From: Pelosinus fermentans DSM 17108
GTDB taxonomy: Bacteria; Bacillota; Negativicutes; DSM-13327
NCBI RefSeq assembly: GCF_000271485.2
Contig: NZ_AKVN02000001.1
Coordinates: 4,532,501-4,596,500 of the forward strand
Reading direction: 5' to 3'
Length of the DNA stretch: 64,000 nucleotides
Below are positions 1 to 64,000 of this stretch, one piece after another. A program made the position numbers and the translations under genes. Under the pieces are notes generated by a model, which saw only the letters and a program-made list of their open reading frames with translations, had not been told where the DNA came from and ran no database searches. Positions within the stretch are counted from its first letter, which is position 1. Every line of letters starts with the position of its first letter.

Positions 1-1239
1 TTGCATTGCGGTATCAGATGTAACAATAAACTCAATGCCAAGTTCTCTGGCACGACTCATCTTCCCCACCAGCAAACCGAAGGTAACGGCATCTTTTATC
101 TTGTACCGCAATTTTTCAAACTCGCCTTGATTCGTATCATAACTTTCAATAATTAAATCAACGGCTTGCTCGTAAGATCCTAATTGAATGAGTCCCGCAA
201 CGGCATGAAGTTTATTTTTAAATTCATGGGTTTGGGCGCGCAGAAGATCTACAAAACGATGTACACCTGTCATTTCTTCTGCCAAACGGGAAATTTCTGT
301 ACGGTCCCGAAAGGCAATGACTGCCCCTACAACATGGTCATCTACAATGGTGGGAACAACATTCGCAAGAATAATGACATCATTCACACGCTGCTCATAA
401 TCATACAATGGCTTACCACTGTCAATAACAAGATCCAGGCGCAACTGGGCAATAAAGTTTGCTATCGGCTGACCAAATATTTCTTCTGGTCTTTTTCCAA
501 TAATGGCCGCAGCTTCATTATTAACAACACGGACTGTTCCATTTACATCAACGGCCAAGACCCCTTCCCGCAAGGCATCAAGAGTAGCCTCATTTTCTCT
601 AAACATCGTAGCAATTTCATAAGGTTCCAAGCCATAAATGGCTTTCTTTATATTTTTTGCGACCAGTGCTGAGCCAATAATACTCAGTGCCAAAGCGATT
701 AGCAAGGCATATAAAACATTTTTGCCCCCTTCTAAAACCTGGTTATAAATATCATTTATATAAAAGCCGACGGATACAAAACCGATTTGCTGCCCTCCTA
801 CTGCAAAGATAGGCACATTCGCCCGTAGAGAAGGTGCTAAGCTGCCCTTGGCAATGTACATATATTCCTGCCCCTTTAATACCGGTTCGCGATATAAACT
901 GGTCAGAGGTGTGCCTACGTTCTGCGAAGTTGGATGGGACAAACGGATTTGATTCATATTTGAAATTACAATAAATGCCGCCCCTGTTGATTTGCGCCAT
1001 TCCTCTGCAATGGGCTGCAATACATCTGATGGATGATGATTGTGAAGTATGTTTTCTCGAACCTGGGGCATTTCGGCGATGGATCTTCCTATGTCTAATG
1101 CTCGACTGCCAATATCGTCTTGAATTTCCTGATAAATATGATGAATGACAAAGGCTCCAGCCAAGGTTAAAGCCAGGCACACAATCCCTACTGTTAATAG
1201 CATAATCTTATATTGTAGAGATATTCTCTTTTTTTTCAT
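1..1239 (-). CDS. Sensor histidine kinase, DcuS/CitA type (3' end outside window)
   Basis: Membrane sensor kinase of a two-component system, probably for an extracytoplasmic organic acid or similar ligand. The translation from 1239 starts MKKKRISLQYKIM, has a first membrane helix (about residues 12-33), an extracytoplasmic Cache-like region (about 35-165), a second helix (about 170-190), a PAS domain (about 215-320), then an H-box reading RAQTHEFKNKLHAVAGL, the form typical of the CitA/DcuS/MalK kinases. The ATPase domain and stop codon lie beyond base 1, so the partner response regulator is not visible. A GGGGTGG box precedes the ATG. The ligand cannot be assigned from sequence. It lies downstream of msrA, separated by a terminator, so it is probably transcribed on its own. 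Confidence 0.88.
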   Translation of the reverse strand, partial: MKKKRISLQYKIMLLTVGIVCLALTLAGAFVIHHIYQEIQDDIGSRALDIGRSIAEMPQVRENILHNHHPSDVLQPIAEEWRKSTGAAFIVISNMNQIRLSHPTSQNVGTPLTSLYREPVLKGQEYMYIAKGSLAPSLRANVPIFAVGGQQIGFVSVGFYINDIYNQVLEGGKNVLYALLIALALSIIGSALVAKNIKKAIYGLEPYEIATMFRENEATLDALREGVLAVDVNGTVRVVNNEAAAIIGKRPEEIFGQPIANFIAQLRLDLVIDSGKPLYDYEQRVNDVIILANVVPTIVDDHVVGAVIAFRDRTEISRLAEEMTGVHRFVDLLRAQTHEFKNKLHAVAGLIQLGSYEQAVDLIIESYDTNQGEFEKLRYKIKDAVTFGLLVGKMSRARELGIEFIVTSDTAMQ

Positions 1240-1315
1240 ATACAAAAAAACCACCCCATGACTGCATAACATTCCACATGAATCACCTTGTTCCTGCCTG
1301 CATAAGGATGATACC

Positions 1316-1350
1316 TAATAAAAACACAGATGAAGGTAAGACTCCATCTG
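1316..1350 (-). terminator. Intrinsic terminator after msrA
   Basis: On the minus strand CAGATGGAG and CTTCATCTG form a 9-bp stem (one G-U pair) around a 6-nt loop, followed by a T-rich tract (TGTTTTTATTA). It sits between the msrA stop and the sensor kinase start. Confidence 0.7.
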
Positions 1351-1371
1351 CATCTGATTCACTTCATCAGT

Positions 1372-1872
1372 TTATCTCTTTTTTTCTTCCGGTTTTGCCA
1401 GCATTAAATTGACATGACAATATCCATTGGGTGTTTTCTGTAAATAATCCTGGTGATATGCTTCTGCCAAGCAAAAATTCTTTACAGGCTCTACTTCTAC
1501 CACTATAGGTTCTGAATAAGATAACTGCTGCTCCTTAATAAATTCCAGGATGCATTCTTTTTCCATCTCATCGGAATAATACACTCCACTGCGGTACTGG
1601 GTCCCCTGATCCGGTCCTTGACGGTTAAGAGTTACTGGATCAATAATTCTAAAGAAATGCTCTAGTAATTTCCTTAAAGGCAGCACCTCTTCATGATACG
1701 TAACCTCACAAACTTCTGTATGTCCTGTTGTTCCCGAGCACACTTGCTGATACGTAGGATTTTCTATCCGTCCTTGTCCGTATCCTACTTTGGTACCCAC
1801 CACTCCCTTAAGTTGTTGAAAGTAGGCTTCTACACCCCAGAAGCACCCTCCTGCCAGCCAAATTTTTTTCAT
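1372..1872 (-). CDS. msrA: Peptide methionine sulfoxide reductase MsrA
   Basis: Reduces the S-epimer of methionine sulfoxide in proteins using thioredoxin, repairing oxidative damage in the cytoplasm. The signature GGCFWG with the catalytic cysteine is at residues 9-14, followed by the family's conserved GYGQG, NPTYQQVCSGTTGH and DQGTQYRS stretches. About 166 aa is the usual length of a single-domain MsrA; no MsrB domain is fused. I use the ATG at 1872 rather than the in-frame TTG six bases upstream because GGAGAGGAG is 7 nt from the ATG and almost touches the TTG. It follows mutY by 21 bp, so the two probably form a small oxidative-damage repair operon. Confidence 0.96.
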   Translation of the reverse strand: MKKIWLAGGCFWGVEAYFQQLKGVVGTKVGYGQGRIENPTYQQVCSGTTGHTEVCEVTYHEEVLPLRKLLEHFFRIIDPVTLNRQGPDQGTQYRSGVYYSDEMEKECILEFIKEQQLSYSEPIVVEVEPVKNFCLAEAYHQDYLQKTPNGYCHVNLMLAKPEEKKR

Positions 1873-1893
1873 AGTCAATCTCCTCTCCAGTTT

Positions 1894-2976
1894 TTATTCG
1901 AAGGACTGCCAGCTCTCTTGACTATTTTTCTCTGCTAAGTACTTCTCCATTTTACGATGAGGTCCGGCAAAAGATAGTTTCTCCCAATCTTTACGATTTA
2001 CCCACTTTAGTTCCCTATCATTCGGCACGATTCGATCCGGTGCAACGATACAATAATAGAAGGAAATATCCCATTGGCGATGACTAAAAATATGTGTGCA
2101 TTGGAGCAGCAATCTTTCTAATTCTATTACCTGACCTGTCTTTTCTTGAATGCCCTGGCGAAAGCTATCCATAGCTTCCCCATCTTCCCCAATTTCTACC
2201 GTTGGAAATTCCCACATTCCCGCCAGTAAACCTTTATTGGACCGCTGATGCAACAGAAAGAATTCGCCTTGACGAATCACTCCTGCCATAAGACGCACTG
2301 CTTTAGGCGGTGCTTTTTTCTTTTTTACAGGAAGCTGTCCTTCCTTGCCTTTTCTTTGTGCGCAGCAGCAGTCAACTAGCGGACATAGGGCACACCGGGG
2401 TGTTTTCGGAATGCAAATGGATGATCCTAAATCCATTAAAGCCTGATTAAAGTCACCTGGATGTTCTTCGGACATCTCATCCGCAACCAGCTGTTTTATA
2501 GTCTTCTTAGCAGCGGGAGAAGAAATATCTTCCTCTACACAAAATAATCGGCTAAAAACCCGCAGAACATTCCCATCAATAGCTGGCTCCTTTTTATTAT
2601 AGGCAATGCTTAAAATAGCCCCGGCTGTATAATCACCAACACCGGCAAGACCTATCATTTCTTCTTTCGTTTGCGGTACTTGTCCCCCATAGGATTGGCT
2701 GACCTCTCGTACCCCCTGCAGCAGGTTTCTGGCCCGGGAATAATACCCCAGCCCTTGCCAGTGACGAACCACTTCCTCTTCCTCGGCCTCTGCTAAACTT
2801 TCTAAATCGGGAAATCTTTCCATCCATCTATCAAAGTAGGGTTTAACAGCCTCTACCCGAGTTTGCTGCAGCATAATCTCTGAAACCCATATCTTATAGG
2901 GATCTTTATCCCTGCGCCATGGTAAATCCCGTTTAGAATTTTCATACCATGTCAATAATAACTGTGCGATTTTCAT
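1894..2976 (-). CDS. mutY: A/G-specific adenine glycosylase MutY
   Basis: Removes adenine mispaired with 8-oxoguanine in base excision repair. The N-terminal half is a HhH-GPD glycosylase domain: SEIMLQQTRVE contains the catalytic Glu region, LAGVGDYTAGAI is the helix-hairpin-helix, and AIDGNVLRV carries the catalytic Asp. A [4Fe-4S] loop follows with spacing C-X6-C-X2-C-X5-C (CIPKTPRCALCPLVDCC). The C-terminal half (from about residue 225) is the NUDIX-like 8-oxoG recognition domain, seen in HQRSNKGLLAGMWEFP. At 360 aa it is full length. It heads the mutY-msrA pair and is divergent from the HAD gene at 3149. Confidence 0.97.
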   Translation of the reverse strand: MKIAQLLLTWYENSKRDLPWRRDKDPYKIWVSEIMLQQTRVEAVKPYFDRWMERFPDLESLAEAEEEEVVRHWQGLGYYSRARNLLQGVREVSQSYGGQVPQTKEEMIGLAGVGDYTAGAILSIAYNKKEPAIDGNVLRVFSRLFCVEEDISSPAAKKTIKQLVADEMSEEHPGDFNQALMDLGSSICIPKTPRCALCPLVDCCCAQRKGKEGQLPVKKKKAPPKAVRLMAGVIRQGEFFLLHQRSNKGLLAGMWEFPTVEIGEDGEAMDSFRQGIQEKTGQVIELERLLLQCTHIFSHRQWDISFYYCIVAPDRIVPNDRELKWVNRKDWEKLSFAGPHRKMEKYLAEKNSQESWQSFE

Positions 2977-3148
2977 TTCTTCTCCTTATTGTTATGTTAC
3001 TATTTTAAGCTCTTTTCTTTATTTAAAACATTTTAACTCTCGCTGTAAATATTTTTTCCATAAGAAGAAAAAATTATATAGAACAAGGATATTGAAGGTA
3101 AGTATCTAATTATAGTATAGAATCATTTTTAAGAAGGAGGCGCATCGC

Positions 3149-3844
3149 TTGAAGATTTTATTTTGGGATATTGATGGCACCTTATTGAAAACAGCTAAAG
3201 CTGGCTTATATGCTTTTGAAGAAGCAGTTTCCGAATCCCTGCACACAAAAATTGATTTTACCACTATCAAAACAGCTGGCATGACTGACTATTACATCTC
3301 CCATCAAATACTCCTTCTCGCCACAGGACGGGAACCTTCTGTCCATGAAATCTGCAATCTAGTCAGCCTTTACGAAAAAGTATTACCAAGCCACTTAGCA
3401 GCCCGCAAGGGTCACCTTACTCCCTCAGTAAAAGATATCCTGCTCTATCTACAGCAACAATCAGACTACACTTGCCTAATCCTTACAGGCAACACCGAAT
3501 TTGGTGCCAAAGCAAAACTGCGCCAATATGGGCTGGATGGCTTCTTTGATTTCTCTTCCAGTGCCTTTTGTGACAATTGCTACAATCGCAGAGAGATATC
3601 CAAACAAGCACTCACAAAGCTGCAGCAAAACTACCCGCAAGTGCCATTGGATCAAGTGTATGTTATTGGCGATACACCCAACGATATTGACTGTGGTAAG
3701 GCCATTGGTGCGCAAACTATTGCAGTAGCTACAGGCCGATACTCATTAGAAGAACTACAGGATCACTCTCCATGGTGGGCTGTATCTACCCTGCCTCCGC
3801 CTGTAGAATTTGCAGAGCATTTGGGAAGAGAAGGATCATTTTAA
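3149..3844 (+). CDS. HAD-superfamily hydrolase (phosphoglycolate phosphatase-like)
   Basis: Cytoplasmic phosphatase of the haloacid dehalogenase superfamily. Motif I is DIDGTLL at residues 7-13 with the nucleophilic Asp, motif II is around LILTGNT (about 110), and motif IV is VIGDTPNDIDCG (about 175). A small helical cap lies between motifs I and II, as in Gph-like enzymes. The substrate cannot be told from sequence. The start is TTG at 3149; AAGGAGG ends 8 nt before it and there is no better ATG. Its stop overlaps by a few bases the stop of the convergent hypothetical gene at 3841-4311. Confidence 0.88.
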   Translation: MKILFWDIDGTLLKTAKAGLYAFEEAVSESLHTKIDFTTIKTAGMTDYYISHQILLLATGREPSVHEICNLVSLYEKVLPSHLAARKGHLTPSVKDILLYLQQQSDYTCLILTGNTEFGAKAKLRQYGLDGFFDFSSSAFCDNCYNRREISKQALTKLQQNYPQVPLDQVYVIGDTPNDIDCGKAIGAQTIAVATGRYSLEELQDHSPWWAVSTLPPPVEFAEHLGREGSF

Positions 3845-4311
3845 TACTTCTTTTCCCAAAACATGTGAATACTATCTGAATGATAGGTTTTATCACGCTG
3901 GACTTTAATCACTTCTTCTTCACCAGGTATTTTAATCGTAATGCCTTTACTAGGTTGAAGACTTACGCCAGGACTTAGAATGATTTCCTTCTTTTTATTC
4001 TTAATGGAGTAGGTATGCTCTTTCAAATCTACAGAATCCTCTCGTGAGGTTACTGTCGGCATGGAAGATAGGGTTAGTTTATCATCTTTCAACTGGTTAG
4101 TGGGAACTACAACAGGCTGCTCCTCTTTCACCTTTATAACAGTACCATCACCCTCCCTATTTAGAGTTACAGTTTCAGCGGGAGGGATCTTTTCCGTACC
4201 ATTCACTGACCTGCTTTCCTTTTCTATATCATGTCTTTGAAAATAAAAGAATACTCCGATTAAAAGTATTAATGTTAGAAGGAAGCATATTATTTTTGGA
4301 TTTTTCTTCAC
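3841..4311 (-). CDS. Membrane-anchored hypothetical protein
   Basis: I do not recognise a family. The 156-aa product starts with a basic MKKNPK and one hydrophobic helix (about residues 6-24), so it is a signal-anchor or secreted protein. The rest is hydrophilic, rich in Lys, Glu and Val, with short stretches that look like beta strands (VTLNREGDGTVIKVKEEQPVVV; IILSPGVSLQPSKGITIKIPG). No cysteine lies outside the anchor, so there is no lipobox and no metal site. The ATG is preceded by AAAGGAGATTGCCTTGTGAAG-type sequence with a usable AAAGGAG. It is convergent with the HAD gene and divergent from the nitroreductase at 4456. Confidence 0.7.
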   Translation of the reverse strand: MKKNPKIICFLLTLILLIGVFFYFQRHDIEKESRSVNGTEKIPPAETVTLNREGDGTVIKVKEEQPVVVPTNQLKDDKLTLSSMPTVTSREDSVDLKEHTYSIKNKKKEIILSPGVSLQPSKGITIKIPGEEEVIKVQRDKTYHSDSIHMFWEKKY

Positions 4312-4455
4312 AAGGCAATCTCCTTTCTACCCTTATGTAGCATTAAACAATACGGTATTACAACATTATATCCTTACTACTAGTGTAAATCACATGACAT
4401 TGCAAAGCAACTCACTTCAAATCGTCTTGGCATTTATTTTTTAGGAGGTTTTATC

Positions 4456-5193
4456 ATGAATCATGTAATCGAATTGTTAAAAAAACATGTATCGGTTCGA
4501 AAGTTCACCACGCAGTCCGTTGATGATCAATTACTAATAGAAATCATCAAGGCAGGCCAGCAAGCTTCCACCTCCAATCACATCCAAGCCTATACCATTA
4601 TCAGGGTAAAAGACAAAAATAAGAGAAGATCCATCGCTAAATTAGCAGGCAATCAGTCCTGTGTTGAAGAAAGCCCTATTTTCTTAGTATTTTGTGCTGA
4701 CCTAAACCGATTAGGCAAGGCCTGTAGAATGAACAATAAAAGATTTGAAAGCGGTTATACGGAAAACTTCATTTTAGCGACTGTAGATACGAGCCTAGCA
4801 GCACAAAATGTCATGGTTGCCGCAGAATCAGTGGGGCTTGGCGGTGTATATATCGGTGCATTGCGAAACAATCCTGAGGATGTTTGTGAGTCATTAAACC
4901 TCCCCCATAACGTATACCCTGTATTTGGCATGTGTCTGGGCTATCCGGAAATTCGAAATAAAGTAAAACCCCGTCTCCCTTTATCCTTAGTTTTTAAAGA
5001 GGATAGTTATCATACTGAGGGAGATGAAGAAGTCTTAAAAGAATATGATCATAGCATTAGAGATTATTACATCGCAAGAACCAATGGGGAAAGAAGCAAT
5101 ACCTGGACAGAAGGTATGTCGACTTTCCTAAAAGACAAGCAGCGCCCTCATATGAAAAACTTCTTGGAAACTAAGGGTTTTGAAATGAAATAA
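4456..5193 (+). CDS. NADPH-dependent nitroreductase, NfsA/FRP type
   Basis: FMN-dependent oxidoreductase of the NfsA (FRP) branch of the nitroreductase family. It starts with the typical helix ELLKKHVSVRKFT, in which the Arg and Lys contact FMN, then QQASTSNHIQAY, the FMN-binding Ser/Asn loop. LAAQNVMVAAESVGLGGVYIGALRN is the conserved segment near the flavin, and FGMCLGYPE closes the core. At 245 aa it has the NfsA length with the C-terminal extension. A strong TTAGGAGG lies 9 nt before the ATG. The physiological substrate is unknown; family members reduce nitroaromatics, quinones, chromate or flavins. Confidence 0.9.
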   Translation: MNHVIELLKKHVSVRKFTTQSVDDQLLIEIIKAGQQASTSNHIQAYTIIRVKDKNKRRSIAKLAGNQSCVEESPIFLVFCADLNRLGKACRMNNKRFESGYTENFILATVDTSLAAQNVMVAAESVGLGGVYIGALRNNPEDVCESLNLPHNVYPVFGMCLGYPEIRNKVKPRLPLSLVFKEDSYHTEGDEEVLKEYDHSIRDYYIARTNGERSNTWTEGMSTFLKDKQRPHMKNFLETKGFEMK

Positions 5194-5373
5194 TGCTCTA
5201 TATACTAACAAAGAACCACATAGAGCATAGAAAAGCTGGCACATCTTTAAAAGATCCGATTCCTGATGCTAATTTCATTTACATGGTCAGACCACCAAGC
5301 CACCTTGAATCGTGATATAATAAAAGATTACCATATTCATTGTTGCTCATCGTGTTGCATGATATATATCAAT

Positions 5374-5413
5374 AGGCTGCCTCACTACATAAACAATCGT
5401 AGTGAGGCAGCCT
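5374..5413. terminator. Perfect 15-bp palindrome, probable terminator between convergent genes
   Basis: AGGCTGCCTCACTAC is repeated exactly inverted after a 10-nt spacer. It lies between the ends of two convergent nitroreductase genes, where a bidirectional terminator would be expected. Neither side has a long T tract, so termination is an inference. Apart from this hairpin I see nothing in 5194-5453. Confidence 0.55.
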
Positions 5414-5453
5414 GCATTATAAGTCTTATTAAAATTTTCCCTTACTTCGGTGA

Positions 5454-6020
5454 TCATTCCAAAATTATGTCTTTTAACTTACGTTTTGGTACATGATGTT
5501 CCAAATTTGTATCTCGCCAGTATTTTATATCATCCCCATCTTCAATTTCATCGAGAATAACAGTTTCTTTTGGCTTGCCCAGAGCAATAACCAACAGAAT
5601 TTCATATTGATCGGAAATCTGCAATGTAGCCTTTAGCTCATCGCGCTTAATACTTTGGATCATGCATCCACCAAGATCCATGGAGCGTGCTCCAAGCAAA
5701 ATACTTTGTGCTGCAATTCCATGATCAACACCACTCGGTCCTATATTTGTATCTTGAAGAATCACAATATAACCAGAAGGTCGTTCTCCTTTTTCTGGTC
5801 CTGCCCATTCCTTTAAATAACCCGCCCAAAGTAAATGGGGGAATATTAATTCATTCTTTGTTTTATCCCCTGATATGATATATTTTAAAGGCTGTTTATT
5901 AGCTCCTGAAGGCGATAATCTCCCATAATTAACAAGCTCTCTTAACCGTTCCTCTGAGATACTGTGTTCTTCATAAAAACGTCGATAGGATCGATTGGAA
6001 ACAATTAAATCATAAAACAT
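5454..6020 (-). CDS. Nitroreductase family protein (compact, about 188 aa)
   Basis: Flavin-dependent oxidoreductase of the nitroreductase fold, distinct in sequence from the one at 4456. It begins MFYDLIVSNRSYRRFYEE with the FMN-contacting arginines, then LSPSGANKQPLKYII, and later HGIAAQSILLGARSMDLGGCMIQS. The open frame runs upstream to 6215, but that extension lies inside the Nramp gene. A GGGGGG box 9-14 nt before the ATG at 6020 and the family's usual length support the shorter start. The gene ends 40 bp from the palindrome and may be cotranscribed with the magnesium module upstream. Substrate unknown. Confidence 0.85.
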   Translation of the reverse strand: MFYDLIVSNRSYRRFYEEHSISEERLRELVNYGRLSPSGANKQPLKYIISGDKTKNELIFPHLLWAGYLKEWAGPEKGERPSGYIVILQDTNIGPSGVDHGIAAQSILLGARSMDLGGCMIQSIKRDELKATLQISDQYEILLVIALGKPKETVILDEIEDGDDIKYWRDTNLEHHVPKRKLKDIILE

Positions 6021-6112
6021 ATGGCTAATTCCCCCCATTTTATATTTAAAAGTTTCTTTCGACATCCCCCTTGTTTTAACCTTTAATTTCCAATACCAGT
6101 TTTTAGTCTTCT

Positions 6113-7387
6113 TTATAGCCCTAAGTACTTTACTAAATTCTCCATAAAATCCGGCATTAACGTAGACGCTAATAACATGAAGGTCAATACAATTAACACC
6201 ACGGTAAACGTCCATGAGACCACATTATACCATGCAGAATTTACATAATTACCCATAATGCTTTTATTATTAGCGATCAGCACCATAAAAATGAGAATGG
6301 GGGGCAAAAGCGTACCGTTAACCACTTGAGAGGTAAGCATCACTTGATACAACGACAAATCCGGCCATAGTACTAATCCGGCACCAATAACGATTAAGGC
6401 TGTATATAGACCAAAAAAAGCAGGAGCTTCTTTATATGTTTTACTAACACCGCTTTCAAAACCTAATGCCTCACAAACAGCATAGGCCGTACTAAGAGGC
6501 AATATAAATGCCGCCAACATAGAGGCACCCAACAAACCAAAAGAAAATAGCAAACTGGCATATTCACCAGCCATTGGTTTTAATGCCATCGCTGCATCCT
6601 TAACTGTATCAATGGCAATATTATTCGCATATAAAGTGGCTGCCGTTGCCACGATAATGAAAAAAGCAATCAGCCACGTAAAAAACGCGCCAAACATCAC
6701 ATCCCAAAAAGTATACTTGTAATCTTCGGCAGTAATTCCTTTATCAACAATCGATGCCTGAAGATAAAACTGTCCCCAGGGCGTAATCGTAGTGCCAATT
6801 ACACCAATCGCCATGATTAGAAAGTCCGCATCAGGAGAAAAAGTAGGCGTAATTGATGCAACGAATACTTCTCCCCATGGAGGATCAATAATGATGCCTG
6901 AAATCACATAGCTTAAAAAAGTGGCACATAACACTAAGAAAACCTTTTCGATTTTTCCATAATCTGCTTTCAGTACCAACCACCAGATTAAAAATGCCAT
7001 AATGGGTACTGCAATATATTTACTCACGCCAAAAATTTCAAAGCTAGTTGCAATCCCTGAAAACTCGGATGCCGTAGTACCAATATTAGCAATTAGCAGC
7101 ACACTCATCGCAAAAAAAGTCCATTTAACACCAAATAATTCACGAATCAAATCAGATAGCCCCCGTCCTGTAACAGCCCCTGTCCTTGCTGATATCTCTT
7201 GGGCAATCGCCAGGCAAAAACTACTGATCAGTATAATAAATAGCAGTCCATAGCCATATTTTGCTCCAGCAGCAGCATAGGTGGCAATACCGCCAGCATC
7301 ATTATCGGCAAATGCTGTGACAATTCCCGGTCCCATTACAGCTAGGAATAATCCTAATCTCTTACGCATATTCTTTATTGCATTCAT
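6113..7387 (-). CDS. Nramp-related divalent metal transporter, probably for Mg2+ (NRMT-like)
   Basis: Integral membrane carrier of the Nramp (SLC11) fold with about 11 hydrophobic helices over 424 aa. The first helix reads MGPGIVTAFADNDAGGIATY, where classical Mn/Fe Nramps have D-P-G-N. The sixth helix region reads IGTTITPWGQFYLQA, where they have the M-P-H motif. Loss of the Met that prefers transition metals is the hallmark of the bacterial Nramp-related magnesium transporters. Context agrees: the start is 2 nt after the stop of a PRC/MgtE_N/CBS protein, and the pair lies behind two M-box magnesium riboswitches. The metal identity is inferred from motifs and regulation, not measured. Confidence 0.87.
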   Translation of the reverse strand: MNAIKNMRKRLGLFLAVMGPGIVTAFADNDAGGIATYAAAGAKYGYGLLFIILISSFCLAIAQEISARTGAVTGRGLSDLIRELFGVKWTFFAMSVLLIANIGTTASEFSGIATSFEIFGVSKYIAVPIMAFLIWWLVLKADYGKIEKVFLVLCATFLSYVISGIIIDPPWGEVFVASITPTFSPDADFLIMAIGVIGTTITPWGQFYLQASIVDKGITAEDYKYTFWDVMFGAFFTWLIAFFIIVATAATLYANNIAIDTVKDAAMALKPMAGEYASLLFSFGLLGASMLAAFILPLSTAYAVCEALGFESGVSKTYKEAPAFFGLYTALIVIGAGLVLWPDLSLYQVMLTSQVVNGTLLPPILIFMVLIANNKSIMGNYVNSAWYNVVSWTFTVVLIVLTFMLLASTLMPDFMENLVKYLGL

Positions 7388-7389
7388 CT

Positions 7390-8679
7390 TTATCGCCCCC
7401 GCCCTGCCGTTTTTGTTAAGGCAAACCAGGAGTATGTATCCAGCTTGCCACGCTCTGGCATTAATATATCAAGAATATCATCGACTGTAACAATTCCTAC
7501 CATAACATTCTGTTCATCGACCACTGGTACCGCCAATAAGCTATATTTATTAATGACTTCCGCCACTTTTTGATAATTATCTTCATCCTGTACTACAGCC
7601 ACTTTCGTATGCATCAATTCTTTTAAGGTAGTTTGGGGCGCAGCAACAATTAATTCTCGCAATGACAGAACGCCTTGAAGGTGTTCTTCATCATCCATAA
7701 CATATAGATAATAAATGGTTTCCGCTGTGGGTGATAATTCTCGCAGCTGATTGATAGCCTCTTCTGTGGTAATATGAGAAGAAAATGCAATAAACTCATT
7801 AGTCATTAAGGCGCCAGCAGTTCCTTGCTCATATTGCATGAGTTCTCTAACTTCCTCAGCATCATCACTTTCCATCAATTGCAGCAATCCTTCGGATTTC
7901 TCTACCGGCAGCTCACCCAAAATATCAGCGGCTTCATCTGGGGCCATTTCTTCTAGAATGTCAGATGCCCGCTGCGCATCCATTTGTTCAATAATTTCTA
8001 CCTGAGTATCCAGATTTAATTCTGCCAACGTATCAATTGCCTGTTGATCATCTAAGTTTTCTATAAAGTTGGCCCGGCGTTTATAATCCATTTCCTCGAT
8101 CAATTCTGCAATATCTGCAGGATGCAGTTCTGTCAGCTGCTGCTTTAAGCGATTGAGCTGAAGGTGTGAATTCCAGCTTTCCAAGGGCTTAATAAACTCT
8201 AAAATCAGCCAATTTTGTTTGAACTTTGTAAAGAGAAATTCCAAACCCAATCGCCGGAACAAACCACGCACACCAATGTCAACAGCGACTAACACCATAT
8301 GCTGCTTTCCATCCTGCACCACCCAGGATAATATAATATCGTTTACCCTTACCATTTTGGAACCTTTAATATCAATGATTTGCTTATCCAGCAGCCATTT
8401 GCTGGCATAAATATCATTTTCATGCAGAGGAACGGTTTGATCTACAGTGAAATTTTCGACAAGCTCTACCCTGTCATTGTCACGAAGCACAATCCATTCG
8501 ATTGGAATCAGATTATGTATTTTATTTGCATATTTGACACCAATGACCCGAGGATATACGCCTTCCCAGCGTACTGCGATGTCCTTTACCCGCCCAAAAC
8601 GATTCCCCGCTTTATCATAAATCGACTGACCGATTAATTGACTAAAGTAGAATTCACCTACCATTTTTAATGCGTTCAT
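7390..8679 (-). CDS. PRC-barrel / MgtE_N / CBS-pair protein without a channel domain
   Basis: Soluble 429-aa protein that looks like the cytoplasmic gating part of the magnesium channel MgtE joined to PRC-barrel modules. Residues about 8-75 are a PRC barrel (IGQSIYDKAGNRFGRVKDIAV), a second follows at about 90-150 (KMVRVNDIILSWV), then the superhelical MgtE_N repeats at about 175-280 (DIAELIEEMDYKRRANFIENL, ASDILEEMAPDEAADILGEL), and two CBS domains to the C-terminus. No membrane helix is present, so it cannot conduct ions alone. It probably senses Mg2+ and gates the Nramp protein encoded 2 nt downstream. AGGAGG precedes the ATG. Confidence 0.9.
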   Translation of the reverse strand: MNALKMVGEFYFSQLIGQSIYDKAGNRFGRVKDIAVRWEGVYPRVIGVKYANKIHNLIPIEWIVLRDNDRVELVENFTVDQTVPLHENDIYASKWLLDKQIIDIKGSKMVRVNDIILSWVVQDGKQHMVLVAVDIGVRGLFRRLGLEFLFTKFKQNWLILEFIKPLESWNSHLQLNRLKQQLTELHPADIAELIEEMDYKRRANFIENLDDQQAIDTLAELNLDTQVEIIEQMDAQRASDILEEMAPDEAADILGELPVEKSEGLLQLMESDDAEEVRELMQYEQGTAGALMTNEFIAFSSHITTEEAINQLRELSPTAETIYYLYVMDDEEHLQGVLSLRELIVAAPQTTLKELMHTKVAVVQDEDNYQKVAEVINKYSLLAVPVVDEQNVMVGIVTVDDILDILMPERGKLDTYSWFALTKTAGRGR

Positions 8680-8824
8680 ATTTTATTCCTCCTTCTTTGC
8701 CTGGAGTCCGCCCGCCTTAACGTGAACAGACAAGTTGATATATTGATATTTGCTTATATGGTCACTGGGTCCGGAATCCATAAAACCACCTCCTATTCCT
8801 TCTTTGCTTTCCTATGGGAATGGA

Positions 8825-8864
8825 TAATAAAAGACCTTCTCTCATTTAGATAAGAAGGTCTTTT
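8825..8864 (-). terminator. Expression-platform terminator of the proximal M-box
   Basis: On the minus strand AAAAGACCTTCT and AGAAGGTCTTTT make a 12-bp stem ending in a T-rich tail (TTTTATTAT). The 5' arm can instead pair with GAGAAGGTC at 8892-8900, the 3' strand of the M-box P1 helix, giving an antiterminator. This is the usual arrangement of an off-switch at high Mg2+. Confidence 0.88.
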
Positions 8865-8889
8865 CATGCTGCCATGATCCATACTTGCT

Positions 8890-9060
8890 TTGACCTTCTC
8901 CAATCGTTGAGTTTTAGCACTGCATAACGTAGAGGTACACTATTCCTCAGCCACCTTGAGTAAAACCTTAATTCGGTAATACCTGTTCTACCCATTGGCG
9001 TCTTTCGACGTTTCCGGGCAGTGGCCTGTGTTTATGCAGGAGCCTCACCTAACGAAGAAG
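8890..9060 (-). ncRNA. M-box (ykoK leader) Mg2+ riboswitch, gene-proximal copy
   Basis: Read on the minus strand it has the M-box blocks in order: TTCGTTAGGTGAGGCTCC at the 5' side, CACTGCCCGGAAACGTCGAA, AGACGCCAATGGGT, an AAGGTTTTACTCAAGGTGGC arm, then CTACGTTATGCAGTGCTAAA and a closing GATTGGAGAAGG strand that pairs with the initial CTTCTTCG. These match the conserved core of the Mg2+-sensing aptamer. A terminator hairpin follows at 8825-8864. It precedes the PRC/MgtE_N/CBS and Nramp-like genes and implies expression when Mg2+ is low. Confidence 0.95.
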
Positions 9061-9131
9061 TTCTATATTTATATGTTTGATTTTCTTGCCTTTTACTATA
9101 GTATATCCTGCTACAGCCGCATTGTTCATCC

Positions 9132-9172
9132 AAAACAAGAAAATAGATAAAGCCCCCGTTACCGGAAGGCTT
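9132..9172 (-). terminator. Expression-platform terminator of the distal M-box
   Basis: On the minus strand AAGCCTTCC and GGGGGCTT pair around GGTAAC, followed by a U-rich stretch (TTTATCTATTTTCTTGTTTT). The CCTTCC of the 5' arm is complementary to GGGAAGG at about 9198-9204, the 3' strand of the distal aptamer's P1, so an antiterminator can form here too. Confidence 0.7.
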
Positions 9173-9193
9173 AAAAAGCGAATTTAATATATT

Positions 9194-9368
9194 CACACCT
9201 TCCCCACTCGTACGAGTTTTGGCACTGCATAACGTAGAGTACAAACCAAAAAGCCTCAGCCACCTTAAGTAAAACCTTAATCCGGTAATACCTGTTCTAC
9301 CCATTGGCGTCTCTCGACATTTCCGGGCAGTGGCCTATGTTTATGCAGGAGCCTCACCTAACGAAGAA
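9194..9368 (-). ncRNA. M-box Mg2+ riboswitch, distal copy (tandem arrangement)
   Basis: A second complete M-box aptamer 5' of the first, nearly identical across the core: TTCGTTAGGTGAGGCTCC, CACTGCCCGGAAATGTCGAG, AGACGCCAATGGGT, AAGGTTTTACTTAAGGTGGC, CTACGTTATGCAGTGCCAAA. The peripheral loops and the P1 sequence differ from the proximal copy, so this is not a recent exact duplication. It has its own terminator at 9132-9172. The two switches therefore act in series on one transcript, unless a hidden promoter lies between them. Confidence 0.95.
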
Positions 9369-9384
9369 TTATTTTTCTACTATG

Positions 9385-9413
9385 AGCGTACTACCTTTAT
9401 CGAAATGTGTCAA
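9385..9413 (-). promoter_or_regulatory. Sigma-70/A-type promoter for the M-box leader
   Basis: On the minus strand TTGACA (9413-9408) and TACGCT (9390-9385) are separated by 17 nt, and the distal M-box begins about 17-20 nt downstream. I saw no comparably good promoter between the two aptamers. Between 9414 and 9659 I see only AT-rich sequence and a fragment of the dispersed repeat near 9625-9652. Confidence 0.75.
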
Positions 9414-9624
9414 TACCTATTTCACATTTCGTCAAATGTTTAATTCCCTTAATAATATGATCTTATAGCAGAAAAACGATCATCAATAACGATTACAGTC
9501 TTAAATCTCCCGTTATGTCTATTTTTATCCCTTTACCTCTTTAATATGCGCTCTTTCTTTCTATTCTTCTAAATCCTTAACTGACATACACAAAGGGTTA
9601 TATTTCTATAATCTTTGCATACTC

Positions 9625-9652
9625 CTTTGTGTGCCGCAGCAGCGGCATTCTA
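9625..9652. repeat. Fragment of the ACCACAAAGG dispersed repeat
   Basis: CTCCTTTGTGTGCCGCAG and the following CAGCGGCAT match the internal part of the full-length repeats at 54067-54161 and 56913-57013, without the outer arms. It lies just beyond the stop of the EamA transporter gene. Confidence 0.6.
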
Positions 9653-9659
9653 CACATCT

Positions 9660-10595
9660 TTATGGTACCAGTTTATTAGAATCCGAATCTACTATCGCAT
9701 CATTTACACGCTCTTTTGATCTTGTCAAATTTTGCAGCTGAGATAAAAGCATCCCAGCGAACATGATGACACACCCTAACGTTTCCTGAAAACCTAACCT
9801 TTCATTTAAAATCAACCAGCCGCCAATGGCAGCAAATACGGTTTCCATGCTAAGAATAATGGCAGCATGAGAGGGCTGGGCACTTTTCTGCGCAACAACT
9901 TGCAAGGTATAAGCAACGCCTACAGAAAAAATACCGCCATATAAAATGGGCACAGCAGCTTGATAAATAGACTCAATACGAATCGTTTCCAAAAATAATG
10001 CCGCAATTAAACTTAAAATAGAACAAGTAACAAACTGAAAAAAAGCTAACTTCAATACAGGAACTCGACAAGAAAAATGATCAATTACTAAAATGTGAAT
10101 GGCCCAAAAAAAAGCTCCTATAAGTTCCAGTACCTCTCCATAGGAAATATAAAGACCCTCTTTCACACAGAGAAGATATAAACCCACAACGGCAATTACA
10201 GAACCAATCCAAGTGCTCATGCTGACGTATTGTTTTAAAAGAATTCCTAAAATGGGTACGATTACAATATATAGACAAGTGATGAATGCAGCTTTCCCCG
10301 CCGTTGTATAGATTAAGCCGATTTGCTGCAAGGTTGCGGCAATAAACAATACTACACCAGCAATCATCCCCGCTATAATTACCTGTCTTGCATTATCCTC
10401 CACCTGAATGTCCTTGGGAGAACGATTTTGATAATAAAGAATCAAGGGGATTAAAGAAAGACTCCCCAAAGCAAATCGCACACCATTAAAAGTGAAGGGC
10501 CCTACATATTCCATCCCTACTCGCTGCGCCACAAAAGCCAATCCCCAAATAGCTGCGGCAAGTAGAAGTAATAAATTCGATCTTAGTATACTCAT
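9660..10595 (-). CDS. EamA/DMT-family transporter
   Basis: Inner-membrane drug/metabolite transporter with two EamA repeats and about ten hydrophobic helices in 311 aa. The start MSILRSNLLLLLAAAIWGLAFVAQRVGMEYVGP carries the family's typical W-G-x-x-F segment, and the second repeat includes VIDHFSCRVPVLKLAFFQF and PILYGGIFSVGVAYTLQVVAQKSAQPSHAAIILSMETVFAAIGGWL split over two helices. Members export amino acids or other metabolites, but the substrate is not predictable. It stands alone, with no operon partner. A weak GAGAGTGGG precedes the ATG. Confidence 0.87.
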   Translation of the reverse strand: MSILRSNLLLLLAAAIWGLAFVAQRVGMEYVGPFTFNGVRFALGSLSLIPLILYYQNRSPKDIQVEDNARQVIIAGMIAGVVLFIAATLQQIGLIYTTAGKAAFITCLYIVIVPILGILLKQYVSMSTWIGSVIAVVGLYLLCVKEGLYISYGEVLELIGAFFWAIHILVIDHFSCRVPVLKLAFFQFVTCSILSLIAALFLETIRIESIYQAAVPILYGGIFSVGVAYTLQVVAQKSAQPSHAAIILSMETVFAAIGGWLILNERLGFQETLGCVIMFAGMLLSQLQNLTRSKERVNDAIVDSDSNKLVP

Positions 10596-10740
10596 AATAA
10601 CCCACTCTCTAATTTGTTATTTTAATTAAGATACAATCTATCACATATAACAATATTAGTCAAAAACTAAGTCTTTATTAACTTCCATAGTATCTATAAA
10701 AAAGCACTTTAGAATTTGGCTCAACACCAAAATGTCCACT

Positions 10741-10790
10741 TCACACGATTGTCATTGCGAGGAGGCGACAGCCGACGTGGCAATCTCTAC
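10741..10790. repeat. Dispersed repeat fragment, TTGTCATTGCGAGG type
   Basis: ATTGTCATTGCGAGGAGG, GCGACAGCCGACGTGG and CAATCT resemble the other short repeats at 35381-35446 and 41231-41260, which share TGTCATTGCGA and GCAATCTC. In 10596-10930 I otherwise see only the AT-rich promoter region of the sugar ABC operon. Confidence 0.5.
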
Positions 10791-10930
10791 TGCCACCCAG
10801 CTGACAGAACGTCAAGCGTACTTTCTGGTGAAGACCCTAGGAATTTAATATAGACTTAATCTTTTTCTAACAATAAACCTCTCTTTAAAAGATATTATTA
10901 TACATATAATTTATCTAGGGGGGACAAACA

Positions 10931-12238
10931 TTGAAAAGAATAACTCGGCTATTTGTCTTATTCTGTATCGGAGCATTCACTATTGCAGCTTTAGGATGCG
11001 GCAGTTCTCAAAACGCATCCTCAAAAAACTCAGGCAAGGTTATGATTGAATATTGGCATGTAAATGCTGAAAGTTTTGGCGGTCCTTCCGTTAAACAACT
11101 GGTGGAACAATTCAATAAAGAAAATCCTGATATTGAAGTCGTAGAAAAATATAACCCTGACATGTATAAAGGGTTAACACAAAACTTGCAGGCGGCTATG
11201 GCATCTGGAAAAAATCCCGATGTTGTACAAATGGGGTATAGTTACTTAAATTATGCAGGTGAAAATTTAAAGTATGCGTCTATACCAGATATCATCACAA
11301 AACTATCACCAGAAGATAACACCTACTTGCAAGATAATTTCCTGCCAAATGTACTGGCTTTAGCTACAACTGATGATGGTAAACAAATCGGACTTCCTTA
11401 CTCTGTCAGTGTACCTGTACTCTACTATAATCCAGATATTTTCACACAAGCTGGTTTAGATCCTAACCGGCCGCCACGCACTTGGCAGGAAGTAACACAA
11501 TATGCCAAAACTATTAAAGAGAAAACTGGCATTACGGGGTTCTTTATGCAGGAATTTGCTGACAACTGGGCGCAACAAGCCTTGATAGAATCGAACGGCG
11601 GACAAATTTTAGCAAAGAAAGCTGGCCGCACTGTGGCTGGTTTTGACACTCCCGAAGCATCCGCGGCCTATCAGGTACTAGCTGATATGGTGAAAAGCGG
11701 TGACGGTCTGCACGCAACAAACGAAGAAGGCTTCCAAGCTTTCTTAAGCGGAAAATTAGGTATGGTATGCACAACAATTGGCAAACGGGATAATTTTGAA
11801 AAAAGTGCTAAATTCACCGTTATGGCTACGCAGTTTCCATCCTTTGAAGGAAAAACAAGAAAACTCCCTGCGGGTGGAAACCTGCTCATGATCTTCTCTC
11901 AGGATCCAGACAAACAAAAGGCAGCCTGGCGCTTTGTTAAATACCTGGAATCTCCTGAAGCCCTTGCTCTTTGGAGTAAAGGCACTGGTTACCTGCCGCC
12001 AAGAAAAGGCGTAACAGAAGATCCTAAAGGATTAAAAGATTTTGCTGAACAAAATAAAAACATGCAGGTGGCTATGTCTCAAATGCCTGAAGTTGTGAAA
12101 TGGGCTAGCTTCCCTGGAGCTAATGGTTTACAAGCTGAACAAGCACTTATCGATGTCCGGGATATCATTCTCAGTGGAAAACAATCTGCTGCCGATGCTC
12201 TTAAACAAGCAGCTGCAAAAATCAATTCTATGCTTTAA
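10931..12238 (+). CDS. Sugar ABC transporter substrate-binding lipoprotein (UgpB-like)
   Basis: Extracytoplasmic binding lipoprotein of the family-1 solute-binding proteins. The signal peptide MKRITRLFVLFCIGAFTIAALGCGSS has a lipobox ending ALGC, so the Cys at residue 23 is lipidated. The mature part has the UgpB-like core: EYWHVNAESFGGPSVKQLVEQF, split over the first strand and helix, and GLPYSVSVPVLYYNPDIF in the hinge region. At 435 aa it has the usual length. The start is TTG with AGGGGGGA 6-7 nt upstream. It is first in an operon with two permeases, an ATPase and a sugar isomerase. UgpB homology suggests a polyol phosphate or oligosaccharide, but the ligand is unproven. Confidence 0.93.
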   Translation: MKRITRLFVLFCIGAFTIAALGCGSSQNASSKNSGKVMIEYWHVNAESFGGPSVKQLVEQFNKENPDIEVVEKYNPDMYKGLTQNLQAAMASGKNPDVVQMGYSYLNYAGENLKYASIPDIITKLSPEDNTYLQDNFLPNVLALATTDDGKQIGLPYSVSVPVLYYNPDIFTQAGLDPNRPPRTWQEVTQYAKTIKEKTGITGFFMQEFADNWAQQALIESNGGQILAKKAGRTVAGFDTPEASAAYQVLADMVKSGDGLHATNEEGFQAFLSGKLGMVCTTIGKRDNFEKSAKFTVMATQFPSFEGKTRKLPAGGNLLMIFSQDPDKQKAAWRFVKYLESPEALALWSKGTGYLPPRKGVTEDPKGLKDFAEQNKNMQVAMSQMPEVVKWASFPGANGLQAEQALIDVRDIILSGKQSAADALKQAAAKINSML

Positions 12239-12251
12239 TCAATTTTTGCTA

Positions 12252-12290
12252 AGAATGTCGTGAGAATCCAAAAGGTTTTTACGACATTCT
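12252..12290 (+). promoter_or_regulatory. Intercistronic hairpin after the binding-protein gene
   Basis: AGAATGTCGT and ACGACATTCT form a perfect 10-bp stem around a 19-nt loop. It lies between the stop of the binding protein and the first permease. In ABC operons such hairpins stabilise the upstream mRNA or attenuate, giving an excess of binding protein. There is no T tract, so partial termination is less likely. Confidence 0.6.
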
Positions 12291-12323
12291 ATGCTTACTA
12301 TTTATGGAAGGACAACAAATCCA

Positions 12324-13202
12324 ATGAATCGTTTTACTTGGCAGTCTGCTTTATTTCTAGCACCAGCCGCCACTACATTATTACTTTTCGCTTATTGGCC
12401 ACTATTACAAGATATCTGGCTCAGTTTCCACTCCTGGAATATGGTAAGCCCTACGATGAAATTCGTAGGACTTGAAAATTATTTACAGTTACTTTCCAGT
12501 GCCGAATTGATCAAAATACTCTTAAATACAGTTCTCTATATTTTGGTTTTAGTCTGTGTAAATTTCATTCTGCCCTATCTTTTATCCTTTATCATTGCTC
12601 ATCGTCTCAATCGTTTCAGCTTTTTTTATCGTTCCGCCTTATTCATTCCCAGTACAGTTTCTCTGGCTGTAGCCAGTATTCTCTTCCTTTGGATATTGAA
12701 TCCCTTAGCAGGCCCTCTCAATATTATCCTTTCGGCAATTGGTTTAGAATCCCCTCGTTGGTTCAAAGAGTCCGGATTAGTGATTATCGTTATTGGACTG
12801 ATTATCGGCTGGAAAGTTTTCGGCTATAACCTCATTCTGCTAGTAGCGGCCATGGTGGATGTTCCTAAAGAGCTGATTGAAGCCGCCCGTCTAGAAAATG
12901 TCTCCAATTGGCAGCTTTTTCGACGCATTATTCTCCCTATGACATCATCAACGGCCCTTTATGTCTTTGTAATTACCGTTGTATTTGGCTTACAATACGT
13001 CCTTGTTCCCGTGAATATGTTAACGCAAGGTGGTCCGGACCAAGGCAGCACCAATTTGGTCTACATCGTGTATCAATACGGTTTTATCTTTTTTCAAACA
13101 GGCAAAGCTTCTGCCTTCGCCATAGTAACGATGCTGCTATATGCCCTCTTTTTGCTTGTAAAGACGAAGGTATTAGACAAGAAGGTGCACTATGAAAATT
13201 AA
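12324..13202 (+). CDS. Sugar ABC transporter permease (UgpA/MalF-like)
   Basis: Inner-membrane permease of the binding-protein-dependent type with six or so helices in about 292 aa. It starts MNRFTWQSALFLAPAATTLL, and the cytoplasmic EAA loop reads ELIEAARLENVSNWQLFRRIILP with the conserved Glu-Ala-Ala and Gly-equivalent region that docks onto the ATPase. An in-frame ATG lies at 12291, but it sits directly against the hairpin; GGAAGGA 11 nt upstream supports 12324. It overlaps the second permease by 11 bp, which implies translational coupling. Confidence 0.92.
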   Translation: MNRFTWQSALFLAPAATTLLLFAYWPLLQDIWLSFHSWNMVSPTMKFVGLENYLQLLSSAELIKILLNTVLYILVLVCVNFILPYLLSFIIAHRLNRFSFFYRSALFIPSTVSLAVASILFLWILNPLAGPLNIILSAIGLESPRWFKESGLVIIVIGLIIGWKVFGYNLILLVAAMVDVPKELIEAARLENVSNWQLFRRIILPMTSSTALYVFVITVVFGLQYVLVPVNMLTQGGPDQGSTNLVYIVYQYGFIFFQTGKASAFAIVTMLLYALFLLVKTKVLDKKVHYEN

Positions 13203-14019
13203 CAACTATCGGGACTGGTACTGGCATATTTTACTCTTATCAGCAGTACTGATTCAACTTTGGCCTCTCCTCTTTATGTTTTCCACTTCCTTTAAGACTA
13301 TGGATCAAATTTTCCTATCCACGTTAAATCCCTTTCCCGCCAAACCTGTAATAGATAATTACTTATATGTGCTGAAAAATCTCCCGCTAGTCCAGTATAT
13401 TTTAAATACCTTATTGATTGCTGGCAGCATCACCCTTGCTAAAATTATCACAAGTATTTTAGCTGGTTTCGCTTTTGTTTATTATGAGTTCTCCCATAAA
13501 GAAAAGCTTTTCAACACATTGTTATTGACCTTTTTTATTCCCATTACCGTTGTCATGATGCCAAATTATTTGCTTATATCCAAACTCGGTTTATTGAATA
13601 CGCCTTGGGGAGTCATACTGCCTCAACTAGCTGACGGCATGGGAATCTTCTTAATGCGCCAAAGCATGCGCAATATCCCTAAGCCATTGTTAGAAGCAGG
13701 AAGATTAGAAAACGCCAGCCCGTGGGTCATATTAACACGAATCATATTGCCACTTATCAAACCTTCAGTCATTGCTATGGGAATTGTCTTTTTTATTAAC
13801 TCTTGGAATGATTATTTTTGGCCACTGCTCATCCTTCATGATAAACCCACGTATACATTGCCTCTGGCGCTGCAAATGTTTATCAGTGCAGAAGGCGGCA
13901 GTGAATGGGGCATTGCCATGGCAGTCGCCATGCTTACTGCCTTACCGCCCCTCTTATTATACTTAACCTGCCAACGTTTTATTATGAATACCTTTATGCA
14001 ATCTGGGGTGAAAGGATAG
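13192..14019 (+). CDS. Sugar ABC transporter permease (UgpE/MalG-like)
   Basis: Second membrane subunit of the sugar importer, 275 aa with six predicted helices. The EAA loop reads PLLEAGRLENASPWVILTRIILPLIKP, split around the conserved Glu-Ala-Gly, and NSWNDYFWPLL is the typical MalG/UgpE motif near the C-terminal helices. Its ATG overlaps the end of the first permease. With the partner permease and the ATPase downstream it would form a heterodimeric channel with two ATPase copies. Confidence 0.93.
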   Translation: MKINNYRDWYWHILLLSAVLIQLWPLLFMFSTSFKTMDQIFLSTLNPFPAKPVIDNYLYVLKNLPLVQYILNTLLIAGSITLAKIITSILAGFAFVYYEFSHKEKLFNTLLLTFFIPITVVMMPNYLLISKLGLLNTPWGVILPQLADGMGIFLMRQSMRNIPKPLLEAGRLENASPWVILTRIILPLIKPSVIAMGIVFFINSWNDYFWPLLILHDKPTYTLPLALQMFISAEGGSEWGIAMAVAMLTALPPLLLYLTCQRFIMNTFMQSGVKG

Positions 14020-14027
14020 ATGAACTC

Positions 14028-15125
14028 ATGAATGGAATTATTTTTGAAAATGTTTGCAAATCCTATGGTGAAACTACTGTGGTCAAAGATTTAAACATGA
14101 CCATCCAAGAAGGTGAGCGACTCGTTCTGCTAGGTCCATCCGGTTGTGGAAAAACGACAACACTGCGAATGGTTGCTGGCCTGGAGAACATCACAGCAGG
14201 TACCCTCAAGATGGGAGGGCAAGTTGTAAACACAGTAGAACCTGGTGCGAGAAATATCGCCATGGTGTTTCAAAACTACGCATTATATCCCCACATGACT
14301 ATATGGGAGAATATCACTTTTGGTCTTTTTATTCAAAAAATACCAATAGGAGAAATCAAAGCACGAACGGAGCAAGCACTAGAAATCCTCAATCTATCAG
14401 GCTACGAACAACGAAAGCCAAACGAATTGTCTGGAGGCCAAAAACAGCGGGTAGCTCTTTGTCGTTCGCTAGTGAAACAAGCTCCCTATTTTCTCCTGGA
14501 CGAACCTCTTTCCAATCTGGATGCACAACTTCGCCTGCAAGCCCGTACTGAATTGGTCAAAATTCACAATCTCTATCGCCCAACTTTCATCTATGTTACC
14601 CATGACCAGGTAGAGGCTATGACTGTGGGACAACGAATCGCAATCATGAACCAAGGCGCTCTGCAGCAGCTAGACACACCAGATGTCATCTATCAGCGTC
14701 CTGCCAACACTTTTGTTGCCTCTTTCATCGGATCTCCTCCGATGAATTTGCTGCAGGGAGCTTTCCGCGATGGTACCTTATGGATTGCAGGCAGCCGTGT
14801 AAATCCCCCCGCTAAATGGCACACACTTTTAGCGGAGCATCAGGAACTATGGATTGGGATTCGTCCAGAACAATGCTGTTTAAGCGACACCCCCATGCTC
14901 CATGGACAAATAGAATTTGTCGAACATCTAGGCAGCCAGCGCTGTATCCATGTTCGCCTGCATCAAGACGGACAACTCTTGCTATGCATGCTTCCTGCGG
15001 ATCAACCAATTCCTGCAGGAACAGTGGGGGTTTCTTTCTCTTGGCAGCATGTAAATGGATTTGACAGGCATGTTGGAAAGAATATTGGACTTCCAAACAG
15101 AATATCTCATAACTATGCATGCTAA
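14028..15125 (+). CDS. Sugar ABC transporter ATP-binding protein (UgpC/MsmK/MalK-like)
   Basis: Cytoplasmic ATPase of the sugar importer. Walker A is GPSGCGKTTT (about residue 37), the signature is LSGGQKQRVAL, Walker B is YFLLDEPLSNLDA, followed by the H-loop YVTHDQVEAM. The C-terminal third is a TOBE/MalK-type regulatory domain (WIGIRPEQC). About 365 aa is usual for the family. The frame is open back to 13905 inside the permease gene; I use MNGIIFENVCKSYGE at 14028, the normal N-terminus, 8 bp after the permease stop. Confidence 0.94.
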   Translation: MNGIIFENVCKSYGETTVVKDLNMTIQEGERLVLLGPSGCGKTTTLRMVAGLENITAGTLKMGGQVVNTVEPGARNIAMVFQNYALYPHMTIWENITFGLFIQKIPIGEIKARTEQALEILNLSGYEQRKPNELSGGQKQRVALCRSLVKQAPYFLLDEPLSNLDAQLRLQARTELVKIHNLYRPTFIYVTHDQVEAMTVGQRIAIMNQGALQQLDTPDVIYQRPANTFVASFIGSPPMNLLQGAFRDGTLWIAGSRVNPPAKWHTLLAEHQELWIGIRPEQCCLSDTPMLHGQIEFVEHLGSQRCIHVRLHQDGQLLLCMLPADQPIPAGTVGVSFSWQHVNGFDRHVGKNIGLPNRISHNYAC

Positions 15126-15186
15126 CTTCTATTCTTTAGACGTAAAATACTCTATTGCATCACGATTTTAAAGGAGGTCAAAACCT

Positions 15187-15972
15187 TTGCTTATCTCCCT
15201 CAGCAACTTATCTTTTATCGGATTTAACTATACTGCATTAAAACAACTCCCTGACAGCTTAGGACTAGAAATTTTTTATGAATTTGGCAATCATTCTCAT
15301 TGGGATAAAGTGTTAAAAGAAATTTATCCTCATCAATCACCGCAAAATTTAAGCATTCACGGACCATGCATTGGAGTTAATTTAGCTGATGAAAATGACA
15401 GCCACTATCTGGCTCATTACAAAGACGTATTTGAATTTGCCGCCAAGTGGAATGCCAAATTTATTGTAGTGCATACCAATGAAGAATTTACGGGAGACAA
15501 AACGGTTGTCCGCCAGCGAGTACAGCATCGACTTCAAGAGCTTTTGCTATTGTCTAAGAATTATGAGATCCAAATACTCATTGAAAATGTTGGATTACAG
15601 CCAAAGGACACTCTATTATTTGATTGGAAAGAATACCTGGAACTACTTTTGATGTTACCAGAAGCAGGTGCATTGCTCGATGTAGGACACGCATACATTA
15701 ATCAATGGGACTTACCGGATATCATTGCGCAATTAGGAAAGAGGCTAATCGCCTGCCATCTGCACGATAATCATGGAGTATCTGATGATCACCTGCCGAT
15801 TGGTCAGGGGACGATTAACTGGAACGTATTATTTGCCGCCATTTGCTCGTCTGCTCCTAAAACTACTCTCGTCTTTGAATACGCCAATGTAGATATACAG
15901 ACGGCCTTAGCTAGTATTCAAGTTACTGAGAACAGTTATCTTGTACAGGCAGCGGAGATCACGCAGGATTAA
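15187..15972 (+). CDS. Sugar phosphate isomerase/epimerase-like TIM-barrel protein
   Basis: Member of the xylose isomerase-like TIM-barrel superfamily (AP endonuclease 2 fold). Recognisable metal-site strands are LSIHGPCIGVN, IVVHTNEEF, ILIENVGLQ (Glu), LLDVGHAYINQ (Asp, His), CHLHDNHG (His-x-His-Asp) and VFEYAN (Glu), which is the usual set for a divalent-metal isomerase, epimerase or hydrolase. It is the last gene of the sugar ABC operon and probably processes the imported compound. The start is TTG with AAAGGAGG about 9 nt upstream. Exact reaction unknown. Confidence 0.85.
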   Translation: MLISLSNLSFIGFNYTALKQLPDSLGLEIFYEFGNHSHWDKVLKEIYPHQSPQNLSIHGPCIGVNLADENDSHYLAHYKDVFEFAAKWNAKFIVVHTNEEFTGDKTVVRQRVQHRLQELLLLSKNYEIQILIENVGLQPKDTLLFDWKEYLELLLMLPEAGALLDVGHAYINQWDLPDIIAQLGKRLIACHLHDNHGVSDDHLPIGQGTINWNVLFAAICSSAPKTTLVFEYANVDIQTALASIQVTENSYLVQAAEITQD

Positions 15973-15976
15973 TGTT

Positions 15977-16007
15977 CAGCTGGAGTGAATACTCCAGCTG
16001 TTTTTTT
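15977..16007 (+). terminator. Strong terminator of the sugar ABC operon
   Basis: CAGCTGGAGT, a GAAT loop and ACTCCAGCTG form a perfect 10-bp stem followed directly by seven T residues. Confidence 0.93.
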
Positions 16008-17193
16008 ATATCATTACATTTTTTATCGCTTGTGATAATCGTTGTATCCCTTCAATGATTTTTTCTTCTGACATATTAGAGTAGTTTAAGCGAAATGTAT
16101 TTTCAACGCCGCCATTAGGAAAAAAAGAATCCCCCGGTACAAAAGCTACATTATTTTTCAGACAGTCATGAAGTAAGTCAATGGACTTAATATGCTCAGG
16201 AAGCTCAACCCATAGAAATAAACCTCCCTGAGGATGAGTAAAACGTACTCCCTGGGGCATTGTTTTCCTCAGCTCTTCCACCATTACATCTCGGCGTTTT
16301 CGATATACAGCAACCAGCTTCTCTATATGTGCTTCAAAGTCAAACACATCCATGTAGGCTGAGATCTCCATCTGGCTTCTTATGGATGTACATAAATCAG
16401 TCCCCTGTTTTACTAATACATACTTTTCAATAAATTCAGCATCAGCAGCAACCCATCCTATACGTAAACCTGGACAGAAGGTTTTCGAAAAAGTGCTTGT
16501 AAAGATGACATTTCCTGACCTATCCATTGATTTTAATGAAGGAAGAATCTCATTTTCAAAACGTAATTCTCCATATGGATTATCTTCAATAACTGGAATA
16601 TCACATTGTTGTATCAGCTTCATAAAATCACGTCTACGCTCCAGTGACCAAGTTTTTCCCGTAGGATTTTGAAAATCAGGGATTACATAAATCAGTTTTA
16701 TACTTTTTTGTGCTGCAATTATTTTTTCAAGTTCTTCTATAATCATTCCCTGGTCATCCGTGGGAACTTCTATAAAACGCGGCCCATAAGCTTTAAGAGC
16801 GCTAATGGCCGCCAAATAGGTTGGACTTTCGCACAGTACAAGATCTCCTTCATCCAGGAAGAGCTTTCCAGAAAGGTCTAACGCCTGCTGTGAACCACAA
16901 GTGATTACTATGTTATCAGCAGTAACACTTGTTTTAAATTTCCGGTTCATTCGCTCTGCTATTTTCTCTCTCAAGGGTTTATATCCTTCAGTAGTGGAAT
17001 ATTGTAAGGCTTCTCTACCCATTTGTTCTAATATTCTTATGGATATCTCCTTTAATTCTTCCACCGGAAACAATTCCGGAGCCGGTAATCCCCCTGCAAA
17101 AGATAATACCTCTTCCCTCTGAGTAATCTTTAGTATTTCCCTGATTTCTGACGCCCGCAATGTTTTCATACGTTTTGCAAAAGTAACCGCCAT
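16006..17193 (-). CDS. PLP-dependent aminotransferase, class I/II (2-aminoadipate/valine type)
   Basis: Fold-type I aminotransferase of the MocR-catalytic/LysN-like group. The PLP lysine is in STFSKTFCPGLRIGW, the Asn/Tyr region is YVIPDFQNPTGKTW, ITCGSQQALDL is the phosphate loop, and EDNPYGELRFE is the cofactor-binding segment. About 395 aa is normal. The frame is open to 17274, but AGGAGGGA 7 nt before the ATG at 17193 (MAVTFAKRMKTLR) decides the start. It follows azlD and is cotranscribed or nearly so with azlCD; the neighbouring branched-chain amino acid exporter suggests such an amino acid as substrate, which is an inference. Confidence 0.92.
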   Translation of the reverse strand: MAVTFAKRMKTLRASEIREILKITQREEVLSFAGGLPAPELFPVEELKEISIRILEQMGREALQYSTTEGYKPLREKIAERMNRKFKTSVTADNIVITCGSQQALDLSGKLFLDEGDLVLCESPTYLAAISALKAYGPRFIEVPTDDQGMIIEELEKIIAAQKSIKLIYVIPDFQNPTGKTWSLERRRDFMKLIQQCDIPVIEDNPYGELRFENEILPSLKSMDRSGNVIFTSTFSKTFCPGLRIGWVAADAEFIEKYVLVKQGTDLCTSIRSQMEISAYMDVFDFEAHIEKLVAVYRKRRDVMVEELRKTMPQGVRFTHPQGGLFLWVELPEHIKSIDLLHDCLKNNVAFVPGDSFFPNGGVENTFRLNYSNMSEEKIIEGIQRLSQAIKNVMI

Positions 17194-17270
17194 CACAAAG
17201 TCCCTCCTATATGTATTATTATGAAAATGTTTACTGTGAATAGAACTCCCATTTGCGTCAAACAGCAAAC

Positions 17271-17582
17271 TCACATCATGCGCAATACCAATATCATGGT
17301 CATACCTGCCCCCATAGTCACAATAGGAGGTTGACGATTATAAGCTACCAAGGCTGTTACTATACCTGCCAGCAGATAATGATTCGAAAAAGTTATTGCG
17401 ATATAACCTTTTGGTGCAAAAAGGGCTGGCGCAATCAAAGCAGTAAGTATCGCAGTAGGTACATGCTTCAAGAAACGTCCAAGTCCGGCAGGTACATTTC
17501 CCAAAAGCCCTATACTGGCAAAACGAGTCGCAAACGTCACTACCGCCATAGCAAGGATATTCATGAGAATTTCAAATCGCAT
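17271..17582 (-). CDS. azlD: AzlD-family branched-chain amino acid transport subunit
   Basis: Small hydrophobic membrane protein of about 103 aa with three to four helices, starting MRFEILMNILAMAVVTFATR, the AzlD pattern. AzlC and AzlD together export branched-chain amino acids or their analogues (4-azaleucine resistance in Bacillus subtilis). The frame extends upstream to 17633, but GGGAGGG 7 nt before the ATG at 17582 and the family length support this start. The gene overlaps the 3' end of azlC by 11 bp. Confidence 0.9.
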   Translation of the reverse strand: MRFEILMNILAMAVVTFATRFASIGLLGNVPAGLGRFLKHVPTAILTALIAPALFAPKGYIAITFSNHYLLAGIVTALVAYNRQPPIVTMGAGMTMILVLRMM

Positions 17583-18258
17583 CTTGTTTCCCTCCCATAA
17601 GACCACCTGCCATAGCTGCAGCCAGGCAAGCAATAATGATATACCATTTACCAGGAATTAAAATAACAGCCCCGACGCTAACCACAGTTGCAACAAGGCA
17701 TACGACTACACTAGCTTTGTCACGTAAGCGAGGAATCAGCAAGGCTAAGAAGGTAGCTGGCATAGCAAAATCCAACCCCCAGGAAAGTGGATCACTTATG
17801 TAATCTCCTAAAATAACACCACCGATCGTGGACATCACCCATAAGAGGTAGCATATTGCATTGCTTCCCAACTGATAGGCTCCTGTATAACAGCCAGCTT
17901 GTGCACGCTGTATTGTCACAGCATAAGTCTCATCCGTCATTCCGCAGGAAAGAAGAGCCTTAAATGGCGTGGATAGCCCACTCATATAAGGAGCAAGGGA
18001 GGCACCCATCAATAGATGACGAAGATTGATTAGTAAAGTCGTAAAGCTGACCATTGCCAAGCCAGCCCCCTCCATAAGCATCGGCAGACAGATAAACTGG
18101 GCCGATCCAGCAAAAACCAGTATGGACATTGCAATGGTCTCTCCTGAAGTTAAACCAATGGACTTTCCCAAAATACCATATGCTAAACCAAAAGGAATCA
18201 TCCCAACTATTAAAGGTACTGTGTCACTTACACCCTTGCGAAAGTCCTTTTCCTGCAT
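17572..18258 (-). CDS. azlC: AzlC-family branched-chain amino acid exporter
   Basis: Integral membrane protein of 228 aa. The opening FRKGVSDTVPLIVGMIPFGLAYGILGKSIGL, here split at the first helix, and FAGSAQFI are the AzlC hallmarks; further helices run to the C-terminus. It works with AzlD. GGAGGAG lies just before the ATG. The gene is divergent from a MocR-type regulator at 18379 across about 120 bp, the usual layout for a regulator and its target exporter. Confidence 0.92.
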   Translation of the reverse strand: MQEKDFRKGVSDTVPLIVGMIPFGLAYGILGKSIGLTSGETIAMSILVFAGSAQFICLPMLMEGAGLAMVSFTTLLINLRHLLMGASLAPYMSGLSTPFKALLSCGMTDETYAVTIQRAQAGCYTGAYQLGSNAICYLLWVMSTIGGVILGDYISDPLSWGLDFAMPATFLALLIPRLRDKASVVVCLVATVVSVGAVILIPGKWYIIIACLAAAMAGGLMGGKQDAI

Positions 18259-18378
18259 TGCTGCTCCTCCAATACTTTACAGTTTTTTTACTTATAATAG
18301 CTTGCAGGAATTTAATTGTAAATATCCAATATAATATAATTAAAATACCAATTCTATCTTTTAAGGAGAATTACATAA

Positions 18379-19890
18379 ATGGATATTACCAAAATGCTAA
18401 GTGGTATTCGAATTGACCAATCCAGTTCAGCCCCCATGTATTTGCAGCTTGCAAATGGTTTAGCTGCAAAAATTCAAAATTCAACCCTTTCTGCTGGCAC
18501 CAAGCTGCCTCCAGAGCGAGAGCTCGTCAAATTACTGGAAGTTAGCCGTACTACAATCATTAACGCTTACAGACTTTTGGAGGAACGGGGTTTAATAATA
18601 ACACGAGTGGGAAGCGGCACTTACGTTGCTGAGCCATCATTTACAGATCAGTCATCGGCCACTATTCTTTGGGATCAATTGTTTACACCTCAATATAAAT
18701 CACCACTGTCATCACTATTGCGCACTTTAATTGCTACTCCCACGGCAGATGAGACAATTTCCCTTGCCGCCGGTATGCCAGATCCGGCCTTTTATCCTCT
18801 CTCCATCATTGAAAAAGCTCTTGTATCCAGTAAATATGACCTTGAAGTTTCCGATTTCGGCCACATAACTACCGAAGGCTATCTTCCTCTACGGCATTCT
18901 TTAGCCGCATGGCAAAGCCGTATGGGAATACAAGCCGCTCCTGATCAGTTTCTAGTGGCATCCGGCTCGCAGCAAGGTCTGTATCTCATTGTAAAAGTCT
19001 TCGTAGAACCTCGTGACTATGTGATTGTAGAATCACCTACCTATTTGGGAGCAATTCAGTCATTAGAAGCTTCTGGCGCTCGCATCCTAACTCTGCCGCC
19101 ATCTGATAATATAAATTTTGAATTGCTTGAAGACTATCTCATACGCTATCGCCCTAAATTAATGTATACCATTCCTACTTTTCAAAACCCCACTGGCAGG
19201 GTTATGTCGCTGCACGATCGGCAGGAATTAATTCGATTAGCCTCGCGCTACCGCTTAGTTATCATAGAAGATGATCCCTATAGTCAGCTCTACTACGGTC
19301 AGCAGCCTCCTCCTTCTCTCAAGAGTCTCGACACCTATGGCGGTGTAATTTATATGGGCACTTTCTCAAAAATACTTTTTCCGGGTTTACGGACAGGCTG
19401 GGTCATCGCCGCTCCACAAGTTATCAATCGATTAGCACAAGAAAAACAGCACATCGACCTGCACAGCAATAGTCTTTCTCAGATTATTCTTCATACTTGT
19501 CTGGAAGAAGATTACCTGGCGAATCATTTAGCTACTGTCCGCATGGAATACAAAAAACGCCGGGATGCTATGGTTGGCGCTATCCGGCGTTTTTGCAGCG
19601 GTTATATGAATTTTAATATACCTGAAGGAGGCTTTTATCTCTGGTGCAGCATAACTCCTCCCGCCTCTGGTGCAGAACTTATTCGCCGTGCAGCCACAGT
19701 AGGTGTTTCTTTTGTACCTGGTGAGGCTTTTTATACAAATGGAACCAAAAGCAATGAAATACGTCTTTGCTTTGCCACTCATAATGAAGAGCTGCTCAAA
19801 GAAGGCATACGAAGATTAGGGCGCATCTTTGCATCAGGTGCTGCCAATGCAGCACAGCCGTCAGACACAGCTGGCAAACCCATTATTTAA
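18379..19890 (+). CDS. MocR-type transcriptional regulator (GntR HTH fused to aminotransferase)
   Basis: PLP-binding regulator of the MocR/PdxR subfamily, 503 aa. Residues about 15-85 are a GntR winged helix (PMYLQLANGLAAKI; GTKLPPERELVKLLEVSRTT; EERGLIITRVGSGTYV). The rest is an aminotransferase-like domain with YTIPTFQNPTGRVMS and the PLP lysine in GTFSKILFPGLRTGW. Such proteins sense an amino acid or PLP adduct. It is divergent from azlCD and the aminotransferase at 16006, which are its likely targets. AAGGAG precedes the ATG. Confidence 0.93.
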   Translation: MDITKMLSGIRIDQSSSAPMYLQLANGLAAKIQNSTLSAGTKLPPERELVKLLEVSRTTIINAYRLLEERGLIITRVGSGTYVAEPSFTDQSSATILWDQLFTPQYKSPLSSLLRTLIATPTADETISLAAGMPDPAFYPLSIIEKALVSSKYDLEVSDFGHITTEGYLPLRHSLAAWQSRMGIQAAPDQFLVASGSQQGLYLIVKVFVEPRDYVIVESPTYLGAIQSLEASGARILTLPPSDNINFELLEDYLIRYRPKLMYTIPTFQNPTGRVMSLHDRQELIRLASRYRLVIIEDDPYSQLYYGQQPPPSLKSLDTYGGVIYMGTFSKILFPGLRTGWVIAAPQVINRLAQEKQHIDLHSNSLSQIILHTCLEEDYLANHLATVRMEYKKRRDAMVGAIRRFCSGYMNFNIPEGGFYLWCSITPPASGAELIRRAATVGVSFVPGEAFYTNGTKSNEIRLCFATHNEELLKEGIRRLGRIFASGAANAAQPSDTAGKPII

Positions 19891-19943
19891 TAAGAGCTTT
19901 CTTATATGATCTGCTGCTTCCCTATTGATCACAATAAAACGAT

Positions 19944-20555
19944 TCATGATGCTTCCACTCTGCCTGCCTCTAAAAGTCGCAATACAGCTGTTATATCCTC
20001 AATCATTGTTCTTTGTAACATTTCCAATTCAGAAGGATTCAGTGTATCATTTACTACAAACAATTGATCTATAATGCTTTTGCCAACCGACATACTTAAA
20101 CCATCTATACCGTCATGCTGATAAGCAGGTAACAGTAATTCATTGAACAATTGCATATCTGAGGGTCCATATTCAAATATGGAGCACCACATACGCAATA
20201 ATTCCTGCTCTTCTAATCCGGTTTTTAGTAATAAAATTTCTTTTTGAGAGCTAATTAAAGTTAATATCGCTGACATATAAATACGTACAGTTATAACAAT
20301 TTGCTGCTTTGCTATTTTAGTTTTTAAAGTCCGCTTTTTGAAAGGTTCAATATGTCTTTTATTGTCTACTCCAAGTAAGGCTGCAACAAATTCATCTGCG
20401 CAAATTGCAGTAACAAAAAATATTTTCTTTTGCATTTCATTCGTAGAACATTTGGCCGCCTTACTACAAAATCGTTGTGTATGTCTGCCTATTTTATGGT
20501 GATACGGCCCTTTTGCCATGGAAAAAACATCTTGCAAAAAAGTAATAACAGGCAC
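19944..20555 (-). CDS. Hypothetical protein, last gene of the 4-hydroxybutyrate operon
   Basis: I do not recognise a family. The 203-aa product is mostly helical with no clear membrane segment. The N-terminal third is basic and has three cysteines (FCSKAAKCSTNEM and AICADEF); the C-terminal part is acidic and leucine-rich (LNPSELEMLQRTMIEDITAVLRLLEAG). The start is GTG with GAGGGAGG 7 nt upstream. It follows the CoA-transferase by 41 bp in the same orientation, so it probably belongs to that operon. A role in the pathway is possible but not shown by any motif. Confidence 0.65.
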   Translation of the reverse strand: MPVITFLQDVFSMAKGPYHHKIGRHTQRFCSKAAKCSTNEMQKKIFFVTAICADEFVAALLGVDNKRHIEPFKKRTLKTKIAKQQIVITVRIYMSAILTLISSQKEILLLKTGLEEQELLRMWCSIFEYGPSDMQLFNELLLPAYQHDGIDGLSMSVGKSIIDQLFVVNDTLNPSELEMLQRTMIEDITAVLRLLEAGRVEAS

Positions 20556-20596
20556 GCCAATACCTCCCTCGACAAATAGATCGGGCTCATGACATA

Positions 20597-21892
20597 TTAC
20601 ATAAGACCTTTTTCTTGTGCTTCTTTCGTTAGGCGACTGCGAAAATCCGGATGACTTATTGCTATCAGAGATTTTGCCCGTTCACCAAGGCATTTCCCTC
20701 GTAAATCTGCCATGCCGTATTCTGTAACAACATAATGGACGTCATTACGGGAAGTCGTTACTGCAGCCCCCCGATCCAGTTCACAAGCTATCCGTGATAT
20801 CGTACCGCCCGATGCAGTAGACGGCAAAGCAATAATCGATTTACCCTGGAGTGATCTGCTTGCCCCTCTAATAAAATCTACCTGCCCACCTACAGCACTA
20901 AATTGTTTTGGACCAATCATTTCCGCATTAACCTCTCCCATCAGATTCACCTGCAAAGCAGAATTAATAGAAATCATGTTTTCATGCTGACCAATAATAT
21001 AAGGATCGTTAATGTAATCTACGGATTGCAGCTCTACATCGGGGTTATTATTCACAAAATCATACAACCTCTTTGTCCCCATCAGAAATGTGGCCATAAA
21101 TTTCCCAGTATGAATCGTCTTCTTCCGGTTAGTAATAACACCAGCTTCAGCCAGTACCACTACGCCATCAGAGAACATTTCCGAATGAATCCCCAGATCT
21201 TTTTTATCTGTCAAAAATAATAGGACCGCATCGGGGATCGCACCAATACCTAATTGAAGCGTTGCCCCATCTGGAATGAGTGCGGCAACATGTTCACCGA
21301 TAGCTTTTTCTATATCACCTATTTTCGGAGGTTTAAGTTCAATCAATGGCTCCTCTTGCTCCACAATAAAGTGAACTGCATCTAAATGAATGCTGGCCCC
21401 ACCTGTCCGGGGGAGACAATGATTTACTTGCGCAATCACTATTTTGGCGCATTCGGCTGCAGTTTTAGTGTAATCTGCCGAAACACCATAACTGCAGAAG
21501 CCCTGTTCATCGGGTGGTGTAATCTGAATTAAGGCAACATCTACCGGCAATATATTATTCTTAAACAATCTTGGAATTTCCGAAAAAAAGCAGGGAGTAA
21601 AATCAGCTCGTTTTTCCTCTACTGCCTTTCGTGTCGTTCCTCCGACAAATAATGCATTATGGCGAAAACTTTTTTCTTGTCCGGGTTGAGCATATTTGGC
21701 AGGCCCCATTGCAACCATATGCACAATCTCTACATCCTTAATTTCAGGTGACCTGGCTACTAATGCTTCGATAAGTGCTTGCGGTTCACCGCAGGCATGA
21801 CCCGTCACTACACGATCTTGGGATTTTATATGTTGTACTGCTTGTTCGGCAGAAACAATTTTATTTTGATACACTCTTCTCCAATTGTTCAA
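20597..21892 (-). CDS. abfT: 4-hydroxybutyrate CoA-transferase (acetyl-CoA hydrolase/transferase family)
   Basis: Transfers CoA from acetyl-CoA or butyryl-CoA to 4-hydroxybutyrate, giving the substrate of the dehydratase encoded upstream. At 431 aa it matches the AbfT/Cat2 length. Family features are VTGHACGEPQALIEAL near the N-terminus, QLGIGAIPDAVL (CoA binding), the catalytic Glu in GIHSEMFSDG, and IALPSTASGGTISRI further on. The start is TTG with GTGAGG about 9 nt before it. The 5' end overlaps the CGGC-protein gene by 32 bp, implying coupled translation. The preference for 4-hydroxybutyrate rests on the adjacent abfD. Confidence 0.93.
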   Translation of the reverse strand: MNNWRRVYQNKIVSAEQAVQHIKSQDRVVTGHACGEPQALIEALVARSPEIKDVEIVHMVAMGPAKYAQPGQEKSFRHNALFVGGTTRKAVEEKRADFTPCFFSEIPRLFKNNILPVDVALIQITPPDEQGFCSYGVSADYTKTAAECAKIVIAQVNHCLPRTGGASIHLDAVHFIVEQEEPLIELKPPKIGDIEKAIGEHVAALIPDGATLQLGIGAIPDAVLLFLTDKKDLGIHSEMFSDGVVVLAEAGVITNRKKTIHTGKFMATFLMGTKRLYDFVNNNPDVELQSVDYINDPYIIGQHENMISINSALQVNLMGEVNAEMIGPKQFSAVGGQVDFIRGASRSLQGKSIIALPSTASGGTISRIACELDRGAAVTTSRNDVHYVVTEYGMADLRGKCLGERAKSLIAISHPDFRSRLTKEAQEKGLM

Positions 21893-22187
21893 AATAATTC
21901 CTCACCTTCGTCACAATGTCAGTAACTAATTCTGCTGGCTCTACCGCAACGGCATCAAGCGTCGCTGCGGCAACCACAGCAGAAGGGCAATCGTTATGGT
22001 TATACTTTAGGGCACAATTGGCCGTACAGCCACTCATATATATAACAAAATCAACATCCAAGGAGTTATAGCAAACTTCATAGCCCATCCCAAGCAAAAT
22101 ATCTTGTACTTTGGCAGCAATCCGCCCCCGGTCAATCCATGGATTGCATCCCCCACAAAAAACAATGCTGATTTTCCGCTTATTCAT
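21861..22187 (-). CDS. Small CGGC-motif protein in the 4-hydroxybutyrate operon
   Basis: A 108-aa soluble protein. It opens ISIVFCGGCNPWIDRGRIA, a Cys-Gly-Gly-Cys loop after the first strand, then YMSGCTANCALKY, a second Cys-X4-Cys pair. Four clustered cysteines suggest metal or Fe-S binding, or a redox role, as in proteins with a CGGC domain; this is inference. It sits between a NifU-like gene (11 bp upstream) and the CoA-transferase (overlapping 32 bp). The upstream neighbour makes help with the dehydratase's Fe-S cluster plausible. Confidence 0.8.
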   Translation of the reverse strand: MNKRKISIVFCGGCNPWIDRGRIAAKVQDILLGMGYEVCYNSLDVDFVIYMSGCTANCALKYNHNDCPSAVVAAATLDAVAVEPAELVTDIVTKVRNYFEQLEKSVSK

Positions 22188-22197
22188 AATGTAAGCT

Positions 22198-22473
22198 CTA
22201 TCTCTTTCGCAGAATCTTTAATGCCTGATTAATTAGTTCATCGCTCACTTGATGTACCAGTATGACTCCCTTACTTTCTGGATATGCTTCTTTTACTGCT
22301 GCCTCCATCACTTCAGACATGGTCTGTTGGGCACTGGGACATGTTGCACATGCCCCAGTGATCCTGACCTTAACAAACCCATCAGATGTTACTTCCATTA
22401 ATTCAATATCTCCATTGTGAGCACTAAGCACCGAATGAGCCTTTCCTTTAATTACTTTTTGCATTTTTTCCAT
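22198..22473 (-). CDS. NifU C-terminal-domain-like Fe-S scaffold protein
   Basis: A 91-aa protein consisting only of the NifU C-terminal (Nfu) fold. The hallmark is ITGACATCPSAQQTM, the G-x-C-x-x-C-P-S motif that holds a transferable [4Fe-4S] cluster. It lies directly downstream of abfD, whose product needs a [4Fe-4S] cluster, so a dedicated cluster donor is the natural reading. GAGGATAG precedes the ATG. A general housekeeping role is possible, since Nfu proteins serve many targets. Confidence 0.9.
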   Translation of the reverse strand: MEKMQKVIKGKAHSVLSAHNGDIELMEVTSDGFVKVRITGACATCPSAQQTMSEVMEAAVKEAYPESKGVILVHQVSDELINQALKILRKR

Positions 22474-22523
22474 TTAACTATCCTCATATTTATGACTTTA
22501 TTCCAAATTAAAAGATTAGGAAT

Positions 22524-23978
22524 TTACTTTGGAGGGATACCTGCGATTATCTTAGCCAACTCTTTTTTCTGCTCCATATTTCCCTGACGGGCAATCATGA
22601 TGCGCTGTGCCTGGGGCGAGCCGGCTCCATGCATCGATTCTGTCCGATAACCAACAGCGGCAGTACCTAAGGTAATATTTTCAATCAAGCGCAAAATACG
22701 CAAACGATATTCAGTCGGTACTGAATTTACACCGCGGAAATATTTTTCAACCACTTTGCCAATTTCCGAACTGCGCAGATCTTTTTCCGATGGCATCGTT
22801 ACCATTAAACCACCAGCAACATCTTCAGCCAAACGGGCAATTTCATAAGGGAACCGGGTAACGTTTTGTTTACAGACATTGGCAAGCAAAAGATCAATAA
22901 TATAATTACCTGATGCTGTCTTATGCCCTTCAGCTGAGCAGGCAATACCACAAGCATATAGAGTTTCGTTAAGATGCATCATCTCAATGAGTTTATCCTT
23001 TACATGAGAAGCTTTCGCTGCACCATTGTAATCGGCAGCTAGTGCAGTTGCACCGATTAATACATCCCCTACACCAACTTTACAGCCTCCGTAGCTTTGA
23101 CGATGATATCCAGCAAAACGTTCTACCAATAGACCGCTGAATTCATATTCGCCGCACATGAAGACACTTTCCCAAGGAATAAATACATTGTCGAATACCA
23201 TAAGTGCCTCATGCCCACCGAACTGCTTATTTCCAACATCAATATCGCCGCCTTCCAACTTACGGGTATCACAGGATTGACGTCCGTAAATATAGAACAC
23301 GCCGTCTGCGTCCGCTGGAGCAGCAAAGGAAACAGCATAATCAGCATCTTCTTTAACCATGGCAATTGTTGGCATTACCAAAATCATATGAGAGTTAATG
23401 GCACCTGTTTGATGGGCTTTGGCACCACAAACTACAATACCGTCTTCTCTCTTTTCCACAATATGCACAAATAAGTCAGGATCAACTTGTTTGCTTGGCG
23501 ATAAACTGCGATCACCTTTGGGATCTGTCATCGCACCATCTACCGTCCAATCCTCTGCTTGCATTTGCAATAGAAATTCAGTAAACCGCTTATGATAATC
23601 AGTACCAAGTTTTTTATCCATTTCAAAAGTAACACTGTCAACAGCGTTGATCGCATCCATACCTACACAGCGCTGGAAACAGGCAGCCGTCTTTTGACCT
23701 AGCAGGCGTTGCATTTTTACTTTTTTTACAAGATCATCTGTACTTTGATGCAGATGGCAAAAACGATTTACTGTCTGATTGGTTAAATGTGAAGTAGCAG
23801 TCATTAGATCCTTATATTCAGGATTTTGTGCTAACTCATAAGTCATTTTCACAGAATTCATCGATGGTCTGATAATTGGATGATCCACAGGATTTTTTAC
23901 CAGCTCACCTTGCAGATAAACCTTCAAGTTAAGTTTGCGCAAGCTTTCTTCATACTGTTCAGCTGTTTTTAAAGTCAT
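22524..23978 (-). CDS. abfD: 4-hydroxybutyryl-CoA dehydratase / vinylacetyl-CoA isomerase
   Basis: Oxygen-sensitive [4Fe-4S]/FAD enzyme that dehydrates 4-hydroxybutyryl-CoA to crotonyl-CoA through a ketyl radical, and isomerises vinylacetyl-CoA. The 484-aa protein keeps the unusual cluster ligands: Cys100 and Cys104 in AACFQRCVG (Cys99/Cys103 in the Clostridium aminobutyricum enzyme), and His292 and Cys299 in GYHRQSYGGCKVG. The acyl-CoA dehydrogenase-like core and C-terminal helices are complete. AAGGAGG precedes the ATG. It is second in the sigma-54-controlled operon, after the transporter. A 4-hydroxyphenylacetate hydroxylase-type flavoprotein is excluded by the four ligands. Confidence 0.96.
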   Translation of the reverse strand: MTLKTAEQYEESLRKLNLKVYLQGELVKNPVDHPIIRPSMNSVKMTYELAQNPEYKDLMTATSHLTNQTVNRFCHLHQSTDDLVKKVKMQRLLGQKTAACFQRCVGMDAINAVDSVTFEMDKKLGTDYHKRFTEFLLQMQAEDWTVDGAMTDPKGDRSLSPSKQVDPDLFVHIVEKREDGIVVCGAKAHQTGAINSHMILVMPTIAMVKEDADYAVSFAAPADADGVFYIYGRQSCDTRKLEGGDIDVGNKQFGGHEALMVFDNVFIPWESVFMCGEYEFSGLLVERFAGYHRQSYGGCKVGVGDVLIGATALAADYNGAAKASHVKDKLIEMMHLNETLYACGIACSAEGHKTASGNYIIDLLLANVCKQNVTRFPYEIARLAEDVAGGLMVTMPSEKDLRSSEIGKVVEKYFRGVNSVPTEYRLRILRLIENITLGTAAVGYRTESMHGAGSPQAQRIMIARQGNMEQKKELAKIIAGIPPK

Positions 23979-24033
23979 TTCAATCTCCTCCTTAAATTAG
24001 CAAAGCATTTATTTTTTATACAATTTTTACTGA

Positions 24034-25509
24034 TTAACTGTCTAAACTTCGTTGATTCTTGTCAATCGAAATGCTATCTGATTGACTACCGCTGCCTGAT
24101 TCCGAATCAATTCGGCTATTAAATATTGGATCTTTACTGGTATCATAAGTTGACCAGTTGCGGATAAAATCTTTTCCATATATTAAAAGGCAAAGTACAA
24201 CACCTACAGAAAAGGCAAATCCAGCTCCCCGAGATATCAATACAGAAGCTACAATCCCAGCCACACCTAGATCATTAAACGTACGGGCCTTTAAAACGCC
24301 TACCCGAACAGCTACATAGCCTTGTACCAACATCGTAAGAGAAAGCGAAATTGGCAGGATAGGTTTTACTAAGGTAACAATTGGCATTAAAAAGTAACTT
24401 GTAAATGTACCTAATCGAAAAGAGGCTACGCCACCAAATAAACTATCCATTGCCTCCCGGCCGTGTTTATAGCGTTCACAAGTTACAACCTGCATTGCTG
24501 CCCATAGGGGACCGCACATTGACAAATCCGGACCTAACATGGACATGCTAACATTGCGGATACCGCAAATGATATTATTACGGTTCGCATCATAATGAAC
24601 GTTTTCATCACCGTGACGAAACTCACGAGCTTCATCAATAAGTGCTTCTGCCTGAATCAATTCACCAAATAACACTACATAGGTTGCTGCCACTAAAGGA
24701 AATGCATCCAAATACAAACTAAGCGGCGGCCAGCCAACTCTTGCAGAAAAAGGAGTCCACTCGGTAAACAAGGTATAAAACTGCGGCACAGTAATACTCC
24801 AGGTAATGGTCGGCCATGGCAATTCTCCAAGTAACGGTGCAATTATGATTGCCAAAACCAAAGATGGCATAAGACCCAAGTCTGATAAATACTTGAAAAT
24901 AACATGTTTATTTCTCAGGGTTTTAAAGTGGTTAGAAAACAAAATATAGAAGGCAAATCCAATGGCAATTGTAATGGTCCATGGATAAGAATCAAAACGT
25001 CCTCCTTTTTCAAATACCAACCTTACAGCAGCTATACCAGCACCAATTAATATCCCAGACTTTAGCGCATCAGGTACAATATCAACAAATCTTTTAGCCA
25101 AACCAGTTGCCCCCAGAAGCAATGCAAAAATACCTAATTCCATTTCAAAAGCAATCAGTGCATGCAATCTGTCCACACCTTCCGGGAAGGTCTTTAGCCA
25201 TAGGAGCAACAAGGGTATAGCAGGCGTGATCCACCCTGGAATAACAGGATCCCCCAGATGAGCATGCCATAAATAGAAAAAACCATTTAATATTACGATA
25301 GTAATGGCAATTTCAAAAGGCATTCCTAGATATTCCTGCAATATAGGAATAATACCCAGGCACACGGCACACATTAGCAATCCTTGAATAAAATCAGGCA
25401 CCTCAAAACGATAATGAATAAATGGCAACCTTAATTGAAATGGTCCCAATGGAATATGCGGCTGAACTTCACCAAATTTACGTTTGTAAGTAGGGCCTAA
25501 CCAACTCAT
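24034..25509 (-). CDS. Multispanning membrane transporter, probable substrate importer of the 4-hydroxybutyrate operon
   Basis: A 491-aa protein with about 12-14 hydrophobic segments, resembling the NCS2/SulP (uracil permease-like) fold: DFIQGLLMCAVCLGIIPIL, GDPVIPGWITPAIPLLLL and DALKSGILIGAGIAA are repeated-motif helices of that type. The C-terminus is a Ser-rich acidic tail (residues about 465-491). The family is not one I can name with a substrate. It is the first gene after the sigma-54 promoter and directly precedes abfD, so uptake of 4-hydroxybutyrate or a related acid is the best guess. AAGGAAGGG precedes the ATG. Confidence 0.82.
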   Translation of the reverse strand: MSWLGPTYKRKFGEVQPHIPLGPFQLRLPFIHYRFEVPDFIQGLLMCAVCLGIIPILQEYLGMPFEIAITIVILNGFFYLWHAHLGDPVIPGWITPAIPLLLLWLKTFPEGVDRLHALIAFEMELGIFALLLGATGLAKRFVDIVPDALKSGILIGAGIAAVRLVFEKGGRFDSYPWTITIAIGFAFYILFSNHFKTLRNKHVIFKYLSDLGLMPSLVLAIIIAPLLGELPWPTITWSITVPQFYTLFTEWTPFSARVGWPPLSLYLDAFPLVAATYVVLFGELIQAEALIDEAREFRHGDENVHYDANRNNIICGIRNVSMSMLGPDLSMCGPLWAAMQVVTCERYKHGREAMDSLFGGVASFRLGTFTSYFLMPIVTLVKPILPISLSLTMLVQGYVAVRVGVLKARTFNDLGVAGIVASVLISRGAGFAFSVGVVLCLLIYGKDFIRNWSTYDTSKDPIFNSRIDSESGSGSQSDSISIDKNQRSLDS

Positions 25510-25631
25510 AACAACACCCTTCCTTTTTCATTAATGAAGCATCTTTCCTAATGATACTGTTATAAAATCCCTCCTAACTATTAATTTCTCCTATGCATTA
25601 GCAAGATAAATAACTACTTGCATCATATCAT

Positions 25632-25647
25632 TGCAATATTTATGCCA
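25632..25647 (-). promoter_or_regulatory. Sigma-54 (-24/-12) promoter of the 4-hydroxybutyrate operon
   Basis: On the minus strand TGGCATAAATATTGCA matches TGGCAC-N5-TTGCA: the GG and GC doublets are exactly 10 nt apart. It lies about 125 bp upstream of the transporter start and just downstream of a gene for a sigma-54 activator, which fits regulation by that protein. Confidence 0.88.
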
Positions 25648-25715
25648 GCAAAAAAAGAAGAGCAATTCCTTACTCTCCTCCTTGTTTTGGACTATTCTGA
25701 TATTTCTAACAATTG

Positions 25716-25806
25716 TTGCAAGAATGCACTAATTAGAATAGGATTCCCCTTCTGCTCTTTGTCAAAAAAGTCATTGTGAAAGATTGCAACAGTAGCAGCA
25801 TTGCAA
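25716..25806 (-). promoter_or_regulatory. TTGCAA repeats, candidate activator binding sites
   Basis: TTGCAA occurs at 25801-25806, 25784-25789 and 25716-25721. The first two are embedded in a TGTTGCAAT direct repeat with 17-bp period and lie 140-170 bp upstream of the sigma-54 promoter, where enhancer sites of such activators are normally found. Binding is inferred. Confidence 0.5.
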
Positions 25807-25808
25807 CA

Positions 25809-27224
25809 TTATCGTTTTTCCAACCCATATCTAACAACTTTACGAAAGACTGTCGTTCGATCAATGCCCAAGATTTCAGCTACTTTCTTCCAAGATCCAT
25901 ACTCTTTAAAATTTTCACTTAACAGATATTTTTCGGTCTCCTCTACTGCATCCTTCAATTTTGTTAAACGCTTTGGGGAAAAACTTTTATCCATAATGGT
26001 CTCAGGTACCAGATTCACAGTAATTTCTTCACTTGGTGCCGTTACCATCATACGTTCTATAATATTTTCCAACTCACGCACATTGCCTGGCCACGAGTAC
26101 TCGACTAACTTATCAATCACTTGTGGCATGATTTTTTTGTTAAAACCAAAACGACTATTAAATTTATCAATAAAATGCATGATTAGAAGGGGTACGTCTT
26201 CTTTCCGCTCCCTTAAAGGAGCCAGGTAAATAGGCACGACCATAAGCCGATAGTACAGATCTTCACGAAAAACGCCTTCCTTTACCATCTTCGCAATATT
26301 TCTATGAGTGGCAGCAATAATTCTTGCATTAAAAGTAATTGTCTTGGTACCTCCCACCCTAATAAATTCTTTTTCTTGTATGGCCCTCAGCAATTTCACC
26401 TGTAAAAGTAACGGTAAATCTCCGATTTCATCCAGAAATAGAGTACCGTTATGGGCTAATTCAAATAAACCTGGCTTGCCTTCCTTTCTAGCTCCCGTAA
26501 ATGCTCCCCCCTCATAGCCAAAGAGCTCTGACTCCAGCAATTGTTCCGGAATGGCAGCACAATTAATCTTAATAAACGGCTTAGAGGTTCCTTTTCCCTG
26601 TTTATGAATTAACTTGGCAATTAATTCTTTACCTGTACCTGATTCACCATTAATTAATACGATAGAATCGACATCCGCAATCTTGGTGGCAAGTTCAATT
26701 ACCTGCGCCATCTTAGGGCTTCGGGAAATAATTTCTTTATTTCCAATGTGCAGTGCTCGTAGATGAGATAATTCCGTCTTATACTTCAAAGTTTGTTCTT
26801 TTGTTTTTAATAATTGACTTTGTAAACTCACAAGTTCTGTAATGTCACGTACATTGGTTACGACTCGAAATAAATCACCTTTCTCATCAAATATCGGATT
26901 TCCTGTAACTAAAATCTTGTTATTATTTTTTACGGTTTGATTAATAGTAACGATTTCACGCTTTTCGATCACCAGCAAGGTAACCGATTGGTCATAATAA
27001 CCAGCCGCTACCAGATCTTTTAACTTCTTCCCCAATATCTCACTAGCCCTAATACCTGTAATACGCTCATAAGCAATATTTACACGTAAAACAACGCCTT
27101 TTTCATCTGCAATAAACATTCCATCATAAGATGAACTAATAATCGCCTCTAATTCTTTAAATAATTCTTTAACAGAACTTAATTCAGTAGACACTTTTTC
27201 CATATTTTCAATATCGCCAAGCAT
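25809..27224 (-). CDS. Sigma-54-dependent transcriptional activator (PAS, AAA+, HTH)
   Basis: Enhancer-binding activator of 471 aa. Residues about 20-130 are a PAS sensor domain ([26 protein letters not shown]), about 155-395 the AAA+ domain with Walker A GESGTGKE, the sigma-54 contact GAFTGA, and Walker B LFLDEIGD, and the last 45 residues a Fis-type HTH ([21 protein letters not shown]). The PAS domain probably binds the inducer, such as 4-hydroxybutyrate or a CoA intermediate. It ends 160 bp before the sigma-54 promoter and is the obvious regulator of that operon. GAGAGGG precedes the ATG. Confidence 0.95.
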
Positions 27225-27422
27225 TTATTCCCTCTCCTCACTTACAATTGACCAAATTCTTTTTCTTTCTACTTTCGATATTTTCCGTATTTCACCTGTA
27301 AAAAAATGGATATACTATTGTTCTACTGGAAAATTTTATTATTTTTACAAAAAAGCCTGTTACAGAATTCTAAAGGGATCTGCAAAACCATCTGTCCATG
27401 GTCTGCAGATCAAAATATCTCT

Positions 27423-27812
27423 TTACCGCGCTATATCATCTACATCAAGAGATTCATTGGATACTAAGTGAATCACAATACGATAGGGCAAATTCACAAC
27501 TTGTTGGGGCGGTTTGCTAATCCATCCCGTTTGTACACCAATCTGGCGGGGAGAATCATCTTGCCGTATGCGAATCTTACCATCCTGGACTTCAATAATG
27601 GCATATTCCGTCTCGCCGCCAATACGAATTTCCTCATAGTAGCCTTGCCTTAAGGTAATGGATTTAAACAGCTTATTGTCCACCCGAATTTCAGCAACTG
27701 TATTGGCTTGAGCAGGAAAGAGAATCACACTAAGAATAATTCCTGTAAACGATACTACGCAAAGCATCCCAATCAGCCATTTATCACCTAATGTAAGTCC
27801 TATCTTTTTCAT
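27423..27812 (-). CDS. NusG domain II-containing protein
   Basis: Membrane-anchored or secreted small protein of about 129 aa. A signal-anchor helix (residues about 12-32) is followed by a single beta-rich NusG_II domain: YAIIEVQDGKIRIRQ, then the family's PRQIGVQTGWISKPPQQVV and LPYRIVIHL. Its function is unknown; it is often found near electron-transport or membrane-complex genes in Firmicutes, but not here. I use the second ATG (27812), since GGAGG would touch the first ATG and is 6 nt from the second. Confidence 0.87.
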   Translation of the reverse strand: MKKIGLTLGDKWLIGMLCVVSFTGIILSVILFPAQANTVAEIRVDNKLFKSITLRQGYYEEIRIGGETEYAIIEVQDGKIRIRQDDSPRQIGVQTGWISKPPQQVVNLPYRIVIHLVSNESLDVDDIAR

Positions 27813-28019
27813 CAACATCCTCCAAATGGCTTTAACAATGTAGTGATATTACTACAACTCCCAGTTTATTTAAGTATATAATTATCAATTCTTATCGTCT
27901 TATATAGATTGTATCTAAATTATCCAAGATGTGCAAATTGGATCTCTTCGCCTCCACAATAATGCACATCATAAATGAATCCAAAATGAATTTCTACTTA
28001 TTGTTATATACCATAAAAT

Positions 28020-28053
28020 AGAGCCTTTGACACTAAAACGTGTCAAAGGCTCT
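28020..28053. terminator. Terminator after aldA
   Basis: AGAGCCTTTGACAC and GTGTCAAAGGCTCT form a 14-bp perfect stem around a 6-nt loop, 17 bp beyond the aldA stop. On the minus strand it is followed by ATTTTATGG. Confidence 0.85.
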
Positions 28054-28069
28054 TACTTGATTCATCTCT

Positions 28070-29518
28070 TTATTTTACATTCTGATTATATTGCATATAT
28101 ACCACATGAGTTTGGAGATATTCTTCTAAGCCATGTTTTCCATCAGCACCGCCAATACCAGATTTGCGCCAGCCAGCATGAAAACCTTGCATAGCTTCAA
28201 AGTTTTCCCGATTTACATAGGTTTCACCAAATTTAATCTCTTTACACGCTCTCATGGCAACATCAATATTTTGCGTATAGATGGAGGAAGTCAGTCCAAA
28301 GTCAGAATCATTAGCCAGTTCAATCGCTTCATCTAAATCTTTGAATGTAGCGATGGGTAATACAGGGCCAAAGGTTTCTTTCTGCATAATATCCGTATTT
28401 TGCCTGCAATTGATAAGTACAGTCGGTTCAAAATAAAAGCCTACTCCTCGGTCTGCCCGCTTACCTCCTACAACTAAGGTAGCACCATCTTTAACAGCCT
28501 TCGCAACAGAAGCCTCCACCTGCTCTAACTGCTGTTTACTGACTAAGGGGCCCATATCAATCGTTTCATCCTCTAGTGGGCTGCCATACTTAACATTTTT
28601 CATCGCAACTGTCATTTTAGCAATAAACTGCTCTGCAACGGATTCATGAACATAGACCCGCTCTGCGCAGTTGCAAACTTGACCAGTATTAATAATGCGG
28701 GAAGCACATATGGCTTTCACTGCCAGATCAAGATCTGCATCCGCCATTACAATGGCGGGAGCTTTCCCCCCTAATTCCAAAGAGACCTTCGTCACATTCT
28801 CTGCCGCAGCTCTCATGATAGCAATGCCACCCTCTACGCTTCCCGTAAAGCTTACCATACCAATTTTAGGATGTCCAGCCAGGGCATTCCCCACCACAGA
28901 ACCAGCACCGGATACCAAGTTGAAGACACCTTTCGGCAAGGATGTCTTTGCCACAATCTTGGCAAATTCAAAGGCATTATTAGGTGTTTCGCTGCTTGGC
29001 TTAATGACAATCGTATTTCCTGTGACTAAAGCAGGTGCCAATTTACGAGCAATTAAAAAGAAGGGGAAATTCCAAGGCAGGATTCCACCAATAACACCGA
29101 TTGGTAATTTAAATAGAAAAATATTTTCATTAGGGCGATCACTTTCGATGATCTCACCTTCATAACGCCTGGCAAATTCGGCCATGTAATCCATATAATC
29201 AGCTGTAAAGTTAGCTTCCACTCTGGCAAGGGGCAATATTTTACCTTGTTCTTCGGCTATAATACGGGCGAGTTCTTCCGAATTTTCTCGTATGCCTTGA
29301 GCGATTTCCTTTAGATAGCCAGCACGTACAATAGCTGGAAGCTTCGCCCAAGATTTTTGTGCTTGTTCAGCCGCTTTTACAGCAGTCTCAACATCTTCCC
29401 GCGTTCCTGCAGGGATTTCAGAAACAATGGCTTCAGTGGCTGGATTTATGACCGATATCATTTTTCTTGACTCATTAGCAATAAATTCACCATTAATGAA
29501 CATCTGATAACTTTTCAT
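28070..29518 (-). CDS. aldA: Lactaldehyde/glycolaldehyde-type aldehyde dehydrogenase
   Basis: NAD-dependent aldehyde dehydrogenase of 482 aa, close along its whole length to E. coli AldA, which oxidises L-lactaldehyde and glycolaldehyde. Shared stretches include FTADYMDYMAEFARRYEGE, ILPWNFPFFLIARK (cofactor site) and EAMQGFHAGWRKSGIGG. The catalytic Glu is in VSLELGGKAP and the nucleophilic Cys in NTGQVCNCAERV. AGGAGGCGGAAGG precedes the ATG. It stands alone between terminators, so the source of its substrate is not given by context; oxidation of succinate semialdehyde is an alternative. Confidence 0.93.
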   Translation of the reverse strand: MKSYQMFINGEFIANESRKMISVINPATEAIVSEIPAGTREDVETAVKAAEQAQKSWAKLPAIVRAGYLKEIAQGIRENSEELARIIAEEQGKILPLARVEANFTADYMDYMAEFARRYEGEIIESDRPNENIFLFKLPIGVIGGILPWNFPFFLIARKLAPALVTGNTIVIKPSSETPNNAFEFAKIVAKTSLPKGVFNLVSGAGSVVGNALAGHPKIGMVSFTGSVEGGIAIMRAAAENVTKVSLELGGKAPAIVMADADLDLAVKAICASRIINTGQVCNCAERVYVHESVAEQFIAKMTVAMKNVKYGSPLEDETIDMGPLVSKQQLEQVEASVAKAVKDGATLVVGGKRADRGVGFYFEPTVLINCRQNTDIMQKETFGPVLPIATFKDLDEAIELANDSDFGLTSSIYTQNIDVAMRACKEIKFGETYVNRENFEAMQGFHAGWRKSGIGGADGKHGLEEYLQTHVVYMQYNQNVK

Positions 29519-29808
29519 TTTCCTTCCGCCTCCTACTTTTTACTGTAATCTAAACCAAGCATCTTAGCCTGCAAAGATATTGTCCTGCCCCTTTACCCTT
29601 TTCACCCCACTCTGACAAGCAGGCATCTTTATTTCATATTTTCTCTGTCAAAACCCAATCTCCTTTCCCAATTTCAGGGTTGGCAAAAATTCACCATAAA
29701 TTGGATGAATTCTTACTACTATCATAGAAAAAATGCTGCGCGTCTAAAAATAAAAATTTGAACCGCGAAGATGCGAAGAATATAAAGAACACGAAGATAA
29801 AACGAATT

Positions 29809-29859
29809 GAACCACAAAGGCGCAATGCCGCGGGCAGCGGCATTGCGCCTTTGTGGTTC
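29809..29859. repeat. Perfect 23-bp palindrome, deleted copy of the ACCACAAAGG repeat
   Basis: GAACCACAAAGGCGCAATGC and its continuation CGC are repeated exactly inverted after a 5-nt loop. The arms equal those of the longer copies at 54067 and 56913. On the plus strand it is followed by a T-rich tail (ATTGTTTTTTTG). It lies past the serine acetyltransferase stop and could also terminate transcription. A weaker related stretch (AACCGCGAAGATGCGAAG) precedes it at 29761. I see nothing else in 29519-29904. Confidence 0.85.
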
Positions 29860-29904
29860 ATTGTTTTTTTGTGTAACTAACGCTACATTAATTTTCTCTA
29901 CTCT

Positions 29905-30846
29905 TTAAATCACCCAATCCAAAACAAACTCTTCTTTTACATCCTCTGGTGAATGACCTTTAAATAGTAATTCAGGGTTCTTCACACTGACTTTCGTACC
30001 ATTTGGAACGGATTTCGTAATAAAAGCATTACTGCCTATAACAACACCTTTACCAATAACCGTATCACCGCCTAAGATGGAAGCACCAGAATATACAGTA
30101 ACTTCATCTTCAAGGGTAGGATGACGTTTAGCACCGCGCAGGTTCTGCCCTCCTCTTGTAGATAGAGCTCCTAATGTAACGCCTTGATATATTTTGACAT
30201 TGTTGCCGATCGTACTTGTTTCACCGATTACCACACCTGTTCCATGATCAATAAAAAAATACTTACCAATAGTAGCACCGGGATGAATATCAATCCCCGT
30301 TATAATATGGGCATATTCTGCCATAATCCTCGGTATAAGCGGAACAGACAACAAATATAATTCATGAGCTAAGCGATGAATACTTACTGCGAGAATACCA
30401 GGATAGGAAAATATGATTTCATCCTTATCCCCCGCAGCCGGATCACCATCAAATGCAGCTTGTACATCCATGATTAGGGTATCACGAATTTCCGGTATTT
30501 TGCGTAAAAATGCATAAATAATTTCATCAGCTCTCTTGTCTGCATCCAGTGTGACTTCGCCGTTTTTAATTGCCTCATGTTTTAAAGCGTAGCCGATCTG
30601 CTCATGAAGTTTCTCATGAATTTTAATTAGTAAATCACCAACATGATAGCCAATTGTATCAATAATAAGATTCTGCTTTCCGAAATACCCTGGGAATAAC
30701 AATTCCCTGAGCATATGAATACTCTCAATGATACTGTCCCGGTTCGGAAGAGACGCAGAAGCCACAGGAAAGGCATTCTCTTTATAACTGGCAACAATTG
30801 TGGATACGATGTCACTAATTTGTTCTTGAAATCTCTGGCTCATCAT
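29905..30846 (-). CDS. cysE: Serine O-acetyltransferase
   Basis: Acetylates L-serine with acetyl-CoA to O-acetylserine for cysteine synthesis. The C-terminal half is a left-handed beta-helix with hexapeptide repeats (GIDIHPGATIGKYFFIDHG; GVVIGETSTIGNNVKIYQGV), carrying the catalytic His in IDHGTGVVIGE and the Asp/His of the N-terminal domain (SIHRLAHELY). At 313 aa it belongs to the longer EpsC-like type with an N-terminal helical extension. GAGGTG precedes two adjacent ATGs; the second (30843) has the better spacing. It lies downstream of hypD but after a terminator. Confidence 0.94.
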   Translation of the reverse strand: MMSQRFQEQISDIVSTIVASYKENAFPVASASLPNRDSIIESIHMLRELLFPGYFGKQNLIIDTIGYHVGDLLIKIHEKLHEQIGYALKHEAIKNGEVTLDADKRADEIIYAFLRKIPEIRDTLIMDVQAAFDGDPAAGDKDEIIFSYPGILAVSIHRLAHELYLLSVPLIPRIMAEYAHIITGIDIHPGATIGKYFFIDHGTGVVIGETSTIGNNVKIYQGVTLGALSTRGGQNLRGAKRHPTLEDEVTVYSGASILGGDTVIGKGVVIGSNAFITKSVPNGTKVSVKNPELLFKGHSPEDVKEEFVLDWVI

Positions 30847-31076
30847 TTCACCTCATTCATATTTTTAAAAATGTTGCAGGCAAGGAAAACCATATGATAG
30901 TAGTCCCTGCCTGCAACGAATTTTCTTCTAGCTAATCTTAATTTGTATATACATTAACATTAATTTTATTTTTTATCAATGCTTTACTCTAACCAAAAAA
31001 CAACTTTTTTATTTATCGTGAATTTTTTTTGATATTTTTTCCTGCTATGATTAATGAAATTGTATTTTTCTTGTCA

Positions 31077-31117
31077 GTAAAAAAAGCTGTCTCTCCTATT
31101 TTGCATTTGAGAGACAG
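31077..31117 (-). terminator. Terminator of the hypD operon
   Basis: On the minus strand CTGTCTCTC and GAGAGACAG pair (9 bp) around a 13-nt loop and run into CTTTTTTTAC, immediately after the hypD stop. Confidence 0.9.
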
Positions 31118-31125
31118 TCTTCTTT

Positions 31126-33501
31126 TTAATGAAATCCCTGTTCCGTTCGTTCTATAATTTCATCTTGCAGTTCTTTGCTTAAATTATGGAAATGATCACT
31201 ATAGCCTGCTACACGTACAATTAGATCCTTATAGTCTTCAGGGTGCTTTTGAGCATCCAATAATGTTTTCGAATCAATTACATTAAATTGAATATGATGT
31301 CCATCCAAATTAAAGTAGGTACGAACTAAGGATACCATATTTTCTAACCCTTGGTCACCAGTGACAACAGAAGGAGTAAATTTTTGATTGAGCAAAGTTC
31401 CTCCCGTCTTGATGTGATCCATTTTGGAAGCGGATTTAATAACAGCTGTAGGTCCCTTTCTGTCCGCACCTTTTTCAGGAGATATTCCTTCGGACAAAGG
31501 TTTATAGGCTTTTCGGCCATTAGGACTTGCACCCATCACCGAGCCGAAATATACATGACAGGTAGTGGGCAGCATATCAATGCCGTAAACCCCGCCTTTT
31601 CGGGTCTTTCGTCCCACAACTTCATTATGAAACGCATTAAATCCTTCTACCATAATATCATCAGCATAATCATCATCATTGCCGTATTTAGGAGTCCGAT
31701 TTGCAACTAGGTTATGAATGGTATCATGGCCTACAAAATCATCTTCCAAAGCCTTTAGCAGTTCTTTAATCGTAAAACGTTTCTGGTCAAAAACATTGTA
31801 CTTAATTGCTGACAGACAATCTGTCAGCGTGCCGATGCCCACTCCTTGTATATAATTGGTATTATAAAGAGCTCCGCCTGCGTTATAATCCCTGCCGCTG
31901 GCAATGCACCCGCTGGTAATAATCGATAAGAAAGGCACAGGCATATGCTTTGCATACAAATGCTCAATAATGTGATTGCCTGTAACTTTCACATCGATAA
32001 AATAATGAAGCTGTTTTTTAAAGGCATCGAAGACCTCTTCATAGGTCTTATAATCCTCAGCAAATCCAGTCTTTAGACCCAGCTGCTTTTTGCCTATCGG
32101 ATCAAAGCCATTATTGAGAGTTAATTCCAATACTTTAGGCAGATTAAAATATCCTGTAAGGATGTAGGCCTCTTTGCCAAAAGCACCTGTTTCCACGCAG
32201 CCGCTGGACCCGCCCTGCCGCGCATCTACAATATTTTTTCCTGCTCTTAATAATTCTTCCACAATCGCTTCTGTGTTATAAAAAGCCGGCTGTCCCCAAC
32301 CCTTGCGGGATATTTCGCAGGCTTTCTTAATGAAATTATGAGGCGACTTCTTGCTAATCTGAACATTGGAACTAGGCTGCAATAATCGCATCTCATCCAT
32401 GGTTTCCAAGATTAGATAAGATACTTCATTGACACCATCTGACCCATCATCCTTCACACCGCCAGTATTAAGATTTGCAAAATCCGTATAGGTGCTGCTT
32501 TCTTTTAAGGTAATGCCGACTTTTGGAGGTGCGGGCTGATTGTTAAACTTTACCCATAAACATTGCAGCAGCTCTTTTGCTTTTTCTCTCGTGAGAGTTC
32601 CATCCTCGATACCTTTTTTATAAAAAGGATATAAATGCTGATCCAGCCGTCCAGGGCTTAACGCATCCCAAGGATTGATTTCAGTCGTAACGCCAATATG
32701 CACAAACCAATACATTTGAATCGCCTGGGCAAAGGTTTCTGGTTTATGAGCAGGTACAACCCGGCAATTTGCTGCAATTTCCAGCAAGTCCGCCTTCTTG
32801 TTTTCATCTGCCAAATTTTGAGCCATATCTTTAGCATATTGAGCGTAGCGCTTCCCATATGTCACAATGGCATCACAACATAGCGCCATAGCCTCTAACT
32901 GGCTTTTCTTCTCATAAGCCTGGGGATCTTCCAAGAAATCAAGAGCTTTTATTTGCTCTTGTATCTCAGCTTTAGAATCCAAAAAGCCTTTTGTATACAT
33001 TTTCCCATCTGCTACTGTGTGCCCAGGCCCCCTTTGTTCCATAAATTCTGTGAAAATACCACTTTCATAACACGCTAACCATTCCGCAGACATTTGGGCT
33101 AAGATATTCTTGCGCATGGATCGATTTTCCCAAAAAGGTATAATCTTTTCCTTCTGCATTTTTTTTGCTGCGTCGTCAACCTTAAAGAATATTTTATCTC
33201 TTTGATCCATAACCTCAAGGTCTTCTTCTGTATGACAACAAAGTTCTGGAAAGCTAGGTGCATATTGAGGCTGTTCGCCTTTCTCGCCAACAATAAGTTC
33301 TCCTTCATTAATGCACAGGGTTTTATTCTCCATAATGTGCTGAAAGGTAAGAGCTCGCAATATGGGTGTTTCCACCTTTCCTAAATGTTTTTCATATGCC
33401 TCGGTAACCAGACGTGCTCTTTCAATGGACAAATGGGGTTCTACCGTTAAACTCTGATTCCTAAGTTTTCGAATTCTTTCATTCATACCTCTTTGTTCCA
33501 C
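31126..33501 (-). CDS. hypD: trans-4-hydroxy-L-proline dehydratase (glycyl radical enzyme)
   Basis: Anaerobic radical enzyme that dehydrates trans-4-hydroxy-L-proline to 1-pyrroline-5-carboxylate, which P5C reductase turns into proline. The 791-aa length equals the HypD family. The catalytic thiyl and base are Cys435 and Glu437 in SSGCVETG, His161 is in RGPGHTVADG (His160 in the C. difficile enzyme), and the radical Gly766 is in VRVAGYSDHF near the C-terminus. The sequence GWGQPAFYNTEA and PKYGNDDDYAD are also HypD-like and unlike pyruvate formate-lyase, choline or glycerol lyases. The start is GTG with GGAGGG 6-7 nt before it, 3 bp after the activase stop. Confidence 0.93.
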   Translation of the reverse strand: MEQRGMNERIRKLRNQSLTVEPHLSIERARLVTEAYEKHLGKVETPILRALTFQHIMENKTLCINEGELIVGEKGEQPQYAPSFPELCCHTEEDLEVMDQRDKIFFKVDDAAKKMQKEKIIPFWENRSMRKNILAQMSAEWLACYESGIFTEFMEQRGPGHTVADGKMYTKGFLDSKAEIQEQIKALDFLEDPQAYEKKSQLEAMALCCDAIVTYGKRYAQYAKDMAQNLADENKKADLLEIAANCRVVPAHKPETFAQAIQMYWFVHIGVTTEINPWDALSPGRLDQHLYPFYKKGIEDGTLTREKAKELLQCLWVKFNNQPAPPKVGITLKESSTYTDFANLNTGGVKDDGSDGVNEVSYLILETMDEMRLLQPSSNVQISKKSPHNFIKKACEISRKGWGQPAFYNTEAIVEELLRAGKNIVDARQGGSSGCVETGAFGKEAYILTGYFNLPKVLELTLNNGFDPIGKKQLGLKTGFAEDYKTYEEVFDAFKKQLHYFIDVKVTGNHIIEHLYAKHMPVPFLSIITSGCIASGRDYNAGGALYNTNYIQGVGIGTLTDCLSAIKYNVFDQKRFTIKELLKALEDDFVGHDTIHNLVANRTPKYGNDDDYADDIMVEGFNAFHNEVVGRKTRKGGVYGIDMLPTTCHVYFGSVMGASPNGRKAYKPLSEGISPEKGADRKGPTAVIKSASKMDHIKTGGTLLNQKFTPSVVTGDQGLENMVSLVRTYFNLDGHHIQFNVIDSKTLLDAQKHPEDYKDLIVRVAGYSDHFHNLSKELQDEIIERTEQGFH

Positions 33502-33504
33502 AAT

Positions 33505-34401
33505 TTACCCTCCAATCTGCACTTTATAATTTGCTTGTTGAAACATGGACTGGATCTCTTCCAACCTCAAATCTGACGGTCTTTCTAATACTGGTAAAGG
33601 GCAATTAAGCTTTTTGTACTTCCCCTGCCCCATATGGTGATAGGGTAATAAGTTGATGGAATGGATCTTAAGAGTGGCAATAAAGTCAATGATGTCCTGA
33701 ATTTGTTCATTCTTGGTGTTAATTCCCTCAATAAGCGGCAGCCGTAATTGAATGACTGCATCATGATCAGACAACAATCTTAAATTCTCTAATATTAAAG
33801 CGTTGTCCCGTCCGGTGTAATGTTTATGGTCACCAGAATCCATAAGCTTAATATCATATAAGAATACATCAACATATTTCATAATCCGCAGAAAACTTTC
33901 ACTAGGCGCATAACCGCAAGTATCGATGACAACTGTTATGCCTTGCTCTTTGCATGTTTTCACCAGTTCCTCAACAAAGTCAATTTGGGTCATCACTTCG
34001 CCGCCGGATAAGGTCACCCCCCCGCCTGATTGTTCATAAAAGGCTTTATCCTTATGAATTTCTTGCATTATATCTTGTACGCTGTATTCTTTTCCGGCTA
34101 TTTCTCTGGCATTCTTACAGCAATAATCAATACATATTTCACAAGCGTTGCATTTTTCAGCATCATAAAACAGCTGATGATTATTCTGCCAGGCAGCTTG
34201 CTGACTGCAATGCTTTTCACATTCCCCGCACCGAGTACAACGATCTTTATCAATTAAGATTTCCGCCTGGTAACTTTGACTTTCTGGATTATGACACCAT
34301 TGACAGGTAAGGGGGCATCCTTTGAAAAAGACAGTAGTGCGAATACCAGGACCATCATGTACAGAAAATTTTTGAATGTTAAATAGTAATGCTTTTCTCA
34401 T
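33505..34401 (-). CDS. hypE: Glycyl radical enzyme activase (radical SAM), partner of HypD
   Basis: Installs the glycyl radical on HypD by S-adenosylmethionine cleavage. The radical SAM motif is FFKGCPLTCQWCHNPES (C-X3-C-X2-C, with the CHNPE typical of activases). Between it and the barrel lies a ferredoxin-like insert with two cysteine sets (CTRCGECEKHC and CNACEICIDYC). SGGGVTLSGGEVMTQ is the SAM-binding Gly-rich segment. The 298-aa length is normal. Its stop is 3 bp before hypD and its start 30 bp after the XRE-cupin regulator, so the three form an operon. Confidence 0.95.
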   Translation of the reverse strand: MRKALLFNIQKFSVHDGPGIRTTVFFKGCPLTCQWCHNPESQSYQAEILIDKDRCTRCGECEKHCSQQAAWQNNHQLFYDAEKCNACEICIDYCCKNAREIAGKEYSVQDIMQEIHKDKAFYEQSGGGVTLSGGEVMTQIDFVEELVKTCKEQGITVVIDTCGYAPSESFLRIMKYVDVFLYDIKLMDSGDHKHYTGRDNALILENLRLLSDHDAVIQLRLPLIEGINTKNEQIQDIIDFIATLKIHSINLLPYHHMGQGKYKKLNCPLPVLERPSDLRLEEIQSMFQQANYKVQIGG

Positions 34402-34431
34402 GTAATCACCTCAAACCTATAGAAATAGGTT

Positions 34432-34992
34432 TTACATTTTAAAAGGATTAGGAGAACTAACGACTAGCATCCTTACCATTTTATTCGTATAATTCGCCCA
34501 ATTATGAACCGTAGAGGAATTGTAATGAGCTGAATCTCCGGGAAATACTTCGATTTGTTCATTGTTGATAAAAAGAGTTAAGATTCCCTCTAAGACATAA
34601 ATAAACTCTTCTCCCTCATGAGCGTACTGGCTTATGTCCTCTGCGCTATTGATTGGCAATAATTCTACTAATCGAGGCAGCAAGGTTTTATCAGGCGCAC
34701 CATTCGTCAAATGATAATGGATAAATCGAGAATTCACGACTTGGAATACTTCCTTTTCATAGCTTCGCAAAACATAGCTTTCTTTTTTCGTGGGACTCGT
34801 AAAAAAATAGGTTAGATCAACCCCCAGAACCTGGGCAATTTTTTGCAGTGAATCCGTTGCAATATTGGTCAGCCCTCGCTCTAGCTGAGATAAAAGACCC
34901 GTAGAAAGAGTAGTTCTCTCACTAAGATCCTTTAACGTCATCTTTTTTTGAGTTCGTAATTCTTTTACTTTTTTCCCAATATCTTTATTCAT
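34432..34992 (-). CDS. XRE-family regulator with C-terminal cupin
   Basis: Transcriptional regulator of 186 aa. An XRE helix-turn-helix occupies residues about 7-62 (VKELRTQKKMTLKDLSERTTL; STGLLSQLERGLTNIATDSL), and a cupin sensor the C-terminal half (AHEGEEFIYVLEGILTLFINN; FPGDSAHYNSSTVHNWAN). This architecture usually regulates amino acid catabolism, with the cupin binding a small ligand. It is first in the transcription unit with the activase and hypD, so hydroxyproline or proline is the likely signal. The ribosome binding site is weak (AGCAGG). Confidence 0.9.
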   Translation of the reverse strand: MNKDIGKKVKELRTQKKMTLKDLSERTTLSTGLLSQLERGLTNIATDSLQKIAQVLGVDLTYFFTSPTKKESYVLRSYEKEVFQVVNSRFIHYHLTNGAPDKTLLPRLVELLPINSAEDISQYAHEGEEFIYVLEGILTLFINNEQIEVFPGDSAHYNSSTVHNWANYTNKMVRMLVVSSPNPFKM

Positions 34993-35287
34993 ATTTGTGC
35001 CTGCTCTTTCTTATTTTTGAGTTTATAAAAAAATAAGTATTCTTCTAAGAATACTATATAACAAGAGATTCTATTTTTCAATCATTTTTTCATTAAAATG
35101 AATTTAATTTTATTTAGATGAAAAAATGATTGATTTTCAGTTTTTTAAAGACATTATACACAAATATAATTCATTTTAGTGAATTACATTTGATAGTAAC
35201 TGTAAAAATAACACTAATGCATCCTTTTGTCATTATCAAGAAAAGTCATAAAAAGAACATAGAAAATGCGTGAAAAAAAAGATAAAA
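34993..35287. other. AT-rich intergenic region, promoter area of the hypD operon
   Basis: Very AT-rich with several ATTTTCATTTTTT-like stretches and AATGAATTTAATTTTATT and similar runs, presumably holding the promoter and operator of the XRE regulator. A loose inverted pair ATGAAAAAATGATTGA/TCAATCATTTTTTCAT (35077-35133) flanks an AT core and is a candidate operator. I could not assign promoter boxes with confidence. Confidence 0.45.
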
Positions 35288-35359
35288 GAACCGCAGAGAT
35301 GCAGAGAACACAGAGAAAGATAGATAGGGTTAAAAATCCCCTCTGCGTCTCTGCGGTTA
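35288..35359. repeat. GAACCGCAGAG-type dispersed palindromic repeat
   Basis: AACCGCAGAGATGCAGAG and CTCTGCGTCTCTGCGGTT are inverted with one mismatch around a 34-nt AT-rich centre. It is the same design as 58517-58602 and related in sequence to the ACCACAAAGG copies. Confidence 0.8.
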
Positions 35360-35380
35360 AATCGTTCTATTTGCTCTGTT

Positions 35381-35446
35381 TGTCACGAGCATAGCGAAGC
35401 AATCCCCTCCTTGTTAAGAGATTGCTTCGCTATGCTCGCAATGACA
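35381..35446. repeat. GAGCATAGCGAAGCAATC dispersed palindromic repeat
   Basis: CGAGCATAGCGAAGCAATC (35386-35404) is repeated exactly inverted at 35420-35438, flanked by TGTCA on both sides. It belongs with the copies at 45957-46004 and the half-copies at 10741 and 41231. Confidence 0.8.
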
Positions 35447-35540
35447 GTTTCATGTTACATTTTCTTCGCATTCTTTGCCCTTCTTAGCGCCTTCGCAGTT
35501 CATCAGTTTTTTCACAACGTTTTATATTTATTTATCAATA

Positions 35541-35581
35541 AAAAAAGATTTGAACTTTGACGGTTCAAATCTTTTTATTAA
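35541..35581 (-). terminator. Terminator of the PAS histidine kinase gene
   Basis: On the minus strand AAAAAGATTTGAACC and GTTCAAATCTTTTT pair around a short loop and end in a T-rich tail, just after the kinase stop at 35584. Confidence 0.88.
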
Positions 35582-35583
35582 TT

Positions 35584-36936
35584 TTATTTTTTATAAGGAA
35601 ATTTTAGAGAAAACGTACTGCCTGCCGTATTTGTTTGAATATCAATAAGTGCATTATGCCTGGCTGCTATCTGATAACATACTGAAAGACCTAAACCTGT
35701 TCCCTTCTCTTTTGTCGTAAAGAAAGGAGTGCCTAGCTTTTCCAAAACGTCCTTTGAAATTCCCTTACCTTCGTCTGTAACCTGCAATACAATGTAATGT
35801 TCTTCCTTAAAGGTGCTGACAACAACTTTCCCCTTATCATCCATGGCTTCAAATCCATTTTTCACCAGATTGATGATCACTTTATGAATATCAATTTTAT
35901 CTACTAACAGGTCCGGTATGGGCTGCAGCACAAATTCGATAGAATGCCCGATTTCACTGCCCATGGCTTCTATTAGAGGTCCTATATCTTCAATAATTTT
36001 ATTTAGATTCTGCATAGCAGAATCATTTACGCGATTTTTAGCCAGAGTGAGAAAATCGGTAATAATTTCATTTGCTCGATCCAATTCACATATCATCATT
36101 GAAAACTGTTCTGCAAATCCACTAAAAATTGACTTTCTTTGCATATAGCGCAAATATCCTCGTACAGTTGTCATCGGATTGCGGATTTCATGACCGATAC
36201 TAGCTGCTAACTGCCCCACGAGATTCAAACAACTTAATCTTTCAATATGTTGCTTTAATTCAATGGTTTCTGAAATATCTACAACCGTTAGGAGCAGCAT
36301 ATTCTGCTCATTAACCATTAGGTATTTTATATTCAAAAGAATCATATTTGCATTTTGTGATTTCACATTGAATCTGCATTTATAATCTTTCACACTTTGC
36401 TGCTGGAGTAAACTCTTTCGTATATAGTGGTAATCCCTTGGAGAAATCAACTCTTTTAATGAATGTATACTCCATTTGAGAATGGTTTCGTGATCCTGAC
36501 CTGCTAATTTTACAAAATGATCATTCGCTGTAATAACCTTTCGCGTATCAACTGATATAAGAGCCATGGGGCAGGGGCTGGAAAGAAACAGCTCCCTGAA
36601 TGCTTTCTCCATTTGATCTGCTTTACTGCAAAACGTACTTTTATGAATTGGTAAATTATTTTTATATCTAGTAATTTTAGCTTTTTTTATTGATATTCGC
36701 CTACATTTACGGATTCTCTTTTCAAGTAATCCCATCTTTTCTAAAACAGCAGAATCATGATGTTTTATATTGATGCACCTTAATGTAGGAACAAAGGTAA
36801 TTACTTTTGTCAACTCTCGAATCGTCGTAAACAGAGCACGAAGAGTGTTCTTACTGCCTTTCACCTTTACAGGTTTCTTACATCGATCCTGTGCAAAGCA
36901 TTCTATACTATTTGTTTCCTTAGCGAGAACAGACAC
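35584..36936 (-). CDS. PAS-domain sensor histidine kinase, sporulation-kinase type
   Basis: Cytoplasmic kinase of 450 aa. An uncharacterised basic N-terminus (about 1-105) precedes a PAS domain (about 108-230, FLSSPCPMALISVDTRKVITAN), then HisKA with the phospho-acceptor in SIGHEIRNPMTTVRGYLR, and HATPase_c with the N-box NLVKNGFEAM, G1 box VTDEGKGIS and G2 box KGTGLGLS. This order and the H-box resemble the Kin kinases feeding the sporulation phosphorelay, though a role there is inference. No membrane helix is seen. The start is GTG with AGGGGG about 6 nt upstream. No response regulator lies nearby. Confidence 0.92.
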   Translation of the reverse strand: MSVLAKETNSIECFAQDRCKKPVKVKGSKNTLRALFTTIRELTKVITFVPTLRCINIKHHDSAVLEKMGLLEKRIRKCRRISIKKAKITRYKNNLPIHKSTFCSKADQMEKAFRELFLSSPCPMALISVDTRKVITANDHFVKLAGQDHETILKWSIHSLKELISPRDYHYIRKSLLQQQSVKDYKCRFNVKSQNANMILLNIKYLMVNEQNMLLLTVVDISETIELKQHIERLSCLNLVGQLAASIGHEIRNPMTTVRGYLRYMQRKSIFSGFAEQFSMMICELDRANEIITDFLTLAKNRVNDSAMQNLNKIIEDIGPLIEAMGSEIGHSIEFVLQPIPDLLVDKIDIHKVIINLVKNGFEAMDDKGKVVVSTFKEEHYIVLQVTDEGKGISKDVLEKLGTPFFTTKEKGTGLGLSVCYQIAARHNALIDIQTNTAGSTFSLKFPYKK

Positions 36937-37174
36937 ACTTCGACCCCCTTAATATAGCAACATTCAACTAAAAGAAGATGATTTAGCATTCTTTCCCACA
37001 TATAAAAACCCTTATTAGTATTTTCTGATAATTTCGCTGTAAAATGTTTAATTCCTTCTAAAAATCACCATCAAAAACTGACAAATATCTTGTTAATTAG
37101 CATAATCCGATTCTGTACTATGTAATATCTAGGACAATTATACCTTTTACAGACAGGATAAAGCAGCAATATAT

Positions 37175-37228
37175 AAAGAAGGCTTAACTCAATCGGAATA
37201 AAAATCCGTTCTAAATTAAGTCTTCTTT
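37175..37228 (-). terminator. Terminator of the Fe-S protein gene
   Basis: AAAGAAGGCTTAA and TTAAGTCTTCTTT form the outer stem and CGGAATAAAAATCCG an inner one. It lies 23 bp past the stop of the gene at 37251. I see nothing else of note in 36937-37250. Confidence 0.75.
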
Positions 37229-37250
37229 ATCAATGCACTAAGCCAGGGTT

Positions 37251-38084
37251 TTAAAATATCCGATCCCCTTTTGATCCATGAGTACGACAATGAACCCATC
37301 CCTGATAGCGAGGATCTTCAGGGTTTTCCTCCAATGCTTTTTTCTCATCGAGATATAATTTAATATCTGTACTTTTATATAGTTTGCGATCTTGACCTAC
37401 ATGACAAACTTTAATACAAATACCGCAAGGATAGCGATGTTCCTCCCGAAGCTGGTCATGATACTTAGCACAAGCAACCTTATCCATCTGCGCAACAAGA
37501 TCATCTTCTCGCGTTACAAAGGCTTGGGATGGACATAGCTTTTGGCAGACACGGCATTTATTGCAGAGATCTTTTTCTATTAAAGGATCACCAGGTATCG
37601 CTAATGTAGTAAAAACAGATACATACCGTACCCTGGGTCCATATTTTTCATTTAGCAAGGTATTATTATAACCAACAGTACCCAATCCTGCATATTTTGC
37701 TGCATAAACATGACCAAATGCAGCTACAGGCTTTTCTACTAATACTTTAATATCACCATAACCATCACGGGGTAAAAAAATCGATCCATGCCCAAGTTCA
37801 TTTAAATAAATTGACAACCGATATGCAATTTGATCCAGCATAATATTTGACGTATCATACTGTTCTACATAATTAATTGAAGGAGTTGTCTCCAAAATGG
37901 GCAGCAAGACAGGTATACCCAACACAATTACCGTTTGTGCCTGAGGCCAGATCGCCTTAGGACGGTATGCTTCCTTTACTTCATTAAATTCTTCCCAGCG
38001 AGAAACAGGAGCGAAACCAACTAAAGTTGCCCCTAAATTCTTTGCATATTCAATAACATCTTTTTTTATGTTTTGGCTGTTCAT
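37251..38084 (-). CDS. QueG/reductive-dehalogenase-like Fe-S protein
   Basis: Cytoplasmic Fe-S protein of 277 aa related to epoxyqueuosine reductase and the Fe-S domain of reductive dehalogenases. The N-terminal part has AKNLGATLVGFAPVSRW and FGHVYAAKYAGLGTVGYNNTLLN, the corrinoid-enzyme-like fold without an obvious cobalamin motif. Two [4Fe-4S] sets follow: CNKCRVCQKLCP and CGICIKVC with an upstream Cys. It is about 100 aa shorter than true QueG and lacks its C-terminal HEAT-like part, so tRNA modification is doubtful. AAGGAG precedes the ATG. Function unknown; a redox role is likely. Confidence 0.82.
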   Translation of the reverse strand: MNSQNIKKDVIEYAKNLGATLVGFAPVSRWEEFNEVKEAYRPKAIWPQAQTVIVLGIPVLLPILETTPSINYVEQYDTSNIMLDQIAYRLSIYLNELGHGSIFLPRDGYGDIKVLVEKPVAAFGHVYAAKYAGLGTVGYNNTLLNEKYGPRVRYVSVFTTLAIPGDPLIEKDLCNKCRVCQKLCPSQAFVTREDDLVAQMDKVACAKYHDQLREEHRYPCGICIKVCHVGQDRKLYKSTDIKLYLDEKKALEENPEDPRYQGWVHCRTHGSKGDRIF

Positions 38085-38120
38085 GGAAAATTCTCCTTAC
38101 GACCTTACTTTAGCATAAAA

Positions 38121-38156
38121 GGCTAAGAATTGCCCTGTTATTAGCAATTCTTAACC
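38121..38156 (-). terminator. Terminator after metY
   Basis: GGCTAAGAATTGC and GCAATTCTTAACC form a 13-bp stem with one G-U pair around a 10-nt loop. On the minus strand the tail is CCTTTTATG. Confidence 0.75.
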
Positions 38157-38192
38157 TTCAGCTTTCTGATCAGTTATTTTACTTTATAAAAT

Positions 38193-39857
<1,665 letters not shown>

Positions 39858-40724
39858 ATGACCATAAAAAGAAAAGCTATTTTCGGTATGGCCTTAGCAG
39901 CCATTCTCTGGAGTGCCGGCGGTTTTCTGATAAAAGGGATCGACTGGCACCCCATGTCTATTTCAGGAGGACGAAGTCTGATTGCAGCCTTGGTAATTGG
40001 GTTCGCATTTCGCAAGGAAAATCTATCTTTTTCCAAATCACAATGGGCAGGAGCTGTGGCTTATTGTGCTTGCGTTACCTTATTTGTAGTTGCCACTAAA
40101 CTTACTACTGCCGCCAATGCTATACTATTGCAATATACAGCTCCCATTTATGTAGCATTGCTTAGCGGCTGGCTGCTTGGAGAAAATGTGACTAGGCGAG
40201 ATTGGTTCACCATTTTGATTGTCTGCTGTGGAATGATTTTCTTCTTTCTTGATAAGGTTACAGCAGGCGGCACCCTGGGAAATCTGTTTGCCATTGGATC
40301 CGGAATCACTTTTGCTCTATTCATCCTTTTTATGCGTATGCAAAAAGAAGCTTCTCCTTACGGCTCGGTTTTGTTAGGTAATCTATTGACCTTTGCTATT
40401 AGTCTTCCTTTTTGGTCAAACAATGTCATCGATGCTGCAAGTATCACTGGCATCACCGTTTTAGGTGTTTTTCAATTAGGAATTTCATATGTTCTTTACT
40501 CCTATGCCATACGTCATGTAGAAGCATTAAAAGCCACTCTCATTACTTCGATTGAGCCAATTCTAAATCCTATTTGGGTTTTTCTGTTCTTTCGTGAGCA
40601 GCCTGGTTTATACTCTATGATCGGCGGATTCATTGTATTAGCAGCCATTACCATACGCTACTGGTTTGAGGCCAGAACCCAATCGTATATTACGCAAACA
40701 GCTAACGATAATCTACAAAAATAA
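39858..40724 (+). CDS. EamA/DMT-family transporter
   Basis: Inner-membrane metabolite transporter of 288 aa with ten hydrophobic helices in two EamA repeats. It opens RKAIFGMALAAILWSAGGFLIKGIDWHP, here with the W-S-x-G-F segment, and includes ANAILLQYTAPIYVALLSGWL and VEALKATLITSIEPILNPIWV, both typical. It is unrelated in detail to the EamA gene at 9660. The substrate is not predictable; divergence from metY might hint at a sulfur amino acid. AAAGGT precedes the ATG. Confidence 0.88.
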   Translation: MTIKRKAIFGMALAAILWSAGGFLIKGIDWHPMSISGGRSLIAALVIGFAFRKENLSFSKSQWAGAVAYCACVTLFVVATKLTTAANAILLQYTAPIYVALLSGWLLGENVTRRDWFTILIVCCGMIFFFLDKVTAGGTLGNLFAIGSGITFALFILFMRMQKEASPYGSVLLGNLLTFAISLPFWSNNVIDAASITGITVLGVFQLGISYVLYSYAIRHVEALKATLITSIEPILNPIWVFLFFREQPGLYSMIGGFIVLAAITIRYWFEARTQSYITQTANDNLQK

Positions 40725-40929
40725 TATTGGCATAAATCAAACTATTTGTATATTAAATTGCTATACAAAATATATAAAGACACGTACAATAATAAATAAA
40801 TTATTTTCTTTGTTCCTGGGAATAACGCTCTTTCCAAAAGGAATTTTAACAGAAAGAAAGAATAAAAGAGTGTATCCTTTTTTCCAGAGACATTCTACAC
40901 ATAACAACATTTAAGAAGGAGGTTTTTGG

Positions 40930-41136
40930 ATGCGTATTGTTGAACAAGCTTTTCGCGTTACAGCACGTACTAGTATTATGAAAGCAGATCATCCCGCGGA
41001 TTGTATATTCCAAGTCTTTGTAAAGGGACGCCTTCAGGATAAGCAGAGCTATAAGATAGATGGAGAAAACATTAACTTTGGATTCGACTGTCTGGTACCA
41101 GGCGACTTAGTACAAGTATTTTATTTCATTCCATGA
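40930..41136 (+). CDS. Small hypothetical protein (68 aa)
   Basis: I do not recognise it. The short product has no signal peptide or membrane helix, one Cys in two places (DCIFQVFV and FDCLVPGD), and alternates hydrophobic residues in a way that suggests a small beta barrel (RLQDKQSYKIDGENINFGF; GDLVQVFYF). A strong AAGAAGGAGG lies 7 nt before the ATG, which is the main reason to accept it as real. It stands alone between the EamA gene and a repeat. Confidence 0.65.
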   Translation: MRIVEQAFRVTARTSIMKADHPADCIFQVFVKGRLQDKQSYKIDGENINFGFDCLVPGDLVQVFYFIP

Positions 41137-41205
41137 ACCTCTGCTATTCTAATAAAAAACTAACGTAAAAAACGCTGACACGTACTTTAAAACATATAAA
41201 ACGAG

Positions 41206-41260
41206 TCGAACCGCAAAGACGCAAAGGGTTTTGTCATTGCGAACAGAGTGAAGCAATCTC
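41206..41260. repeat. Composite remnant of both dispersed repeat families
   Basis: GAACCGCAAAGACGCAAAGG (about 41208-41227) resembles one arm of the ACCACAAAGG family, and TTGTCATTGCGAACAGAGTG with AAGCAATCTC (41231-41260) one arm of the GCGAAGCAATC family. No second arms are present. Confidence 0.6.
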
Positions 41261-41262
41261 TT

Positions 41263-41300
41263 ACAAAGAAATCCCACCAATTTTGGTGGGATTTCTTTGT
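41263..41300 (-). terminator. Terminator of the Ybh-like efflux operon
   Basis: ACAAAGAAATCCCACCA and its exact inverse form a 17-bp stem around a 4-nt loop, 2 bp from the stop of the permease gene. Confidence 0.85.
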
Positions 41301-41302
41301 CT

Positions 41303-42427
41303 TTAGGCAACCTTCTTCTGGAATTTTTTAATACTTATGGTTAATGTAATGATGATAAAAATGACCAGGGCTGCGATCTGGGGCCATAGCACACTCAGAC
41401 CTACGCCCTTTAGAATAATACCCCGCAAAATTTGAAGATAAAACGTAAGTGGCAGCAAGTTGCCAAGTAAGTTAAAAACCATAGGCATTGCTTCTCTAGG
41501 AAACATAAATCCTGATAATAAAACACTCGGCAAAAATACAAAGAAGGATAACTGCATTGCTTGCATTTGATTTTTGGTCACTGTAGAAATCAACAATCCT
41601 AAAGCAAGAGAAGCAAGAATAAATAGAGCCGTAAGGGCATATAACAAAGCCAGACTGCCGCGTATCGGCAGGTCGAATATGAGAACACCTGCCAATAAAG
41701 CTACCGTTACTTGTACGTAACCTACAAGGCTATAGGGAATGATTTTCCCCAGCATCAATTCCCAATTTTTCATAGGCGTCACAATCAACTGCTCCAATGT
41801 TCCCCGCTCTCGCTCCCGCACGATTGCCATGGAAGTAATCATAACCATTGTCATGGTCAGCATCACTCCCATAATCCCTGGCACCATGTAAAAGGCTGAG
41901 ATAAAATCCGGATTATACCAAGGACGTATGCGAATATCATAGGGCTTTTCTGTAGGATGCCCTGAAAAACCCCGTATCTGCTGCAAGAGAATATCTTGAG
42001 ATTTTAACTGGCCAATTAACTGGGCAGCGCTAATTGCAGAAGATGCTGCCATGGAATCAGTAGCATCTACAATAACCTGTACCGCAGCTTGCCGGCCATG
42101 CTTTAGGTTTTCCGAGAAATCCGGTGATATGACAATACCGACTTTCGCTTTTCCTGCATCTACAGCAGAATTTACCTCTTGATAACTTTTTGCCAAATAT
42201 TTAATATCAAAATATCCGCTGGCTTCTAATGAACTTAATAGATCACGACTATCTTGCTGCAAGGATTGATCAAAAACAATCGTAGGTAAATGCTTCACAT
42301 CGGTATTAATCGCAAAACCAAATAACACGAGTTGTATCACTGGCAGACCGAGCATCATGATTAAGGTAAGACGATCACGGCGCATTTGTAAAAATTCCTT
42401 AATCAATAAGGCTTTCAGACGTCTCAT
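41303..42427 (-). CDS. ABC-2 type permease (YbhR/YbhS-like)
   Basis: Membrane subunit of an export ABC transporter, 374 aa. An N-terminal helix (about 20-40, LIMMLGLPVIQLVLFGFAI) is followed by a large extracytoplasmic loop (about 45-170) and five C-terminal helices, with REREGTLEQLIVTP-like sequence at RERERGTLEQLIVTPM, the ABC-2 hallmark. E. coli has two such permeases (YbhS and YbhR) but here there is one, so it would act as a homodimer. AAAGGAG precedes the ATG. Operon order: TetR, HlyD, ATPase, ATPase, permease. Confidence 0.93.
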   Translation of the reverse strand: MRRLKALLIKEFLQMRRDRLTLIMMLGLPVIQLVLFGFAINTDVKHLPTIVFDQSLQQDSRDLLSSLEASGYFDIKYLAKSYQEVNSAVDAGKAKVGIVISPDFSENLKHGRQAAVQVIVDATDSMAASSAISAAQLIGQLKSQDILLQQIRGFSGHPTEKPYDIRIRPWYNPDFISAFYMVPGIMGVMLTMTMVMITSMAIVRERERGTLEQLIVTPMKNWELMLGKIIPYSLVGYVQVTVALLAGVLIFDLPIRGSLALLYALTALFILASLALGLLISTVTKNQMQAMQLSFFVFLPSVLLSGFMFPREAMPMVFNLLGNLLPLTFYLQILRGIILKGVGLSVLWPQIAALVIFIIITLTISIKKFQKKVA

Positions 42428-42431
42428 TGTA

Positions 42432-43328
42432 TCACTCCTTTCGATGAGATTTCACAAGATAAACGAATACATCTTCCAAGGCCGGAGTTATCTTTTCATA
42501 ATGAAAGTCTGTAATGTGCGCTAACTTCTCAGTCTCCATCAAAAGATGCAAACTAGTACCTGAACAATAGATATCAAGATAAGGAAGTGTACTTCCTTCA
42601 AGAGTTTCTAACAATCCCATAGGATCATCTGTAGGAATTCTAATCAGCGTGCCAGGAATGGTCTGTTTTAAATAAGCCGGCGAACTGCTGGCTACCAGGT
42701 TACCTTCGAAAATAAAGCCAATTTCGTCACAATGTTCTGCCTCATCCATAAAGTGCGTGGTCACCATCACCGTAGTACCTTGTAAGGCTAGGTCATAGAT
42801 AATATCCCAGAACATACGACGGGATTTAGGATCTACGCCGCCAGTGGGTTCATCCAAAAACAAAATAGAAGGCTTATGAAGAATAGAACAGCCTAATGCC
42901 AGACGCTGCTTCCATCCACCTGAAAGGTTGGCGACTAATTCATCTTGGCGGTCCTTTAAGCCAGCCAAATTGAGCATTTCTTCAATTCTTACTTTCCCCT
43001 GGCTGCCGGATAAACTGTACATTCCCCCATAGAATTGTAGATTCTCTATTACCGTTAAATCATCATATAAGCTAAATTTTTGAGACATATAACCAATTTT
43101 TTGTTTAATCATCTCACTATCTTTGGCGATATCAAAGCCTAATACGCTGCCCCTGCCGGAAGTCGGTTCTAATAAACCACATAACATACGAATTGTGGTA
43201 GACTTGCCCGATCCATTAGGCCCCAGAAAACCATAAATGGAGCCTGCTTTAACTTGCAGAGTCACATCATTTACAGCAGTAAAGTCGCCAAATTTACGGG
43301 TAAGATTCATAAGCTCCACAGCATACAT
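42432..43328 (-). CDS. ABC transporter ATP-binding protein (YbhF C-terminal half-like)
   Basis: Cytoplasmic ATPase of 298 aa. Walker A is GPNGSGKSTT, the signature is LSGGWKQRLALG, Walker B is SILFLDEPTGGVD and the H-loop TTHFMDEAEHC. A C-terminal regulatory part of about 80 residues follows. The ATG comes directly after the stop of the preceding ATPase gene, with GAGGTG inside that gene's end. In E. coli the two ATPase halves are fused as YbhF; here they are separate genes. Confidence 0.94.
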   Translation of the reverse strand: MYAVELMNLTRKFGDFTAVNDVTLQVKAGSIYGFLGPNGSGKSTTIRMLCGLLEPTSGRGSVLGFDIAKDSEMIKQKIGYMSQKFSLYDDLTVIENLQFYGGMYSLSGSQGKVRIEEMLNLAGLKDRQDELVANLSGGWKQRLALGCSILHKPSILFLDEPTGGVDPKSRRMFWDIIYDLALQGTTVMVTTHFMDEAEHCDEIGFIFEGNLVASSSPAYLKQTIPGTLIRIPTDDPMGLLETLEGSTLPYLDIYCSGTSLHLLMETEKLAHITDFHYEKITPALEDVFVYLVKSHRKE

Positions 43329-44225
43329 TTAAAACACCTCACTTGCTAATGCAACAAAGACATCTTCTAAGGTAGGAGGAATCTCTTTAAGAGCTTCAAT
43401 CATCAATCCCGCAGCTCCTAATGTAAGTTTTACTTCTTCCAAAGCTGCACCATCTTTTACAATCACATGGTATTTATCACCAAACTTATTGCACTCCATA
43501 ACCGAAGGAATTGCTAAATATCTCTTGATGTTCAGGCCCTTAACACTTAATTCCAATACCTGGTAAGGATAGCCTTGACGTAAACCTTGGGGTGAATTGC
43601 AGTCAGCCACTTTTCCATTGTGCATAAAAGCCACACGACTGCAAAGCTCTGCTTCATCCATATACGGTGTTGATACGATGATGGTCGTACCTTCTTTATT
43701 AAGGCGATATAACATCTGCCAAAACTCTCGACGAGAAACAGGATCAACGCCAGTAGTGGGCTCATCAAGCAAGAAAATTTTAGGGCGATGCATAAGTCCT
43801 GCGGCCAAGGCAAGTTTTTGCTTCATCCCTCCTGACAGATGATCTGCTAAGCGTTCTTTAAATGGCAGTAGTTTTGTAAAATCAAGGATCTGATTGGCAC
43901 GTTCTTCAATTTCCTCTTTATCCTGGCCATATAAGGAACCAAGTAAAAAAATATTTTCCTGAACCGTCAATTCACCATATAAACTAAATTTTTGCGGAAC
44001 ATAGCCTAGATATTGTTTTATGATCTCTGGATTCGCAGCCCCCAGTACTCTCATTGCTCCCGCAGTTGGTGAAAGAATACCTGCAATCATACGGATCAAA
44101 GTCGTTTTTCCGGCACCATCCGGTCCTACTAAACCAAAAATTTCGCCCTGGTTAATTTCCAAGGAAACATCATTTACCCCCAATACCCTGCCATAGTTTT
44201 TACTTACGTGCTCAAGCTTGATCAT
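43329..44225 (-). CDS. ABC transporter ATP-binding protein (YbhF N-terminal half-like)
   Basis: Cytoplasmic ATPase of 298 aa, same length as its neighbour. Walker A is GPDGAGKTTL, with Asp where Asn is usual, as in YbhF N-terminal domains; the signature is LSGGMKQKLALAAG, and Walker B IFLLDEPTTGVD. The start overlaps the HlyD stop in an ATGA, so translation is coupled. The two ATPases likely form a heterodimer. Confidence 0.94.
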   Translation of the reverse strand: MIKLEHVSKNYGRVLGVNDVSLEINQGEIFGLVGPDGAGKTTLIRMIAGILSPTAGAMRVLGAANPEIIKQYLGYVPQKFSLYGELTVQENIFLLGSLYGQDKEEIEERANQILDFTKLLPFKERLADHLSGGMKQKLALAAGLMHRPKIFLLDEPTTGVDPVSRREFWQMLYRLNKEGTTIIVSTPYMDEAELCSRVAFMHNGKVADCNSPQGLRQGYPYQVLELSVKGLNIKRYLAIPSVMECNKFGDKYHVIVKDGAALEEVKLTLGAAGLMIEALKEIPPTLEDVFVALASEVF

Positions 44226-45193
44226 TGGATTACCACATCTGCAGGCATACCAGGCTTTAAAATTCCCTCTGAATTATCAATTTTCACTTTTACATAAAAA
44301 ACCAGATTTGCTCTTTCCTGCTGGGTTACACTCTGTCTGGGAGTAAATTCCGCATTCTGGCTGATTTCTTTGATAGTACCGGCAAATACTCGATCAGGAT
44401 ACGCATCAATCTTAACATCAACAGACTGGCCAAGCCGAATGAGCCCCAACTGTTCCGAAGAAATATAGATTTTAACCCAGCAATCGTTCAAATCACCAAT
44501 GGTTGCAATTGCCGACCCAGGACTGACATATTCACCATTTTGATAATTCTTGTTTAACACTACACCTGTAAGAGGGCTGACAACATCTCGGTCTCCTAGA
44601 TTTGCCTTAGTGACAGCAATGATTGCCTGGTACCGCTCGGTCTCCATCCTCTGGGCTTCAATCAGATCCGGACGATTGCCCTCCAGCAATAAACGCTGCT
44701 GAGCTTGGGCGGAAAGCAATGAATTATAAGCTACATCATAACTAGACTGAATGGCCTCAATCTGTTGAGCAGCAATGGCGCCTGTACTATAAAGAGCACG
44801 ATAGCGCTCCAAATCACCTTGTGCTTTCTGATAAAGTGATTGAGCTGCTGCTAAATTTGCATTGGCTTGCTCTATTTCATCCCTTCTAGGGCCTTTTACC
44901 AGATCCGTTAATTGTGCTTTTGCCTTTGCCAGTGCTGACTGATCTGCTAAGAGCTGGGCTTCCAGCTCCGGTTTATGAATATGAGCAATCATTTGTCCCC
45001 CCTCTACCTTATCACCAACTTGAATGGTCAGCTGCGACAGGTAACCATTCGTCTTAGGTACAACATCTGCAAGAGTCACTTCAATAGTACCAGTCGCCGT
45101 AATGCCTTTTTCCTTTTTAAGAAACAGCTTATAACCGGCCCCTGCTGCCAATAGAAAGAAAAACAGCAAAATAGCAATGACTTTCTTATTCAT
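44222..45193 (-). CDS. HlyD-family membrane fusion protein (YbhG-like)
   Basis: Periplasmic adaptor of 323 aa anchored by an N-terminal helix (about 5-22). A biotinyl-lipoyl-like half (ADVVPKTNGYLSQLTIQVGDKVEGGQ) is followed by a long alpha-helical hairpin (about 75-190, QLLADQSALAKAKAQL and YQKAQGDLERYRALYSTGAIAAQQ) and the second lipoyl half (VVSPLTGVVLNKNYQNGEYV) with a barrel domain. The presence of an adaptor argues for a diderm cell, as in Negativicutes. It overlaps the TetR gene by 8 bp. Confidence 0.92.
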   Translation of the reverse strand: MNKKVIAILLFFFLLAAGAGYKLFLKKEKGITATGTIEVTLADVVPKTNGYLSQLTIQVGDKVEGGQMIAHIHKPELEAQLLADQSALAKAKAQLTDLVKGPRRDEIEQANANLAAAQSLYQKAQGDLERYRALYSTGAIAAQQIEAIQSSYDVAYNSLLSAQAQQRLLLEGNRPDLIEAQRMETERYQAIIAVTKANLGDRDVVSPLTGVVLNKNYQNGEYVSPGSAIATIGDLNDCWVKIYISSEQLGLIRLGQSVDVKIDAYPDRVFAGTIKEISQNAEFTPRQSVTQQERANLVFYVKVKIDNSEGILKPGMPADVVIQ

Positions 45194-45794
45194 GGTCTTT
45201 CCTCCTTAAAATGCCATTTAAAAACGTATCGAGAGCCTGGGCAGTATATTCTTCTCCCGTTTTTTCTGATGAAGAGGTAAATCCTTGAAAAATAGGCTTG
45301 GCAATAAAGAAAAAATTCATAATCCCTGCTAAGGATACAGTTGCAAAATCATGATCTAAATCTGGTTTAAATTCACCTTTGGCAACGCCTTCCTCAAAAG
45401 TAGTATGAAGAAAACCGAATATACACGAAATATATTTTTTGACTACAGCCTCGCAGCAAGGAGTCGGATTCATAAGCTCACTCAAAATAAAACGAGTTAA
45501 ATATGGACGCTGCTCATGTATAGCCGAAATATTGTTTGCATACGTGATAATTGCCTCTGTGGGAGATGAAGGAGGGCTTTCTTCAAGTCTTCTTAACATC
45601 TGAGCAATTAAGATAAACTGCTCCTCTAATACCTCTTGATACAGTCCCTCCTTACCTCCGAAATAATAAGAAATAAGGGCACTATTGACATTGGCAGTCC
45701 GCGCTAACTCACGTATTGATACAGCATTAAACCCTTTTTGCGCAAAAAGCAGCGTAGCTGTTTCAATTAGCTTGACCTGAGCATCTTTTTTCAT
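45186..45794 (-). CDS. TetR-family repressor (CecR-like) of the efflux operon
   Basis: DNA-binding repressor of 202 aa. The HTH is at residues about 10-55 (LIETATLLFAQKGFNAVSIRELA; VNSALISYYFGGKEGLYQEV), followed by the all-helical ligand domain resembling that of E. coli CecR (YbiH). It is first in the operon with the HlyD, ATPase and permease genes, an arrangement matching cecR-ybhGFSR, where the system affects sensitivity to cefoperazone and chloramphenicol. The inducer here is unknown. Confidence 0.92.
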   Translation of the reverse strand: MKKDAQVKLIETATLLFAQKGFNAVSIRELARTANVNSALISYYFGGKEGLYQEVLEEQFILIAQMLRRLEESPPSSPTEAIITYANNISAIHEQRPYLTRFILSELMNPTPCCEAVVKKYISCIFGFLHTTFEEGVAKGEFKPDLDHDFATVSLAGIMNFFFIAKPIFQGFTSSSEKTGEEYTAQALDTFLNGILRRKDHE

Positions 45795-45818
45795 ATTATT
45801 CTCCTTCGAGTTTTTTAA

Positions 45819-45834
45819 TTAATCGATTGATTAA
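45819..45834. promoter_or_regulatory. Candidate TetR/CecR operator
   Basis: TTAATC and GATTAA are inverted around 4 nt, 25 bp upstream of the tetR-type start, within the probable promoter. TetR-family repressors commonly bind such a dyad in their own promoter. Binding is inferred. Confidence 0.55.
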
Positions 45835-45956
45835 AAAATATCATACCTGCCATATGCTGTCAATCTTTTTTTAACATTCTGCTCTTTTGCCTTGTCAGCA
45901 TATCGTTTTTTGTATCGTAACGCTGTAAATACTACATTCCTGGTATGTCAATTGCA

Positions 45957-46004
45957 AGCAGAGCGAAGCAATCCCCCTTGTTTAAGGGATTGCTTCGCTC
46001 TGCT
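45957..46004. repeat. AGCAGAGCGAAGCAATCCC dispersed palindromic repeat
   Basis: A perfect 19-bp inverted repeat around a 10-nt loop, immediately past the manC stop codon. It belongs to the family at 35381-35446 and may also serve as the manC terminator, although no T tract follows. Confidence 0.82.
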
Positions 46005-46009
46005 TCTAC

Positions 46010-47392
46010 CTATTGTCTCCCGTATTTATCACTAAAACGAATGCTGTCATCCTCTCCTAAATAACTGCCATTTTGCACTTCAATGAGCTGGAGGGGTAAT
46101 TTCCCCGGATTTTCAAGACGATGTATGGTATTTTGAGGTACAAAAGCACTCTCATTTTCGTGCAATAGCTGTTCACTCTCGCCTATGATCACTTTGGCTG
46201 TACCACTGATCACAATCCAATGCTCACTGCGATGATAATGCATCTGCAAGCTAAGCATTTCTCCTGGATTGACAACAATTTTTTTCATTTTATAACCTAA
46301 ACCAACCCCCAGCACCGTGCAATATCCCCAGGGATAATACAAGGTCCTGGGCTCATCTGCCTCGATTCGGCCTCGCTCTTTCAGCTGGGTTACTAAATCT
46401 TTCACTTTTTGAGACTCACCTTTTTTGGCTACGACGATAACATCATCTGTTTCTACAACCAGAATATCTTCAAGGCCGATGCCGCCAATAAGCCGGCTGT
46501 GTGCCAATATCAGTGTATTGGTGCATTCAATGGGAATACAGTCTCCCTGCAAAGCATTAGCGTCCCGATCCTTGGGCAGCACATCATAGATCGCATCCCA
46601 TGATCCAATATCATTCCATTCCGCTGTAATTGGCAGCATGACTAATTCTTCGGATTTTTCAGCTATGGCATAATCAAGAGATATGGATGGAATTTCAGCA
46701 AAGTTTTCTCCCATTTGTTCCCACCCTGCCTCAGCCAGTGCATATATCTCCAATTGATATTTTTTTAATTCACTCATAAAGCATTCAATAGTAAAAGCAA
46801 ACATTCCCGAATTCCAATAATAATTTCCAGCGGCAAGATAGGACTCGGCTGTTTCTTGATCGGGTTTTTCTCTAAAAGACTGAACATAAAAGCCGCTGTT
46901 AAATGCTTCGCCTGCCTGGATATATCCATACCCTGTCTCTGGATGGTCTGGCTGTACACCTAAAGTTACAATCTTCCCCATCTTTGCCAGCCCTATAGCT
47001 TGGAGAAGATTCTCATTAAAGATCTTTAGCGGACGAATAATATGGTCAGAAGGCGTTACATACAGAATCTCATTTGCATCGCACCCCAGTATATCGAGGC
47101 AATATCTTGCCGCAAACGCCACTGCCGGTGCTGTGTTACGTGCTGCCGGCTCCAAAAGAATATGTGCTTCATTGGCTTTTGCAGCAATGAGCTCCGTTCT
47201 AACATGATGAATGTATTCTTGATTTGTTACGATGACCATATCACAAGGTCTAACCAGGGGTAAAAATCGCAGGATCGTTTGAGCAAGCAATGAGTGCTCC
47301 CCGTTTAGTTTTAAAAATTGCTTTGGAAATCTCGTGCGAGACAGCGGAAATAATCGACTGCCTCCACCACCAGCAAGAATGATGACTTTCAT
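46010..47392 (-). CDS. manC: Mannose-1-phosphate guanylyltransferase / mannose-6-phosphate isomerase
   Basis: Bifunctional enzyme making GDP-mannose from mannose-1-phosphate and GTP (N-terminal) and interconverting mannose-6-phosphate and fructose-6-phosphate (C-terminal). The pyrophosphorylase signature is LAGGGGSRLFPLSRTRFPKQ at residues about 6-25, FREKPDQETAESYL and NSGMFAF are the sugar-nucleotide motifs, and the cupin isomerase domain carries MQMHYHRSEHW-like metal ligands at LQMHYHRSEHW. At 460 aa it is full length. It serves cell-surface polysaccharide synthesis; no other such gene is adjacent. Confidence 0.95.
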   Translation of the reverse strand: MKVIILAGGGGSRLFPLSRTRFPKQFLKLNGEHSLLAQTILRFLPLVRPCDMVIVTNQEYIHHVRTELIAAKANEAHILLEPAARNTAPAVAFAARYCLDILGCDANEILYVTPSDHIIRPLKIFNENLLQAIGLAKMGKIVTLGVQPDHPETGYGYIQAGEAFNSGFYVQSFREKPDQETAESYLAAGNYYWNSGMFAFTIECFMSELKKYQLEIYALAEAGWEQMGENFAEIPSISLDYAIAEKSEELVMLPITAEWNDIGSWDAIYDVLPKDRDANALQGDCIPIECTNTLILAHSRLIGGIGLEDILVVETDDVIVVAKKGESQKVKDLVTQLKERGRIEADEPRTLYYPWGYCTVLGVGLGYKMKKIVVNPGEMLSLQMHYHRSEHWIVISGTAKVIIGESEQLLHENESAFVPQNTIHRLENPGKLPLQLIEVQNGSYLGEDDSIRFSDKYGRQ

Positions 47393-47429
47393 AGAATCAT
47401 CACATTCCTTCCATCACCTATAATAAATA

Positions 47430-47457
47430 AATCGGCATAGTAAATACTATGCCGATT
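47430..47457 (-). terminator. Terminator of the GGDEF/HD-GYP operon
   Basis: AATCGGCATAGT and ACTATGCCGATT form a 12-bp stem around an AAAT loop; on the minus strand a T-rich tail (TATTTATTA) follows. Confidence 0.85.
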
Positions 47458-47498
47458 CTTCACAATACATGATACAATATGCTGTTTCCTAACAGAAT

Positions 47499-48164
47499 TT
47501 ACGCAATGACTAGACGATAAGCAAAGTCTCGATTACAAGTGCTTTGCAATTTTTTCTCAAAGGCTAATTTCTTTAAAATATCGACTATGTTGGGATCAAA
47601 CTGACTCCCCCTACATCGCTCCATTTCCTCAATTGCTTCACAAACACCGAAAGCTGACCGATACGTCCTCATGGTTGTCATTGCATCAAAAGAGTCGGCA
47701 ACAGCTACAATTCTAGCTCCTAAAGAAATTTCTTCTCCACATAAACCATCCGGATAGCCTTTGCCATCAAACCGCTCATGATGATGACGAACAATATCAG
47801 AAACAGAACGAAATACTTTAATTTTCCCCACAATAGTGCCACCGATTTCAGGATGCTGACGAATGGTATCAAATTCTTCTTCTGTCAGTTTTCCCGGTTT
47901 GTTCAATATAGCATCTGGAATACCAATTTTTCCTATGTCATGTAAATGAGCACCAATATGAATTCGTTCCTGTTCCGCTAATGGCAGTTCCATAGTTTGC
48001 GCCATTAGCAAGGAAAGTTCTGCCACTCGTTCCGAGTGACCGCACATATAAGAATTTTTGGCATCCAATGCAGTGGATAAGGCATCTACAATATCATGTA
48101 AATCTTCTAATGTAACTGAATCAAACAAGATATACATCGCTCCTTCGTCACTACAATCAAGCAA
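47499..48164 (-). CDS. HD-GYP domain phosphodiesterase
   Basis: Probable cyclic-di-GMP phosphodiesterase of 221 aa, essentially the HD-GYP domain alone. Metal and signature residues are present: HSERVAELS, HDIGKIGIPDAIL (HD), HPEIG, and HHHERFDGKGYPDGL (the GYP motif), then ADSFDAM. No receiver domain is fused. The start at 48164 is a TTG lying inside the end of the GGDEF gene, so translation would be coupled; an ATG at 48137 is the alternative but its AAGGAG is only 2 nt away. Together with the upstream gene it can both make and destroy the messenger. Confidence 0.92.
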   Translation of the reverse strand: MLDCSDEGAMYILFDSVTLEDLHDIVDALSTALDAKNSYMCGHSERVAELSLLMAQTMELPLAEQERIHIGAHLHDIGKIGIPDAILNKPGKLTEEEFDTIRQHPEIGGTIVGKIKVFRSVSDIVRHHHERFDGKGYPDGLCGEEISLGARIVAVADSFDAMTTMRTYRSAFGVCEAIEEMERCRGSQFDPNIVDILKKLAFEKKLQSTCNRDFAYRLVIA

Positions 48165-49095
48165 CCTTATGAATCAAATGACTATCAGGATCATAAACAG
48201 AAACACTATTTCTTCCAACTTTTTTCGAATAATAAAGTGCTTGATCTGCGTAATTATATAATTTTTCTTTATCAAAGTAGCACAAAAATTGAGAAATTGT
48301 ACAAATGCCAATGGATACTGTCACCGAGATGTGCTGATTTTCATTTAATACAAAATCATGATTTGCAATATTCTTATGAATCCTGCTGGCAATGACCACA
48401 GCCTGCTGTGAATCCGTTTCCGGCAATAATAAAGCATATTCTTCTCCGCCAATGCGAGCCGCTAAATCGCCCTCGCGACTATTTTCCTGGATAATCCTTG
48501 CTAATTCCAGCAAAACAATATCACCCGTCTGGTGACCATAATTATCATTGACTTTTTTAAAGAAGTCAACATCAAAAATTAACAATGAAATCGGATGATA
48601 ATTACATACTAACGCTTTAAAATGTCGTTCTAACGTATCAAAAAAACATCTTCTATTTGCAATCGCAGTTAAAGGATCTGTCATTGCCATAACCTGCATA
48701 CGGCTGCGAGACTCTTGCAAATCATCAACGGCCTGCCTGAGAGCCTTCTCCCTAAATTCGATCTGCCTCGCCATCCAATTCATATCTCGCATAAGAGTGA
48801 TTATATTGTCCTCTTCATCTCTTGCTTCATTAGGGAGCGACAATAGTTCTTGATAATTTCCCTGCTTCACTCTGGAACATAATTGACGCATACTATTTAA
48901 ATGTTTGCCAATGAGCCAGTCCGATACTAAGTTAGGCATTACCAAAATTAGGAATAATGCACTTGCTAACGATAAAGCCTCAATTTCGTTAATATATTTA
49001 TTCCCTCGTAAAGGTGAATCAAATGCCATCCAAAACATAATGCTTTGGGGGATCATTAATAGTATTAGAAAAACGAACCGAAGCTTACTTACCAA
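48157..49095 (-). CDS. Membrane-bound GGDEF diguanylate cyclase
   Basis: Makes cyclic-di-GMP from GTP. Two helices (about residues 8-25 and 40-60 of the chosen start) precede a short HAMP-like linker and coiled coil (about 70-140, ending RSRMQVMAMTDPLTAIANRR, the usual GGDEF entry). The active-site loop is RIGGEEYALL, a GGEEF variant with Tyr. The inhibitory I-site RxxD is kept as REGD, five residues before it. The frame opens at a GTG (49119), but AGGAGG is 8 nt before a TTG at 49095, so I use that. It is coupled to the HD-GYP gene. Confidence 0.92.
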   Translation of the reverse strand: MVSKLRFVFLILLMIPQSIMFWMAFDSPLRGNKYINEIEALSLASALFLILVMPNLVSDWLIGKHLNSMRQLCSRVKQGNYQELLSLPNEARDEEDNIITLMRDMNWMARQIEFREKALRQAVDDLQESRSRMQVMAMTDPLTAIANRRCFFDTLERHFKALVCNYHPISLLIFDVDFFKKVNDNYGHQTGDIVLLELARIIQENSREGDLAARIGGEEYALLLPETDSQQAVVIASRIHKNIANHDFVLNENQHISVTVSIGICTISQFLCYFDKEKLYNYADQALYYSKKVGRNSVSVYDPDSHLIHKVA

Positions 49096-49446
49096 GATTT
49101 GTTCCTCCTCTTTAAGCACATATGCCTATAGCCAGGATTGATATTCGCTCTATCCTTTACCCAACTAATCTAAGATCTTTTAGAAAATCTGATGTTCAAA
49201 CCTATCATATTTCTCATTCCCATCAAATTATCTACTACATATTCAATAATTACATTATCATTGAAAACAATTCTCATTATCTTTCCATAATAATGCAAAT
49301 TCCCTTTCGGTGTCAATATCTGCGAACTGATTTTATTAAATATAGATCGTTTTATGAACAAATAGTATTATGTTTTTCTATATTGCTTTCCTTATCATAC
49401 AAAAAGGTCATTTACAGCCTTTCAATTTAATAGTAAAATAACAGTA
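49096..49446. other. AT-rich intergenic region between divergent units
   Basis: Apart from the promoter areas at its ends I see no repeat, hairpin or believable gene. The open frames here have no ribosome binding site and low-complexity AT-driven composition. Confidence 0.5.
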
Positions 49447-49478
49447 TTGTTAACCATTTTTATATTCATCGTTAACGT
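49447..49478. promoter_or_regulatory. BirA (biotin repressor) operator
   Basis: TTGTTAACC, 14 nt, CGTTAACGT: the left half matches the biotin operator half-site TTGTWAACC fully and the right half keeps GTTAAC at the standard spacing. It lies just upstream of a TATAAT (49486-49491) and 52 bp before the first bioB, so biotin-responsive repression is expected. Confidence 0.82.
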
Positions 49479-49530
49479 TAATTGTTATAATTTGTAAAGC
49501 ACATATATTGAGTGAAAGGAGGTTGCTAGG

Positions 49531-50517
49531 ATGCATTATCATGAAATCATTGCTCTGGGAGAGTCAATATTACAGGGGCATCAAATTCAATATAAAGAAG
49601 CATTACAGCTCACTCATATAATGAATGAGGATATTCCTTTACTTTCCGCTTTTGCTAATAAGATTCGTCTCCAATTTACTGGCAGAAACGTTGATATGTG
49701 CGGCATTGTAAATGCCCGCTCAGGAATGTGCTCAGAAGACTGTAAATTTTGCGCCCAATCCGTTTATCACGATACGCAGACGCCTATACATAACTTATTA
49801 GACATAGGCCAAATTACTGCAGCAGCGCAAAAGGCTCAGGAACAAGGGGCAAAACGGATTAGCATCGTCACCAGCGGCAAGGGTATGGACAGAGACCCTG
49901 ACTTTCAAAAGATCATAGAGTCGATACAGGCAATTATGAACCATACCAGCTTAAAAGTTTGTGCTAATCTTGGCACACTTAGTCTAGAGCAGGCACGCAT
50001 GCTGGCATCTGCAGGTGTCAAGCGTTATGCTCACAATTTAGAAACCAGCGAAAACTTCTATCCCTCGGTATGTACAACCCATTCTTATCAAGAGCGCGTC
50101 GACACCATTCAGGCGGCAAAAGCTGCTGGAATGGAGCTTTGCACCGGAGGTATTATTGGTATGGGAGAAAGCTGGCAGGATCGCATTGATTTTGCTTTTG
50201 CCATAAAGAGTCTGGATGTAGCTTCCATTCCCATCAATATTCTCAATCCTATTAAAGGTACTGCTCTGGAAGATGTTATGCCCCCCTCTCCCCTCGATAT
50301 TATTAAGACCTTTGCTATTTTTCGTTTTATTTGCCCTGACAAAATCATCCGTCCTGCTGGCGGCCGAGAAATAAACTTGCGGGATATGCAGGGGCACCTG
50401 ATGTTATCTGGAGCGAATGGTCTTATTATTGGCAATTACTTAACCTTTACAGGTCGTAACACGGTGGCAGATTTTCAGATGGTACAAGACGCCGGGTTAA
50501 TTCCAGCGCTGCTGTAA
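49531..50517 (+). CDS. Biotin synthase paralogue lacking one [2Fe-2S] cysteine
   Basis: Radical SAM enzyme of the BioB family, 328 aa. The SAM cluster motif is CSEDCKFC at about residues 67-74. Of the four ligands that hold the sulfur-donating [2Fe-2S] cluster in E. coli BioB (Cys97, Cys128, Cys188, Arg260), three are kept here (LKVCANLGTL, MELCTGGIIG, IIRPAGGRE), but the first is Ser or another residue: the strand reads RISIVTSGKG where BioB has RFCMGA. The enzyme may therefore have altered chemistry. It follows the BirA operator; AAAGGAGG precedes the ATG. The canonical copy is next. Confidence 0.9.
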   Translation: MHYHEIIALGESILQGHQIQYKEALQLTHIMNEDIPLLSAFANKIRLQFTGRNVDMCGIVNARSGMCSEDCKFCAQSVYHDTQTPIHNLLDIGQITAAAQKAQEQGAKRISIVTSGKGMDRDPDFQKIIESIQAIMNHTSLKVCANLGTLSLEQARMLASAGVKRYAHNLETSENFYPSVCTTHSYQERVDTIQAAKAAGMELCTGGIIGMGESWQDRIDFAFAIKSLDVASIPINILNPIKGTALEDVMPPSPLDIIKTFAIFRFICPDKIIRPAGGREINLRDMQGHLMLSGANGLIIGNYLTFTGRNTVADFQMVQDAGLIPALL

Positions 50518-50615
50518 ACACAAATGGCTTTCGAGCCTAACTCATCCTTTTCCTGTTTACGGCTATTACATGGCTATTTTCCGAAAGTACACAACGAAAA
50601 CTAGGAGGAGTCAAC

Positions 50616-51608
50616 ATGGACAACTATGATTTAATTTTTTCTCTAGGGAAAAAAATATTAGAAGGCAATCAGCTTACCTTTGATGAGGCCCTGTCCTTAA
50701 CAACCATTGAAGAAAGTGACATTCCCATACTACTTGGCGTTGCCAATAAAATCAGGGAAAAGTTTACGGGATCCTATGTAGATACTTGCCAAATTCTGAA
50801 TGCTCGTTCAGGAAACTGTACGGAAGACTGTAAATTTTGCGCCCAATCTGCCCATCATGATGTAGAAGTAGATGTATACCCACTCATGAATGAAAATGCA
50901 ATTGTCCAGGCAGCCCAAAGAGCAGAGGCAGATTCTGCCTACCGTTTCTGTGTGATTACCTCAGGATGCGGTATGGAAGGTGATCGAGATTTTGAAAAAA
51001 TTACAGCAGCAATTGAAAAAATCGGTCAGGAAACAACTCTTGAGCGCTGCTGTTCCTTAGGAACCTTGCAAGAACAACATGTAGCCGCACTCAAAAAGGC
51101 CGGTATTACGCGTTATCATCATAATTTAGAAACCAGCGAAAGTCATTTTAGTGAAATTTGTACAACTCATACCTATGAAGACCGTATAAATACAATTAAA
51201 AGAGTGAAAGCGGCTGACATTGAAGTGTGTTCCGGCGGTATCATTGGCATGGGTGAAACTTGGCGTCAGCGTATTGAATTGGCCTTTACATTAAAAGAAT
51301 TGGATGTCGACTCTGTGCCCATTAATGTTTTGAATCCCATTAAAGGAACAGCACTGGAAAACCAGGAAAAACTAAACCCAATGGAAATTTTGCAGACCTT
51401 TGCTATTTTTCGCATGATTCTGCCTACAAAAATTATTCGTTATGCTGGCGGCCGCGAACATAATCTTGGAGAATTAGTTCCTCTAGGATTCTTATCCGGC
51501 GTTAATGGCATGCTCATCGGTCATTATCTGACTACACAAGGACGAGGAGCTAGCAAAGATCTCCAAACTGTAACAGATTTAGGGCTAAAACTACTAAAAA
51601 ACGCTTAA
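50616..51608 (+). CDS. bioB: Biotin synthase
   Basis: Inserts sulfur into dethiobiotin, the last step of biotin synthesis. The 330-aa product has CTEDCKFC for the SAM-binding [4Fe-4S] cluster and all four [2Fe-2S] ligands: YRFCVITSG, LERCCSLGTL, IEVCSGGIIG and IIRYAGGREH. DSVPINVLNPIKGTAL and GVNGMLIGHYLTT are further BioB hallmarks. It follows the divergent paralogue by about 100 bp in the same direction, with AGGAGG before its ATG, and is probably under the same BirA control. No bioF, bioA or bioD is in the window. Confidence 0.94.
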   Translation: MDNYDLIFSLGKKILEGNQLTFDEALSLTTIEESDIPILLGVANKIREKFTGSYVDTCQILNARSGNCTEDCKFCAQSAHHDVEVDVYPLMNENAIVQAAQRAEADSAYRFCVITSGCGMEGDRDFEKITAAIEKIGQETTLERCCSLGTLQEQHVAALKKAGITRYHHNLETSESHFSEICTTHTYEDRINTIKRVKAADIEVCSGGIIGMGETWRQRIELAFTLKELDVDSVPINVLNPIKGTALENQEKLNPMEILQTFAIFRMILPTKIIRYAGGREHNLGELVPLGFLSGVNGMLIGHYLTTQGRGASKDLQTVTDLGLKLLKNA

Positions 51609-51627
51609 TAGTGACCCATTCTCAGCA

Positions 51628-51657
51628 TTGACGAGTAATGATTTTACTTGATATAAT
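51628..51657 (+). promoter_or_regulatory. Candidate promoter of the cobT pair
   Basis: TTGACG and TATAAT are separated by 18 nt, 20 bp after the bioB stop. A terminator hairpin (51712-51749) lies between this promoter and cobT, so the pair could be controlled by attenuation. Confidence 0.6.
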
Positions 51658-51711
51658 GGCAATGATTATAAGCATGGCGTTGCAATATCAGCGCGAAAAT
51701 CAACAGTTTAT

Positions 51712-51749
51712 GGCTTTTTTGGTATTCATTTCCGAAAAAGCTCTTTTTT
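51712..51749 (+). terminator. Intrinsic terminator between bioB and the cobT pair
   Basis: GGCTTTTTTGG and CCGAAAAAGCT pair over 11 bp (with two G-U pairs) around a 9-nt loop, followed by CTTTTTTCTG. It either ends the bioB unit or works as an attenuator of the downstream cobT genes. Confidence 0.82.
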
Positions 51750-51784
51750 CTGTATTAATGGTGACAAAGACAATGGAGGTTACT

Positions 51785-52843
51785 ATGAGTTTATTATTCG
51801 AAACATGTTCGCAAATTACCCCTTTAGATCAAAAAGTCATGGAAGCGGTTCAATTACGATTAGACACATTGATTAAACCCCAAGACAGTCTTGGCCGCCT
51901 GGAAGAAATGGTAAAGCAATACGCTGGTATTCGAAAAGAAGAACTTCCTGCAGCGCCTCGTACATGCATGGTTATCGCCTGTGCCGATCACGGCGTAGCT
52001 CGCAACCAAATCAGTGCCTATCCTGTGGAAACGACACTGCAAATGACTAAAAATTATGTAGGTGCCAAAGGTGCCAGCGCTAATGCTTTTGCAAACTTCA
52101 GCGGTGCCGATATGGTCGTAGTCGATGCAGGGGTTGCCGCTGATCTATCTGATACTGAAGGACTATGGCATCGTAAAATTGCCTATGGCACAAAAGACTT
52201 TACGCAAGGTCCAGCAATGACACGGGAAGAAGCCATCCAAGCCCTGGAGATTGGAATCGAAATTGTGAATGAAAAGGTGCGTGCTGGATACAACTGTTTC
52301 AGCCTGGGTGAAATGGGTATCGGCAATACAACTTCAAGCGCAGCAATTGCAGCGGCCTTTACCAATATTACTCCCGAGCAAGCTACAGGACGCGGCACTG
52401 GCATTTCAGACAGCCGTCTTGTCTTTAAGATTGATATGGTACGCCAAGCACTTACTGTGAATCAGCCAAATCCTCAAGATGGACTGGATGTTCTGGCAAA
52501 AATCGGAGGTTTTGAAACAGGGGTTTTAGCAGGAGTTATACTGGGTGCTGCTGCAAATCGCTGTGTGGTTGTCATTGATGGTCTTAATACAACTGCCGCT
52601 GCGTTGATTGCCAACGCTCTTCATCCCATGGTCCCCCACTATCTTATGCCTTCTCATTTATCCGGTGAACCTGCTCATCGCATTGCCCTAAAGTTTCTTG
52701 GCTTAGAAGCGTGCATTGATATGGGAATTCGGTTAGGAGAAGCAATTGGTGCGTCTATAGTAGTCGATATGCTGGGTGCTTCTATTAAAATGCTGGCTGG
52801 TATGGTTTCTTATGAAGATTCTGCTGGTAAAAAGGAAGCATAA
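51785..52843 (+). CDS. CobT-family phosphoribosyltransferase, ArsA/ArsB-like paralogue 1
   Basis: Activates the lower-ligand base of cobamides to its alpha-ribotide using nicotinate mononucleotide. The 352-aa product has the CobT core: LDTLIKPQDSLGRLEEM, CADHGVARNQISAYP, SLGEMGIGNTTSSAAI, and the catalytic Glu in IRLGEAIGAS. It is about 26 bp upstream of a second, divergent copy, as in the arsAB pair of Sporomusa ovata, whose products form a heterodimer that also activates phenol and p-cresol. TGGAGG 6 nt before the ATG at 51785 decides the start over the long upstream frame. Confidence 0.93.
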   Translation: MSLLFETCSQITPLDQKVMEAVQLRLDTLIKPQDSLGRLEEMVKQYAGIRKEELPAAPRTCMVIACADHGVARNQISAYPVETTLQMTKNYVGAKGASANAFANFSGADMVVVDAGVAADLSDTEGLWHRKIAYGTKDFTQGPAMTREEAIQALEIGIEIVNEKVRAGYNCFSLGEMGIGNTTSSAAIAAAFTNITPEQATGRGTGISDSRLVFKIDMVRQALTVNQPNPQDGLDVLAKIGGFETGVLAGVILGAAANRCVVVIDGLNTTAAALIANALHPMVPHYLMPSHLSGEPAHRIALKFLGLEACIDMGIRLGEAIGASIVVDMLGASIKMLAGMVSYEDSAGKKEA

Positions 52844-52869
52844 TTTGTTGATAACAGGAGGTCCCACTT

Positions 52870-53967
52870 ATGATGCAAGATACGATTTCGTTAATTAAAC
52901 CACTTGATACAATCGCGATGGAAAAATGCCAAATACGCCTTGATAACTTAACCAAACCTCTGAACAGTTTATATTCATTTGAACATCTGGCACGTCAGCT
53001 GTCCGGTATTACTTACAATCCTAGACCCCGCAGCCTAAAAAAAAGTATTATCATCATGGCAGCAGACCATGGCGTAGCAGCAGAAGAACCCTGCGCTTTT
53101 TCTAAACAAGAAGTGATTCTTCAAAGAATTCATAATATTTCCCGAGGCGGCGCTGCAGTCAACGTTTTCGCTGACCATGTTGCTGCAGATTTACTCCTTG
53201 TAGATATGGGTATTGCTGCCAATGTACCTCCTCTTCCTTTGGTACGAAATGAAAAAATCGCCTATGGAACTAAAAACATAAATCATGGCCCAGCAATGAC
53301 TCGGGAAGAAGCGATAAAAGCAATCGAGATTGGCATTAGAGTCGCTTCTGAAACGATTAAAAAAGGTTCTCAGGTCCTAGGATTAGGTGAAATGGGAGTC
53401 GCCAATGCAATTTCCAGTACAGCAATCATTGCCTGCTACAGTCAACATCCGCTGACTGATTTGGTAGGAAAGACTGCAGATTCTTCCAGCGATCTTTTTG
53501 ATAAAAAGATTTCCCTCATCCGCCACGCCATTACCGTGAATACTCCAAACATTCATGATCCTATTGATGTATTAAGTAAGCTGGGTGGTTTTGAGACTGC
53601 CGGACTGGTTGGAATTATACTAGGAGCAGCCTCAGGCGGAGCAGCCATTGTCTTAGATGGTCTTGTGACCAGCACTGCTGCCTTACTTGCAGTGAAATTA
53701 GCTCCTCAAGTTAAAGACTATCTCATTGGTTCTCATTTCCCTCCGGAACCTGCACATAAAGCCAGTCTTGACTTAATCGGTATTCCCGCTTACCTTCATC
53801 TCAACATCTCCTCAGGAGAAGGAGTCGGTGCTGCATTAGGAATGTCCTTACTCAATGCTTCATTGCATGTCTTAAATGATATGAAAACCTTTGGCGATGC
53901 CGAGGTACCTGTCGCTCATGACGGACCGGGCGCTCTTAAGCAAGATAAAAGTGTAAAAGATGAATAA
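52870..53967 (+). CDS. CobT-family phosphoribosyltransferase, ArsA/ArsB-like paralogue 2
   Basis: Second CobT homologue, 365 aa. The same core is present: NLTKPLNSLYSFEHLARQ, MAADHGVAAEEPCAFSKQE, GLGEMGVANAISSTAII and SSGEGVGAALGMSLL with the catalytic Glu, but the base-site region is diverged from paralogue 1 (FSKQEV where most CobT proteins have YPxxVT). Two non-identical subunits are the hallmark of ArsAB. AGGAGG precedes two adjacent ATGs. A terminator follows 2 bp after the stop, so the pair forms a closed unit. Confidence 0.93.
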   Translation: MMQDTISLIKPLDTIAMEKCQIRLDNLTKPLNSLYSFEHLARQLSGITYNPRPRSLKKSIIIMAADHGVAAEEPCAFSKQEVILQRIHNISRGGAAVNVFADHVAADLLLVDMGIAANVPPLPLVRNEKIAYGTKNINHGPAMTREEAIKAIEIGIRVASETIKKGSQVLGLGEMGVANAISSTAIIACYSQHPLTDLVGKTADSSSDLFDKKISLIRHAITVNTPNIHDPIDVLSKLGGFETAGLVGIILGAASGGAAIVLDGLVTSTAALLAVKLAPQVKDYLIGSHFPPEPAHKASLDLIGIPAYLHLNISSGEGVGAALGMSLLNASLHVLNDMKTFGDAEVPVAHDGPGALKQDKSVKDE

Positions 53968-53969
53968 GC

Positions 53970-54012
53970 AAAATGATGGCAGCAGTTCATAAGAAACTGC
54001 TGCCATCATTTT
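53970..54012 (+). terminator. Terminator of the cobT pair
   Basis: AAAATGATGGCAGCAGTT and its exact inverse form an 18-bp stem around a 7-nt loop, followed by a T-rich GTTTTAAAAT. Confidence 0.93.
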
Positions 54013-54066
54013 GTTTTAAAATACTAGAATTTATAAGTTTTGTAAGCAAAAAACATAAGAAATTAT

Positions 54067-54161
54067 GAACCACAAAGGCACAATGCCGCTGCTGCGGCAC
54101 ACAAAGGAACACACGAAAAATATAAATAAGACCCTTTGTGTCCTTTGCGCCTTTGTGGTTC
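54067..54161. repeat. Full-length ACCACAAAGG dispersed repeat (95 bp)
   Basis: Outer arms GAACCACAAAGGC and GCCTTTGTGGTTC are exact inverses. Inside, a second palindrome (TGCCGCTGCTGCGGCA) and the stretch ACCCTTTGTGTCCTTTGCGC are seen. The copy at 56913-57013 is the same element in the opposite orientation. No coding capacity. Confidence 0.88.
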
Positions 54162-54177
54162 GATTGTTTTATATGTT

Positions 54178-54657
54178 TCATGCAGGAACATAGTTCTGCA
54201 AGTTTTCTAATGCAAGTCCATTAATCTCTGCTCCAGTCAATAAATGATCCATATCTAACATAACAACGAGACGCTCCTCCACTTTGCCAATTCCAATTAT
54301 GAATTTACTTTCTGCATCTTGAATAAAGGAGGGCGCAGCTTCGATCTCTTCGGAATTAAATACTACAATGTCCGTCACTTCATCGACTAAGCATCCTACG
54401 ATACGCTCATTCGTCTGAACCATCATAATTTTAGTTTCATCATTTATTACTTGGTTTTCTAACTTTAATTTTTTGCGTAAGTTAAAAACATATCGAACTT
54501 TCTCTCTCCAGTTTATCATCCCCTCCATATTGCCCAAAGTACCCGGGACCTCCTGAATAGTAACTCGATTCGTTCTAATAATGCCATGTACTATTGCTGC
54601 CTCTATAGCAAATTCAGTACCATTTATTTCGAAAACAACCATTTGCACACGTGCCAT
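54178..54657 (-). CDS. cheW: CheW chemotaxis coupling protein
   Basis: Links chemoreceptors to the kinase CheA. The 159-aa protein is a single CheW domain: VQMVVFEINGTEFAIEAAIVHGI, NMEGMINWREKVRYVFNLRKKL and the C-terminal FIIGIGKVEERLVVMLDMDHLL. It is 34 bp downstream of a soluble chemoreceptor gene, so the two form an operon with a matched receptor and coupler. No cheA is nearby, so the kinase must be encoded elsewhere. Confidence 0.93.
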   Translation of the reverse strand: MARVQMVVFEINGTEFAIEAAIVHGIIRTNRVTIQEVPGTLGNMEGMINWREKVRYVFNLRKKLKLENQVINDETKIMMVQTNERIVGCLVDEVTDIVVFNSEEIEAAPSFIQDAESKFIIGIGKVEERLVVMLDMDHLLTGAEINGLALENLQNYVPA

Positions 54658-54691
54658 ACCATCATCTCCCAGCCTAAATCAATAACTACTT

Positions 54692-55741
54692 TTACATATC
54701 ATTTGCTAAGGCATATAACTCTTCCGCCATGCCAGTTACTTCTTCAATGCTAGCGGTTACTTCCTCAATGGCAGCTGCCTGCTGTTCTACGGTCAAGCTG
54801 GTAGCACTCCCCATAGCAACAGTCTTATCTACGGATTGCTGAATAATGGTAGTAAACTCTTTTATTCTACCCACTGTCTGTTTCGAATCCCCTGATAGCT
54901 TTCTGATTTCCTGTGCCACCACACCAAAACCGAGACCTGCTTCTCCTGCTCTTGCTGCCTCGATTGCTGCATTTAATCCTAACAAACGGGTTTCATCGGC
55001 AATTTCTTTAATAAAATCCATCACGTCATTAATTTTCCCTGACACTACATTTACGTTATTTATTTCTGTATTCAAGGAACTTTGATTCGAGCTGACATCA
55101 CTTGCAGAAGCTGCCAGCTCTTCCATTGTAGCTGATATCTGAATTACACTATCATTAATAATACCAGCCATATTCCTTAATTTACTTTGCTGATACCACA
55201 TTTTCGATAGAGTATTAGCAACTAAATATAAGACATGAGCAGCAGCCTCCACGCTTTTTCTAGGCACTTGCTTGATTTCACTTAAGGATTTCATATATTC
55301 ATCAGGATCTACGCCGATTTCTTGGGCGATCTGACGAAATTTACTTTCATCCGGATCAGAAGTCAAAACCTGTCCACCTAATATCGTTCCGATCTGTTTT
55401 CCCTCCAGCATAATAGGTGCCGCAAAATCAACCAAACCAGCATGACAATCATAGATCGCCGGCTTACCTGTTCTGGCAGACTCTTCACCGCCCTTACTGT
55501 CACATTCCATACAACGTTTGTTCCCAACATTCGATTCCCGCGTATGTATCATACAAAATGTTGTAAAATTGCTGGGAGTAGTAACGGGCTTCCCCTCAAT
55601 ATCAACTGCAATACTGGCTACCCCTACAGCTTCGGCAAAGTTATCCTGAAAGGTCTGCAAAAAATTTACATCAATAATATCTACTAACTTGACTTTACTA
55701 AAATCTTCTAAAGGCTGTTTTACTGCTGTCACCTTTGTCAT
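54692..55741 (-). CDS. Soluble methyl-accepting chemotaxis protein with PocR sensor domain
   Basis: Cytoplasmic chemoreceptor of about 349 aa without membrane helices. Residues about 20-185 are a PocR ligand-binding domain, with conserved cysteines in [18 protein letters not shown] and [14 protein letters not shown]. The short signalling hairpin follows, with the tip [20 protein letters not shown] and [16 protein letters not shown]. PocR domains are known from propanediol-utilisation regulators and are thought to bind small hydrocarbon derivatives. The frame opens at 55756, but GGAGG 8 nt before the ATG at 55741 supports that start. cheW follows. Confidence 0.93.
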
Positions 55742-55885
55742 GGATCTTGCCTCCATTTTTTTGATTTTTCAGTTTTCATTTAATGATAATTTTCGACAAA
55801 GGCGAAATCATTTCCTTGAGATTTTTTTAGCTTCATCATGGCACATTTTTGCCATTTTTTGATCTTTTTGTAATATTATGTCGTT

Positions 55886-56701
55886 TTAGCCAAACATGGC
55901 AATTCCTAATGGCGTAACTAATAAAGGATGAGGGGGAACGTGTACTTTACGTCCGAAAGCTTTGCTGAATTCTTCACCAAAACCAGTCAGATAAGCGGTA
56001 CCGCCTACCACATATACAGGATAATCCTGATACTCATCATATCCTGCCAGCATGTTCTTTACAATCGTTGCCATCTTTTCAATAACAGGTAAAACAACTG
56101 GCATGATGCGCCGATGCTGGGATACATCTTTTTTAAGAACTTCCGCTTCTTCATAGGTAATTTTATATGCTCCAGATAATACCAGCGATATGTGGGTGCC
56201 TCCTGTTGCTTCATCAGCGGTGAAAACTAAATCTCCATTCTTCAATACAGCAATCCCTGTAGTTCCTCCACCAATATCCACGACAATGCCATGACCGATA
56301 TTCAGCGCTTTAGCTGCTGCCACTGGTTCATCCACCTGACGGATGGGTTCAATTCCTGCCCCTGCAATGACATGTCCGCAAGCCTGGGCATTTCGCCCTA
56401 CTGTACCTGGCGGAATGGCTGTGGCACCTTTATCCAGCGTAATACCCATAATTTTTTCTACTTCGGCCTTTAGTTCTTCAACAATCGTCGTCGCTCCCCT
56501 AAAATCAACAACTAAGCCATCTTTCACCACCGATGCCCAGCGCAGGCTTCCAGCTACAGGATTCCCCTGGCTGTCAGTCACAACCAGTACCACATCAGCC
56601 GTTCCCAAATCGACTCCCACTTTATAAGGTCCTGGCAAATCGGCTGCCGTTCCTGTTTCGATCAAGTGATGCAATTGATGAATTTTTTCATATGTTTCCA
56701 T
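55886..56701 (-). CDS. eutJ: EutJ-like Hsp70/actin-fold ATPase
   Basis: Chaperone-like ATPase of 271 aa resembling ethanolamine-utilisation protein EutJ. Actin/Hsp70 fold signatures are YKVGVDLGTADVVLVVTDS (phosphate 1), GHGIVVDIGGGTTGIAVL (phosphate 2) and VYVVGGTAYLTG (adenosine). The frame extends to 57034, but that part crosses a dispersed repeat; GGGAGG 7 nt before the ATG at 56701 marks the start. No other eut or pdu gene, and no microcompartment shell gene, is in the window, so it is an orphan here. A role beyond microcompartments is possible. Confidence 0.88.
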   Translation of the reverse strand: METYEKIHQLHHLIETGTAADLPGPYKVGVDLGTADVVLVVTDSQGNPVAGSLRWASVVKDGLVVDFRGATTIVEELKAEVEKIMGITLDKGATAIPPGTVGRNAQACGHVIAGAGIEPIRQVDEPVAAAKALNIGHGIVVDIGGGTTGIAVLKNGDLVFTADEATGGTHISLVLSGAYKITYEEAEVLKKDVSQHRRIMPVVLPVIEKMATIVKNMLAGYDEYQDYPVYVVGGTAYLTGFGEEFSKAFGRKVHVPPHPLLVTPLGIAMFG

Positions 56702-56912
56702 ACTTGTCCTCCCTATCCCTACTGCCAAAGGCAATTGTATTTTAAATGATACTCTTCTTAACTTAACTTGCTGACCAAGTCTCTCTTTATGATTATCTAA
56801 ATCATAATTTATATCCTGCTCCAAAAGGCCTAATAGAATGCCCACTTCTTTTACTATCTTGCTCAAATTATTTATAAAACGCTGGCATCCCCTTAAAACA
56901 TCTAAAACAATC

Positions 56913-57013
56913 GAACCACAAAGGCGCAAAGGACACAAAGGGCTTATTTTTATATCTATTTTTTGTGTTCTCCTTTGTGTGCCGCAGTAGCGGCATCGTG
57001 GCCTTTGTGGTTC
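56913..57013. repeat. Full-length ACCACAAAGG dispersed repeat (101 bp), opposite orientation
   Basis: GAACCACAAAGGCGCAAAGG at one end and CCTTTGTGGTTC at the other, with an internal GTGCCGCAGTAGCGGCA palindrome. Its reverse complement aligns with 54067-54161 over nearly the full length. I see no gene in the rest of 56702-57068. Confidence 0.88.
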
Positions 57014-57068
57014 ATAGATTTTGATATTTTTCACCTATAAAACTTATATATCCCAATACTAAAATTAA

Positions 57069-57107
57069 GAAAGAACCAAAATCTCACAAAGAAATTTTGG
57101 TTCTTTC
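57069..57107 (-). terminator. Terminator of the metallophosphatase gene
   Basis: GAAAGAACCAAAAT and ATTTTGGTTCTTTC form a 14-bp stem around an 11-nt loop, about 10 bp after the stop, followed on the minus strand by TTAATTTT. Confidence 0.88.
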
Positions 57108-57116
57108 CATCATGCA

Positions 57117-58400
57117 TTATTTGAATTCCATATTCTTATCAATGGACCAGGCATCAATTAACACACCACTTTGCTTATATGCTTTTACATGCAGGATCTG
57201 ATTTTCCATCTCCACTACCAGATAATTTGGTTCATCCAATGGATTATAAAAAAATGCATCCCACTCACTTGCTGCCGTATCATTGTAAGTTTTGCTGCCG
57301 CTTCGCCCAGTCGTTACATAGATCGTGCCCTTGCCCGGGCTGTTCACCACTTGATCATTATGTATAGGATAGGTACGGGCATAATCATGTTCGTGACCGG
57401 AAAAGACCACATCCACATGATATTTATCTAAGATAGGTACAAAAGCTCCTTTAATTCTAGCATTAGCTCCTCCTACCTTGTTATGGTATGGCGGTCTATG
57501 TAAAAAAACGATTTTCCACTTTTTATCCGTTGCAGCCAGATCCTGCTCTAACCAAGTTTTCTGTATTTCTAGTATTTCGGGAACAAGCTGAACTTGTTCG
57601 CCGATTTGGCTGTCTAACATAACGAAATGTATATCCCCATAATCGAAAGAATAAACCTGCCTTCTAAGACTTTCAGGACCATTAACAGGGACTTTGAGTT
57701 GAGCAGTAAATAATACAGGCAGTGAAAAGTGCCTTTCTGGTGTATAGTTCTCATGATTACCCGTCAAAGGCATTGCTGGAATCCGATCAATGACCCCTTG
57801 ACTCGCATTAAACCATGCATCCCATTGCGCATAATCCTGCCCTACATCGACTAAATCTCCTACATTAATAAAAAATTTCGCATCCTGGTTAGTCTGATAC
57901 GCCTGCTGCAGAGTCCTACGCCAAACTTCATAGTTAATACTCTGGGAATCACCAAATACCAAAAATTTAAAAACCTCATTCTTTGCTGGAGGTGTAGAAA
58001 AAGTACGAGTTTCTCCCCACCCACTGTCTTCATTGATTTGATATACATAACCTGTACCAGGCTTCAACCCCATTAATGTAACTGAATGGATATTCATATT
58101 TCCCAGATTCGTGACTAATGTCTCCACCTTAGCATCTATAATTCGGGCATTATGAGGAAAAGACTTGATAAATTTCCTCTCGGCATAACGCACCTGCCCC
58201 GCAGGTTCTGTCTCCTCTGTTCTCCAGGTAATCGTCTGGGTTGTTTTAGGATCGGACTCCCAGGTAAGGGTTACATGATCTACCCCAGCAGCTGCTGCCA
58301 AAGGCTGCTCTAAAAACGACATCATAGAAGAAGCTATGAGAAGAACAATTGCTATAAAAAAGATACCAATACTTTGAAACAACTTCCTTTTGTGCAACAT
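57117..58400 (-). CDS. Secreted purple acid phosphatase-like metallophosphoesterase
   Basis: Exported phosphoesterase of about 427 aa. An N-terminal signal or anchor helix (about 10-35, ending LAAAAG) precedes a fibronectin III-like domain (about 40-125, VTLTWESDPKTTQTITWRTE) and a calcineurin-like metal centre: VFGDSQS, INVGDLVDVGQDY, LTGNHEN, FLHRPPY and FSGHEHDYART supply the Asp, Asn and His ligands. This is the purple acid phosphatase N-domain/catalytic-domain layout. GGGAGAG before the ATG at 58400 supports this start over the upstream frame. It probably releases phosphate from external organic esters. Confidence 0.92.
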   Translation of the reverse strand: MLHKRKLFQSIGIFFIAIVLLIASSMMSFLEQPLAAAAGVDHVTLTWESDPKTTQTITWRTEETEPAGQVRYAERKFIKSFPHNARIIDAKVETLVTNLGNMNIHSVTLMGLKPGTGYVYQINEDSGWGETRTFSTPPAKNEVFKFLVFGDSQSINYEVWRRTLQQAYQTNQDAKFFINVGDLVDVGQDYAQWDAWFNASQGVIDRIPAMPLTGNHENYTPERHFSLPVLFTAQLKVPVNGPESLRRQVYSFDYGDIHFVMLDSQIGEQVQLVPEILEIQKTWLEQDLAATDKKWKIVFLHRPPYHNKVGGANARIKGAFVPILDKYHVDVVFSGHEHDYARTYPIHNDQVVNSPGKGTIYVTTGRSGSKTYNDTAASEWDAFFYNPLDEPNYLVVEMENQILHVKAYKQSGVLIDAWSIDKNMEFK

Positions 58401-58516
58401 GCCGTCTCTCCCTTGTTCAAATATATAATATGATCTTAATCGTTTCATTTCTAAAAAACATGTCATCAATTAATAAGAAAAACGCTCCGCGTCCTTTAAA
58501 ACATAGAGAGGAAACC

Positions 58517-58602
58517 GAACCGCAGAGGCGCAGAGAACACTGAGAAAAAACTAGAGAAAGAATTTAAAAACCTCTCTGCGCCCTCCGCGCCCTCTGCGGT
58601 TC
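58517..58602. repeat. GAACCGCAGAGG-type dispersed palindromic repeat (86 bp)
   Basis: GAACCGCAGAGGCGCAGAG and CTCTGCGC with GCCCTCTGCGGTTC form the arms around an AT-rich centre. Further imperfect copies of the same words (CTTCGTGTCTTCGCGGTTC; CTCTGTGTCCTCTGTGG) trail to about 58710. This fills most of the 334 bp between the flanking genes. Confidence 0.82.
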
Positions 58603-58734
58603 AATCCCCTTCGGGTTCCTTCGCCTCTTCGTGTCTTCGCGGTTCCGTATTTTTTCTCTGTGTCCTCTGTGGCTCTCTGTGCCCTCTGTGTTTACGTTCC
58701 CTTTTGTGGTCATAAAATCTTATCTTCCTCGCAC

Positions 58735-60387
58735 CTAAATACTACTTGCTTTGAAAGCTTCATTAACGATTTCTTTTGCTTCTTCCTGAATTTGCTTAAG
58801 ATGTTCTATTCCTTTAAAGCTTTCGGCATATATTTTGTACACCTCTTCCGTTCCGGATGGTCTTGCAGCAAACCAGCCATTCTCGGTGCAAACCTTTAAT
58901 CCCCCTATATCCGCTTGATTACTAGGTGCCTTAGTCAACTTCGCCGTAATGATTTCCCCTGCTAATGTTTGCGCTTTGACCTGTTCTGGTGAGAGCTTCG
59001 ACAATATAGTCTTCTGCTGCGTATTCGCAGGGGCATCAATGCGTGCATATACAGGCGCTCCAAACTTCTCACTTAAATCCTGATAATGCAGCCCTGGATC
59101 CCGGCCAGTTTTCGCAGTAATTTCTGCAGCTAATAAGCACAGAATAATACCATCCTTGTCTGTTGTCCAGACAGTACCGTCCTTTCTGAGAAAAGATGCT
59201 CCAGCGCTTTCTTCTCCGCCAAAGCCAAAGGAACCATCAACGAGGCCGTCAACAAACCACTTGAAACCCACAGGGACTTCTGCAAGTCTTTTGCCTAGAC
59301 TGGCAGCAATGCGATCAATCATCGAAGAACTAACCAATGTCTTACCAATAGCAGCATCTTCACGCCATCCCTTACGGTTTTGAAACAAATAGGAAATGGC
59401 TACGGAAAGATAGTGATTGGGATTCATTAAACCAACACTGGGAGCAACAATACCGTGACGATCAAAATCCGGGTCGTTGCCGAAAGCAAGATCATATTTT
59501 TCTTTTAATTCGATAAGCCCGGCCATGGCATAAGGAGACGAGCAATCCATGCGAATTTTCCCGTCTGCATCTACATTCATAAAGCCAAAAGTAGGATCAG
59601 GATACCCATTGATTACATCAATGTCAAGACCATAGGTTTCTGCGATGGGTGCCCAATAACCAAGACCCGCACCACCTAGAGCATCAGCCCCCAATTTCAG
59701 ACCGGAAGCCTTTATCACTTCCATATCAATTACCTGCTCTAAATCATTCACATAAGGCGTAATAAAATCATATTCATGTACATAAGTTGTTTTTAACGCT
59801 TTTTCATAAGGCAAGCGTTTGATCTTTTGATTGCCCTCAAGTAAGATTCCATTGGCTTTATCAGCAATCCATTTGGTAATATGAGTATCTGCTGGTCCAC
59901 CATTTGGAGGATTGTACTTAATGCCGCCATTATCCGGCGGGTTATGAGAAGGCGTAATGACAATGCCATCAGCCAGCCCTTCTTTTCTGCCTTTGTTATA
60001 TTTGAGAATTGCGTGAGAAATACCCGGTGTCGGGGTATAATTCATATCCTTAGCAATGAAGGTTTCTACGTTATTAGCCGCTAAGACTTCTACCGCCGAA
60101 ATAAAGGCAGGTTCAGACAAAGCATGAGTATCAAAGCCAATAAACAGCGGGCCCGTAATATTTTGGGCTTTGCGATAGCAGCAAATCGCCTGGGTGATCC
60201 CATGAATATGCTGTTCATTAAAACTGGATTGCAGTGAATTCCCTCGATGCCCAGAAGTTCCAAAAACAACTCGCTGCCCTGGAATATTGACATCGGGAGT
60301 ATTAGTATAGTAGGCACTAACTAAACGCGGGATATTGACTAACATGCTTTTAGAAGCTTTTTTCCCTGCCATGGAGTGAATCGTCAT
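58735..60387 (-). CDS. pgm: Phosphoglucomutase (alpha-D-glucose specific)
   Basis: Interconverts glucose-1-phosphate and glucose-6-phosphate. The 550-aa protein has the four alpha-D-phosphohexomutase domains: [10 protein letters not shown] near the N-terminus, the phosphoserine loop [12 protein letters not shown], the metal loop [11 protein letters not shown], the sugar loop GEESAGASF and the phosphate loop [11 protein letters not shown]. The length fits E. coli Pgm rather than the shorter ManB/GlmM enzymes. Two starts are possible, GTG at 60399 and ATG at 60387; I use the ATG, as GAGGTG lies before it. It may serve glycan synthesis with manC. Confidence 0.95.
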
Positions 60388-60667
60388 AGATAGATGCACC
60401 TCACAATTTATTTTATATTGTTTCTACATCCTAAGTGACTGTTTATTTATTATTACATTCCCCAGCCACTGTAAAATACCCTGCCAAGGTCTTTGCCAGC
60501 AAAGGCTTTTTTTACATCCTTTTTTCCTCAGTCTCTCTTTATGCATTTTCAAAACATTAAGCAGTTATGTTTCTCCTGAAAAAACATTTTCTGCATTTAG
60601 GTGATGACAACGTTTATTTTTAATGTTATACTGTAACTATAAATTTCATAAACATAATGGCAATGAC

Positions 60668-60714
60668 GCCGTGCACTTATAGGGATACCTATGAGGGCAC
60701 GGCTTTGCTTTGTT
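60668..60714 (+). promoter_or_regulatory. Leader hairpin upstream of the amino acid ABC operon
   Basis: GCCGTGC and GCACGGC form the outer stem and ATAGG/CCTAT an inner stem with a GATA loop, followed by TTTGCTTTGTTT. It ends about 20 bp before the ATG of the ATPase gene, so it could attenuate the operon or terminate upstream transcription. In 60388-60667 I see only AT-rich sequence and a possible TATACT promoter element near 60627. Confidence 0.55.
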
Positions 60715-60733
60715 TCAGGAAAGGGGGTATTTG

Positions 60734-61459
60734 ATGATTAAAGTACAAGGAGTCAATAAATTTTTCGGTCCACTACATGTTTTAAAGGAGATTAATCTCA
60801 ATGTAGACAGCGGTGAAAAAGTCGTTGTCATCGGACCAAGCGGTTCTGGAAAGAGTACCTTAATCCGCTGCATGAACTTACTAGAAACGCCAAGCACGGG
60901 TCAGATCGTGGTTGACGGTGTCGACATCACGGCCCCTAAGGCACCTATTACTAAAGTTAGAGAGTCTGTAGCAATGGTTTTTCAACAGTTCAATCTATAT
61001 CCTCACAAGACAGTGCTGGAAAACTTAACATTAGCACCAACGCTCATAAAAAAAATCTCCCGTGACGAAGCAAGTGAATCAGGTCTCGCTTTTTTGGAAC
61101 GAGTTGGCTTACGAGAAAAAGCAGATGCCTATCCGGCTCAGCTCTCTGGAGGACAGCAACAACGGGTTGCCATTGCTCGCGCCCTTAACATGCGTCCTAC
61201 AGTTATGCTCTTTGATGAACCAACTTCTGCTCTTGATCCTGAAATGATACAAGAAGTATTGGATGTAATGGTTGACCTGGCAAAAGAAGGGATTACTATG
61301 GTAGTTGTTACTCATGAAATGGGTTTTGCCAAACAAGTAGCCGATCAGGTCATTTTTATGGATGGAGGCACAATACTTGAAAAGGGTTCTCCAGAGCATT
61401 TCTTTTCAAACCCAGAACATGATCGTACGAAATTATTTTTAAGCCGCATTCTTCGCTAA
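60734..61459 (+). CDS. glnQ: Polar amino acid ABC transporter ATP-binding protein (GlnQ-like)
   Basis: ATPase of 241 aa for a polar amino acid importer. Walker A is [10 protein letters not shown], the Q-loop [18 protein letters not shown], the signature [15 protein letters not shown], Walker [15 protein letters not shown] and the H-loop VVTHEMGFA. These are GlnQ/HisP-family features. The frame opens at 60710, but AAAGGGGG 6-7 nt before the ATG at 60734 ([12 protein letters not shown]) decides it. The operon continues with a binding protein and two permeases. Confidence 0.95.
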
Positions 61460-61501
61460 ACGTAATGAATTGATAAAAAAAATATACGGAGGTTATTAAA
61501 A

Positions 61502-62320
61502 ATGAAAAAACTATATATTCTTATCCTTAGTTTAATGATGTTCATCGCCCTAGCAGTTTCGGGTTGTGGCAGCACAACAGATTCTAAGCCTGCAGCAGGC
61601 GGAACGGGTACAGCTCCTGAAATCAAAGCGATACAAGATCGCGGCACCTTAAAAGTAGGCGTTAAGGTTGATGTACCGAAATTTGGTTTTAAAGATCCTA
61701 AAACGGGTCAAATTGACGGTTTTGAAATCGACCTAACAAGAGCATTGGCTAAGAAAATTCTCGGTGATGAGAAAAAATTCGAAGCACAAGGCGTTACTGC
61801 CAAAACCCGCGGTCCTTTACTTGACAATGGTGAAGTAGACTTAGTCATTGCGACTTTTACCATTACAGAAGAACGTAAACAAAGTTACAATTTTTCCGAT
61901 CCTTATTTCACAGATGGTGTTGCTTTAATGGTCAAGAAAGATTCTGGTATTACCGATCTTAAAGGCTTAGCAGATAAAACAATTGGTGTTGCGCAAAGTG
62001 CTACCAGTAAAAAAGCCATTCAAGAAGCAGCCGATAAAGAAGGCATTAAGGTTAAGTTCTTAGAATTTGGTACCTATCCAGAAATTAAAACAGCGTTAGA
62101 CTCTGGTCGTATTAATTGTTTTAGTGTGGATGGCGCTATTTTATATGGTTACTTAGATGATACCACTGTAATTTTAAATGATCGCTTCACACCACAAGAG
62201 TATGGAGTAGCAAGCAAAAAAGCCAACGCAGGATTAGCTAAAACAGTAAATGATACTATAAACGATATGAAAAAATCAGGTGAATTAGATAAGCTGATGC
62301 AAAAATGGGGACTTAAATAG
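61502..62320 (+). CDS. glnH: Amino acid ABC transporter substrate-binding lipoprotein (GlnH-like)
   Basis: Family-3 solute-binding lipoprotein of 272 aa. The signal MKKLYILILSLMMFIALAVSGCGS has a lipobox ending VSGC at residue 22. The mature protein has RGTLKVGVKVDVPKFGFKD, the Arg-Gly-x-Leu start of GlnH/PEB1-type proteins, then GFEIDLTRALAKKILG, VDLVIATFTITEERKQSYNFS and DPYFTDGVALMVKK. Binding of glutamine, glutamate or aspartate is likely; the exact ligand is not decided by sequence. GGAGG precedes the ATG. Confidence 0.94.
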   Translation: MKKLYILILSLMMFIALAVSGCGSTTDSKPAAGGTGTAPEIKAIQDRGTLKVGVKVDVPKFGFKDPKTGQIDGFEIDLTRALAKKILGDEKKFEAQGVTAKTRGPLLDNGEVDLVIATFTITEERKQSYNFSDPYFTDGVALMVKKDSGITDLKGLADKTIGVAQSATSKKAIQEAADKEGIKVKFLEFGTYPEIKTALDSGRINCFSVDGAILYGYLDDTTVILNDRFTPQEYGVASKKANAGLAKTVNDTINDMKKSGELDKLMQKWGLK

Positions 62321-62991
62321 TGCCAGGACCTTTTGCTGGGTTCAAGTGGTTAGCGCTGGTCAATGATTGGTCTGTCTTTGCCGAAGGTTTTGTTCAGACC
62401 ATTCTTTTATCAGCCCTGGGACTAACGTTGGCTTTAGGCCTAGGAATCTTCTTTGGACTTTTGGGTACATCACATGTAAAACTATTTAAACTACTCAATC
62501 GCGTGTATGTAGAATTTATTCAAAATACACCTTTAGTCATTCAAATTTTCTTCTTATACCATGGCTTACCGCATCTAGGAATTATGTTGCCCGTTTTTGT
62601 TGTGGGAGTACTGGGCGTAGGTGTTTACCATGGTGCCTATATTGCAGAAGTCATTCGAGCAGGTGTGGAATCTGTACCAAGAGGACAACTGGAAGCCGCC
62701 TATTCCCAAGGATTCTCCTATTGGGGAGCCATGATTCATATCGTATTGCCCCAAGCCAAACGAATTTCTTATCCTCCATTGACCAACCAAGCTGTGAACT
62801 TAATCAAAAATACTTCCGTATTAGCCATGGTTGCAGGTGGTGAACTTATGTACCATGCGGATTCGTGGTCAAGCAATAACCTTTACTATGGTCCTTCTTA
62901 TGTGGCAACCGGGTTACTGTATCTCTCATTATGTTTTCCATTGGCTACTTTTGCCAAACGCATGGAACGCAAATTGGAGGTATCATCATGA
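62320..62991 (+). CDS. Amino acid ABC transporter permease (GlnP/GlnM-like)
   Basis: Membrane subunit of 223 aa with five predicted helices. The GTG start overlaps the TAG stop of the binding protein (TAGTG), so translation is coupled. [21 protein letters not shown] is the HisMQ-family signature, and the EAA loop is [21 protein letters not shown]. It pairs with the next permease. Confidence 0.93.
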
Positions 62992-63638
62992 TTGAAGAAT
63001 TGTTCCAATGGGAACTGCTTAGTTTTCTCGGAGCTGGTCTCTTAACGACATTGCAAATTGCAATCAGTTCCATTGTTTTGAGCATGATTTTAGGAACCAT
63101 CTTAGGCATAGCCCGGCATTCCAATCATACTCCCCTTAGTCAGGCAGCTTCCTTTTATGTCGAAGTCGTACGAAATACCCCTTTATTATTATTTATTTTG
63201 GCGGTTCGCTTCATGACAAAACTTCCTCCTATTTATGCCGGTATTGCTGCCATGACGATTTTTACAACAGCCATGATTGCTGAAATTGTCCGTGGCGGCT
63301 TGAATTCTGTAGGCAAAGGACAATGGGAAGCAGCCAAATCCCAAGGATTTACCTACACACAAACACTGATTTATATTGTGTTACCTCAGGCACTGCGCAA
63401 TACGATACCTCCTTTAGTATCCCAATTTACAACAGTCATTAAGGATACCTCTCTTGTCTGGGCAGTGGGCATTGAGGACCTAACAGGAAAAGGCATGATC
63501 ATCATGGGCCAATATGGTACTACTGCTCAAGTCTTTACCATCTTCGCTACCATAGCGGTAACCTACTTTGTCTTTAATTATGCTCTTTCTATATTGGCCC
63601 GCTATCAACAGCGGCGCTTATCACTAAGAAGCTATTAA
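62988..63638 (+). CDS. Amino acid ABC transporter permease (GlnP-like, second)
   Basis: Second membrane subunit, 216 aa, with the family signature [18 protein letters not shown] and the EAA loop [26 protein letters not shown], here split at the helix. The ATG overlaps the end of the previous gene (ATGA) and TTGGAGG is 7 nt before it. The two permeases would form a heterodimer bound to two GlnQ-like ATPases. It ends 3 bp before a strong terminator. Confidence 0.93.
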
Positions 63639-63641
63639 TCA

Positions 63642-63683
63642 AAAATGAGAACTCCCGGACATCTTTCCGGGAGTTCTCATTTT
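63642..63683 (+). terminator. Terminator of the amino acid ABC operon
   Basis: AAAATGAGAACTCCCGG and its exact inverse form a 17-bp stem around an 8-nt loop, ending in TTTT and a further T. Confidence 0.94.
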
Positions 63684-63847
63684 CTAGTACTCCGCCACTT
63701 TGAAATGGGAAGATGATGACGAGGCAAAATTGTGTCAGCCAAGGCGGAGGAAGGAGGCATACCGCCTGTATGCTGACTGACGACAACGAAGGCTGGCGAA
63801 ATTTTGACCGTCAGCAATTTCTATTTTCAAGGTTGGTGGAGTACTAG
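63684..63847. mobile_element. MITE-like element with imperfect terminal inverted repeats
   Basis: The 164-bp segment begins CTAGTACTCCGCCACTTTGA and ends with the inverse of CTAGTACTCCACCAACCTTG, so it has 22-25 bp imperfect terminal repeats. Inside, CAAAATT-GTGT-CAGCC and GGCTG-GCG-AAATTTTG form a nested inverted pair, so the whole can fold into a long hairpin. No gene is inside. Its right end overlaps the stop codon (63844-63846) of the phosphatase gene, and its left end abuts the ABC operon terminator. Mobility is inferred from form only. Confidence 0.6.
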
Positions 63848-64000
63848 GTCACACCACCGATTTGAATACATAGAACCGTCACATCATCACAGCGAACACC
63901 CTCTTCGCCTATCTGCTTTATCGCTGCAACCAGCTGGTCATAATCAGCATCCAGTGAAATAGCAGTTCCCGCCATCAGACGATCAGCTATACCGTCACTA
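63844..64000 (-). CDS. C-terminal end of a probable SpoIIE/PP2C-type phosphatase (partial)
   Basis: Only the last 51 residues are visible, with the start beyond base 64000. They read LMAGTAISLDADYDQLVAAI and later CDDVTVLCIQIGGVT before the stop. The closing D-D-x-T-V is the metal-binding end motif of PP2C/SpoIIE serine phosphatases. The domain order upstream and the target are unknown. The stop codon falls inside the terminal repeat of the neighbouring MITE-like element, so the very end of the protein may have been altered by insertion. Confidence 0.6.
   Translation of the reverse strand, partial: SDGIADRLMAGTAISLDADYDQLVAAIKQIGEEGVRCDDVTVLCIQIGGVT

Follow-up and report, generated by a model that had tools for sequence, protein, structure and literature searches.

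Architecture of the locus

The stretch of DNA analysed here, referred to as the window, is 64 kb long and carries on its minus strand a tandem M-box leader upstream of a predicted Mg2+ transport operon that combines an MgtE_N/CBS protein with an NrmT-type Nramp protein (Table 1). Against solved structures the Nramp protein scored 368 bits with 7qia, which we take to be the Eggerthella NRMT, followed by 105 bits for the next structure and about 83 bits for MntH; by sequence it appears closest to the Mg2+-type Nramp proteins and not to MntH. In the direction of transcription the leader presents a promoter, two M-box aptamers, each followed by a terminator, and a short ORF that occupies the space between terminator 2 and the first gene. 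The Shine-Dalgarno sequence of that gene is contained in the last codons of the short ORF. For positions 8825-9413, the original prediction had noted a leader with two switches that have separate expression platforms. That description holds, but it stopped too early and missed the acidic short ORF, which lies past terminator 2 and outside that interval.

Table 1. Features of the tandem M-box leader and its operon, in the order of transcription (positions in the window)
Feature	Position	Strand	Remarks
Promoter P1, TTGACA-17-TACGCT	9385..9413	-	p=0.004 against shuffles; invariant -35, same place in 7 Pelosinus leaders
M-box aptamer 1 (RF00380)	9196..9372	-	cmscan 165.2 bits, E 3.7e-38; own clade in 7 Pelosinus genomes
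Terminator 1 (hairpin 9172-9150, U-rich tail)	9140..9172	-	hairpin -11.6 kcal/mol; 5' arm complementary to aptamer 1 P1 3' strand
Promoter-like site between the switches, TGAACA-17-TATACT	9100..9128	-	9/12 consensus match; p=0.17 against shuffles; probably chance
M-box aptamer 2 (RF00380)	8892..9063	-	cmscan 164.6 bits, E 5.3e-38; own clade
Terminator 2 (hairpin ~8863-8830, tail)	8822..8863	-	hairpin -15.7 kcal/mol; 5' arm complementary to aptamer 2 P1 3' strand
Shine-Dalgarno AGGAGGTGG of the short ORF	8786..8794	-	matches AAGGAGGTGATC over 8 nt; spacing 5
Short upstream ORF, 32 aa, MDSGPSDHISKYQYINLSVHVKAGGLQAKKEE (MDSGPSDH...)	8683..8781	-	start conserved in 7 Pelosinus genomes; kind recurs behind M-boxes phylum-wide
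MgtE_N + CBS + PRC protein without MgtE transmembrane domain	7390..8679	-	Pfam PF03448 (5e-28), PF00571, PF05239
Nramp-related transporter, NrmT type	6113..7387	-	Pfam PF01566; best solved relative 7qia

Two complete M-box switches with their own terminators

A cmscan search with Rfam 15 found exactly two matches to RF00380 in the whole window, both on the minus strand and both far above the gathering score of 44 bits. The expectation of two high-scoring covariance matches, as opposed to a single one, was thereby confirmed. Both aptamers are full length (model 1-169) and contain no non-canonical consensus pairs. They are 87.8% identical to each other, so that the claim of two separate M-boxes is sound while the description of their cores as near-identical was slightly too strong. 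Control by Mg2+ is established M-box biology, and competition between terminator and antiterminator is the usual M-box logic; by analogy, both aptamers of this leader are expected to respond to Mg2+.

As foreseen, each aptamer possesses its own terminator, whose 5' arm is able to pair with the 3' strand of the P1 helix. In switch 1 the strand GGAAGG faces CCTTCC of the terminator (duplex -12.1 kcal/mol); in switch 2 the P1 3' strand AGAAGGTC faces the 5' arm GACCTTCT (-15.0 kcal/mol). Terminator 1 is on the weak side, its U-tract being interrupted as UAUCUAUUU, and its strength corresponds to the 22nd percentile among single M-box leaders; six of the seven species have a single uninterrupted U at this terminator. 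Terminator 2 is of average strength with a short U-run. Because of this weakness and the broken U-tract, switch 1 may contribute little, and aptamer 1 could be a leftover of duplication while aptamer 2 does the work, a reading that would suit a terminator in the weaker quarter of its kind. We judge it decidedly unlikely. Orthologues of aptamer 1 are 96-98% identical, a conservation at least equal to that of aptamer 2 (91-99%), and both copies, together with the antiterminator pairing, are retained in all seven Pelosinus species that carry the tandem. Moreover, decay of an M-box can be recognised in this genus, as genome G008 contains a decayed one (79 bits). Retention of both switches could conceivably be explained by the leakiness of two terminators in line. 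As a general cause of tandems weak terminators were rejected: they fit terminator 1 of Pelosinus, but neither Lysinibacillus nor G318, a genome of another family of the class.

One transcript or two

Promoter P1 combines a perfect -35 with a poor -10 element. In each of the tandem leaders it outscores shuffled sequences (p <= 0.01), and its position is the same in all Pelosinus leaders and in G318, which bears out the claim of one good promoter upstream of both switches. Between the switches, around positions 9070-9190, a strong start site would make the second switch an independent leader. The sole candidate there reads TGAACA-17-TATACT in four Pelosinus species and TGAACA-17-TATAAT in a fifth (G007), is absent from G006 and G008, and its score does not rise above that of shuffled spacers (p 0.15-0.23; 0.15-0.35 over all leaders).

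Could this site start transcripts that contain aptamer 2 only, so that two promoters feed the switches in parallel? The consensus match listed in Table 1 would favour such an arrangement, as would the persistence of both hexamers in G007 although the bases between them have diverged. We nevertheless consider it unlikely, given the shuffle-level scores and the loss of the site in two species, and since the 15-25 nt gap of G318 and of two of the three Lysinibacillus-type leaders leaves no room for a promoter. Across G318 and the Lysinibacillus-type tandems, terminator 1 and aptamer 2 are separated by 15-40 nt, a gap too short for a promoter in most tandems outside Pelosinus. On these grounds an internal promoter that frees the second switch was rejected, while a weak one is possible in five of the seven Pelosinus species. 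The leader thus holds two complete sensors and, when scored by sequence, P1 as its only promoter above chance; as P1 precedes both switches and the gap site is unsupported, wiring in series on one transcript is the most probable reading.

Distribution and history of the tandem

The tandem M-box is present in all seven Pelosinus genomes that carry the mgtE_N-nrmT operon, and a pattern scan showed the same arrangement in contigs of P. fermentans JBW45 and P. propionicus. An eighth genome, G004, was dismissed as a single-M-box counter-example: the M-box it contains is that of the permease locus described below, and the 83%-complete assembly has no mgtE_N gene, hence the count of seven of seven rather than seven of eight. 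Among 380 genomes of the class, 60 contain an M-box, and two in one leader were found in the seven Pelosinus genomes and in G318. A sample of 131 further M-box genomes of the phylum yielded none with two M-boxes within 1 kb. In the order of Lysinibacillus, M-boxes occur in 43 of 250 genomes and tandems in only three, all Lysinibacillus or Metalysinibacillus. Altogether, tandems were seen in 11 of roughly 234 genomes with an M-box; genome counts from the pattern scan are lower bounds, because the anchor base of the pattern missed the tandem of the window itself. An archaeal pattern match proved not to be an M-box.

In a maximum-likelihood tree, the Pelosinus aptamers separate into a clade of the seven first copies (support 0.83) and a clade of the seven second copies (0.96). 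Orthologous aptamers are 91-99% identical, whereas the two copies of the same Pelosinus leader share 87-88%. Since the copies group by position and orthologues are closer than paralogues, the duplication is older than the genus and the copies have been kept without being homogenised; recent duplication or gene conversion is ruled out by the same tree. The first copy of G318 groups with the first copies of Pelosinus (0.91) and its second copy has no clear grouping, so that one or two origins in the class are both possible. The Lysinibacillus pairs sit elsewhere in the tree, and by this evidence the Lysinibacillus/Metalysinibacillus group reached the tandem separately from Pelosinus. From sequence comparison, then, the tandem is a genuine, rare and ancient arrangement that has been retained, and its presence in every Pelosinus genome with the operon, in separate copy clades, argues that selection has kept it.

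Other riboswitches were seen alongside. The source genome has a third, single M-box (C1:237151-237327, plus strand) whose downstream gene encodes a membrane protein that, judged by its start as in leader L027, is of the ABC-permease type; behind this M-box comes a longer short ORF with the start MDSDSS, and the locus also occurs in G004 and G009. The decayed M-box of G008 (C1:28415-28598, 79 bits) has an eroded 5' half, with the same permease and MDSDSS ORF still behind it. Two tandem TPP riboswitches lie 63 nt apart in the source genome (C1:3274901-3275003 and 3275067-3275167, minus strand), and close TPP pairs are also found in P. fermentans (G003) and P. propionicus (G005). Some Bacilli carry divergent M-boxes on opposite strands about 0.7-1.1 kb apart (G878 C2:3772163-3773567, G904 C29:175053-176070, G953 C9:43739-44768), as if two Mg2+ genes had one common divergent control region.

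An acidic short ORF behind M-boxes

Is the short ORF peculiar to this leader? For 159 M-boxes of the phylum we chose the small ORF with the best Shine-Dalgarno sequence behind each, ignoring amino acids in the choice. Such an ORF was found behind 105 of them, about one third of the leaders being without one by the criteria of the survey. N-termini were compared with two controls, the main ORFs of the same leaders and the ORFs of the window. Asp or Glu occupies residue 2 in 80 of 100 distinct leader ORFs, but in 14 of the 134 main ORFs (Fisher p 1e-28, with leaders that are related and not independent) and in 12-13% of window ORFs. Proline at residue 5 is enriched 18-fold and glycine at residue 4 eightfold, and an acid-x-acid or acid-Pro motif within residues 2-9 is present in 71% of leader ORFs compared with 10% of main ORFs. 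Starts such as MDDPDAD, MDPDPG, MDSSPEP, MESDDD, MDADPEP and MADDDD illustrate the range, and Bacilli M-box leaders are alike (MDSSPEPNK, MDSNPDPG, MDDPLSS). The ORF of the source leader has only D2, P5 and D7 as acidic or proline residues near its start, and the Pelosinus ORFs carry D2, P5 and D7 or G7.

Several features place the conservation in the amino acids of the ORF start. Codons are mixed: Asp is encoded by both of its codons, Gly by all four, and Ser, including Ser 3, by both families; ATG, GTG and TTG all serve as start codons. Among the Pelosinus genomes, codons 2-6 differ by a single change, a synonymous one, and the ORFs vary in length by whole codons with the frame intact. The genes downstream encode unrelated families of Mg2+ transport proteins and similar transporters, namely MgtE, MgtE_N, CorA, Nramp, P-type ATPase, MgtC and ABC permease. 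Behind 30 TPP leaders of the class no acidic short ORF was present; these gave nine small ORFs, nearly all with starts resembling thiS, presumably its product given the MxVxLNG start, and leader ORFs as a general trait were rejected. Sequence comparison thus gives good support to the acidic ORF as a coding element conserved in M-box leaders at the level of amino acids. A literature search that covered few subscription papers returned no report of acidic short ORFs behind Bacillota M-boxes. In a few Bacilli leaders (L220, L231, L236, L237) the acidic start is missing and SEPPS-like starts appear instead (MCSPTSSEPPS, MSRTSQSEPPS, MSQSSQSKPPG), possibly another motif with the same job.

That the ORF encodes a small functional protein seems most improbable. 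These are translated-looking frames of 20-50 aa with strong ribosome-binding sites, as such a protein would have; however, conservation across families stops at about residue 6, length and C-terminus vary even between close genera, and the short ORF has no NCBIfam match. A more serious alternative is that the ORF merely couples translation to the next gene, or that its first codons are conserved as an RNA stem, the acidic residues having no role. In leaders of the MDSGP type, codons 2-5 pair with a stretch just before the next Shine-Dalgarno sequence better than shuffled sequences do (mean z -2.1), the paired bases on either side varying from genome to genome, and part of the nucleotide conservation in these leaders may reflect such a stem. 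The stop codon also lies 1-4 nt ahead of the next start in several leaders. Acidic starts written with quite different codons (e.g. MDDPDAD, MESDDD, MDADPEP, MADDDD), in contrast, average no such pairing (mean z -0.15), and serine 3 is drawn from both codon families. We regard this alternative as somewhat unlikely. Minimum free energy folding gave no shared structure for the short ORF and the first gene, the MDSGP-type pairing of codons 2-5 alone standing out. The GGATTCC in the first codons of the ORF (8771-8779) recurs as GGANTCC before the next Shine-Dalgarno sequence (8700-8712) in most leaders of the MgtE_N type.

A proposed model for layered Mg2+ control

Based on these observations, we propose that the leader exerts layered control by Mg2+ over the mgtE(N)-nrmT importer operon through two M-box attenuators in series, followed by a check on translation that relies on the short ORF. 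We consider this model rather probable. Transcription from promoter P1 would yield a single transcript, along which polymerase meets two complete M-box attenuators. With Mg2+ high, the P1 helix of each aptamer would be held and the aptamer's own terminator would form; with Mg2+ low, the 3' strand of P1 would be captured by the 5' arm of the terminator, leaving polymerase free to continue. As the operon needs read-through at both switches, the leakage of the two terminators would multiply, and if the switches act independently the multiplied read-through fractions would bring lower leakage and a steeper response. Tighter or steeper repression from switches in series is therefore a reasonable inference.

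The short ORF would be transcribed only after read-through of both switches. Its acidic and proline-bearing N-terminus (MDSGPSD) would probably destabilize translating ribosomes at low Mg2+, as in MgtL and MgtQ, and through this instability Mg2+ would be checked again, at the level of translation, ahead of importer synthesis. Ribosomes completing the short ORF end on the next ribosome-binding site, where they could block or feed the next gene. We put a Mg2+-dependent role of the ORF, of either sign, at about even chances, and a second, ribosome-based Mg2+ sensor is a strong hypothesis for what it could be. Extended to the phylum, the idea becomes tentative, and we would place it just short of an even chance: M-box leaders of Bacillota might be two-stage Mg2+ sensors in which the aptamer gates transcription and the acidic ORF gates translation of the importer, Pelosinus being the extreme with two aptamers in series.

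What would be the implications of such a design? Tandem M-boxes with separate terminators, present across a genus and separately in Bacilli, offer a natural system in which to ask what is gained by lining up two sensors of the same kind. Should the ORF act as we propose, a second sensor has gone unnoticed in many M-box operons.

Relation to known systems

The Pelosinus pair resembles the M-box (ykoK/mgtE, RF00380): each aptamer scores more than 160 bits, has a terminator platform and stands upstream of Mg2+ transport genes. It departs from the usual M-box in having two complete switches, where nearly all other genomes examined have single ones. Tandem TPP riboswitches are known in which each sensor has its own terminator, and glycine tandems usually share one platform. 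With a terminator for each sensor, Pelosinus is like the tandem TPP riboswitches and unlike the glycine tandems. Further precedents for several riboswitches of the same ligand in a row are the glycine tandems (PMC3766115) and a triple c-di-GMP riboswitch (PMC4759541); the glycine, TPP and c-di-GMP arrays all place two or more sensors of one ligand in a leader, as Pelosinus does.

Operons of mgtE(N) and nrmT under M-box control are already known (Shin et al. 2014, PMC4072509), with the same gene pair and the same kind of control as in Pelosinus. That report describes one riboswitch; its main text does not use the word 'tandem', and it appears not to mention the short ORF. A report of 2026 describes a mycobacterial short ORF of unclear role under Mbox control, Mbox-uORF2 (Rv1805A), whose N-terminus is conserved (PMC12810186). 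It is likewise a conserved short ORF between Mbox and operon, conserved mainly at its N-terminus; the mycobacterial Mbox, in contrast, is translational and Rho-dependent, and the report calls uORF2 mycobacteria-specific and does not discuss ribosome destabilization.

The closest functional parallels come from enterobacteria. In E. coli, the EPDP stretch after the start of MgtL causes ribosomes to drop off at low Mg2+, which switches mgtA on (PMC11282234), and in Salmonella Asp2 and Glu5 of the short ORF mgtQ are required for translation of the Mg2+ transporter gene mgtB (PMC8092293). The destabilizing signature consists of early acidic residues, adjacent or one apart, often with proline (PMC11282234, PMC11552253). 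MgtL and MgtQ, like most of the M-box ORFs, have acidic and proline residues right behind the start, ahead of a Mg2+ transporter gene, and the Pelosinus ORF, with its own ribosome-binding site (Table 1), conforms to the MgtL-type layout. MgtL and MgtQ, on the other hand, operate without an M-box, and their effects on translation and transporter have been demonstrated, whereas we infer those of the M-box ORFs; the Pelosinus residues D2, P5 and D7 or G7 also make a milder destabilizing motif than EPDP. Because the peptide is mild and the Mg2+ effect on translation a predicted one, we do not claim membership of the MgtL type. Position, kind of motif and downstream function are nevertheless shared, so that a mode of action like that of MgtL and MgtQ is a fair hypothesis, and the acidic ORF would then unite Gram-positive sensing by the M-box aptamer with enterobacterial sensing by MgtL-type ribosome instability.
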